Assembly: GCF_001267535.1 (NCBI RefSeq)
Contig: NZ_JRXE01000015.1
Coordinates: 40,915-77,177 of the forward strand
Direction: 5' to 3'
DNA: 36,263 bases
Source of the DNA: Winslowiella iniecta
GTDB taxonomy: Bacteria > Pseudomonadota > Gammaproteobacteria > Enterobacterales > Enterobacteriaceae
The notes below the pieces were generated by a model that saw nothing but the letters and a program-made list of their open reading frames with translations, had not been told where the DNA came from and made no database searches. The translations under genes and the position numbers were made by a program. Numbering within the stretch: the stretch's first letter is position 1; every line of letters begins with the position of its first letter. Of this stretch, positions 1 through 36,263 are shown piece by piece.

Positions 1-1
1 T

Positions 2-715
2 ATGCTGGCGGTATTACTGACGTTGAAAGTTGAACCGCAAACCGTAGCCAGCAAAGCGGTAGTAGCTGACGAAAAAATTGTTTTCAGCGACGTGATAAAT
101 TTAATGCGTGACCGAAAATTCTGGGCCTTCTGCTTATATGTCGCGGGAGTCGTCTGGATGATGTTTATTGCTGAACAGCAGTTCTCACGTTATTTCGTCT
201 CCTTCTTCAGCGATGTTCATCAGGGTAACGCCGTATTTGGTTATCTCAGCACCGTTCAGTCAGCGATGGAATTTCTGATGATGATGGGCATTCCATTTTT
301 GGTGAATGCGGTCGGCGCGAAAAATGGCCTGCTGCTGGCAGGCGTGGTGATTGGCGGACGGTTAATTGCCTCCGGCCTGACCAGTGATGCGCTGATTATT
401 TCCATTATTAAGCCGCTGTACGGGGTGGAGATGTCGCTGCTGCTGATCTCGGTATTTAAATATCTCGCTGAGCATTTCGACAAACGGGTAAACGCCACCA
501 TGTATCTGCTTGGCTATCAGGCGATGCTCTATGTCGGGTCAATCCTTATCGCCTCGCCGGTGGGTTATCTCTATGAGCGTATCGGCTTTGAACACACCTA
601 TCTGATGATGGGCGCTATCGCGCTGCTGTTTACGCTGATCTCCGCCTTCACGCTTTCAGCCTGCGTGCGTAAACGTCAGCCTGGAAAAGAAAATACAGAG
701 GTCAGGCACGCCTGA
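2..715 (+). CDS. MFS oligosaccharide:H+ symporter, C-terminal part (5' end outside window)
   Basis: This is the C-terminal 237 residues of a 12-TM major facilitator of the LacY/RafB-like oligosaccharide:proton symporter type. Hydrophobic helices fill the segment, and a short charged cytoplasmic tail follows the last helix. Full-length relatives are about 420 residues, so the first ATG here is probably internal and the true start lies upstream of the window. The gene ends 33 bases before a GH88 hydrolase that has its own ribosome site. The likely job is therefore uptake of unsaturated uronate di- or oligosaccharides that the hydrolase then cleaves in the cytoplasm. The family assignment rests on overall helix pattern and recognisable LacY-like segments near the end (MYLLGYQAMLYVGS, GYLYERIGFEHTY). 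The substrate is inferred from the neighbour only. Confidence 0.75.
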   Translation: MLAVLLTLKVEPQTVASKAVVADEKIVFSDVINLMRDRKFWAFCLYVAGVVWMMFIAEQQFSRYFVSFFSDVHQGNAVFGYLSTVQSAMEFLMMMGIPFLVNAVGAKNGLLLAGVVIGGRLIASGLTSDALIISIIKPLYGVEMSLLLISVFKYLAEHFDKRVNATMYLLGYQAMLYVGSILIASPVGYLYERIGFEHTYLMMGAIALLFTLISAFTLSACVRKRQPGKENTEVRHA

Positions 716-748
716 TCGACAGACACTCGGCTCTAAAAGGAATCCTCT

Positions 749-1939
749 ATGTCCATCGACGTTGTGAAAGAACCGTTGCGCCCACTGACGGGCAATCCTG
801 TTGACCGCCAGCAATTACAGCGCGAATTACAGGCGGCACGCAGCCAGGTTCTGCGCATGATTGACCGTAATCTGACGCAATTTGGCGATCGCTTTCCGGC
901 CGAAGCCGCGGTAAAGGGATACTATCCGCTGACAGAAAATGTCGAGTGGACCACCAGCTTCTGGACTGGCCAGCTGTGGCTGGCGTGGGAGATGAGTGGT
1001 GATGAGAAATTCCGCCTGGCGGCGGAAAAGCAGGTGCGATCTTTTGGCCTGCGCATCGCCGGTCGCCAGGATACCAATACTCACGATCTCGGTTTTCTCT
1101 ATACGCTGTCGTGCGTCAGTGCCTGGCGTCTGACCGGCGATCGTGACGCACGCGGTTTCTCACTGCTGGCCGCCGAAGCGCTGCTGGAGCGCTTCCATCC
1201 GCGGGCGAAGATCATTCAGGCGTGGGGCGACCTCAGCGATCCGCAACAGGCTGGGCGCATGATCATTGACTGCAATATGAACCTGCCACTGCTGTATTGG
1301 GCCAGTGAACAGACTGGCGATCTGCGTTTCGCCGAGGCGGCCTGCGCTCATGTTAAACAGGCGGCACGCTATCTGGTGCGGCCGGATGCCTCCAGCTGGC
1401 ACACCTACTATATGGATACCACCAGTGGCGCAGCGCGTTACGGCAATACTCATCAGGGTTACGCCGACGACTCCTGCTGGTCGCGTGGCCAGGCATGGGG
1501 AATTTACGGTTTCCTGCTCAGCTATCTGTATACCGGCGATAACGAAATGATTGAGCTGTCGACGCGGCTGGCTAACTATTTCCTTAATCGCCTGCCGCCA
1601 GACGATGTCTGCCACTGGGATCTGGCGCTGCTGGGTACTGATGCCCTGCGCGACAGCTCAGCGGCGGCGATTGCAGCTTGCGGCCTGCTGGAGCTGATCA
1701 AACATCTGCCCGCCACTGACGGCGACCGTCAATATTACGAAGAGTACGCATTGCGTATTATCGCTTCGCTGACTAAAAATTATCTGGCGCGCGAAGATGA
1801 AGCCTGTAACGGCCTGCTTAAGCATTCGGTCTATCATTTCGCCAGCGATAAAGGCGTTGATGAGTGCTGTAGCTGGGGTGACTATTTTTATCTGGAAGCG
1901 CTGGTTCGTGTCAGTCAAAGCTGGAAACCTTACTGGTAA
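749..1939 (+). CDS. Glycoside hydrolase family 88 unsaturated uronyl hydrolase
   Basis: The protein has 396 residues, no signal peptide, and is predicted to be cytoplasmic. GH88 enzymes hydrate the vinyl ether of 4,5-unsaturated uronic acids released by polysaccharide lyases, freeing the next sugar and a 4-deoxy-5-keto-uronate. The two family aspartates are visible: D113 in HDLGF and D174 in IIDCNMN. Their 61-residue spacing equals that of D88 and D149 in the Bacillus enzyme (known family fact). Tryptophan-rich segments such as EWTTSFWTGQLWLAW fit the (alpha/alpha)6 barrel. The start is supported by AAAGGA eight bases upstream. It sits between the MFS permease and a DJ-1-like gene, all same-strand with gaps of 11-33 bases, so an operon is likely. 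Whether it prefers pectin-, alginate- or glycosaminoglycan-derived disaccharides cannot be read here. Confidence 0.88.
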   Translation: MSIDVVKEPLRPLTGNPVDRQQLQRELQAARSQVLRMIDRNLTQFGDRFPAEAAVKGYYPLTENVEWTTSFWTGQLWLAWEMSGDEKFRLAAEKQVRSFGLRIAGRQDTNTHDLGFLYTLSCVSAWRLTGDRDARGFSLLAAEALLERFHPRAKIIQAWGDLSDPQQAGRMIIDCNMNLPLLYWASEQTGDLRFAEAACAHVKQAARYLVRPDASSWHTYYMDTTSGAARYGNTHQGYADDSCWSRGQAWGIYGFLLSYLYTGDNEMIELSTRLANYFLNRLPPDDVCHWDLALLGTDALRDSSAAAIAACGLLELIKHLPATDGDRQYYEEYALRIIASLTKNYLAREDEACNGLLKHSVYHFASDKGVDECCSWGDYFYLEALVRVSQSWKPYW

Positions 1940-1950
1940 CGGAGTCTGTT

Positions 1951-2517
1951 ATGTCTGTCAAAGCAGCAATTTTATTAGCGGAAGGGTTTGAAGAAGCGGA
2001 AGCGGTGATCGTTATCGACGTGCTACGCCGTCTGGATATTACGATTGAAACCCTCGCCTGCCAGCCTTCACGCCAGGTCAACAGCTATCATCATATTGTG
2101 ATGCAGGCCGATGCGTTGTTAAGCGAGCGCGCCGATACGCTGTATGATGCGATTATCCTGCCCGGCGGTCCGGACGGTACGGTTAATTTGGCCGCTAATC
2201 CGCAGGTTATTGCGATGATTAAGCAGCATGATCAACAGCAAAAACTGATTTGTCCGCTCTGTTCGGCTGGCGCCAGAGTGCTGGCGGGAAATCAGTTGTT
2301 AAAAGGACGGCGATACGTCTGCTCCGGCGATCTCTGGCAGCAGTATGATGATGGGGTGTATGTCGACGCAATTATTGTGGAAGACGGTAATCTGTTTAGC
2401 GGCCAGGGATTGGGCGTGGCGTTCGACTTTGCCTTCGCGATTGCCAAACGCCTTACCGGTGATACCGAACGCGTCGACTTTCAGGCGCGGCATATTTATC
2501 ACGCCACGGCAGGATAG
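1951..2517 (+). CDS. DJ-1/PfpI (YajL-like) family protein
   Basis: This 188-residue protein spans the whole DJ-1/PfpI Rossmann-like domain. The N-terminal strand and acidic motif (AEGFEEAEAV) supply the conserved glutamate E17, and the nucleophile elbow is CPLCSAGARVL with C104 as the expected reactive cysteine. Relatives are proposed to repair or detoxify dicarbonyl adducts, to act as glyoxalases, or to sense oxidation; the exact activity is debated. It starts 11 bases after the GH88 stop with GGAG as ribosome site, so it is probably co-transcribed. Here it may handle the reactive keto-uronate made by the hydrolase (inference). A perfect hairpin follows the stop codon. Confidence 0.87.
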   Translation: MSVKAAILLAEGFEEAEAVIVIDVLRRLDITIETLACQPSRQVNSYHHIVMQADALLSERADTLYDAIILPGGPDGTVNLAANPQVIAMIKQHDQQQKLICPLCSAGARVLAGNQLLKGRRYVCSGDLWQQYDDGVYVDAIIVEDGNLFSGQGLGVAFDFAFAIAKRLTGDTERVDFQARHIYHATAG

Positions 2518-2528
2518 ATCGGTTGTAG

Positions 2529-2548
2529 GGGAGCCGTTTTCGGCTCCC
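2529..2548 (+). terminator. Stem-loop after the DJ-1 gene, weak terminator candidate
   Basis: A perfect 8-bp stem (GGGAGCCG / CGGCTCCC) closes on a TTTT tetraloop 12 bases after the DJ-1 stop. There is no clear T-run after the stem, so it may stabilise the 3' end or act as an imperfect terminator. Confidence 0.5.
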
Positions 2549-2574
2549 GTCCTGAAGGTATGCAGGTTGCCCCC

Positions 2575-2602
2575 CGGCACGGGCGGCGAGAACGCCGCCC
2601 CT
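2575..2602. repeat. REP-like palindromic repeat, copy 1
   Basis: The core GGGCGGCGAGAACGCCGCCC (2581-2600) is a near-perfect palindrome. It recurs identically at 29490-29509, preceded both times by CGGCAC and followed by T one or two bases later. Both copies sit just downstream of a gene's stop codon, in the manner of enterobacterial REP/BIME elements. Confidence 0.8.
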
Positions 2603-2665
2603 ATAGGAAACGGGTGCCAGAAATGCTTAACTGACCGACATCAGGCGGGCCCGCACCGCATTCTG

Positions 2666-2860
2666 TCAGGAGATCGCCGAATCGGAGTTATGTTTATGCT
2701 TATCCGCTTCGAAGTGATCTTTAAACTGCTCGTAGATAGAGATCATATTAGAGGCATCGCCCTGCAATGGGCTGAGTTTACCTGCGCGCACCAGCTCAAT
2801 AACCAGTTGCAGTGCAGCCTGCTTAGGGCTGCTGGATGGATGTGCTATTTCGTTAGACAT
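2666..2860 (-). CDS. Small hypothetical protein (64 aa)
   Basis: I do not recognise this protein. It is soluble and rather polar: a likely helix (PKQAALQLVIELVRAGKL), a middle segment (GDASNMISIYEQFKDHF), and a charged His/Lys-rich tail. There is no signal peptide or membrane segment. The composition looks like a real helical microprotein and not a shadow frame, because nothing else is coded convincingly here. The ribosome site is weak (GGGAAT upstream). It lies alone between the uronate operon and the DUF305 region on the opposite strand to the former. Confidence 0.5.
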   Translation of the reverse strand: MSNEIAHPSSSPKQAALQLVIELVRAGKLSPLQGDASNMISIYEQFKDHFEADKHKHNSDSAIS

Positions 2861-2963
2861 ACGATTCCCGACAAAGTGTAAAACATTAACTTTAGCAAGT
2901 TTAGCCTGGCCCCGTTACCCTTTTCAGTACCGGAGGCTGGCGTCCGCAGCAAAATCAGGCAAA

Positions 2964-3098
2964 TCATCCATCAAGCGCAAAGCTGGCTTCATTCTCGATT
3001 TTCAAATCCGGCGAGAACAACTGACTGACCTGAACCAGCGAACGGGCTGGCAAATGATTGCCATAGCGGGCAAACAGTTCCCGGCGGTAGGGAAACAC
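2964..3098 (-). pseudogene. RidA/YjgF-family C-terminal remnant
   Basis: Read on the minus strand from a GTG that overlaps the DUF305 stop codon, 44 codons give a tail resembling the end of Rid-family proteins: LPARSLVQVSQLF, then SPDLKIENEASFAL, ending at TGA. In intact RidA relatives the PARS-VQV-L-DLKIEIEA strand and helix are the last third of a roughly 115-130 residue protein. The first two thirds are missing: the in-frame sequence upstream belongs to the DUF305 gene in another frame and hits a stop at once. This looks like a deletion remnant left when the DUF305 gene came to lie here. Identification is by motif memory, so the exact Rid subfamily is open. Confidence 0.6.
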
Positions 3099-3448
3099 TA
3101 TTTATTCTGCTGTTTCAGCCATTGCTGCATGCGATCGATTTCAGGCTGCTGAGCATCAATAATTTCCTGCGCCAGTTTGCGCATTGCCGGATCTTTACCG
3201 TATTTAAGCTCGGTTTTTGCCATCTCAATCGCCCCCTGATGATGCGCCGTCATGCCCTGGGCAAAAGCAATATCAGGATCATCAGTTTTTATCCCCTGCA
3301 TCATATCGTCGTGCATCTTCGTCATACCGCTGTGATAACTCTGCCGGGCACCGCTCTGTTGCGCGTGGTCCTGATGCGCCGACTCGGCAGCATATGCGCT
3401 GAGCGGTGCCAGTAGTGTGATAAATAGTAAAGGTTTCATTTTATTCAT
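3098..3448 (-). CDS. DUF305 family periplasmic protein, copper-linked
   Basis: This 116-residue protein starts with a signal peptide (MNKMKPLLFITLLAPLSAYA, cleavage after residue 20). A His/Met-rich mature part follows: HQDHAQQ (25-31), MTKMHDDMM (42-50) and the DUF305 hallmark QGMTAHHQGAIEMAK (64-78). DUF305 members include CopM, a periplasmic copper-binding protein of cyanobacteria; the Met/His pairs fit Cu(I)/Cu(II) or Ag(I) binding. The length is that of a single DUF305 domain. GGGAAA lies four bases before the chosen ATG. Upstream on the same strand is a textbook-like CueR promoter, which supports copper induction. The stop codon overlaps the remnant of a RidA-family gene. Confidence 0.85.
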   Translation of the reverse strand: MNKMKPLLFITLLAPLSAYAAESAHQDHAQQSGARQSYHSGMTKMHDDMMQGIKTDDPDIAFAQGMTAHHQGAIEMAKTELKYGKDPAMRKLAQEIIDAQQPEIDRMQQWLKQQNK

Positions 3449-3486
3449 TGGTTTCCCTCATCAGTCAGATATCCTCAGACATTAAC

Positions 3487-3517
3487 AGGGTAGACCTTCC
3501 CCTTACGGTAAGGTCAA
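3487..3517 (-). promoter_or_regulatory. CueR/MerR-type promoter-operator for the DUF305 gene
   Basis: On the minus strand a TTGACC -35 (3512-3517) and a TACCCT -10 (3487-3492) are separated by 19 bases. That overlong spacer is characteristic of MerR-family activators. The spacer holds the dyad GACCTT-N11-AAGGTC (3493-3515). From memory, the inner sequence, including GTAAGGGGAAGG, closely resembles the E. coli cueO and copA CueR boxes. The -10 lies about 40 bases upstream of the DUF305 ATG. Confidence 0.82.
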
Positions 3518-3553
3518 GTTATGAGGCTAATTGTGGCAGCCCGCCAGAACGAC

Positions 3554-3576
3554 AAAGCCCGCACAAGGCGGGCTTT
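3554..3576 (-). terminator. Rho-independent terminator of the zinc-ribbon gene
   Basis: A perfect 9-bp stem AAAGCCCGC / GCGGGCTTT with a 5-base loop begins 5 bases after the minus-strand stop codon at 3582. It ends in a TTT run in that direction. Confidence 0.8.
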
Positions 3577-3581
3577 AAGGG

Positions 3582-3755
3582 TTAAACATCTTGATTTTCC
3601 AGACTACTCTGCAGTATCGACGCTGGCGTCAGGGGTTTACTGCAATGGCTACATACCGCCCCGTGGGGATGATTTTTGCTGCTGTCAACGACGGTGAAGA
3701 GAAACGTCGAACAACCGCAGTCGGTGCAACTCAGGCTAATACTGGAGATATCCAC
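3582..3755 (-). CDS. Small zinc-ribbon protein (57 aa)
   Basis: A GTG-started 57-codon frame on the minus strand encodes VDISSISLSCTDCG at the start and AVCSHCSKPLTP later. Two CxxC pairs (C10/C13 and C35/C38) are spaced as in a rubredoxin-like zinc ribbon. It resembles the small putative zinc-binding proteins named after ECs_2282 in enterobacteria (from memory). The frame ends just ahead of a strong terminator, which supports a real transcript. The start is uncertain: GAGG lies almost against the GTG, and no in-frame stop lies close upstream, so a slightly longer protein is possible. The cellular role is unknown. Confidence 0.6.
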   Translation of the reverse strand: MDISSISLSCTDCGCSTFLFTVVDSSKNHPHGAVCSHCSKPLTPASILQSSLENQDV

Positions 3756-4134
3756 CCTCTTTCTGTTTAGTGGAACCCCAAAATAGCACCATTGCTCTGC
3801 AAAAACCGTTCGTTTATTTCGACGCTGACAGCATAAAAGTTCTTAAAAACCGAAATTTCCTGCGGCAACATTGCGCCTTAATACCTAAACTCAATGCAAC
3901 ATGGGGTGAAAAGAGCCTGCGGTTATTCTGATTTTTGCCTGGCCTGCTCATAAGAAACACGGTGCAGGATTAAAATCGTGATCGACCATTCATTTATTCA
4001 GTTGACGACACGCAGTTATCCGCAATATTTTTGTTATTATAGTCTCAATTATTAGCACACTCATAATGATGAGTCTCCTAAGAGGTTACTCACCGTCCGG
4101 TGAGACCTGAAAAGTACTTAAAAGGATGTCTAAC
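3756..4134. other. Intergenic region with 5' hairpins of the next gene
   Basis: No convincing gene was found in these 379 bases. AT-rich promoter-like sequence lies at about 4020-4050. Two small dyads precede the next gene: ACTCAT/ATGAGT (4059-4074) and CTCACC-GTCC-GGTGAG (4089-4104). Both could lie in the leader of the small exported-protein gene. No confident -35/-10 pair was found. Confidence 0.4.
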
Positions 4135-4371
4135 ATGAAACGCCAAAAGGTGCGGCATATCACAGACCGGCTTGCTCTTCCGGCGTTAGCGCTATTGCTA
4201 TCACCACTTACTCTGGCAGAGACGGTCACGGTATCACTTTCACAGGAACAGGACGGCGGCGAGATGGGTCGTGCCTGTATTTATGTTCATCAAGGTAAAG
4301 CGGAGTTTCGTGTTGTTAAACAGAACGAACAATGCGCACCGCAGATCATTGTCGAAACCGAAAAAACCTGA
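4135..4371 (+). CDS. Small exported protein (78 aa)
   Basis: I chose the ATG at 4135 (MKRQKVRHITDRLALPALALLLSPLTLAE) because AAAAGG lies 9 bases upstream. The earlier ATG at 4126 would touch that ribosome site. A signal peptide is clear: a basic N-terminus, then a leucine/alanine core and an LTLAE cleavage region near residue 29. The mature part is about 50 residues with two cysteines (RACIYVH and NEQCAPQ) that could form a disulfide in the periplasm. I do not recognise the family. It stands alone between two stretches of over 300 bases, so it has its own promoter. Confidence 0.65.
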   Translation: MKRQKVRHITDRLALPALALLLSPLTLAETVTVSLSQEQDGGEMGRACIYVHQGKAEFRVVKQNEQCAPQIIVETEKT

Positions 4372-4701
4372 AATTTACGTTATTAAAACAAGTTAAGTTA
4401 TAAACAGATGTGCTATCAGTACATTATTCGGTGAATATTTTTTAATTTACCGGTTGTCGGCAGTGCGGTTCACTGCGGCAAGCTACGCAAAGCTAACTCT
4501 CTTTTACCTTTCCGGATTATGCCGGTATTCATTACTGGCATAATCTTTCGGCTGCTCAGCCAACACCACCGTCTAATCGATATGTAACCAATTGACTTTA
4601 AAGCTTTTATTCAGCCTTCTGCGCAGTTGCCGCTTCGCTCTACTATACTGATGTCGAGTCCAGCAGTTTTCGCCATCAAAGACCGGGGATAAGGAGGAAA
4701 T
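4372..4701. other. Intergenic region (330 bp), only a hairpin recognised
   Basis: Apart from the imperfect inverted repeat at 4516-4544 I see no gene here. A run resembling a promoter (TACTATACTGATG near 4640-4652) lies about 50 bases upstream of the next small gene's ATG. Confidence 0.35.
4516..4544 (+). terminator. Inverted repeat / possible terminator
   Basis: ATTATGCCGGTA and TACTGGCATAAT pair over 12 positions (one G-T wobble) around a TTCAT loop, followed by CTTTC. It lies 145 bases after the preceding gene, so it may end a long 3' UTR or belong to an unrecognised small RNA. Confidence 0.4.
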
Positions 4702-4872
4702 ATGTTAATTGGATTTGTACTGCTCGTCAGCGCCTGCGGCCATGATGCCTGTGACGCGCTGCCGGTCTCAGAACGCATTTATCCGACGCTGGAAGCTTGT
4801 CAGCAGATGGCAGATCGCATTCACCAGCGCCGCCCTAACGCCGTATTACTGTGCGGGGAAGTGCATCGTTAA
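4702..4872 (+). CDS. Small cysteine-containing exported protein (56 aa)
   Basis: A near-consensus AAGGAGG lies 4 bases before the ATG, which makes this short frame convincing. The product has a hydrophobic N-terminus (MLIGFVLLVSACGH) and four cysteines (C12, C17, C33 and C51, roughly). Short enterobacterial proteins of the DUF1482/YebW type have this layout, a hydrophobic start with paired cysteines, but I cannot assign that family firmly. The VSAC segment could be read as a lipobox, although the leader before it is very short. It is convergent with the chorismate mutase gene, whose stop is 31 bases away. Confidence 0.6.
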   Translation: MLIGFVLLVSACGHDACDALPVSERIYPTLEACQQMADRIHQRRPNAVLLCGEVHR

Positions 4873-4903
4873 GCTCCCTCTCCCGCCAGTGATTAGTTCT
4901 GCG

Positions 4904-5443
4904 TTATTTTAGCGTCACGTTTTTCAACGCATCAAAAATCAGCGCTTTATCATTTTCGGTGATATTATGCTGTGAAATCAGCACATTGAAAGTTGAACGG
5001 TCATTTTCATTGATGGGATTACCGGCCTTCAGCACCTTCGCCAGCTGCTGTAGTGAATCGGTACTGAGCTGACCAACCTTTTCGCGCACCACCGGCAGCG
5101 ACAGCGGCGTCCATTTCGCTTCAGGCTTCGACAGCCAGTCAGCGCGATAGCGATACTGAATCGCTTTGGCAGCATCCATCTGCGCCTTAACAAACGGCTT
5201 TACCGACGCTGGCTGCAAGCCAAATTTTTCTGCGCTACTGAGAGTCAGGACCGAAACACGGCCTTCCTGTTGTAAATCTTCTATCGGCTGATGATTAGCG
5301 GCTTTATAGCCAGCCACATCCTTCATAAAAGAGAGACGCTGGTTGATTTGCGCAAAAAGTTGCGTCTTATCGTCCGCCTGTGCCACTGGCATTATCAGGG
5401 TGAGAGAGAGCGCCAGAAATCCATATTTTGTGATCATTTTCAT
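4904..5443 (-). CDS. aroQ: Secreted (periplasmic) chorismate mutase, AroQ-gamma class
   Basis: The protein has 179 residues, with a signal peptide ending near VAQA-DDK (residue 22-23). It catalyses the chorismate to prephenate rearrangement in the periplasm. The AroQ helical-bundle signatures are present: INQRLSFMKDVAGYKA, QPIEDLQQE and FVKAQMDAAKAIQYRYRADWL, with their conserved Arg, Lys and Gln residues. The length matches the roughly 180-residue *AroQ of Erwinia herbicola. I use the ATG at 5443 because AAGGA lies 5 bases upstream; the longer frame to 5596 has no leader-like sequence. Secreted forms are typical of plant-associated and pathogenic enterobacteria, where the physiological role is still debated. 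Confidence 0.92.
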   Translation of the reverse strand: MKMITKYGFLALSLTLIMPVAQADDKTQLFAQINQRLSFMKDVAGYKAANHQPIEDLQQEGRVSVLTLSSAEKFGLQPASVKPFVKAQMDAAKAIQYRYRADWLSKPEAKWTPLSLPVVREKVGQLSTDSLQQLAKVLKAGNPINENDRSTFNVLISQHNITENDKALIFDALKNVTLK

Positions 5444-5673
5444 TCTCTTCCTTGGGGAAAACATCGGTAGTTTAGCATAAAAACTAATTAGCATATCTTT
5501 ACAGTCATTTTTGCCACTGCCAGGCTGTCCGTTGGTAACCTGACACTGCCAGCACTGAAGGCGATAAACTTGAACCTGAAGCGCACAACGGGTCACTGCG
5601 GGTTGAAACCCGCTGCGGCACAGGTCAAAATATAGTCTATTTTCTTATTATATCTTCTGCAATAGTTGCCCTG

Positions 5674-5901
5674 ATGAAAACGCTGAAGCCGCGTCGCCCT
5701 AATGGTCGATGGATTTATTACATACTCTATGAAGGCATCTTGTGGCCCTGCCCGGTTCGCTGGGAATGGGAACAGGGTTACGGCGGCTGGCTGCCCTTTT
5801 ACTTCTCTCCCACCTTTGAGTTTGTCGCCGGCGATCCGGCTAAGGCCTACCGGATAAGTAAAAGTGCTGCAAAATCACGTGATATCCCACGAATTAATTA
5901 A
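5674..5901 (+). CDS. Hypothetical tryptophan-rich small protein (75 aa)
   Basis: I do not recognise this protein. It is aromatic-rich in the middle (GRWIYYILYEGILWPCPVRWEWEQ, then GGWLPFYFSP) with a basic N-terminus (MKTLKPRRPNGR). It has no clear membrane span or signal peptide. An AT-rich promoter-like stretch (TATAGT, TATTAT) lies 30-50 bases upstream, but the ribosome site is weak. The aromatic composition is unusual for a chance frame, which is the main support. Confidence 0.45.
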   Translation: MKTLKPRRPNGRWIYYILYEGILWPCPVRWEWEQGYGGWLPFYFSPTFEFVAGDPAKAYRISKSAAKSRDIPRIN

Positions 5902-6001
5902 CCACCGTGACGTAAAGTTGCCACGCGCGGCCCCGGCTGAGGGGCGCTGAAACTGGCATCCCGATAAATTTGTGCCAGGTTTTTAATAAGGAGGAGATAT
6001 T

Positions 6002-6208
6002 ATGAAACGTGATGTCTTAAGTGAAGAGTACTATGACGAAGTCTGTCGGGTGATTGGTGATGCAGTTATCGTTCTGTCAGAAAACGGCCTCGATACGCAG
6101 CGCGCAGTGATAGCCGATCTGCTAAAAAAGACCCGCCTGAAACGTACTGACAGTGACAGGGATGAACAGAAAGTGCTGGAGCACGCCATCCGGCTGATTA
6201 AAACCTGA
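6002..6208 (+). CDS. YmgB/AriR-like small regulatory protein
   Basis: This 68-residue, all-helical, charged protein shares the pattern of the YmgB/AriR/YcgZ biofilm and acid-response connector family. A helix (YYDEVCRVIGDAVIVLSENG) is followed by QRAVIADLLKK and a closing helix (DEQKVLEHAIRLIK). In E. coli these proteins act as homodimers or as partners of Rcs and BluR circuits. AGGAGG lies 8 bases before the ATG and a rho-independent terminator follows the stop, so it is a monocistronic unit. The family is assigned by pattern only; another small regulator is possible. Confidence 0.6.
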   Translation: MKRDVLSEEYYDEVCRVIGDAVIVLSENGLDTQRAVIADLLKKTRLKRTDSDRDEQKVLEHAIRLIKT

Positions 6209-6223
6209 TCACAAGTATGCCGT

Positions 6224-6247
6224 AAACCCAGTCTTCGGCTGGGTTTT
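6224..6247 (+). terminator. Rho-independent terminator
   Basis: AAACCCAG / CTGGGTTT form an 8-bp stem around TCTTCGG, followed by TATT. It starts 16 bases after the stop of the YmgB-like gene. Confidence 0.85.
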
Positions 6248-6339
6248 ATTGAATAGTTCTTAACTGAGTTCCCCTCCTCTCGCCTTGTTGCGCAATGAAT
6301 GCCATGATGCAAAATCCTTAGAGTTCAGGTAAGGCATCA

Positions 6340-6837
6340 ATGAAAAAAATCCTTCTCAGTGCCTGTTTAGCAGGCTTCCCGGTGCGTTATAACGGCTCAA
6401 CAAAAGTAGTGGTTTCCGAACGTCTTGCGCGCTGGCGTCAGCAGAATCGACTGGTGATATTCTGCCCGGAACTGGCTGCCGGATTTCAGACACCACGCCC
6501 ACCGGCTGAAATTCAGCCGACCCGGACAGGAAACAGCGTCATTACTCAGGGTGCCAGAGTGAGGGAATCAAGTGGGGACGATGTGACCGAACGCTATATT
6601 TTAGCGGCATGGTTGACGCTGGAAATGGCTCAGCAGCATGACTGTCAGTTTGCCATATTAACCGAGGGAAGCCCGTCGTGCGGTACCCACTTTATCTACA
6701 GTGGTGAGTTTAATAACCGCAAAATAGCCGGCATCGGCGTGACCGCAGAGCTGTTAACCCGTCACGGTATTGAGGTATTCTCCGAACACGACATCCCGCG
6801 CTTATGCGCAAGAATTGATGAGTCAGACGCTGTTTAG
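6340..6837 (+). CDS. DUF523 family protein
   Basis: The 165 residues cover the full DUF523 domain: ILLSACLAGFPVRYNGS at the start, FCPELAAGFQTPRPPAEI (residues 41-58), a GDDVTERY region, then ILTEGSPSCGTHFIYSG (105-121) and GIGVTAELLTRHGIEVFSE. The conserved cysteines C9, C42 and C114 suggest metal or Fe-S binding. The biochemical role of the family is unknown, although some members are fused to DUF1722. The ribosome site is modest. A small exported peptide gene follows 21 bases later and is probably co-transcribed. Confidence 0.88.
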   Translation: MKKILLSACLAGFPVRYNGSTKVVVSERLARWRQQNRLVIFCPELAAGFQTPRPPAEIQPTRTGNSVITQGARVRESSGDDVTERYILAAWLTLEMAQQHDCQFAILTEGSPSCGTHFIYSGEFNNRKIAGIGVTAELLTRHGIEVFSEHDIPRLCARIDESDAV

Positions 6838-6858
6838 CAAGACCCGAAGGAAATCATA

Positions 6859-7011
6859 ATGAAAAAACGCTGGATTGTGGTCATCGCCATCGTGCTGATG
6901 CTTGGCTGGTGTAATCGCGATACACTTAATCCTTTTGCACCAGATTGCAGTAAAACACCGCACGCCGAAGGTTGTAAGAAAAAATGGTCAGCGCCCGGCC
7001 TTGAGCTGTGA
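6859..7011 (+). CDS. Small exported protein (50 aa)
   Basis: GAAGGA sits 7 bases before the ATG. The product MKKRWIVVIAIVLMLGWCNR has a basic start and one hydrophobic helix. A short mature tail follows with two more cysteines (APDCSKT and AEGCKKK). It could be a signal-anchored or secreted peptide; LGWC is not a proper lipobox because of the bulky residue before the cysteine. It is unassigned to any family I know and lies 21 bases downstream of the DUF523 gene. Confidence 0.55.
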   Translation: MKKRWIVVIAIVLMLGWCNRDTLNPFAPDCSKTPHAEGCKKKWSAPGLEL

Positions 7012-7157
7012 GCATAACACTGCGAGCCATCACGCGGCTCGCTCAGATATCCTCGACACCCACCACATTATTTCCGCGCCTTTCCTGTTAAAAGACAATT
7101 ACACTGAAACAGCATCGGTAATCTGACACCCTTTTTGCTGGTCTGACACAGGTAATC

Positions 7158-7898
7158 ATGATGAATAAAAAACCCGGATTGTGTTGCTTTATTCTGCTGT
7201 TTGCTGCGCCGGTATCTGCACAAGATTTGGCGCTGGCACTGGATAATGAATGGCAAATTAACCCTTATCGTGCCAAACGTGTCGACTACACCCCCTTTCC
7301 GATGCTGAGCTGGACCGGCAACTATTTTTATATCGACGGTGATGAAGCGGGCATTCTGGCGTGGAAAGATGAAGTTAATGAGCTAAAGATCAAAGGATTA
7401 TGGTTTGATCGCAGCTATGACCGCAGCGACGGCAAAGGCTGGCAAATGCAGCAGCTAAATAACCGACGCACCACCCTGATGGCCGGTATCAGTTATCAGC
7501 GAATAACGCCGTATGGCGCATTATCCGGAGAGCTGTCTGCTGATACGCTGGGGCTGAGTCATGGCGTTATCGCCACCGCCTCGTGGACCGGCTATCTGCA
7601 AAGCGGAAAACTGGCGTTTATTCCTGCTGCCGGTATTGACTGGGAGGATGCACGTCAGACCCGCTACTACTATGGTGTTACTGCGGATGAATCACAACGC
7701 AGCGGACTCGCCCGCTATCGTCCGTCGGCCAGCCTGACGCCATGGTTACAGCTGGCTCTGGATTACCGTTTCAACACCCGGTGGGAAGGTTTTATCTCCA
7801 CCCGGGTCAACTTCCTCGACAGCAATGTGCGCAACAGCCCGATGGTTGAGAAGTCGACCAGTTATCTTATGAATCTCGGGGTTAACTATCATTTTTAA
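7158..7898 (+). CDS. MipA/OmpV family outer-membrane protein
   Basis: This 246-residue protein has a signal peptide (LCCFILLFAAPVSAQ; cleavage near residue 22). Alternating amphipathic strands then end in an aromatic C-terminal residue (GVNYHF), as in outer-membrane barrels. MipA/OmpV features include PFPMLSWTGNYFYIDGDEAGILAW near residues 46-70, a GLSHG segment (133-137) and the terminal YLMNLGVNYHF. MipA was described as a scaffold linking murein hydrolase and synthase; OmpV-type members act as porins or adhesins. The start could be either of two adjacent ATGs (7158 or 7161). The 295 bases after it hold no gene. Confidence 0.88.
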   Translation: MMNKKPGLCCFILLFAAPVSAQDLALALDNEWQINPYRAKRVDYTPFPMLSWTGNYFYIDGDEAGILAWKDEVNELKIKGLWFDRSYDRSDGKGWQMQQLNNRRTTLMAGISYQRITPYGALSGELSADTLGLSHGVIATASWTGYLQSGKLAFIPAAGIDWEDARQTRYYYGVTADESQRSGLARYRPSASLTPWLQLALDYRFNTRWEGFISTRVNFLDSNVRNSPMVEKSTSYLMNLGVNYHF

Positions 7899-8193
7899 AT
7901 ACTGAGCTAAATCACGACATCGGTCTGCGTCAAAGAGCGGCTTACCGTTCTGTCTGACTCACACTATCAACAGCGTGATGTGTTTTGCTTGCCCGTTTAT
8001 TCCTCCGCGTGAGATTACCTCAGATACCTGAAGATAATTTCCCGTGATCTGAACGACAATAATCCCTCTTCGAAGCCGGATTAGCAGGCTGGCGTTTCTC
8101 TGACTCCGGCTGTTTGTTTAGCTTTGGTTTAACTTATTATTATTCAGCTCAATATAATATTCGGTGATTTTCCGAAAATAATAAGGAGTTATC

Positions 8194-9090
8194 ATGTCCG
8201 GAAGCATCTTACCTGCCCAATCCGTTATTCATTCACTGCCTAATACCCAGTGGGATGAGCCGGTAAATAATGCCTCTGCGGTAGAAGCTCTTGAGCAAGG
8301 AAAAGTGCTGTTCCTGCCGAATCTGGCATTTGATCTTAGCGCCGCAGAGCAATTGCTGCTGAAGCCCGAGTTAGTCGATGCGAAGCGTAAAAATATCAGC
8401 TTTAATCCTCAGACCGGGAAAGTAAATGGTGTCGCGGTTGAGGATACAACACCGCAGGTGAAAGCACTGCTGGAACGCCATTATCATCACAGCCAGCAAC
8501 TGGTTAATGCGTTACTACCCGAGTATCGTGCTGAGCTGCATACGCCCAATAATACTCTGCGGTTACATCCGGTCACGGCGTGGCGTGCATCCAGCTCGTG
8601 GCGCAAAGATGACAGCCGTTTGCATGTTGACGCTTTTCCGTCACGTCCTAATCACGGTGAACGTATTCTGCGCATCTTTACCAATATCAACCCCAACGGC
8701 GAAAGTCGCCAGTGGCGCGTGGGCGAGCCGTTCCCGCAACTGGCGCAGCGCTTTATGCCACGCCTGAAGCGCTATTCACCGCTCAGTAGCTGGTTGCAGC
8801 ATCGGCTCGGCATTACTAAACGCTATCGCAGCCATTATGATCATCTGATGCTGCAACTGCATGATGCGATGAAAGCCGATCAATCTTATCAGCAGCAGGG
8901 GCCACAGTTGGCGCTGGAACTGCCCGCGGGCAGCAGCTGGATCTGTTTTTCCGATCAGACGCCTCATGCGGCGATGAGCGGTCAGTTTATGCTGGAGCAA
9001 ACTTTTCTGCTGCCGGTTTCCGGCATGAAAAATCCGCAAAATGCCCCTCTGGCTATTCTCGAAAAACTGCAACAGAAAACACTGATCTGA
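8194..9090 (+). CDS. kdoO: Kdo hydroxylase, Fe(II)/2-oxoglutarate dioxygenase
   Basis: This 298-residue protein is related to KdoO, which hydroxylates C3 of the outer Kdo sugar of lipid A core to give Ko. The iron-binding facial triad is visible: H144 and D146 in SRLHVDAFPSRP, and a distal H258 in DQTPHAAMSGQ. The segments HGERILRIFTNINPNGESRQW and ELPAGSSWICFSDQTPH are typical of the family. AAGGAG lies 6 bases before the ATG. It is a single-gene unit that ends in a 10-bp hairpin shared with the convergent gene. It should alter LPS inner-core charge and antibiotic resistance (family knowledge). Confidence 0.9.
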   Translation: MSGSILPAQSVIHSLPNTQWDEPVNNASAVEALEQGKVLFLPNLAFDLSAAEQLLLKPELVDAKRKNISFNPQTGKVNGVAVEDTTPQVKALLERHYHHSQQLVNALLPEYRAELHTPNNTLRLHPVTAWRASSSWRKDDSRLHVDAFPSRPNHGERILRIFTNINPNGESRQWRVGEPFPQLAQRFMPRLKRYSPLSSWLQHRLGITKRYRSHYDHLMLQLHDAMKADQSYQQQGPQLALELPAGSSWICFSDQTPHAAMSGQFMLEQTFLLPVSGMKNPQNAPLAILEKLQQKTLI

Positions 9091-9094
9091 ATGA

Positions 9095-9123
9095 CGGGCA
9101 GAGTGTATCACCTACTCTGCCCG
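9095..9123. terminator. Convergent hairpin between kdoO and the ABM gene
   Basis: CGGGCAGAGT (9095-9104) and ACTCTGCCCG (9114-9123) form a perfect 10-bp stem with a 9-base loop, placed between two convergent stop codons. T-runs are poor on both sides. Confidence 0.65.
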
Positions 9124-9128
9124 CCTGC

Positions 9129-9440
9129 TTATAAGGCGACAACCTCACTGACCTGATGCTGAAAAACATAGGGATCGGACAGCAGTTCAAATTGCTCATC
9201 GTCAGCGTAAGTGACCGCGACATGGTAATCCTCCCCGGCAAACGCTTTTACCGCGTCAATATCCGACCAGTAAGTGGCGAGAAAAAAATGCGCCCACTCT
9301 CCCTGGGTTTCACGACGTACAAAAGCGCCCAGATTACCTGCCACGCCTTGTGAATGCTGTACACCGGTAAGCTGCAAATGTGCGGCAAAACCTTCAGCAA
9401 ATTTAACCGGCACGCAGCCATGCCATGTTCTGACAATCAT
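9129..9440 (-). CDS. Antibiotic-biosynthesis-monooxygenase (ABM) fold protein
   Basis: This is a 103-residue single-domain dimeric alpha+beta barrel protein. Features include an MIVRTWHGCVP first strand, a substrate-facing helix (VKFAEGFAAHLQLTG), FVRRETQGEWAHFFLATYWSDIDAVKAFAGED, and a C-terminal SDPYVFQHQVSEV. The W-S/D-ID-VKAFAG pattern is common in ABM proteins that handle heme, quinones or small reactive molecules. AAGGGG lies 5 bases upstream of the ATG. The exact substrate is unknown. Note that a second, unrelated ABM-like gene lies in the Tn3 region at 11060-11335. Confidence 0.75.
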   Translation of the reverse strand: MIVRTWHGCVPVKFAEGFAAHLQLTGVQHSQGVAGNLGAFVRRETQGEWAHFFLATYWSDIDAVKAFAGEDYHVAVTYADDEQFELLSDPYVFQHQVSEVVAL

Positions 9441-9533
9441 AGTACCCCTTGCGTTGTTATTTAATATTTTGTGAACATAACATTTTTGCGGCGAAAAAGG
9501 TTATCGGTGCGGGTCAATTCATTTTAAACGCGA

Positions 9534-9562
9534 AATGCCAGTCACCTGAGGCGACTGGCATT
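9534..9562 (-). terminator. Terminator hairpin of the DUF1471 gene
   Basis: AATGCCAGTC (9534-9543) and GACTGGCATT (9553-9562) pair over 10 bases. The hairpin lies 33 bases after the minus-strand stop at 9595 and is followed by TTTCGCGTTT in that direction. Confidence 0.75.
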
Positions 9563-9594
9563 AAACACTGGAGATATCAGGATAACTGAAATGA

Positions 9595-9807
9595 TTATTT
9601 AATCAGGTCAGCGGTCATATAAACCTGGTTGCCGACGCGGGCGCTGGTGATTTTATAAGATGATGCACCCGCTTCCTGAGCTTTCGCCGCAATGCGCGCT
9701 TCAGCAGTATCCAGATGGCTACCGTATGCGGTGACGGATTGTGCGAAGCTGCCAAAAGAAACGGTAGCAAGGGCAATTACTGCAACAAAAGTTTTGATAG
9801 ATTTCAT
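9595..9807 (-). CDS. YdgH/BhsA/McbA-like (DUF1471) periplasmic protein
   Basis: The protein has 70 residues, with a signal peptide (MKSIKTFVAVIALATVSFGSFAQ). The mature DUF1471 domain ends with the usual pattern: TAEARIAAKAQEAGASSYKI, then SARVGNQVYMTADLIK. Family members such as BhsA, McbA and YhcN respond to acid, peroxide or metal stress and affect biofilm formation and permeability. GGAAATAAACC lies just upstream of the ATG. A terminator hairpin follows, so it is a single-gene transcript. I cannot tell which paralogue it corresponds to. Confidence 0.9.
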   Translation of the reverse strand: MKSIKTFVAVIALATVSFGSFAQSVTAYGSHLDTAEARIAAKAQEAGASSYKITSARVGNQVYMTADLIK

Positions 9808-10105
9808 GGTTTATTTCCTTCAGTTTTTTGACCGGGAGAAGACTCATCGCCTTCGATAGAACAATAATAGCCATACGAAGCCAATGTTAATAGCGGAGCT
9901 ATTTGCTTATCTTTGTCAAAAAAACTGATTTAAAATTACACTGCTACTTTTGTTAGCTTAGATTATGACTGCTGCCACAACCTGGCGGCCATCTCAGCAC
10001 TTTAATTCATCTCTGTGACTGTACCGACATATTTCACTGAGTCCTCCGGCGCAAATTGGTCAGCGCCTATAATCAGTGTGTTCACAATGGAATTGGGGGT
10101 GATTT

Positions 10106-10417
10106 ATGTTATGGCTTGAACAAGGACTTTACCTGAGAGTGAAACAACTGGAAAACGGCCCGCGCCCGCTCCCTTTGCAAAGTGGTTTCAGTAGCGAGTT
10201 TGCCTATCGCGCGATCGGTTGTTTTAATCCTTCAGAAACCTCTGACGCATACTATATCTTGTCCAATGATCGTGATGAGGTGTGGTTTATCTGCAATCGC
10301 CATTTAAGAACCGTCTGTCTTGCTGCGCAATTAACTGAATTCAGAATCCCCTTATCCGCCACGTCCCCCGTAAATGTCGGGGTAAATGACAGTTTTAACC
10401 GCACCGGCACCACTTAA
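10106..10417 (+). CDS. Hypothetical protein (103 aa) beside the Tn3-type element
   Basis: The ATG is preceded by GGGGGTGAT, a good ribosome site. The protein is soluble: [22 protein letters not shown], then [43 protein letters not shown]. It looks like a compact conserved enterobacterial protein that I cannot name. The last 20 or so residues ([20 protein letters not shown]) are low-complexity and polar, and the stop lies only 40 bases before the target duplication of the Tn3-like element. The gene may therefore have lost or changed its natural end, but this is not proven. Confidence 0.6.
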
Positions 10418-10457
10418 CCTGTGCGCTTCGGCTAAAGACTTTCTGGCGGGATAAACC

Positions 10458-10462
10458 TTATT
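10458..10462 (+). repeat. Target-site duplication, left copy (TTATT)
   Basis: TTATT directly abuts the outer GGGG of the left Tn3-type end and recurs at 12739-12743 beside the outer CCCCC of the right end. Confidence 0.7.
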
Positions 10463-10500
10463 GGGGCCCGCCTGGAAAACGGAAAATATCCTACGCCAAG
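10463..10500 (+). repeat. Tn3-family 38-bp terminal repeat E (outer left)
   Basis: The 38 bases start GGGGCCCGCC, contain GGAAAACGGAAAATA and end CTACGCCAAG. This matches the Tn21/Tn1721-type layout (GGGG at the tip, GAAAACGGAAAATA in the middle, ACGC-AAG inside). The tnpA fragment reads toward it, as in an intact Tn3-family right end. Confidence 0.85.
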
Positions 10501-10804
10501 CCTGTTTTTTGTACATGCCACTATCCACTGAGCGTAATGAACGGTATTTACCCTGTCCCAGCTTAAGGTTTGTCCGCCAGACGTAATCCCCACTCAGATT
10601 GATGTGCTCCCATCCCAGCGGAGACAAATGAGAAATCAGTTGCTCATTAATCGGGATCCCTTTTCGTCTCAGGGAATCTATAGCTCTTTCTATATATACC
10701 GTATTCCACAGGGAGATCGCCGCAGTCAGCAACGTCAGACCACTGGCCCGGTAGCTCTGATTCTCCAGCACCCGATCTCTGATCTCACCCAATCGGTGTA
10801 TAAA
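10501..10804 (-). pseudogene. tnpA: Tn3-family transposase TnpA, C-terminal fragment
   Basis: About the last 100 codons of a roughly 1,000-residue Tn3 transposase remain on the minus strand: [60 protein letters not shown] and GKYRSLR. These are the conserved segments after the last catalytic residue. The frame is cut at 10804, exactly at the tip of another Tn3-type end (10805), so the rest of the gene is gone. The open frame runs on past the inner end of repeat E to 10352, but that extension is not transposase. It cannot be an active enzyme. Confidence 0.9.
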
Positions 10805-10842
10805 GGGGTCTGTTTGGATATCGAGAATTATTGTACGTTTAG
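10805..10842 (+). repeat. Tn3-family terminal repeat A
   Basis: 38 bases starting GGGGTCTG, containing TTTGGATATCGAGAATTATT and ending GTACGTTTAG; left-end orientation. Confidence 0.8.
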
Positions 10843-11022
10843 CGCATTATTTAACCACATCAGCCCGTAAGGGATTGATTTAGTATCAATGGCTATCGCT
10901 TTTGAATGATCGCCTTAGCAAGTATCGCATTTAGGTTATCCGATTAAACAAAACCCACGGCAAAAGGCGTATAGCGCGGGAGTACACCTTATTGCGATAA
11001 CTTAGCCTGTTCAAAAAACAGG

Positions 11023-11060
11023 CTGATCGTACAATAATTTCCGATCTCCAAACTGACTCC
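11023..11060 (-). repeat. Tn3-family terminal repeat B
   Basis: On the minus strand it starts GGAGTCAG, contains TTTGGAGATCGGAAATTATT and ends GTACGATCAG. It is in right-end orientation, and its tip touches the stop codon of the passenger monooxygenase gene. Confidence 0.8.
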
Positions 11061-11335
11061 TACTCAATCTCTGGGATTTCGTATTCTCTGGCAATCATGC
11101 TGGTTTCTCTTCCCCAGACAGAATTCTTGGTTCTTTTTTGGTGAGCGTCAAAGGTAGCCTGGTTTGTAAAAAGCTCTTCGACTTTCCAGATCATGGGATC
11201 TGCCGTTTCCGTGACTTCAAATGACACGCATCCGGTTTCTTCCCTGGTCAGTTCCTTGTGTTCAGGAAGGTACTGGCGAACAATGTCTGCTTCTTCTGCA
11301 CTTTTACACACCAAACGACCAGTCAGCTTAATCAT
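11060..11335 (-). CDS. Passenger ABM-fold (quinol-monooxygenase-like) protein
   Basis: This is a single-domain ABM protein of about 91 residues: MIKLTGRLVC, EADIVRQYLPEHKELTREETGCVSFEVTE (the typical helix then GC-SFE strand), MIWKVEELFTNQATFDAHQKRTKNS and a C-terminal IAREYEIPEIE. Related proteins include YgiN-type quinol monooxygenases and small cofactor-free oxygenases. Three ATGs lie in tandem (11341, 11338, 11335); the last has the best spacing from AAAGGGA. Its stop overlaps the outer base of Tn3 end B. It is divergent from the GNAT gene over about 180 bases and belongs to the AT-richer passenger block. Confidence 0.75.
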   Translation of the reverse strand: MIKLTGRLVCKSAEEADIVRQYLPEHKELTREETGCVSFEVTETADPMIWKVEELFTNQATFDAHQKRTKNSVWGRETSMIAREYEIPEIE

Positions 11336-11516
11336 CATCATCCCTTTATTTTCATGAGGTTTTATCGGTTTTCCAACAATAAACCTACACCAAATAATCG
11401 GGATAAAGAAACCAGGAAGTATCAGCCACGATACTTACGGCCCCTGCTGACCACGTCTAAGGGATGTTATGGTAAATCTGAGTGGCTAGCAGTTACAGGA
11501 CAAACAAGGAGAAGCT

Positions 11517-11987
11517 ATGAAGGTCAGACTCGCAACACCTGTTGAGGCCGAAGAGTGTTGGAACATTAGGAACCAGGCTATTCGCCATGGATGCAAGTGC
11601 AGCTACGATGCTGCGGTTATTGACGCGTGGACGCCAGCAGCAATGCCTGAAGGTTACAGGAGAGTTATCGCAGCAAATCCTTTTTTCGTCGTTGATGGTC
11701 CTGATAACAGACCGGTGGCGACAGGTTTCTTGGATCTTTCTGCAGGAAGCGTTGAGGCTATTTTCACTTTGCCAGAACACCTCGGCAAAGGTTTTGGCGG
11801 ACTGATTATTGATGCTATCAAAGAAGAAGCGCGTAGACAGGGGTTTGAGAAATTAACTTTATCCTCAACGCCTAATGCACAATCTTTCTACGAAAAACAT
11901 GGATTTACTCTCGTCAAAGAAAGTCTCTATCCATCAGCGCTTACCCAGACGGATCTGCGTTGTATGGATATGGTTAGTAAGTTATAG
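11517..11987 (+). CDS. Passenger GNAT-family N-acetyltransferase
   Basis: This is a 156-residue acetyl-CoA-dependent acetyltransferase. Strands FFVVDG and ATGFLDLSAGSVEAIFTLPEHLGKGFGGLII carry the acetyl-CoA pyrophosphate loop (LGKGFGG, residues 92-98). LTLSSTPNAQSFYEKHGFTLV is the standard motif B, with the Tyr often used as general acid. AAGGAG lies 6 bases before the ATG. The substrate is unknown; the protein is not recognisable as a known aminoglycoside or tabtoxin enzyme. Arg codons AGG and AGA are frequent, unlike the neighbouring chromosomal genes, which supports acquisition with the Tn3-type element. Confidence 0.88.
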   Translation: MKVRLATPVEAEECWNIRNQAIRHGCKCSYDAAVIDAWTPAAMPEGYRRVIAANPFFVVDGPDNRPVATGFLDLSAGSVEAIFTLPEHLGKGFGGLIIDAIKEEARRQGFEKLTLSSTPNAQSFYEKHGFTLVKESLYPSALTQTDLRCMDMVSKL

Positions 11988-12038
11988 AAGCAATCCCGCT
12001 GTCGCAGGCAAAAGCGATAGCGGTTCGCCGCCAGGATG

Positions 12039-12440
12039 TTATGGCAAATATTGCATTACTAAGATTGCTGTTCCTGCGAGGCTGCATAGCATTGCCAAGG
12101 GATTTATGAACAAAATCCCTATCGATGTAGAAAACAACCCACGAAAAATCATATTGCCAGCAAGCCCTCCGACGATGAGGGATAAAACGGTATAACCAAC
12201 AACTTTCAGCAACGACAGTTCTCCCCATATGGCCTCTACTACCGGATAGATAAAAACACCAACGCCTGCCGGAAATGTTGTAACCATCAAAAGTAGATGG
12301 GTTTTGGTGGGTCCGTACTCTCGAACATTTCCTACTTTCATCAAGTGTGTGATGAATGAAGCTATCCACCATAGGGTCATAACCGTAAGGAAACTGTAAT
12401 TCATTGATTTTATTACCAACGCTGGATGATTGTGGATCAT
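12039..12440 (-). CDS. Passenger small integral membrane protein (133 aa)
   Basis: Four hydrophobic segments are visible: FLTVMTLWWIASFITHLM, THLLLMVTTFPAGVGVFIYPVV, VVGYTVLSLIVGGLAG and ILFINPLAMLCSLAGTAILVM. Short loops separate them and the N-terminal stretch is charged. I do not recognise the family. The first ATG (12440) has a weak ribosome site, and an internal ATG at residue 13 (MNYSFLTV) is a plausible alternative. It is convergent with the GNAT gene (51-base gap), and its AT-rich upstream region runs into Tn3-type end D. Confidence 0.6.
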   Translation of the reverse strand: MIHNHPALVIKSMNYSFLTVMTLWWIASFITHLMKVGNVREYGPTKTHLLLMVTTFPAGVGVFIYPVVEAIWGELSLLKVVGYTVLSLIVGGLAGNMIFRGLFSTSIGILFINPLAMLCSLAGTAILVMQYLP

Positions 12441-12562
12441 GATTATATCTTTTTTTTCTTATTAAAATTAATAGGTTTAGTATTTTTTTCAGCGAGGTGG
12501 TGTTGTGGAGTGGTATTGGTCACTTCGGGGAGCAGGCAAGAGCATTTTGGTTAAAAAGCAAT

Positions 12563-12599
12563 CTTAGCGTGGTTTATTTTCGTTTTCCAAGCGACCCCC
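12563..12599 (-). repeat. Tn3-family terminal repeat D (37 bp)
   Basis: On the plus strand it starts CTTAGCGTGGTTTATTTTC and ends in CCCCC. It is strikingly like a reversed Tn21 end with one base missing in the GTTTTCCAAG part. It is in right-end orientation and lies 101 bases inside the outer end C. Confidence 0.75.
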
Positions 12600-12700
12600 A
12601 ATAGGGATTGCCTATCTATGCCTTCAACCTGCAAAGCCATACCCGCTATCAGCTACGTGGTTGCTTCATTGGAACGAAACCACCTGTAAAGCTCAAAACG

Positions 12701-12738
12701 CTTAACGTAGGATAATTTCCGAATTCCAAACTGCCCCC
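12701..12738 (-). repeat. Tn3-family terminal repeat C (outer right)
   Basis: The 38 bases start CTTAACGTAGGATAATTTCC on the plus strand and end CTGCCCCC. The reverse complement carries GGGGG, GAATTCGGAAA and ACGTTAAG like Tn1721/Tn3 ends. TTATT follows immediately. Confidence 0.85.
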
Positions 12739-12743
12739 TTATT
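12739..12743 (+). repeat. Target-site duplication, right copy (TTATT)
   Basis: TTATT abuts the outer CCCCC of end C and equals the 5 bases left of end E. Confidence 0.7.
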
Positions 12744-12920
12744 GCTATTGTGCCGGTAATCCGGTTAATCGCAGCGCTCTTTCAGGCGAACACGCTGAGG
12801 ATAAAAAGCGCAGGTAATCAATCGGGTAATGGCTGGAGCCGGGCTTTCTCGTATCATCTCTCACCGGATCGCGTTATCATTAACGGCTGTTTAATCGCGA
12901 AACCGCCCCGGAGAGTCTTG

Positions 12921-13019
12921 ATGAACAAAAGAGCCATTGCCCCTGCCATTATCTTTATTGCTGCTATAGTGTTTTTCGTCTGGTTTATTGCCAGCGGCGC
13001 AGCAGTGCCGGGAAGCTGA
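12921..13019 (+). CDS. Single-span membrane peptide (32 aa)
   Basis: GGAGAG lies 6 bases before the ATG. The peptide starts MNKRAIAPAIIFIAAIVFF, continues with VWFIASGAAVPGS, and contains one transmembrane helix. Longer in-frame starts exist upstream, but none has a ribosome site. It is convergent with umuC (24-base gap). Short single-span proteins of this kind are common in enterobacteria, but I cannot match it to a named one. Confidence 0.5.
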   Translation: MNKRAIAPAIIFIAAIVFFVWFIASGAAVPGS

Positions 13020-13042
13020 ACCACGGCGGCTACGCTGAAAAA

Positions 13043-14305
13043 TCACTTCGCCACCGGTAAATCTGCAAAACGCGTAGTGTAGGCCGGAGACAGCATTTCT
13101 CGCTTCATCGCCCACGACTTACTGATCCCCTGACCGGCAAACCAGACTTTATTTTTACCTGACTTGTTCAGGTGATCGATCACCTGCATCAGCGCCTCGC
13201 TGTCCGCCCGTGGACGGTATTCATCAAACAGATTAAGCTGGGACACGCCCTGGCTGAAAAAGTCTCCCAGCATCACGCCTGCTTTCATGTAACGGTGCCC
13301 GTCAATCCATATCCGCTCCAGCGACTCCATCGCGATACGCACGATGTCCCGCGTATCATTTGACGGCGTCAGCAACGTTCCGCCCGCCTGGTTACCGTAA
13401 AACTGCTCGCCAGGCGTGTGCGGACTGGTACGCAAAAACACCGCAATCTGCCGACAATACTGCTTCTCACCGCGCAACTTCTCCGCCGCACGTTCGGCAT
13501 AAGCACACACTGCCTGACGCATCTCCTGATAATCAGTAATACGGCTGCCAAACGAGCGCGAACAGACTATCTGTTGTTTGGTGGGCATCACCTCTTCCAG
13601 CGCCAGACAAGGCTCACCATTGAGTTCCCGCACGGTACGCTCAAGTACCACGTTAAAATTTTTACGGATAAACCACGGCGTGCATTCCGCTAACTGCAAC
13701 GCGGTCTCAATGCCCATCAGGTTCAAGGTTTTACTGATGCGCCGCCCCACTCCCCAGACATCCTCAACCGGCACTATACTCATCAGTTTTCGCTGCCGCT
13801 CCCGGTCTGACAGGTCGAGCACCCCACCGGTCTTTTTCCATTTTTTGGCGGCATGGTTAGCCAGCTTGGCCAGTGTTTTAGTCTGAGCAATACCCACCCC
13901 GACGGTCAGATGGGTTTCTTTCATCACCCGGGCGCGCACATCACGACCAAACTGCTCCAGCGACATGCAGTGACTGACGCCGCTCAGATTCATAAAGGCC
14001 TCATCAATGGAGTAGATTTCCACCGCAGGCGCCATCTCTTCCAGCGTGGTCATCACGCGGTTACTCATATCGGCATACAGCGCATAATTCGAACTAAAAA
14101 CTTTTACCTGATGCCGCTGAATTTCCTCTTTCATTTTGAAGTACGGCGCACCCATTTTGATGCCGACCGCTTTCGCTTCCGCGCTGCGCGCAATGACACA
14201 ACCGTCATTATTCGACAGCACCACCACCGGAACGCCACGTAAATCGGGCCGGAACACCGTTTCACAGGAGGCGTAAAAGCTATTCACATCCACCAGCGCG
14301 AACAT
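13043..14305 (-). CDS. umuC: DNA polymerase V catalytic subunit UmuC
   Basis: This 420-residue Y-family polymerase carries out error-prone translesion synthesis with UmuD'2 during the SOS response. Catalytic acidic residues are D6 in [13 protein letters not shown] and D101/E102 in [10 protein letters not shown]. The steric-gate aromatic is Y11, the thumb/HhH segment is [17 protein letters not shown], and the beta-clamp box QLNLF is at 356-360. The numbering follows the E. coli protein. The ATG lies one base after the umuD stop, so the two are translated together under the same LexA box. It ends 23 bases from a convergent membrane peptide. Confidence 0.97.
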
Positions 14306-14306
14306 C

Positions 14307-14726
14307 TTAGCTCGTCGCTTTAATCACAAAAGTCACCACGCCGAAAATCTCCAGCGCCTCTTCGCTGCCAATCACGATGGGCGAATAACTGGCATTCATC
14401 GGCACCAGTTGAACGCTGGGACGCAGCTGCAACTTTTTAACGGTAAACTCCCCTTCCAGCGCAGCGACCACAATGCTGCCATGTTCAGCCTGCATTGAAC
14501 TGTCCACCACCAGCATATCGCCGTCGCTGATACCGCCCTCAATCATCGAGTCGCCACTGACTTTAATAAAATAGGTGGCGGCCGGATGCTGCACCAGCAG
14601 GTCGTTAAGGTCGATGCGTTGCTCAACATAATCCGCTGCCGGAGAGGGAAATCCGCACGGCACCCGATCGATAAACAGAGGTAACTGCATGATTGCGCGA
14701 ACATCTACGGGTTTCAGGAATTGCAT
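14307..14726 (-). CDS. umuD: DNA polymerase V accessory subunit UmuD
   Basis: The protein has 139 residues, the same length as E. coli UmuD. RecA-stimulated self-cleavage at C24-G25 ([15 protein letters not shown]) uses the serine S60 in SGDSMIEGG and the lysine K97 in FTVKKLQ; all are present. I start at the ATG 14726 ([10 protein letters not shown]). The open frame extends to a TTG at 14741, but alignment to the known N-terminus excludes it. It lies upstream of umuC and 20 bases downstream of a perfect LexA box. Confidence 0.96.
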
Positions 14727-14745
14727 AACGGCTGATCTCAATTAA

Positions 14746-14765
14746 TACTGTATATAATAACAGTA
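14746..14765 (-). promoter_or_regulatory. LexA-binding SOS box of umuDC
   Basis: TACTG-TATATAATAA-CAGTA fits the CTG-N10-CAG consensus perfectly. It differs by one base from the E. coli umuDC box as I remember it. It lies just upstream of the umuD ATG and overlaps an AT-rich -10 region. Confidence 0.93.
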
Positions 14766-14867
14766 TTATTAATTATGACGATCAATCAAGTGGCTTTTGT
14801 CGGGCAGAAGGAAAGCTGATGATGGCAAAGAGATTTTAGTCTGAGGGGATAAAAAAGCGGACTTGCC

Positions 14868-14900
14868 CGCCAGTATCGCGCACATCGCGCGATACTGGCG
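14868..14900 (-). terminator. Long hairpin terminator of the P-type ATPase gene
   Basis: CGCCAGTATCGCG (14868-14880) and CGCGATACTGGCG (14888-14900) form a perfect 13-bp stem, extendable by one pair. The hairpin starts 19 bases after the ATPase stop. A TTTTTT run lies farther along in the minus direction, at about 14851-14856. Confidence 0.7.
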
Positions 14901-14919
14901 AGGAAACCACCAGAGCGGA

Positions 14920-17628
14920 CTATTTACGCCAGTTACGCGTTAGCTTTTTCTCAATCTCCACCACCACAAACAGCATGGCACCAATCATCAGCGAGATAAT
15001 CCAGTAGCTGAACGGTAATGGACGCGTACCAAACAGGGTGTTCATCAGCGGCACATAGATAATCAGCGCCTGCAGGGCGATAAGCACCAGCGTGACCAGC
15101 CAGATACCTTTGTTTTTCAGCAAGCCGGCATTAAGCGAGAAGTGTTCTGAATCACGGCAGTTGATCATATAAACCCACTGCGCCGTCACCAGCATTTGTA
15201 ACAGCACCGTACGGATAAACTCCGTGCTGTAGCCACGTGGCTCTAACCACGCCTCAAGGATAAAGGCGCTAATGGAAATCAGCAGGCCAACAAACACCAC
15301 GCGCCAGATCGCATAGCCATCCATCACATGACTTTTGACATTGCGCGGGGGTCGCCGCATGGCATTTCTTTCAGCCGGTTCAAACGCCAGACCAAATGAC
15401 AGCGTGGCCGAGGTCGCCATATTCATCCACAAAATCTGCACTGGCGTCAGTGGCAGCATATTCCCCATCAGGATGGCGATAATAATTAACAGCCCCTGCG
15501 CGAGGTTGGTCGGCATAATAAACAGGATGGTTTTTTTCAGGTTATCGTAAACCCGACGACCCTCTTTCACCGCGCTGGCAATGGTGGCGAAGTTATCATC
15601 CGCGAGGATCATATCCGCGGACTCTTTGGTGACTTCAGTCCCTTTAATGCCCATTGCGATACCGACGTTAGCCTGTTTCAGCGCAGGTGCATCGTTAACC
15701 CCGTCACCGGTCATGCCGACAATCGCGCCGGTCTCCTGCAACGCCTTGACCAGCCGCAGCTTATGTTCCGGACTGGTGCGGGCGAAAATATCATACTCCT
15801 GCGCCACCGTTTGCAGCTCCCGATCGTCCATATGTTCCAGCTGATAGCCGGTAATTGACGAGGCGCTGTTGCCGATTCCCAGCATCTGGCCGATGGCCAT
15901 TGCGGTTTCCTGATGATCGCCGGTGATCATTTTCACCCGGATCCCCGCCTGCTGACACTGCTCGATCGCCGCAATCGCTTCAGGGCGCGGCGGATCCATC
16001 ATGCCGGCAATGCCCAGCAGCACCATCCCCTGTTGCAGTTCCGGATGATCCAGCGAGGTCAGGTTTTGCTCCACCGGCTTACGCGCGGCAGCCACCATGC
16101 GCAGACCTTCGCTGGCATAGGTTGAGATGGCATTTTCCCAGTAAGCCAGATCCAGCGGCACCACGCCGTCTTCCTGTTGCTGCGACTGACACAGGCGCAA
16201 TAACACATCCGGCGCGCCGGTCAGTAACACTTGCGCTTCGCCATCAATCTGGCAGGCGACCGCCATATATTTATACAGCGAATCAAACGGGATTTTACTG
16301 CCAACGGTACAGGATGCATCATCAAGCCGGGCTTTCGCCGCCAGCACCTTTAATGCCCCTTCGGTTGGCCCGCCGGTAATCACCCAGTGACCCTGCTCAT
16401 CCTGCCGCAACTGGCTCTCATTACAGATATCCACGGTGCGCAGAAACTGGCTAAACAGCGGGGAAGATTGTGGCGTGGCCGCTTCAGTAGCACCGGCCGG
16501 ATAGAAATCACCGCGCGGCTCGTAACTGCTGCCCTCCACGCGCCAGACCTTATCCGCGAGGATCACCGCTTTAACCGTCATTTCATTCATCGTCAGCGTG
16601 CCGGTTTTATCCGAGCAGATCACCGACATTGCGCCCAGCGTTTCTACCGTCGGCAGCTTACGAATAATCGCATGATTACGCGCCATCGCCTGCACGCCGA
16701 GCGAGAGGATAATCGAGATAATCGCCGGCAGCCCTTCCGGCACCGCCGCCACCGCCAGGCTGATCACCGAGAGCAACAGTTCAGCAAACGGGATATCACG
16801 CAGCATCCAGCCGAAAATCAGCAGCGCCACCATCATCAACAGAATGATGGCAAAAATGGCTTTGCCGAGCTTATCCATTTGCACCAGCAGCGGGGTTTTA
16901 TTCTCGCTGATTGACGAGAGCATTTCGTTGATATGCCCCAGCTCGGTATCGCCACCGGTGGCAATCACCACCCCGGATGCGGTACCGGAGCTGACGGTGG
17001 TGCCGGAAAACGCCAGATTTTTACGATCGCCGATCGATTTCTCGCCCTCCAGCGCAATGACTTTTTTCGACACCACGGTCGATTCGCCAGTCAGGATCGC
17101 CTCTTCCACCCGCAGATTATGGATATCGATCAGGCGCAGATCCGCCGGAATGCGATCGCCGGGCCGTAACATCACAATATCGCCGGGCACGATATGTTCG
17201 GTATTAATCGTAATCTGCTGACCGCCACGCACCACCAGCGCTTCGCTGGAGAGCATGTTCTGGATACTTTTTAGCGACTTTTCCGCATTACTTTCCTGAA
17301 TAAAGCCGATCAGCGCATTAATCACCGCTACGCCTAAAATCACCAACGTATCGACCCAGTGCCCCATAATCGCCGTGACAATAGCGGCCGCTAACAACAC
17401 ATAGATCAATACATCTTTAAAATGGGAGATAAACTTAATAAACAGGGATTTAGGTTTCTTTTGCGGCAGAGCATTGGGGCCATGCTGTAATAACAGGGTC
17501 TGCGCATCGGCCTCTTTTAATCCTGCCGGCGAGCTGTTAAGTGCGGCAAGACTCTCTTCAACACTGCGCTGATACCACTGGTGTGTCGACGGAGCTGACT
17601 CCCCGCTGACCGATTTGAACTCACTCAT
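14920..17628 (-). CDS. P2-type cation-transporting ATPase
   Basis: This 902-residue inner-membrane pump is of the SERCA/PMR1-like class, most likely exporting Ca2+ (or Mn2+). Domains in order are an N-terminal cation-ATPase region with NALPQKKPKSL, TM1-2, the actuator domain with TGES (180-183), TM4 with PEGLP (297-301), the phosphorylated aspartate D340 in CSDKTGTLTMNEM, the nucleotide domain, the MITGDH and GMTGDGVNDAPALKQA hinge motifs, and six C-terminal helices with the NMATSATLSFGLAFE segment. The PEGLP (not PEGLL) sequence favours a Ca2+ pump over a Na+/K+ pump, but ion choice is inference. The upstream ribosome site is weak. It is a single-gene unit. Confidence 0.92.
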   Translation of the reverse strand: MSEFKSVSGESAPSTHQWYQRSVEESLAALNSSPAGLKEADAQTLLLQHGPNALPQKKPKSLFIKFISHFKDVLIYVLLAAAIVTAIMGHWVDTLVILGVAVINALIGFIQESNAEKSLKSIQNMLSSEALVVRGGQQITINTEHIVPGDIVMLRPGDRIPADLRLIDIHNLRVEEAILTGESTVVSKKVIALEGEKSIGDRKNLAFSGTTVSSGTASGVVIATGGDTELGHINEMLSSISENKTPLLVQMDKLGKAIFAIILLMMVALLIFGWMLRDIPFAELLLSVISLAVAAVPEGLPAIISIILSLGVQAMARNHAIIRKLPTVETLGAMSVICSDKTGTLTMNEMTVKAVILADKVWRVEGSSYEPRGDFYPAGATEAATPQSSPLFSQFLRTVDICNESQLRQDEQGHWVITGGPTEGALKVLAAKARLDDASCTVGSKIPFDSLYKYMAVACQIDGEAQVLLTGAPDVLLRLCQSQQQEDGVVPLDLAYWENAISTYASEGLRMVAAARKPVEQNLTSLDHPELQQGMVLLGIAGMMDPPRPEAIAAIEQCQQAGIRVKMITGDHQETAMAIGQMLGIGNSASSITGYQLEHMDDRELQTVAQEYDIFARTSPEHKLRLVKALQETGAIVGMTGDGVNDAPALKQANVGIAMGIKGTEVTKESADMILADDNFATIASAVKEGRRVYDNLKKTILFIMPTNLAQGLLIIIAILMGNMLPLTPVQILWMNMATSATLSFGLAFEPAERNAMRRPPRNVKSHVMDGYAIWRVVFVGLLISISAFILEAWLEPRGYSTEFIRTVLLQMLVTAQWVYMINCRDSEHFSLNAGLLKNKGIWLVTLVLIALQALIIYVPLMNTLFGTRPLPFSYWIISLMIGAMLFVVVEIEKKLTRNWRK

Positions 17629-17967
17629 AGCTTATTGACTCCTGTTTTCCCACAATAGTCCCACGCTAAGTACGAGCCTGCCGCTCATCACTCCACGGGA
17701 TAAAAAATTGCCATAACGTCAGCCAGTCCGGTGCTGTGGTTGAGCAAATCACGGCAAAAAAGGTCTTAAAAACATCGAGGAACAGAAAACTCTATCAGAA
17801 CTGTTTCAGGTCAAAAAAATTAAACAGCCTGCTGCTAAGATGATATGCAACTAAGCATAATCGATATTATTCGAAAATCTATTTATAAGTTTTCTTTCGA
17901 AAAATTCCGCTTCAGCTATAACTATTAAATCCGTAGTTTTCATCATCATATTAATTATGGGGAGATC
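17629..17967. other. Intergenic region between the ATPase and a small peptide gene
   Basis: No gene is recognised in these 339 bases. The right half is AT-rich with several TATAAT/TATAAC-like hexamers (17830-17930), plausibly the promoter area for the 36-aa peptide. The left half should hold the ATPase promoter on the minus strand, but I cannot place it. Confidence 0.35.
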
Positions 17968-18078
17968 ATGAAAACCTATAGCGCATTCAGAATTGGTAGC
18001 TATGTGTTGCTGGCCGTTACCAGTTGCACCCTCACAGGACTGATGACTTATCTCATTGTTTCCAGTATGCAAGGGTGA
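17968..18078 (+). CDS. Small membrane peptide (36 aa)
   Basis: GGGGAG lies 4 bases before the ATG. The peptide MKTYSAFRIGSYVLLAVTSC continues with a hydrophobic stretch (TGLMTYLIVSSMQG), giving one or two short membrane-compatible helices. I do not recognise it. It lies 258 bases upstream of the RND efflux adaptor and may have its own promoter in the AT-rich area before it. The composition resembles enterobacterial small membrane proteins. Confidence 0.45.
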   Translation: MKTYSAFRIGSYVLLAVTSCTLTGLMTYLIVSSMQG

Positions 18079-18336
18079 GGACTCTCCGACAGAAATGCGC
18101 AGTCCGCCCCTGCCGTTCGCACAATGAAAAACGTTTGTACAACGCGACAGGCCCGGAAAACAGGATGAAATCGAATAAAAGCATACTGATGAGACTTAAC
18201 TCACTGAATTTAAAATAAATGCATTTACTTCAGTAATACCGTCGCCACTGAAAGCTGGCGAATAATAATGTTGCTGTGATTATTGATTTTTTCTGGGGCG
18301 TGGACTAAAGCCTGAGAGATAATAAGGGGAAGCCTG

Positions 18337-19419
18337 TTGAAAAGAATACTTTTTATTATTGCCCTGTCAGTAATACTGACGGCCTGCGATCGTAAGGAGC
18401 CAGAAAGTGACCACTCCCCACGCCCGGTAAAAAGCATCGTAGTAAAATCCGATAACCTGCTGAATGACAGAGTCTTTCCGGCGCGTATTCTGGCCGGAGA
18501 CAATACCGATCTGGCGTTTAAACGCGCTGGCCAGTTGCAGGAGCTGGAAATCCGCGAAGGGATGGCGATTAAAGCCGGTCAGGTTCTTGCCCGGCTGAAT
18601 AACGTCGATGCCACACTGCGGGTTAATGACCGGCAGAGCGCCTTTAATCTGGCTCAGCGCCAGTTCCAGCGCTTTCAGTCACTTTCCGGCAACGGTGCGG
18701 TTTCGCGCTCAGAAATGGATGTCCAGCGCGCCAATCGCGACTCGGCTCGCGCCGCATTAGACAGTGCCAAAGAAGAGCTGAATTATCTGACGCTGACCGC
18801 GCCGTTTGATGGCGTAATGGCACGCGTTAATGCCCGTAATCATCAGGTGGTGGCTGCCGGACAGACGATTGCCACCATCAGCCGTACCGAGATGCTGGAT
18901 GTGGTGTTCACTATCCCCGAGCGCCTGTTTACCGCGCTGGATGCCAGTAACGTAGAGTATCAGCCGCGAGTACGCATCAACTCCCTGCCGGGCCGCGAAT
19001 TTACCGCACGCTACAAAGAACATACTACCAACACCGATGCCGGCAGCTTAACCTATCAGGTTACGCTGGTTATGCCGCGCCCGGATGATCTGCCCACCGT
19101 CGGCGGCTTAAGCGGTACGGTAACCGTCAGCCTCGGTAATTTACCGAATGCCTCACCCACCACCACGATTATCGTGCCATCGGCGGCAGTCTTTAATCCG
19201 GACAGTAGCCAGTTAAACCAGGCGCATGTCTGGGTCATTGCCAAAAACGGACAGGGACTTTATCTGGAAGACCGTAAAGTCAGCGTCGGCCAGGTAACTT
19301 CGCAGGGCATTGAAATAACTCAAGGTTTACAGGATGGTGAACAGATTGTCGTGGCAGGCGTCGCTGAATTACGCGCCCAGCAACCGGTGCGTATCTGGAC
19401 GCGGGAACGAGGTCTGTAA
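18337..19419 (+). CDS. RND efflux periplasmic adaptor lipoprotein
   Basis: The protein has 360 residues and a TTG start, with AAGGGGA placed 6 bases upstream. The lipoprotein signal peptide ends in LTAC (C17). The membrane-fusion layout is seen in order: beta-barrel strand, lipoyl half (AFKRAGQLQELEIREGMAIKAGQVLARLN), coiled hairpin (QRQFQRFQSL...RDSARAALDSAKEELNY), second lipoyl half (LTLTAPFDGVMARV), barrel and membrane-proximal domain. It bridges an inner-membrane RND pump and an outer-membrane channel such as TolC. Its stop overlaps the pump start (TAATG), so the two are coupled. No channel gene is nearby. Confidence 0.92.
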   Translation: MKRILFIIALSVILTACDRKEPESDHSPRPVKSIVVKSDNLLNDRVFPARILAGDNTDLAFKRAGQLQELEIREGMAIKAGQVLARLNNVDATLRVNDRQSAFNLAQRQFQRFQSLSGNGAVSRSEMDVQRANRDSARAALDSAKEELNYLTLTAPFDGVMARVNARNHQVVAAGQTIATISRTEMLDVVFTIPERLFTALDASNVEYQPRVRINSLPGREFTARYKEHTTNTDAGSLTYQVTLVMPRPDDLPTVGGLSGTVTVSLGNLPNASPTTTIIVPSAAVFNPDSSQLNQAHVWVIAKNGQGLYLEDRKVSVGQVTSQGIEITQGLQDGEQIVVAGVAELRAQQPVRIWTRERGL

Positions 19420-22400
19420 TGGGGATAATTGAGCGCTTTATTCAGAACAATATCCGTATCTGGCTGGTTATTTTGTTGCTCGGCGTTGGCGGTATTATTG
19501 CCCTGTTAAATATCAGCCGGCTGGAAGATCCCGCCTTTACCATTAAAACCGCAGTGGTGGTCACCCAGTATCCAGGCGCATCGGCGCAGCAGGTGGAAGA
19601 GGAAGTGACGCTGCCGCTGGAAAACGCGCTGCAACGCTTGCCGTATCTGGATAATGTCACCTCCATTTCCAGCGTCGGCTTATCGCAAATTACCGTGAAT
19701 ATTGACGCCCGTTACCAGGCGTCAGAGCTGCCACAAATCTGGGATGAGCTGCGCCGTCGGGTCGGGGATGCCGCGCGACAGTTCCCGCCGGGCGTGTCCG
19801 AGCCGTTTGTTAACGACGACTTTGGTGATGTCTATGGCTATTACTTTGTGCTGTATGGCGACAACTATAACAATCAGGAACTGCGCGATTACGCCGAACA
19901 GCTGCGGCGTGAACTGATCCTGGTGCCTGGCGTCGGCAAAGTGGCGATTGGCGGAGTGATCCCTCAGCAGATCCATCTGGATATTTCTCATGCCAAAATG
20001 GCAGCATTTGGTATCACCCCGGCACGGCTGGCCGATATCTTAAGCCGCCAGAATATTGTTTCCGATGCGGGCAGCATTACCGTTGGCAGCGAGTCGATTC
20101 GTCTGCATCCCACCGGCGAATTCCAGAATCTTGACGATCTGGGTAATCTGCTGATCAGCGCGCCTGGCAGCACCGGCAGCGTCTATCTGCGCGATATCGC
20201 CACCCTCAGCTCGGGCGTCAGCGACAGCCCGGACAATATTTATCACGCTAACGGCCACCCGGCGCTGGCAATGGGTATCTCCTATGTGCCTGGCGTGAAT
20301 GTGATCAATGTCGGCGAAGCGCTCAGCCAGCAACTCAGCCGCATGGAGAGCCAAAAACCGGCCGGTATTCAGCTTAAGGTGTTCTACGACCAGGCGCAGG
20401 AAGTGAAGCAGTCGGTCGACGGTTTTATCCTTAACTTCCTGATGGCGCTGGCGATTGTTATTGGCACGCTGTTGATTTTTATGGGACTGAAAAGCGGTGT
20501 AATTATCGCTGCCTCGCTGGCGATTAACGTACTCGGCACCTTGCTGATTATGTATCTGGCAGGCATCGAGCTACAGCGGGTATCGTTAGGCGCGTTAATT
20601 ATTGCGTTAAGTATGCTGGTGGATAATGCCATTGTGGTGGTCGAAGGGGTACTGGTCGATCGCCAGCGCGGCAACAAGCTAATGAAGTCGATCACTCACG
20701 TGATTAAACGTTCCGCCCTGCCGTTGCTGGGTGCCACGATCATCGCCATTCTCGCTTTTGCGCCAATTGGCCTGTCGCAAGACTCAACCGGTGAATACTG
20801 TAAATCTCTGTTCCAGGTACTGCTGATTTCGCTGATGCTTAGCTGGCTGACGGCACTGACGCTGACTCCGGTATTTATCAAATGGGCCTTCCGCAAAGCA
20901 GAGCAGACGCCGCAAAGTACGCCGCAGTCCGGCTCGCCGTATGACGGTAAACTGTTCCGCGGCTATCGCCGTCTGCTGAACGCTCTGTTACGCCACAAGA
21001 CTCTGACCCTGACGACACTGGTGGCGCTACTGGCGCTGTCGCTGTACGGCTTTGGCCAGGTGCGGCAGAACTTCTTCCCCTCCTCGAACACGCCGATTTT
21101 CTTTGTCGATCTCTGGATGCCCTACGGCACGGATATCCATTACACCAGCAAAATCGCCAGCGAAATCGAACAGCGAATTAATCAGCAGCAAGGGGTAGCG
21201 GCTACCGTCACCACCGTTGGCCAGGGCGGGATGCGCTTCACCCTGACCTATAACGGACAACGGCAGTACACCAACTATGCGCAAATTATGGTGCGCACTG
21301 ACGATCAGCAACGCATTGCCAGCCTGTCGCGGGAAATCGAACAGGATATTCAGGCCAACTACCCGGAAGTGAATGAGCGGATTAAACATATTATGTTTGG
21401 CCCTTCCGGTGACAGCGCCATTGAGGTACGCATCCGCGGAAGTGAACCGGATGAGCTGCGTCATATCGCCAGTCAGGTTGGCGAAATTATCCAGCGCGAA
21501 GGCCGGGTGTTTACCGTGCGTAACGACTGGCAGGAGCGCAGCAAAATCATCCGGCCGCAGTTCTCCCCTTATCTGGGGCGCGAACTGGGCGTGGATAAAC
21601 GCGAAATCGACAACGCCTTACGCATGAATTTCAGCGGGACGCCGGTCGGGATTTATCGTGAGGGTTCGCGCCTGATGCCAATGCTGTTGCGTACCCCTGA
21701 CGCGGAGCGACTGGATGCCAGCCATATCGCTAATATCCAGGTCTGGAGCCAAACGCAGAATCAGTTTATTCCGCTGAGTAATGTGGTAAGCGAATTCACT
21801 ACTGAATGGGAAGATCCGTTAATCATGCGGCGCGACAGGATGCGTATTCTGACGGTGCAGACCGATCCCGACCCGTTAAGCGGCGAAACCTCCGGTGACG
21901 TGCTGGCGCGTATTCGTCCGCATATCGAGGCGTTAAAGCTGCCGGCGGGTTACAGTATCGAATGGGGCGGCGATGAGGAGAACTCTCGTGAAGCGCAGGC
22001 CGGACTGTTCAGCACCCTGCCCATCGGCTTCCTGGTGATGTTTATTATTACCGTGCTGATGTTCAGCTCACTGAAAAATGCGGCTGCCATCTGGCTGACC
22101 GTACCGCTGGCACTGATTGGCGTCACCGTCGGTTTTCTGCTGACGGGGATTCCGTTCGGCTTTATGGCGCTGATCGGACTGCTTAGCCTGAGTGGAATGC
22201 TGATCCGAAACGGCATTGTACTGGTGGATGAAATTAATCAGCAGCGGGTGAGCAAAAGTCAGCACGAGGCGATTATTGATGCCGCAACTTCACGTTTACG
22301 CCCCATTTTGCTGACTGCCTTTACCACCGTGCTGGGGCTGGCACCGCTGCTGCGCGATGTGTTCTTCCAGAGCATGGCGGTGGTGATTATGTTTGGCCTC

Positions 22401-22481
22401 GGCTTTGCCACCGTGCTGACGTTGCTGGTACTGCCAGTGATTTATCAGTGTTTCCATCTGCGAGCCGGAAAAACGCGATAA
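19419..22481 (+). CDS. RND efflux transporter (HAE1 type, TriC/MexK-like)
   Basis: This 1,020-residue inner-membrane proton-driven pump is the usual length for the family. The first helix (IWLVILLLGVGGIIALL) is followed by the EDPAFTIKTAVVVTQYPGASAQQVEEEVT segment. That segment is closer to the TriC/MexK and cobalt-type branches than to AcrB. TM4 carries the proton-relay aspartate D402 in LSMLVDNAIVVVEG; a second repeat follows after residue 520, with TM10 ending RNGIVLVDEINQQR. Start and stop both overlap neighbours (TAATG at each end), giving a tightly coupled three-gene operon with the adaptor and the acyltransferase-like gene. Substrates cannot be predicted. Confidence 0.93.
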   Translation: MGIIERFIQNNIRIWLVILLLGVGGIIALLNISRLEDPAFTIKTAVVVTQYPGASAQQVEEEVTLPLENALQRLPYLDNVTSISSVGLSQITVNIDARYQASELPQIWDELRRRVGDAARQFPPGVSEPFVNDDFGDVYGYYFVLYGDNYNNQELRDYAEQLRRELILVPGVGKVAIGGVIPQQIHLDISHAKMAAFGITPARLADILSRQNIVSDAGSITVGSESIRLHPTGEFQNLDDLGNLLISAPGSTGSVYLRDIATLSSGVSDSPDNIYHANGHPALAMGISYVPGVNVINVGEALSQQLSRMESQKPAGIQLKVFYDQAQEVKQSVDGFILNFLMALAIVIGTLLIFMGLKSGVIIAASLAINVLGTLLIMYLAGIELQRVSLGALIIALSMLVDNAIVVVEGVLVDRQRGNKLMKSITHVIKRSALPLLGATIIAILAFAPIGLSQDSTGEYCKSLFQVLLISLMLSWLTALTLTPVFIKWAFRKAEQTPQSTPQSGSPYDGKLFRGYRRLLNALLRHKTLTLTTLVALLALSLYGFGQVRQNFFPSSNTPIFFVDLWMPYGTDIHYTSKIASEIEQRINQQQGVAATVTTVGQGGMRFTLTYNGQRQYTNYAQIMVRTDDQQRIASLSREIEQDIQANYPEVNERIKHIMFGPSGDSAIEVRIRGSEPDELRHIASQVGEIIQREGRVFTVRNDWQERSKIIRPQFSPYLGRELGVDKREIDNALRMNFSGTPVGIYREGSRLMPMLLRTPDAERLDASHIANIQVWSQTQNQFIPLSNVVSEFTTEWEDPLIMRRDRMRILTVQTDPDPLSGETSGDVLARIRPHIEALKLPAGYSIEWGGDEENSREAQAGLFSTLPIGFLVMFIITVLMFSSLKNAAAIWLTVPLALIGVTVGFLLTGIPFGFMALIGLLSLSGMLIRNGIVLVDEINQQRVSKSQHEAIIDAATSRLRPILLTAFTTVLGLAPLLRDVFFQSMAVVIMFGLGFATVLTLLVLPVIYQCFHLRAGKTR

Positions 22482-23437
22482 TGAACAGTGCCGGACTTAA
22501 TCTGATTAAAACCTTAGGTTGCCTGACGGCGGTGACCTTTTTCACCCTCTACAACACCTATGACAACTATTCGTATAACTACAATCAGGCGTTAGCTTTT
22601 CTGACCTTTATTTCCACCATTGCCACACCGCTGTTTTTTGTTGTGGCGGGTTATCTGGATGCCGGTACCCAGCATTCACCGGAGTGGCAGCTAAAAAAAA
22701 TTCGCCGGATTCTGGTGATTTTTCTGTTCTGGTACTCAATCTACTATTTTATTGAACCCTACTATAAGGGTTACCTGATTCAGCCGTGGTTTGTGCTGGC
22801 GCTGATGATAATTTACTGCTTTCATCCGCTGATTGACCGGCTGGTCAGGCGGCGGGGGCTGTTTTTATCACTGATTGGCCTGCTGCTGTTATTCGCGCTC
22901 AGTTACGATCTGCAGGCGGTGTACTCGCCGGAAAGCCGCTGGTTGTCGGTTCCGGCCGAGTTTCGCCTCTGGACATGGGTACTCTATTATCTGACCGGGC
23001 AGCTACTCTATGACCCGGTTATCGCGGCGTTTTACTCCCGACCAAAGGTGGCGAAAGCCGCGCTGATCGCCGTGCCGTTTGTCTATGTTTTTACCTGGCT
23101 GTATGAGAAGCACTTTTTCTTTACCCTGTTCCGGGTGGAGCGCGACGGCTATATCCTCACCGGTTCTCAGGTCTATATTCTGGTGGTGCTGATCATTATT
23201 GCGATTAACGGGCTGAATATTGCAGAAAACCTGAACCGGATCTCTGCCACACTCAGCAAGACAATGACCGGCGTCTATATCCTGCATTACTCGTTTTTTA
23301 ATCTGCTGATTCAGTGGATCAACATTACCTCACTGACCACAAAACTGCTGACGATCCTGCTGACCTTCTTACTGTCGGTGATGCTGACGCTGTTACTGTT
23401 GCAGTTTCAGGTGACGAAACGGCTGGTGTCATTCTGA
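22481..23437 (+). CDS. Acyltransferase-3-like membrane protein
   Basis: The ATG at 22481 (MNSAGLNLIKTLGCL) overlaps the pump stop as TAATG and gives 318 residues with about ten hydrophobic helices. Features of the acyltransferase-3 (OafA/WecH/NodX) family are TPLFFVVAGYLD, KKIRRILVIFLFWYSIYYF, PWFVLALMIIYCFHPLIDRL, YYLTGQLLY and a final MTGVYILHYSFFNLL. Members transfer O-acyl groups to sugars at the inner membrane. Odd point: the first helix, where the family usually has an Arg and a catalytic His, reads NLIKTLGCLTAVTFFTLYN with neither, so activity may be altered. Coupling to an RND pump is unusual. Confidence 0.8.
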   Translation: MNSAGLNLIKTLGCLTAVTFFTLYNTYDNYSYNYNQALAFLTFISTIATPLFFVVAGYLDAGTQHSPEWQLKKIRRILVIFLFWYSIYYFIEPYYKGYLIQPWFVLALMIIYCFHPLIDRLVRRRGLFLSLIGLLLLFALSYDLQAVYSPESRWLSVPAEFRLWTWVLYYLTGQLLYDPVIAAFYSRPKVAKAALIAVPFVYVFTWLYEKHFFFTLFRVERDGYILTGSQVYILVVLIIIAINGLNIAENLNRISATLSKTMTGVYILHYSFFNLLIQWINITSLTTKLLTILLTFLLSVMLTLLLLQFQVTKRLVSF

Positions 23438-23455
23438 GGGCCGCGCGCCCTCAGA
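23433..23455. terminator. Bidirectional hairpin containing both stop codons
   Basis: TCTGAGGGC (23433-23441) and GCCCTCAGA (23447-23455) form a perfect 9-bp stem around CGCGC. The stop codons of both convergent genes (TGA at 23435-23437 on plus, TGA at 23453-23451 on minus) lie inside the two stem arms. Confidence 0.6.
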
Positions 23456-24761
23456 CGCGCTCCACCTCACTCTCCGGCTCTTCCGCCAGCTCATCCTCTT
23501 CGCTGTTCACCATCACTGACTGAATCTCTTCTTCATCAATCGTCGGGTTTAACGCGGCAGCCAGCGGCGAACTGGCCAGGCTGTCCGGCACCAGCACGTG
23601 TGGAAACTGCGTTTCATCAGCAGGCATGACTGAGGAGACTTTCTGCCAGCTCAGTGCTGCGATCACCACGCCGCATAGCGAGAAGAATGAATAGAGCATA
23701 TTGCCCCCCAGCGGCTGCATCAGCGCACCGGTCAGCAGCGGCCCGATACAGGCACCGACGCCAAACGCCATCAGCAGGCAGGCGGTCAGCGATACGCGCC
23801 GCTCGGGCACCACCTGGTCATTGGCTATCGCCACCGCCAGCGGATAGAGCGAAAACTGCATCATACTGGCGGCAAAGGCCAGCCCGACGGTAAGCGCAAA
23901 CGGGAAGGAGACCGGCAGCGCCAGCGGTATTGCCGCCAGCGCAAACAGCAGCGCGGTGATAAACAACAGGCGATTACGGTCAACCCGATCCGACAGCCAG
24001 CTCAGCGGAAATTGCGAGATTAAACCGGCAAAAATGGTGATACCCATAAATATCCCGGTCAGATGGGTGCCGAATCCCAGCGTACTGACATACACCGGTG
24101 CCATGCCGTAAAATCCGCCGACCGCCATTCCGATCACCAGCGTCATCACCAGAATGCGCGGAATGGTTTTGAAAAAGTATCCCAGCTCCATCGGCGCGGG
24201 CGACATCGGCTGGGCATTGGTGCGAGTGGTCAGCGCAATCGGCACCAGGCAGAGCGCAAAACAGAGCGCGACGATAATCAGGCTGGTCAGGCCAAATCCA
24301 CTCTGCACCACCAGAATAAACTGGCCGGCAGACAGGCCAAGATAGGTCGCCACCATATACAGACCAAAGATCACCCCGCGCTGACCGGCTTCCGCCTGGT
24401 CGTTCAGCCAGCTTTCCAGCACCATATACTGGCACATCATGCACAGCCCGATCACCAGTCGCAGGAAAATCCACAACGGCAGAAAATCGGTCAGGCCGTG
24501 CCCAAGCACCGAGGCGGTAATCACTCCGGCGCAGGAAACGTAGGCACGAATATGCCCGACGCGGGCAATCAGGTTATGCCCGACCTTGCCGCCAATCACC
24601 AGACCAATATAGTTGGCCGCCGTAATGCCACCGATCAGCGCTCCGCTCACCTGTTCGTGAGCCAGCCGCAACGAAACATAGGTTGTCAGTAAACCGGAAC
24701 CTAACAGCATCAGTAAGGTGGTGGTGTAGAGCGGCAAAAATGTTCTGAGGACTTTCTTCAT
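23451..24761 (-). CDS. MFS transporter, YcaD-like
   Basis: The 436-residue, 12-helix major facilitator starts at MKKVLRTFLPLYTTTLLMLLGSGLLTTYVSLRLAHEQ. That ATG has AGGGAG 5 bases upstream; the open frame to 24914 lacks a ribosome site. TM1-2 motifs, LVIGLCMMCQYMVLESWLNDQAEAGQRG between TM4 and TM5, and LSWLSDRVDRNRLLF after TM7 resemble the YcaD-type exporters. The last 60 residues are a long acidic cytoplasmic tail (EEEIQ...SEEDELAEEPESE), more extended than usual. The substrate is unknown. It is divergent from the gudP-like gene. Confidence 0.85.
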   Translation of the reverse strand: MKKVLRTFLPLYTTTLLMLLGSGLLTTYVSLRLAHEQVSGALIGGITAANYIGLVIGGKVGHNLIARVGHIRAYVSCAGVITASVLGHGLTDFLPLWIFLRLVIGLCMMCQYMVLESWLNDQAEAGQRGVIFGLYMVATYLGLSAGQFILVVQSGFGLTSLIIVALCFALCLVPIALTTRTNAQPMSPAPMELGYFFKTIPRILVMTLVIGMAVGGFYGMAPVYVSTLGFGTHLTGIFMGITIFAGLISQFPLSWLSDRVDRNRLLFITALLFALAAIPLALPVSFPFALTVGLAFAASMMQFSLYPLAVAIANDQVVPERRVSLTACLLMAFGVGACIGPLLTGALMQPLGGNMLYSFFSLCGVVIAALSWQKVSSVMPADETQFPHVLVPDSLASSPLAAALNPTIDEEEIQSVMVNSEEDELAEEPESEVERV

Positions 24762-25117
24762 TACGTCTCCCTGTAGTCTTAAGTCCGGTGATATTTGAAA
24801 CCTTACTGGAATCGTAGTCTTAATTTGGCACAACCGGCAAATCAACCTGCCAGATTCGGACTGGCGGAAACCCTGAGTGGAAAGTTTAGTGAACTGCTTC
24901 ACTTTTCCAGACAAAAGTTTACAGAATCATCCGTCACGCTTTGTGCACATTCACATCGCTGCCATCACTTCCTCTGACTCGCGCCAGGCACAGGCGTGCG
25001 CTGAAACCGGCCCCCTCCCGACGGCTTCTTTGTGCAAATGCCTCAGGCTTTTCCCGCCGACTGCATCAATGATGACTCCGGTAAATCACCTGATTCGGGT
25101 GATATTAAGGGGGCGTT
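24762..25117. other. Divergent promoter region (356 bp)
   Basis: No gene lies between the YcaD-like and gudP-like starts. A 10-base direct repeat GTAGTCTTAA (24773-24782 and 24814-24823) lies near the minus-strand start. A dyad ATCACC-N7-GGTGAT (25085-25103) precedes the ribosome site of the gudP-like gene. Either could be an operator. No CdaR or Crp site could be defined with confidence. Confidence 0.4.
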
Positions 25118-26431
25118 ATGACAGGTCATGAAAACGCATCGGTACGGAGTGCGAACCGCAAGTTCTTTGCCCGCATTATTCCGTTGTTAATGCTGATGCT
25201 GATAATTAATCAGATCGACCGTTCCAATATCGGCTTTATCAAACACCAACTGGAACTGGACGTCGGTATCAGTACCGCAGCATTCGGCTTCGGTGCCGGG
25301 CTATTTTTTATTGGTTATGCGCTGTTTGAAGTTCCCAGTAATATCCTGCTGGATAAGCTGGGCGCTCGTACCTGGCTGACGCGCATTATGATTACCTGGG
25401 GCGTCGTGGTGTTTGCCACCGGGTTTATTCAGACACCGACCCAGTTCTATATTGCCCGTTTTTTGCTCGGCATCGCTGAAGCCGGTTTCTTTCCCGGCTT
25501 GCTGTTCTACTTCCGCAAATGGGTACCTAACGTCTATCGCGGGCGGGCAACAGCGCTGATTCTGAGCAGTTCGGCGGCCGCTTATCTGCTCTCAGGGCCG
25601 ATTACCGGCGGACTGCTGGAGATGCATGATTTTCTCGGCATCCCAGGCTGGAAATGGGTGCTGTTTATTGAAGGTGCGATCTCAGTGTTAGTCGGTTTCT
25701 TTGCGATTGGCTGGCTGGTGTCCTCACCGGAAAGCGCAAAGTGGCTGACGTCCGAGGAAAAAATCGCCCTGAATAGCGCGCTGGCGGAAGAGTCCACCTC
25801 ACGTGACCGCGCATCCCATCAGGTATCAAAGTGGAAACTGCTGTTCGAAGGACAGATGGCATATCTCTGTTTCCTGTTTTTTACCATGTGTATGACCGGT
25901 TATACGCTGGTTTTCTGGCAACCGCAGATCATCGCGCGCATTGAAGGGCTGTCACCATTTGAAGTCGGGCTGCTGACCTCAGTGCCGTGGCTGTGTGCGA
26001 TTATCGCCATCAATATTCTTGGCCGACTGGCTGACCGCTTTCATCATCGGCGCGAGCTGATGCTGTCGATCGCCCTGGTGGTGACGGCCATCGGCACCTT
26101 CCTCTGCGCGACAGGCAGCCCGATTTTCGGCCTGCTGGCACTGTGCATTATCTGCGTCGGCAGCAAATCCAGTGCGGTCCTGTTCTGGCCGATTCCACAG
26201 GCAAATCTGCCGTCCAGCATTGTGGCGCCGGGTATCGCCCTGATCAACTCGCTGGGCAATTTAGGCGGCTTTTTTGCCCCGACGGTATTTGGTTATCTCG
26301 AACTGAAAACCGGCAGCACCATGGGTGGACTGATGGGCCTGAGCGCCTTCTCGGTTTTCGCCGCCATCACTCTGTTATTTGTCAAAACGCGCCCTAAACC
26401 TGTCGCGATGGAGAAATCACCCAATGTCTGA
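25118..26431 (+). CDS. MFS anion:cation symporter, glucarate-type (GudP-like)
   Basis: This is a 437-residue inner-membrane symporter of the ACS family (glucarate, galactarate, galactonate, phthalate). TM1 carries the classical MLIINQIDRSNIGFIKHQLELDVGIS. FFIGYALFEVPSNILLDKLGARTWLTRIMITWG and RFLLGIAEAGFFPGLLFYFRKWVP are the other signature loops. AAGGGGG lies 6 bases before the ATG. The stop overlaps the next gene by 8 bases (ATGTCTGA), so it is coupled to a GudX-like dehydratase, which points to D-glucarate or a related aldarate. In E. coli the order gudP-gudX-gudD is the same at this end. Confidence 0.85.
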   Translation: MTGHENASVRSANRKFFARIIPLLMLMLIINQIDRSNIGFIKHQLELDVGISTAAFGFGAGLFFIGYALFEVPSNILLDKLGARTWLTRIMITWGVVVFATGFIQTPTQFYIARFLLGIAEAGFFPGLLFYFRKWVPNVYRGRATALILSSSAAAYLLSGPITGGLLEMHDFLGIPGWKWVLFIEGAISVLVGFFAIGWLVSSPESAKWLTSEEKIALNSALAEESTSRDRASHQVSKWKLLFEGQMAYLCFLFFTMCMTGYTLVFWQPQIIARIEGLSPFEVGLLTSVPWLCAIIAINILGRLADRFHHRRELMLSIALVVTAIGTFLCATGSPIFGLLALCIICVGSKSSAVLFWPIPQANLPSSIVAPGIALINSLGNLGGFFAPTVFGYLELKTGSTMGGLMGLSAFSVFAAITLLFVKTRPKPVAMEKSPNV

Positions 26432-27764
26432 TTCGCCCGTTATCACCGACGTTAAAGTTATCCCGGTCACCGGTTACGACAGCATGCTGTTGAATATCGC
26501 CGGTGCGCACAGCTGCTTTTTCTCACGCGTGCTGCTGGTGATCACCGACAGCGCTGGCCATAGCGGCGTTGGTGAAATTCCCGCCACCCAGGTGGTACAA
26601 AAAATTCTGCAAAACGCCGCGCCTTACTTAATCGGGCAAAAAATTACCCGGCTGAATGCGCTGGTCGCCGAACTCCACCAGCGCGATCTGCGCGATGAAC
26701 ACCCGGATATGCAGCCATTCCCGCAGGCGCGCGCCTGGGATCTGGAGCGGCATTACAATGCGGTCGCCGCGGTGGAAGCCGCGCTGCTGGATTTAATGGG
26801 CCAGTTTCTGAATGAACCGGTGGCAGAATTACTGGGTGCCGGTAAACAGCGTGATGAAGTTCCGGTGCTGGGTTATCTGTTTTATATCGCCGACCGTCAG
26901 CGGGCGGACATGCCTTATCAGCCCGGCCGACAAGATCAACATCCCTGGTATCATCTGCGCCATCAGCAGGCAATGGGCATCGATGAGGTGGTGCGACTGG
27001 CCGAAGCGGCGCAGGATCGCTATGGCTTTAAGGACTTTAAGCTGAAAGGCGGCGTGCAGCGCGGCGAAACCGAAATCGAAACCGCGATAGCGCTGAAAAA
27101 ACGCTTTCCTGAAGCGCGGGTGACCGTTGACCCGAACGCCAGCTGGTCGCTGGATCAGGCCATCACGCTGTGTCGCGGCATGGGCGATGTGCTGTCGTAT
27201 GTCGAAGATCCCTGTGGCGCGGAGAATGGCTATTCCGGGCGCGAAACCCTCGCCGAGTTTAAGCGTGCCACCGGCTTACCGGTCGCGACCAATATGATTG
27301 CCAATGACTGGCGACAGCTCAATCATGCGCTGCAACTGAATGCGATTGATATTCCGTTAGCCGATCCGCATTTCTGGACGATGCGCAGTGCTGCCACCAT
27401 CGGCCAGCTGTGCCATGAATGGCGTCTGACCATGGGTTGCCACTCCAATAATCACTTCGATATTTCACTGGCGATGCTGGCGCATCTTGGGGCGTCTGCA
27501 CCGGGCGATATCACCTCGTTTGATACCCACTGGATTTGGCAGGACGGGCAGTACTTAACTAAAGAGCCACTGCAAATTCGCGAAGGAAAAATCAGCCTGC
27601 CGGATAAACCGGGGTTCGGCATTGAGCTTGACTGGGAAAAAGTCGAGGCGGCCAATCGCTTGTATAACAGCCTGCCAGTGAAAGATCGTGATGATACGGT
27701 GCCAATGCAGTATCTGATTGATGGCTGGCAATTTAATCCTAAGCAAGCCACGCTGCTGCGTTAA
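26424..27764 (+). CDS. Glucarate dehydratase-related protein (GudX/GudD-like, enolase superfamily)
   Basis: The 446-residue length matches GudD/GudX. Enolase-superfamily residues are in place: the Lys pair K206/K208 (FKDFKLKGG), metal ligands D236 (TVDPN), E267 (DPCGAENGY) and N290 (ATNMIANDW), and the D314-H340 dyad (LADPHFW and CHSNNHFD). GudD from E. coli has GSHSDNHFD, while GudX (as I remember it) has the CHSNNHFD form, and the C-terminal ELDWEKVE and PMQYLIDGW also favour GudX. All catalytic residues are retained, so dehydration of glucarate or idarate to 5-keto-4-deoxyglucarate is possible. No gudD follows; a hairpin ends the operon. Confidence 0.82.
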   Translation: MSDSPVITDVKVIPVTGYDSMLLNIAGAHSCFFSRVLLVITDSAGHSGVGEIPATQVVQKILQNAAPYLIGQKITRLNALVAELHQRDLRDEHPDMQPFPQARAWDLERHYNAVAAVEAALLDLMGQFLNEPVAELLGAGKQRDEVPVLGYLFYIADRQRADMPYQPGRQDQHPWYHLRHQQAMGIDEVVRLAEAAQDRYGFKDFKLKGGVQRGETEIETAIALKKRFPEARVTVDPNASWSLDQAITLCRGMGDVLSYVEDPCGAENGYSGRETLAEFKRATGLPVATNMIANDWRQLNHALQLNAIDIPLADPHFWTMRSAATIGQLCHEWRLTMGCHSNNHFDISLAMLAHLGASAPGDITSFDTHWIWQDGQYLTKEPLQIREGKISLPDKPGFGIELDWEKVEAANRLYNSLPVKDRDDTVPMQYLIDGWQFNPKQATLLR

Positions 27765-27771
27765 CTCACGC

Positions 27772-27799
27772 GCCAGCACTGGCGTTTATCAGTGCTGGC
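27772..27799 (+). terminator. Hairpin ending the gudPX-like operon
   Basis: GCCAGCACTG and CAGTGCTGGC form a perfect 10-bp stem with an 8-base loop, 7 bases after the stop. No T-run follows, so efficiency is uncertain. Confidence 0.6.
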
Positions 27800-27910
27800 C
27801 GCGAATTCCCGCCACCCGCGCAATTTTTAGCTAAAGTCAGCGCCCTCCGCTGCCGATAAACCCTGCGATTTAACAATGAAAAACAGCAAAAATCACGGAG
27901 GAGAGCGACC

Positions 27911-29461
27911 TTGAGTACCCTTACTGATACTGCCGCTGGCGGTAATGAATATCTTCTCGCCGACAATACCACTCTGATGACCACCACCGATGCCAGGGGC
28001 ATCATCACCTATGCCAACAGCAGTTTTGCGGAGGTCAGTGGCTACCAGCAGGATGAAATTGAAGGCCAGCCGCACAACCTGGTACGCCATCCGGATATGC
28101 CAAAACAGGCGTTCGCCGATATGTGGGCAACCCTCAAACAGGGTTTGCCGTGGAGCGGACTGGTGAAAAACCGTCGTAAAAACGGCGACTTCTATTGGGT
28201 GCGCGCCAATGTGGTGCCGCTGATTCGCGAAAAAAAAATCGTCGGTTATATGTCGGTGCGGGTCAAGCCCCGGCAGGAAGAGGTAACAGCCGCCGAACAG
28301 CTTTATCAGCAGATGCGCGGCGGCACCCTCAGGCGCTGGCGTTTGCATCAGGGCATTCTGCTGCGTACCGGGCTGCTGAAGCATTTATCTGCGTTGAAAA
28401 CCCTGCCGCTGCGCTGGCGTATTCGTGGCGGCAGCGGCGCACTCTGGTTGCTGACGCTGTTAAGTTCGCTGGCGGCGGGCGTTGAAGGCCGCGCACTGGC
28501 GATATCCGCCGGGCTTTCACTGATCGCCAGCCTGATGGTTTGCCGCTGGCTGGAGAGGCAAATCTCCCGGCCGATGGAGAAAGCCCGCGCGATGGCGCTG
28601 AAAGTTGCTACCGGCGCTGACACGCAGGTGGAAGGTCTGGATCGTGTCGATGAAGTGGGCATCACCCTGCGTGCGGTGGCGCAACAGGGTCTGATGTTCC
28701 GTTGGCTGATCAACGATGTACGTGAGCAGGTGATGAGTGTCCATCAGGCCAGTGATGCGTTATCACTTGGCAGCGAGAAAATCGCCATCCGCACCGAACA
28801 AACCGCGGTCAGCGTACAGCAAACTGCCGCCGCCATGGAACAGATGACGCGCGCGGTAGCGGAAAATACCGACAGCACCGATAAAGCCAACAGCTTCTCA
28901 TTAACCGTTAATGAAGCGGCGCTGGAAGGACGCGAAGCGGTGCACAGCGTGGTGAGCACCATGGATAAAATCTCCGCCAGCTCAACGCAGATTGCTACGA
29001 CCATCGGCCTGATTGACAGCATTGCTTTCCAGACCAATATTCTGGCGCTGAATGCGGCAGTGGAAGCTGCACGCGCAGGCGAACAGGGGAAAGGATTTGC
29101 CGTGGTGGCCGGCGAGGTGCGCAGCCTGGCGAACCGCAGCGCCACCGCCGCCAGCGAGATCCGTCAGCTGATCAAAACCAGTACGCTGAATGTGCAGGCC
29201 GGTGCTGCCCAGGTGCGTGAGGCGGGTGAAGCAATCACCGAAATGGTGGATAAAGTGCAGAATGTGAAAGCGCTACTGAATCAGATCAGTATGGCAACCC
29301 ATGAGCAAGGAACCGGACTGAGCGAGGTAGGAAAAGCGATTGACGTGCTGGATCAAAATACCCGACAAAATGCCACACTGGCCGAAACCAGCGTGCAGGC
29401 GGCGGCAGGGATGAAAAATCAGGCACATCGGCTGGTTAAGGCGATTACCGCGTTTAGTTAA
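27911..29461 (+). CDS. aer: Aerotaxis receptor Aer
   Basis: The 516-residue protein closely follows E. coli Aer. An N-terminal FAD-binding PAS domain (about residues 10-120) carries [41 protein letters not shown] and GYMSVR. An F1-like linker and a membrane anchor (about 176-212) follow, then a HAMP-like segment and the chemoreceptor signalling domain. That domain has the hairpin [34 protein letters not shown] (about 371-404). It senses redox or oxygen changes and signals through CheW/CheA. The start is TTG at 27911 with GGAGGAG about 6 bases upstream. A REP-like repeat pair follows the stop. Confidence 0.95.
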
Positions 29462-29483
29462 TGTCGTATGCTATGTCTGGATG

Positions 29484-29550
29484 CGGCACGGGCGGCGAGA
29501 ACGCCGCCCTGCGCAAATCTGGATGTAGCGGCGGGGTTCTCGCCGCCCGC
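29484..29550. repeat. REP-like palindromic repeats, inverted pair (copies 2 and 3)
   Basis: GGGCGGCGAGAACGCCGCCC (29490-29509) is identical to the copy at 2581-2600. A second unit lies at 29528-29550 in opposite orientation (GCGGCGGGGTTCTCGCCGCC), separated by 18 bases. The tail-to-tail pair lies right after aer, like a BIME. Confidence 0.8.
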
Positions 29551-29564
29551 AGACGATTTAACTG

Positions 29565-29669
29565 TTAGTGAGTAAACAGCGTAAAAGTGCCCGCATAGTA
29601 ATTTACCATCCAGCCAACATAGGCAATCCATACCAGCATAATCAGACCTGTTGCGAATTTACCTGTCAT
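29565..29669 (-). CDS. Small membrane peptide (34 aa)
   Basis: The minus-strand frame starts MTGKFATGLIMLVWIAYVGW and continues MVNYYAGTFTLFTH. It has one clear transmembrane helix with a short polar start. GGGGGCAGGAA lies directly before the ATG, with a short spacing. I do not recognise it by name. The coherent hydrophobic/polar layout and the placement just after the repeat pair support a real small protein. Confidence 0.5.
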   Translation of the reverse strand: MTGKFATGLIMLVWIAYVGWMVNYYAGTFTLFTH

Positions 29670-30135
29670 TTCCTGCCCCCTGTTTTACTCATCATTTCAG
29701 GAATTATTGCGTTAAGGGAAGAGTGACAGGGCGACGACGAGACGATATTGCGCTGGATCAATTTAACGCGGGAAAACGCAGCGAACCAGCCGGGCATCAG
29801 CTCAAAACAGCATTAAGTTTTATTCCGGCTTTAGCCAGCCATAAGCATTTATCATCACCCGCATCTTATCTGCTGCGGGGGGGTATTATTGCTGTCGTGC
29901 TGCGATATGCACTATCTGGCATATCGATGGCTTAAATCAATATATGGTGTTATCCGCTTTATACCTTATCCTGACCCGGTCTTATCTTGATGATTTGATT
30001 ATTTATTAAATAACGTTATGCATATTTTAAAAATAGCCATTATTTAAAAATAACCGCACCGTTTTCATCCGGGAATTAAGGATAACACGTTATATGACCC
30101 TATTTTCACTGCTGGTTTCCGGCAGGTATTCGCTT
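29670..30135. other. Intergenic region upstream of the peptide-uptake operon
   Basis: No gene is supported in these 466 bases. The stretch 29940-30060 is strongly AT-rich and is the likely promoter region. It holds a direct repeat TTTAAAAATA (30026-30035 and 30043-30052). A sequence coding MTLFSLLVSGRYSL runs in frame into the binding-protein gene from an ATG at 30094 and could be an alternative start. Confidence 0.4.
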
Positions 30136-31752
30136 ATGAAAAATATCTCTGCGCTGATGCTGGCTTGTTTCGTCCTGAGCGGTTGCGATCCGCAGGCCGA
30201 AACACCAGCCGGCAGCGATTCAGCTCAAAAAAACTCGGCCGGTACTTTGCGCTATGCGCTGTGGTCATCACCGAGCGGCAATTTTCATCCGGAACTCTAT
30301 TTCACCGATTATGACCGCGCGGTGATCTTTGTCACTTTTGACCGGCTGGTGATGCTGGATGATAAGCAAGGCTTTAAACCGTCGCTGGCAACACGTTATG
30401 ACTATTCCACCGACGGAAAAACCCTCACGTTCCATCTGCATCCGAATATTAAATGGCATGATGGCCAGCCTTTCACCGCTGAAGATGTCGCCTTTACCTA
30501 TCAGGCAACGGCAAGTGGGCAATGGCCGGCCGATACGCCGGAATTCACCCGCGAGCTGCAAGGCTTTAAGGCTTATCATAACGGCAGCGCCGATCATCTC
30601 AGCGGCATCAGGGTGATTGATGCGCACACCGTCAGCTTCAGCTTTAACCAGCCTTACGCCGCAGCACTCTCTTATTTCGCCGATCGCCCGGTGCTGGCAA
30701 AGCATATCTGGGAAAAAGTGCCGGTCGCTCAGTGGAACCAGGCAACGGCGCTGCTGAATAATCCGGTCGGTACCGGGCCGTTTAAGGTGAAAAAATTTGT
30801 ACCGGATCAGTACGTTGAACTGACGCGTAATGAAGATTACTTCAAAGGCAAACCGGCGCTGGAATCACTGATCTTTAAAGTAGCGAATCGCGATACCGCC
30901 CAGTCTGAGCTGCTGAATGGCGAACTGGATGTCGCCGAGCTCTCGTCGTTTAACCCTGCTGATTTAGCACTGTATAAAAAAGCGGGCGTCAATCTGGTGA
31001 TACAGAACGGCGTCAGCGGGCAGTATCTGACGATAAACCACCGGGATCCGCTGCTGGCCGATGTGCGACTGCGTGAAGCCCTGCTGTATGGCATCGACCG
31101 CCAGGGGATCATCAATAATCTGTTGTACGGCAATGGTCAGATTTTCAATGCCAAAATTCATCCTCAGGACCCGGCTTATCCTGACGATCTCAATCCTTTC
31201 CCACACTCCGTCGAAAAAGCGAATGCGTTGCTTGATGCCGCCGGATGGCGGGCTCGGGCAAGCGATGGTATTCGCATAAAAGCAGGCAAGAGACTGGCCT
31301 TCACCTTGCAGGTGCCAACCGGTAACCGCACCCGTGAACAATCGGCCAGTATTATTCAGCAGAACCTTAAAGCGATTGGTGTCGAAATCACTATTAACGT
31401 CGGCGATTTCAATTCAACGCTGGCGATTTTACAAAATCCCAAAACACCTTTCCAGCTGCTGCTGATGGGCGGTATGTTCCGTCCCGGTCAATACAGTAAC
31501 AACTACTGGTGGGAGCGGTTCAGCGATGCCCAGCTGACGCAGCTTGGTGATAAAGCCAACAGCACCGTCGACAATGAGCCGCGCATTGTGCTGCTTAAAC
31601 AGTGGGCAAAGCGGCAAAATGAACTGGCGATGATTGGCTGGCTGTATATACCCAACGTCGGCTACGCGGTGAATCCGCAGGTGACGGGCTATCATCCCTA
31701 CCCTTACGAAGCCTTTGGCAACGTTTACCAGTGGGCGAACCAGCCGCAATAA
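30136..31752 (+). CDS. Dipeptide/oligopeptide ABC transporter substrate-binding lipoprotein
   Basis: I chose ATG 30136, giving MKNISALMLACFVLSGCDPQ with a lipobox LSGC (C17); an in-frame ATG at 30094 would place 14 residues before it. The 538-residue product is an SBP family 5 (DppA/OppA-like) protein. It shows LVMLDDKQGFKPSLATRYDYSTDGKTLTFHLHPNIKWHDGQPFTAEDVAFTY, GTGPFKVKKF, LREALLYGIDRQGIINNLLYG and a C-terminal MIGWLYIPN. It captures peptides or related solutes in the periplasm for the two permeases encoded 13 bases downstream. Specificity cannot be read. Confidence 0.9.
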   Translation: MKNISALMLACFVLSGCDPQAETPAGSDSAQKNSAGTLRYALWSSPSGNFHPELYFTDYDRAVIFVTFDRLVMLDDKQGFKPSLATRYDYSTDGKTLTFHLHPNIKWHDGQPFTAEDVAFTYQATASGQWPADTPEFTRELQGFKAYHNGSADHLSGIRVIDAHTVSFSFNQPYAAALSYFADRPVLAKHIWEKVPVAQWNQATALLNNPVGTGPFKVKKFVPDQYVELTRNEDYFKGKPALESLIFKVANRDTAQSELLNGELDVAELSSFNPADLALYKKAGVNLVIQNGVSGQYLTINHRDPLLADVRLREALLYGIDRQGIINNLLYGNGQIFNAKIHPQDPAYPDDLNPFPHSVEKANALLDAAGWRARASDGIRIKAGKRLAFTLQVPTGNRTREQSASIIQQNLKAIGVEITINVGDFNSTLAILQNPKTPFQLLLMGGMFRPGQYSNNYWWERFSDAQLTQLGDKANSTVDNEPRIVLLKQWAKRQNELAMIGWLYIPNVGYAVNPQVTGYHPYPYEAFGNVYQWANQPQ

Positions 31753-31765
31753 AGCGGGAGATATT

Positions 31766-32734
31766 ATGCTAAGCACTTATTTTCTGCGCCGCCTGCTGAT
31801 CGCCTTACCGGTGATGCTGGGAATTTCCGTGCTGGTGTTTGCTTTGATCAACCTGCAACCCGGCGACCCGTATGCGTTAATGATCGATCCCAGTGCGCCG
31901 CCGGCGGTGAAAGAAGCCCTGCTGCAACAGGTGGGCTATTACGATCCCTGGTATGTGAAATACCTGAAGTGGCTGTGGCGCATGGCGCACGGGGATTTTG
32001 GCTATTCGCTGCATTATCGCGACCAGGTCAGCACGGTTATCGCCTCACGCATCGGTAATACCCTGTTACTGGCCGGTGCCGCTCTGCTGATCGCGCTGCT
32101 GATTGCGCTACCGGCCGCGGTGTTTTCCGCCTTAAAGCGCCAGTCGGCCATCGATTACCTGGCAACCGGCTTCAGTGTGGTGTGCATTTCAGTTCCGGCA
32201 TTCTTTATGGGGCTGCTGTTGATTAAAGTGTTTGCCGTCGATCTGCGCTGGCTACCGGTATCGGGCAAAGTCACGTTGGGGAAAAGTTTCACGCAAACCG
32301 GCTATCTGATTGATGTGGCTCGCCATCTGCTGTTACCGGCGCTGGTGCTCGGCCTGATGAACAGTGCGATATTTATCAAGTATCTGCGTACCAGTATGGT
32401 CAGCATTCTCGAACAGGATTTTATTCGCGCCCTGCGCGCCAGAGGGTTAGAGACCTCATCCATTATCTGGCGACATGCACTGAAAAATGCCGCCCGGCCA
32501 ATTATTACCATTCTCTCGCTGGAAATTCCGGTGCTGTTTTCCGGGGCGCTGATGACCGAAACGGTTTTCTCCTGGCCGGGTATTGGTCGCCTTAACTACG
32601 AAGCGGTGCTTAACCGCGATTACAGCCTGTTAATGGGGATTATTATGCTGCTGGCGCTGATTACCCTCGCCGCCAATTTGATCGCCGATCTGCTGTATGC
32701 GCTGATCGATCCGCGCGTAAGGATCGGCTCATGA
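31766..32734 (+). CDS. Peptide ABC transporter permease, DppB-like
   Basis: The product has 322 residues and starts MLSTYFLRRLLIALPVMLGISVLVFALINLQPGDPY, the classical DppB opening. GGGAG lies 7 bases upstream; the longer frame into the preceding gene is not used. The EAA-type loop that docks to the ATPase is RALRARGLETSSIIWRHALKNAARP, near residues 215-240. Six helices are expected. The final TGA overlaps the next gene's ATG (ATGA), indicating translational coupling with the DppC-like partner. Confidence 0.93.
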   Translation: MLSTYFLRRLLIALPVMLGISVLVFALINLQPGDPYALMIDPSAPPAVKEALLQQVGYYDPWYVKYLKWLWRMAHGDFGYSLHYRDQVSTVIASRIGNTLLLAGAALLIALLIALPAAVFSALKRQSAIDYLATGFSVVCISVPAFFMGLLLIKVFAVDLRWLPVSGKVTLGKSFTQTGYLIDVARHLLLPALVLGLMNSAIFIKYLRTSMVSILEQDFIRALRARGLETSSIIWRHALKNAARPIITILSLEIPVLFSGALMTETVFSWPGIGRLNYEAVLNRDYSLLMGIIMLLALITLAANLIADLLYALIDPRVRIGS

Positions 32735-33615
32735 CGCAGATCGCTAACGCGCCTCCGGTCAGCGTCCCGCCGCCATCCGCCATGCTGCTGCGCCGCTTCT
32801 GCCGAAGCCGCACCGGGGTAATCGGCGCAGTGTTACTGCTGCTGATTGTGGCGCTGGTAATCGTGCTCCCCGGCTTAAGTTCGCTCGACCCGAATCAGAT
32901 TGATTTAACCCGCATCGAGCAGCCGCCTTCGGCCAGCCACTGGCTCGGCACTGACGAACTGGGGCGTGACGTATTTATCCGGCTGTGGCAAGGCGGGCAG
33001 GTGTCGCTGCTGGTGGCTTTCAGCGCCATGCTGCTCCAGCTGGTGATTGGCAGTATTCTCGGCGGTCTGGCCGGTTACTTCGGCAAATGGACGGATATGC
33101 TGATTATGCGTCTGACGGAAACCGTGATGTGTTTCCCGTTCTATGCCATCGCCATCACCACGGCGGCCATTCTCGGTGCCAGTAGCTGGAACGTGATTAT
33201 TATTATCGGCTTACTGAACTGGACCGGCGTCGCCCGGCTGGTGCGCGCCGAGTTTCTCACCCTGCGCTCGCTCGATTACGTTGATGCAGCAAGGGTGATG
33301 GGGATCGGTCATCGCCAAATTATCCTGCGACATCTGCTGCCCAATGCGCTGCCACCGATCAGCGTCTACGCCACGCTGGCGGTTGCTACCGGCATTCTGG
33401 CCGAAGCCGCACTGAGTTTCCTCGGTCTCGGCGTGAAACAGCCCGCGCCCAGCTGGGGCAATATGCTGTCAGCGGCCCAGAATATGCGCGTGCTGAGCAA
33501 TGAGTGGTGGCTGTGGTTACCCCCCGGTTTACTGGTTTTCACCCTGGTTTTATCGATCAATTTTATCGGCGATGCCCTGCGCCACGCCCTTGACCCACAG
33601 TCCGGCCAGTCCTGA
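32731..33615 (+). CDS. Peptide ABC transporter permease, DppC-like
   Basis: The product has 294 residues. An N-terminal RRFCRSRTGVIGAVLLLLIVALVIVLPGLSS is followed by HWLGTDELGRDVFIRLWQGGQVSLLVAF, the hallmark of DppC/OppC permeases. The EAA loop DAARVMGIGHRQIILRHLLPNALPP (about 190-215) contacts the ATPase. It pairs with the upstream DppB-like gene to form the channel. A 31-base gap separates it from an M20 peptidase, unusual inside this operon type. Confidence 0.93.
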   Translation: MTQIANAPPVSVPPPSAMLLRRFCRSRTGVIGAVLLLLIVALVIVLPGLSSLDPNQIDLTRIEQPPSASHWLGTDELGRDVFIRLWQGGQVSLLVAFSAMLLQLVIGSILGGLAGYFGKWTDMLIMRLTETVMCFPFYAIAITTAAILGASSWNVIIIIGLLNWTGVARLVRAEFLTLRSLDYVDAARVMGIGHRQIILRHLLPNALPPISVYATLAVATGILAEAALSFLGLGVKQPAPSWGNMLSAAQNMRVLSNEWWLWLPPGLLVFTLVLSINFIGDALRHALDPQSGQS

Positions 33616-33646
33616 GCGGCTCGCTGACGCAACACTGGAGAGTACA

Positions 33647-35119
33647 ATGACATCGTCCCTGAGCACGCAAGAACAAGCGCTGATTCCGGCCATTGAGCAG
33701 TGGATTGAGCAACATCGCGAGCAGCTGATTGAAGATCTGGCCAGCTGGATCGAAATTCCCAGTATCAGCCGTGCCGATCGCGGCGTCGAGGGCGCGCCGT
33801 TTGGCGCAGAGTGCCAGCAGATACTGGAGCGAGCATTGACGCTGGCACAGCAGGCGGGCTTTACAACCGAAAACCATCAGGGTTACGCCGGTTCGGTGAT
33901 TTATGGCAATCATGCCAAAGATATCGGCCTGATCGGCCATCTGGATGTGGTGCCGCCGGGTGATAACTGGCTCTATCCACCGTTTACGCTGACCCGCAAG
34001 GGTGAGTTTGTCATTGGTCGCGGCGTGGCCGATAACAAAGGACCGGCGATTGCCGATCTCTATTTGCTGAAATTAATTCGCGATCTGAATATTCCGCTGT
34101 CGCATAACCTGCGCATCGTCTACGGGCTGGCGGAAGAGACCAATATGGCAGATCTGGCGTGGTACAGCCAGCATGGCCCGGTGCCGGAAGTGTCCATCGT
34201 GACCGATGGCCGTTTTCCGGTAAATAATGCGCAGAAAGGCCAGATTACTTTGCATCTTGCCGCGCCGGTCAGCCCGCTGCTGGCAAACTTTAGCGCCGGT
34301 ATCGCCAGCAATAGCGTGCCTGAACGCGCCAGCATTGAGCTTCCTGACGGCGATTTTTCAGCGGTGAATGAGCGTATCGCCACCCTCTCCGGACTGTCCG
34401 CCGGACGCCTGACGGCAGAACCTCTGACGTCCGGCCTGCGCCTGAATGCGGAGGGCATCGCCGGACATGCCGCCTTCCCGGAAGGCACCCTGAGCGCAGT
34501 GCGCGTGCTGTTCTCAGCGCTGCTGGAGCTGAAGCTGGTCAACGACCACGACCGTCCGCTGATTACCTTCTTTGAGCGTTTTCTGCGTTCGCCGTTTGGT
34601 GAGCAGGCAGGGATCGCCTTTGCCGATGAGGAATCCGGCAAACTCACGTTTAATGCGGGAATCTGGTCGGGTGATGCGGCAAACAATACGCTGAATATCA
34701 CGCTGGATATTCGTTATCCGGTACTGACTCGTGCTGAACAGGTGCTGGCGGCGTTGCAGGAAACCGTTGCGCCACAGGGTATTACCCTGACCTCCTGGCG
34801 TGATGTACCGCCCTTCTATTTGCCCGTCGACGATCGGCGGATTCAGTTGCTGCAACAGACGTGGAACGATCTCAGCGGTCGGGATGATAAGCCGTATGCG
34901 ATGGGCGGCGTGACCCATTCAAAAGTCCTGCCGCGTGCGATTACCTTCGGCCCGGGTTACGCCCGCACGCCGGAGACTTCGCCGGATTTCCTGCCCGCCG
35001 GTCACGGTTTGCCGCATGGCGCGGATGAAGTGGTGCACATTCCTTCGCTGCTGGCGGCGCTGCCGGTGTATGTGATCGCACTGATCCGTCTTGATCGCTG
35101 GTTACAGAGCCAGTCTTAG
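33647..35119 (+). CDS. M20-family metallopeptidase (dipeptidase-like)
   Basis: The product has 490 residues. ATG 33647 is chosen because GGAGAG lies 6 bases upstream; the longer frame lies within the permease gene. The metal and catalytic residues of a dinuclear zinc M20 peptidase are present: H98 and D100 in GHLDVVPPGD, D129 in GRGVADNKGP, E163/E164 in LAEETN, D187 in VTDGRFPV. Near the C-terminus, a conserved histidine lies in GLPHGADE. The protein lacks a signal peptide, so it acts in the cytoplasm. PepV-type M20 enzymes cleave dipeptides and N-terminal residues. Placement between permease and ATPase genes suggests it processes the imported peptide. Confidence 0.9.
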   Translation: MTSSLSTQEQALIPAIEQWIEQHREQLIEDLASWIEIPSISRADRGVEGAPFGAECQQILERALTLAQQAGFTTENHQGYAGSVIYGNHAKDIGLIGHLDVVPPGDNWLYPPFTLTRKGEFVIGRGVADNKGPAIADLYLLKLIRDLNIPLSHNLRIVYGLAEETNMADLAWYSQHGPVPEVSIVTDGRFPVNNAQKGQITLHLAAPVSPLLANFSAGIASNSVPERASIELPDGDFSAVNERIATLSGLSAGRLTAEPLTSGLRLNAEGIAGHAAFPEGTLSAVRVLFSALLELKLVNDHDRPLITFFERFLRSPFGEQAGIAFADEESGKLTFNAGIWSGDAANNTLNITLDIRYPVLTRAEQVLAALQETVAPQGITLTSWRDVPPFYLPVDDRRIQLLQQTWNDLSGRDDKPYAMGGVTHSKVLPRAITFGPGYARTPETSPDFLPAGHGLPHGADEVVHIPSLLAALPVYVIALIRLDRWLQSQS

Positions 35120-35129
35120 GGAGCGCGCT

Positions 35130-36263
35130 ATGTCGCATTCATCCGCATCGTCGCCATTGCTGCGTGTGACGGCGCTGAACGTTGGGTTCCGGCAGCAACC
35201 GTTGCTGCATAATATCAGCTTCGATCTTGATTACGGCGAGGTGCTGGCGCTGGTCGGCGAGTCCGGTTCCGGCAAAAGCCTGACGGCGCTGTCGATCATC
35301 GGGTTGCTGCCCGCAGCAGCACAAATCCGCGGCAGCATCCATTTCGCCGGACGCGATCTGTTAACCGCTGATGCACGGGCATTACACTCGCTGCGCGGTA
35401 AAAATATCGCGATGATCTTTCAGGATGCACGCCAGGCGCTCGATCCACTGTTTACCATCGGCCAGCAGCTAACTGAAACCCTGCACCGCCATGATCCCGG
35501 ACTGCGCCGCCAGCAGGCGCAGCAGCAGGCGATTACCCTGCTGGAAGAGGTGGAAATCGCCAATGCCGCCAGCCAGTATCATGCTTATCCCCATCAGCTG
35601 TCGGGCGGACAGTGTCAGCGGGTGATGATTGCCATCGCGCTGGCGGGTCAGCCGCAGTTGTTGATTGCTGACGAACCCACGACGGCATTGGATGTGACGG
35701 TGCAAAAAGAGATATTGCAGCTGCTGCGTCGCCTACGGCAGCAGCGCGCTATCGCCATCCTGTTGATTACTCACGATATGGGGGTGGTTGCCGACAGCGC
35801 CGACCGGGTACTGGTGCTACGTGACGGTCGGATGACAGAACAGGCAACCGTCAGCGCACTGTTCAGCCAGCCGCAGACCGCTTACAGCCGCCAGTTGCTC
35901 GACGCGGTACTGCGGCTGGAATCACCTCAGTACCGGCAACCGGATGGCGCATCAGCGCCGCCTATCACTATCGACCGGTTGCAGGTTAACTATTTGCGCC
36001 GTGGAAAGAAATTTACCGCGCTACAGGATATTTCCCTGACGCTGGAGGCGGGCTCGACGCTGGGTATCGTCGGCGAATCCGGCTCCGGTAAATCGACGCT
36101 GGGGCGGGCATTAGCCGGTTTAGTGCCGATTGCCGCGGGCGATATTTACCTTGATGGTATCCCTCTGCGGCAGGCCTCGCCAGCGCAGTGGCTGATATTG
36201 CGCCGCAAAATCGGCATGGTTTTTCAAAGCCCGCGCAGTGCGATAAACCCGCGCTTTACCCTG
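35130..36263 (+). CDS. Double-domain peptide ABC transporter ATPase (3' end outside window)
   Basis: Two fused nucleotide-binding domains lie in one frame, like GsiA. The first has Walker A GESGSGKS (43-50), Q-loop FQDARQALDP, signature LSGGQ (157-161), Walker B LLIADEPTTALD (177-188) and the H-loop THDMG. A linker follows, then a second domain with Walker A GESGSGKST (315-323) and Q-loop FQSPRSAINP, where the window ends at codon 378. AGGGAG lies 7 bases before the ATG. It powers the DppB/C-like permeases, so a separate DppD and DppF are not needed. The missing part should be about 170 residues. Confidence 0.93.
   Translation, partial: MSHSSASSPLLRVTALNVGFRQQPLLHNISFDLDYGEVLALVGESGSGKSLTALSIIGLLPAAAQIRGSIHFAGRDLLTADARALHSLRGKNIAMIFQDARQALDPLFTIGQQLTETLHRHDPGLRRQQAQQQAITLLEEVEIANAASQYHAYPHQLSGGQCQRVMIAIALAGQPQLLIADEPTTALDVTVQKEILQLLRRLRQQRAIAILLITHDMGVVADSADRVLVLRDGRMTEQATVSALFSQPQTAYSRQLLDAVLRLESPQYRQPDGASAPPITIDRLQVNYLRRGKKFTALQDISLTLEAGSTLGIVGESGSGKSTLGRALAGLVPIAAGDIYLDGIPLRQASPAQWLILRRKIGMVFQSPRSAINPRFTL

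Follow-up and report, generated by a model that had tools for sequence, protein, structure and literature searches.

Features of the locus

The window, a stretch of 36,263 nucleotides from Winslowiella iniecta, contains a patchwork of 2.3 kb (2,276 bp, positions 10463-12738) in the chromosome, bounded by two Tn3-type ends, hereafter called E and C, with TTATT on either side. The cargo between E and C includes genes for a monooxygenase and a GNAT protein, together with part of a ColE1-like plasmid. The features are listed in order of position.

10106-10417, plus strand: host gene to the left of the unit; the final 20 codons fall within the 106 bp missing from the relative G018
10458-10462, no strand: left TTATT copy, common to E and C only
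10463-10500, plus strand: end E, left border of the unit, found with the weight matrix; transposase-side end of an Erwinia billingiae-type Tn3 transposon
10499-10804, minus strand: 3' remnant of a Tn3 transposase gene, stopping at end A (Pfam PF01526, E 2.2e-20)
10805-11060, plus strand: 256-bp mini-element with ends A and B, homologue of the TIME MITESen1, without a target repeat of its own
11060-11341, minus strand: antibiotic-biosynthesis-monooxygenase (ABM) family gene (Pfam PF03992)
11450-11477, plus strand: XerC/XerD (ColE1 cer-like) site 1, ACCACGTCTAA-GGGATG-TTATGGTAAAT
11467-12038, plus strand: GNAT cassette of 572 bp, starting at the XerD arm of site 1 and reaching the spacer of site 2
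11517-11987, plus strand: GNAT-family acetyltransferase gene (Pfam PF13508, PF00583)
12022-12049, plus strand: XerC/XerD-like site 2, GGTTCGCCGCC-AGGATG-TTATGGCAAAT
12039-12538, no strand: small ColE1-like plasmid piece, 86 % and 82 % identical to LC663733 in two pieces
12563-12599, minus strand: end D, inside the unit (13.8 bits), one base lost
12600-12655, no strand: stretch of about 50 bp, recurrent on many enterobacterial plasmids by sequence matches
12666-12738, minus strand: right part of a 286-bp mini-element (85 % matches), finishing in end C
12701-12738, minus strand: end C, right border of the unit, identical at 36 of 38 bases to the 286-bp element's right end
12739-12743, no strand: right TTATT copy, where the native sequence of G018 resumes

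The window was scanned with a weight matrix trained on 20 Tn3-type ends taken from other records, which had been picked by similarity to the window's own pieces, so that the matrix is biased towards them; one of the 20 was shifted one base out of register. The five highest-scoring sites were C (54.2 bits), A (48.0), E (46.0), B (44.3) and D (13.8), all above the maximum of 10.5 bits observed over 100 Markov-shuffled windows, and they lie where the original prediction had placed five Tn3-type ends within 2.3 kb. E and A point rightward, and B, D and C leftward. The adjoining 5-mers are TTATT (E), ATAAA (A), TACTC (B), AATAG (D) and TTATT (C), confirming the claim that only E and C share a flanking sequence: they are the sole agreeing pair among the six left/right pairs, and the chance of a random agreement in any of the six is approximately 0.008.

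The draft genome (92 contigs) has two matches to the Tn3-transposase DDE domain, both in fragments, in line with the view that the E-C unit is non-autonomous at present. The search for further genomic copies that had been proposed with the prediction found, besides a 37-bp match, a single copy of the unit in the draft genome. No second copy was found elsewhere, which counts against movement of E-C as a unit: none of the 5,000 plasmid records listed covered at least 80 % of it (best listed, 26 %), and the best places in E. coli covered 8 % of a 4.5-kb query that included the flanks. Most of the single pieces have plasmid relatives, at about 80-97 % identity.

Origins of the ends and of the plasmid pieces

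End E is identical to the E. billingiae transposon end at 35 of 38 bases, compared with 29 of 39 for the presumed Tn21 end, and its original label as Tn21-like is not supported. The adjacent remnant represents the last 102 of 994 transposase codons (893-994), is 95 % identical in amino acid sequence to TnpA of the E. billingiae plasmid and stays in frame up to end A; the statement that the element had no transposase therefore needs correction, the intact transposase gene of a Tn3 unit transposon being absent nonetheless. The E-type transposon is complete in E. billingiae (plasmid NC_014305) and in the relative G008. The unit shares with these its E end and the transposase C-terminus, and differs in the loss of most codons and in the decay of the likely partner end, D. 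The G008 element has 15,120 bp, E-type ends and ATTCC at both borders, and its transposase (994 amino acids, without internal stops) is 88 % identical to the E. billingiae enzyme. E-type ends thus move in this genus, a point in favour of E-C transposition. One of three complete E-type elements has matching flanks (L170, ATTCC), and the other two do not (L163, a stretch identical to the E. billingiae plasmid NC_014305, AACTT/ATCTT; L175, TATAT/AAGAT), which counts against movement of E-C as a unit.

Tn5403 was considered as the identity of the E-type transposon and rejected. Tn5403 is placed beside traB in pKPC-56a (PMC5142620), and the pKPC-56a transposase adjoining the resolvase, beside traB, was taken for comparison. 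Its identity is 34 % with the complete E. billingiae-type enzyme and 49 % over 80 residues with the remnant, and the unit has no DNA match to the 50-kb pKPC-56a stretch.

End D is a decayed end. Together with its inner flank it matches E-type ends over 48-55 bp at 81-88 %, and it probably belongs to the E group. Its 37-bp core is about equally near to the presumed Tn21 end (33/40) and to that of E. billingiae (32/39). If E and D are read as the ends of a Tn3 unit transposon, their flanks disagree (TTATT and AATAG).

For end C, the original label as Tn1721-like is not supported, the presumed Tn1721 end being identical at 29 of 40 bases, against 36 of 38 for the plasmid mini-element end. Positions 12666-12738 are 85 % identical to the right part of the 286-bp element at 2788-3073 in L172 (pE66An) and 1502-1786 in L181 (E. 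asburiae). One 286-bp element has both an E-like end (33/38 to E) and a C-like end (36/38 to C), which counts for movement of E-C as one unit. Against this count the identity between E and C themselves (29/38 bases) and the flanks of the 286-bp element, which match in none of four copies, two of which share their left junction. A place covering at least 80 % of the 286-bp query was present in 296 of 72,556 plasmids, at various identities.

The ColE1-like piece corresponds to the stretch adjoining the LC663733 plasmid's own cer-like site, with about 335 bp missing within, and an Rfam search of positions 9400-13900 gave no match up to E 0.5, a known origin RNA in this piece included. An alternative course, in which homologous or Xer recombination inserted a plasmid (or plasmid circle) that later shrank, would account for the plasmid pieces and for the two Xer-like sites within the unit. 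It is nevertheless highly improbable, since the unit is bordered by ends of the Tn3 type and by 5-bp flanks that match, rather than by Xer sites, and no plasmid origin RNA was found by Rfam. DNA relatives of the ABM gene were found on four plasmids, at only 66-72 % identity, which counts against a plasmid-built mosaic moving as one unit, and not in the other 36 genomes of the genus. The nearest relatives of the pieces point to different elements, in agreement with the predicted accretion from several sources.

The mini-element between ends A and B

MITESen1 is a 256-bp TIME of enterobacterial plasmids, and the A-B element shares its length, its Tn3-type inverted ends and similarity over the full length. 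In contrast to MITESen1 it is chromosomal, has no flanking repeat and reaches only 81.4 % identity, over its full length, with both MITESen1 copies carried by pSC-KP585-2, below the cut-off of at least 95 % identity and coverage given in the methods of the publication (PMC13367494). A-B is thus a homologue, not a copy, of MITESen1. It is 91 % identical to a copy in G035, and matches to it were found in 3,414 of 72,556 plasmids, with coverage of at least 80 % in 1,400. Elements of the MITESen1 type have been described as borders of composite units (PMC13367494). Own flanking repeats were seen to match in none of seven single MITESen1-like copies (L164, L165, L175, L177, L179 and two in L178), a count in which L179 was off register and the right end of L165 was misread. 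Outside the L178 pair, TAATA is present at both borders, in agreement with the publication; the L178 plasmid record is 43,970 bp long and the paper gives 44,092 bp.

The unequal flanks of A and B would be accounted for by a deletion at the MITESen1-like element. This bears on the source of the transposase, as a full gene may have been present in cis at entry into the chromosome and lost most of its length to the MITESen1-like element later. The in-frame remnant, its 95 % identity to the enzyme of the complete element and the unmatched flanks of A-B, as expected after deletion, are consistent with such a course. However, the ABM gene, the GNAT cassette and the ColE1 piece come directly after B, where a full tnpA would leave its 5' part, and loss after entry seems unlikely, if worth considering. 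A transposase provided in trans is favoured over the unit's own gene before its loss, with fair confidence.

The insertion site

In G018 the left and right flanks adjoin, and native DNA begins directly after the TTATT of C. The junction reads CCCCTATC followed by GCTGTTG in G018 and CCCCTTATT followed by GCTATTG in the window. G018 was the only genome with a match reaching the junction among the matches listed in 60 relatives, 37 genomes of the genus and 295 genomes of the family. It lacks, however, 106 bp of the left flank next to E. The predicted empty site was thus found as a join at the matching spot, with the right junction in place, but not as a clean site with a single TTATT. The TTATT at both borders, together with a right junction that coincides with the meeting point of the flanks in G018, argues for E-C as a single unit. 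If so, the original site would have read ...GATAAACC-TTATT-GCTATTGTG..., with one TTATT (...AAACC-TTATT-GCTATTG...).

The 106 bp might instead be foreign, the insert starting at 10357 and G018 representing the original site, with TATC in place of TTATT. Exactly these 106 bp are absent at the G018 join, and the query 10340-10475 had no plasmid match. On the other hand, the host gene product of the window (103 amino acids) resembles homologues of 98-101 amino acids in G002, G009 and G029, whereas the G018 frame has 107. The sequence CCCCTTAT occurs twice, at 10348-10355 and 12735-12742, so that G018 could have reached the same join through an ordinary deletion between short repeats, whether its site was filled or empty. 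With no Tn3 end detected at 10357 either, a start at this position is improbable.

It is about as improbable that the TTATT match is due to chance, the pieces having come singly to the locus and E-C never having been mobile as a whole. Independent movement is known from relatives of several pieces, E and C do not form a matched pair, and the agreement covers only 5 bp in AT-rich DNA, TTATT making up 0.23 % of the 5-mers of the window. Yet such agreement is rare for any of the six pairs, native G018 DNA starts again exactly at the repeat, and the mostly plasmid-type pieces would require many separate arrivals at one chromosomal spot.

Proposed history and relation to TIME-COMPs

We consider it likely that a mosaic, which we infer to have been built on plasmids, entered the chromosome as one Tn3-type E-C transposition unit, in which a matching transposase would have linked E and C to the target. 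E and the transposase gene would derive from a Tn3 transposon of the E. billingiae type, which would have acquired Xer-site cassettes and part of a ColE1-like plasmid as cargo, the GNAT cassette probably being in place earlier through XerC/XerD recombination at a cer-like site. After decay of the cognate end D, the intact end C of the neighbouring 286-bp mini-element may have replaced it, a switch that would have extended the unit by 139 bp past D (end-skipping). A MITESen1-like insertion in the transposase gene then likely led to a deletion by which tnpA became joined to the monooxygenase gene, the stop codon of which borrows the last base of end B.

TIME-COMPs are composite units bordered by two TIMEs and mobilised by a transposase acting in trans (PMC4133298, PMC13367494). 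The E-C unit resembles them in its Tn3-type ends of 38 bp, its 5-bp matching flanks, direct repeats of 5 or 6 bp being characteristic of their outer borders, its cargo of about 2 kb of mixed origin and the lack of a working transposase. It differs in that E comes from beside a transposase-gene remnant and C from a different mini-element, not from two copies of one TIME, and in that the only complete TIME, A-B, sits inside the unit and not at a border. The unit therefore appears to work like a TIME-COMP yet falls outside the definition of that family. If this is true, Tn3-type mobility would be possible without two copies of one element and without matched ends, a remnant end and the end of an unrelated mini-element jointly mobilising whatever lies between them. 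Such units would be readily overlooked, as annotation would record little beyond a truncated transposase.

Gene cassettes at cer-like sites

The cargo, with its Xer-site gene cassette adjoining the ColE1-like piece, had been overlooked in the original prediction. The XerD arm of site 1 is identical to that of ColE1 cer (NC_001371) and that of site 2 differs by one base. Relatives of the GNAT cassette occur in two Pantoea plasmids (97 % identity) and in G001 (94 %), where the shared stretch ends at the sites or within a few bases of them. The cassette has a XerC/XerD-type site at either side, and in these plasmids and in G001 it is found between such sites beside different neighbours. A scan of the ABM and GNAT products for defence genes gave no match.

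A 1.25-Mb contig of G008 has an array of five cer-like sites with such modules. Among the window, G001, G008 and the Pantoea plasmids, the cassettes are shuffled. The leading sites of L173, L251, L252 and G008 have the consensus-type XerC arm GGTGCNNNCAA (with an 8-bp spacer in G008), whereas module-borne XerC arms are degenerate; the same holds for the two arms in L253 and for some single sites. Small genes would have been added serially, in one direction, behind a plasmid dimer-resolution site as anchor. On balance we lean towards the view that the unit holds part of an integron-like array of single-gene cassettes run by the host XerC/XerD at cer-like sites, transferred from plasmid to chromosome by Tn3-type ends. 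This array is more novel than the E-C unit, and the cassettes are more important than the mobility of E-C: if cer-like sites gather single-gene cassettes in Enterobacterales, plasmid dimer-resolution sites are also sites of gene capture, without a dedicated integrase.

The dif/pdif modules of Acinetobacter are likewise genes flanked by XerC/XerD sites, in rows, on plasmids and chromosomes, where C/D and D/C sites alternate and are common to adjacent modules (PMC12907356). In contrast, the present sites are cer-like (XerD arm TTATGGTAAAT), neighbouring exact sites are in direct orientation in the window, G001, G008, L251 and L252, and the modules are mostly single small genes. Integron cassettes are single small genes in a row with one recombination site between them, each module bringing its own half-site, and the cer-like modules resemble them in all of these respects. 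Unlike integron cassettes, they lack attC core sites (RYYYAAC and GTTRRRY) at the module edges: no GTTRRRY core was found at seven sites, from 200 bp upstream to 40 bp downstream, and no integrase domain in the 13 reading frames around the G008 array. RYYYAAC was found twice, near one G008 site.

The ends of the unit and the flanking repeat

The unit extends over 2,276 bp (10463-12738) between two Tn3-type ends, E and C, and contains the following features.

10463-10500, facing right: end E
10805-11060: mini-element A–B, identified by its similarity to MITESen1, a 256-bp TIME of enterobacterial plasmids, and to a copy in the related genome G035; bounded by end A (at 10805, facing right) and end B (to 11060, facing left)
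11060-11341: antibiotic-biosynthesis-monooxygenase (ABM) family gene
11450-11477 and 12022-12049: sites 1 and 2, with the GNAT cassette between them
12563-12599, facing left: end D
12701-12738, facing left: end C

All five predicted ends were found at these coordinates and outscored 100 shuffled windows with a weight matrix that was built from ends originally picked up by similarity to the window. The weakest was D, which at 37 bp is one base short; it scored 13.8 bits, and the shuffled windows reached 10.5 at most. As predicted, TTATT lies outside both E and C, the only pair of ends with the same flanking 5-mer; the probability that any of six random end pairs shares a 5-mer is approximately 0.008.

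End D and its inner flank have 81-88 % identity with E-type ends over 48-55 bp, and the core of D is equally near to the Tn21 end. End C with its inner 35 bp has 85 % identity with the right end of a 286-bp mini-element (L172 2788-3073), the left end of which is E-like and the right end C-like. At least 80 % of this mini-element was covered in one place on 296 plasmids; no established name was found for it. Between D and C (12600-12655) lie about 50 bp common to many plasmids, with matches in 2,262 (E values up to 1). In two of the stretches read (L171 and L179) these 50 bp are at most 500 bp from all or part of a MITESen1-like element.

Transposase remnant and mini-element A–B

The unit was originally described as having no transposase. 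The region 10499-10804, beside E, corresponds to codons 893-994 of a 994-amino-acid Tn3 transposase and is 95 % identical to the Erwinia billingiae enzyme. A related Tn3-type transposon of 15,120 bp, with E-type ends, a stop-free 994-amino-acid transposase and ATTCC on both sides, is present in the relative G008 (contig C6, L170 3485-18604); the ATTCC on each side indicates that E-type ends move in this genus. The flanks do not match in two other complete E-type elements that were read. In the draft genome carrying the window (92 contigs, 4.78 Mb) the Tn3 DDE domain was found only in the remnant by E and in one other fragment, on contig C27 (L079 approximately 2743-3624; profile positions 121-389, 36 % to the E-type enzyme), so the unit would today need an outside transposase.

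The A–B mini-element has 91 % identity with the G035 copy and 81.4 %, over its full length, with both MITESen1 copies of pSC-KP585-2. This MITESen1 pair spans 4,800 bp end to end with TAATA on the outer sides, in agreement with Table 1 of PMC13367494. Of 72,556 plasmids, 3,414 contain a match to A–B, and in 1,400 the match covers 80 % or more of it. Its two flanks differ from each other in the window, where it lies between the transposase gene (A side) and the ABM gene (B side); the simplest cause would be a deletion begun by the mini-element.

GNAT cassette and Xer sites

Two Pantoea plasmids carry stretches with 97 % identity to 11459-12055, and the relative G001 carries one with 94 % identity to 11463-12049; in both cases the similarity ends at the edges, which are 28-bp sites of the XerC/XerD type. 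The XerD arm of site 1, TTATGGTAAAT, is exactly that of cer in the ColE1 record, and that of site 2 is TTATGGCAAAT. The Pantoea copies have a left site whose arm, GGTGCGGCCAA, is near the GGTGCGTACAA of cer; in their right site the module's own arm is joined with a different XerD arm, the pattern that a circle inserting at a cer-like site would leave. Beyond site 2, on its right, comes sequence that in small ColE1-like plasmids follows their cer-like site. On the left, the ABM gene probably represents the neighbouring cassette, which end B has cut.

Insertion site and proposed history

The window is in contig C15, and the draft genome has a single copy of the unit. Its right flank contains umuC- and umuD-like genes in an order also found on a 4.92-Mb contig of the relative G018, for which reason the insertion site is taken as chromosomal. 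The stretch compared in G022, of the same genus set, is identical to E. billingiae Eb661 plasmid NC_014305, and the draft genome is accordingly assigned to the Erwinia group. Comparison with an empty site, proposed in the original prediction, was informative on one side. The left and right flanks of the unit adjoin in G018, with native sequence starting immediately past the right TTATT, but the 106 bp bordering E (10357-10462) are absent, so that only the right junction is confirmed. The absent bases are the end of a small host gene left of the unit, which codes for 103 amino acids in the window, in line with the 98-101 of homologues from three other genomes; in G018 the frame extends to 107 amino acids. 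The sequence CCCCTTAT is present twice in the window (10348-10355 and 12735-12742), and a short-repeat deletion at CCCCTTAT, starting from either a filled or an empty site, would fit the G018 gap.

None of the 5,000 plasmid matches listed covered 80 % of the unit (best listed 26 %), and none of 5,426 E. coli genomes covered 80 % of a 4.5-kb query including the flanks (best 8 %).

A plasmid-built unit that transposed as one piece bounded by E and C is the likely overall history. A Tn3 transposon on a plasmid would have collected a piece of a ColE1-like plasmid and Xer cassettes; its far end would have decayed, the intact end C of an adjacent mini-element taking its role. E and C would then have been joined to a chromosomal TTATT target by an E. 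billingiae-type transposase, supplied in trans or by the element's own gene while still whole, and the MITESen1-like element would have deleted most of that gene before or after the jump. The five ends and the matching repeat are confirmed, with corrections, and the reading as a composite moved in trans is partly supported. The unit behaves similarly to a TIME-COMP, a composite unit bounded by two copies of one TIME, yet falls outside that definition.

Cassette arrays in related genomes

The part of the result most worth attention is the cassette array. On a 1.25-Mb contig of G008 (C5, L219 7474-9975) five direct cer-like sites, matching at 15 of 15 bases, lie within 2.5 kb at spacings of 616, 573, 996 and 289 bp. 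The units between them are, in order, two with GNAT genes, one with a glyoxalase-family and an ABM gene, and one of 289 bp; another GNAT gene lies past the last site. A canonical XerC arm, GGTGCGGGCAA, can be fitted to the first site with a spacer of 8 bp, the length found in cer. The array resembles an integron in its layout of small genes split by direct sites, but no GTTRRRY core lies close to any of the seven sites tested, and 13 reading frames tested around the array gave no integrase domain. Text searches of one open-access library listed no account of arrays of this kind in Enterobacterales; what they brought up were the dif modules of Acinetobacter and small plasmids rearranged through Xer recombination.

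On a 23.7-kb contig of G001 (C2, L221 approximately 840-1880) the window's GNAT cassette adjoins an ABM gene that also occurs in the G008 array (92 % amino acid identity; 470 bp at 89 %, stopping at the site). What precedes the GNAT cassette thus differs among three places: in one it is a plasmid site with the canonical arm, and in the other two it is an ABM unit, not the same in both.

The exact 15-mer site was found in 13 of 37 genomes of the genus, where the reversed control gave 1, and in 31 of the 392 from the family, where the control gave 4. Two cer-like sites, a canonical XerC arm followed by a degenerate arm, are 1,128 bp apart in L251 (G288 contig C29, 4477-5605), enclosing two small reading frames without known domain, and 866 bp apart in L252 (G349 contig C15, 3609-4475), enclosing a 221-amino-acid protein that matches PD-T4-5 (PADLOC, E value 1.8e-18) and has weak Abi-like matches, possibly a phage-defence cassette. 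L253 fits the pattern less neatly, its two sites being 5.6 kb apart with the canonical arm in neither. On a 25.5-kb contig of G033 (C2) the same cer-like site occurs three times, at 5981, 14470 and 22972, with about 8.5 kb from each copy to the next; the contig may be a multimer of a single 8.5-kb plasmid.
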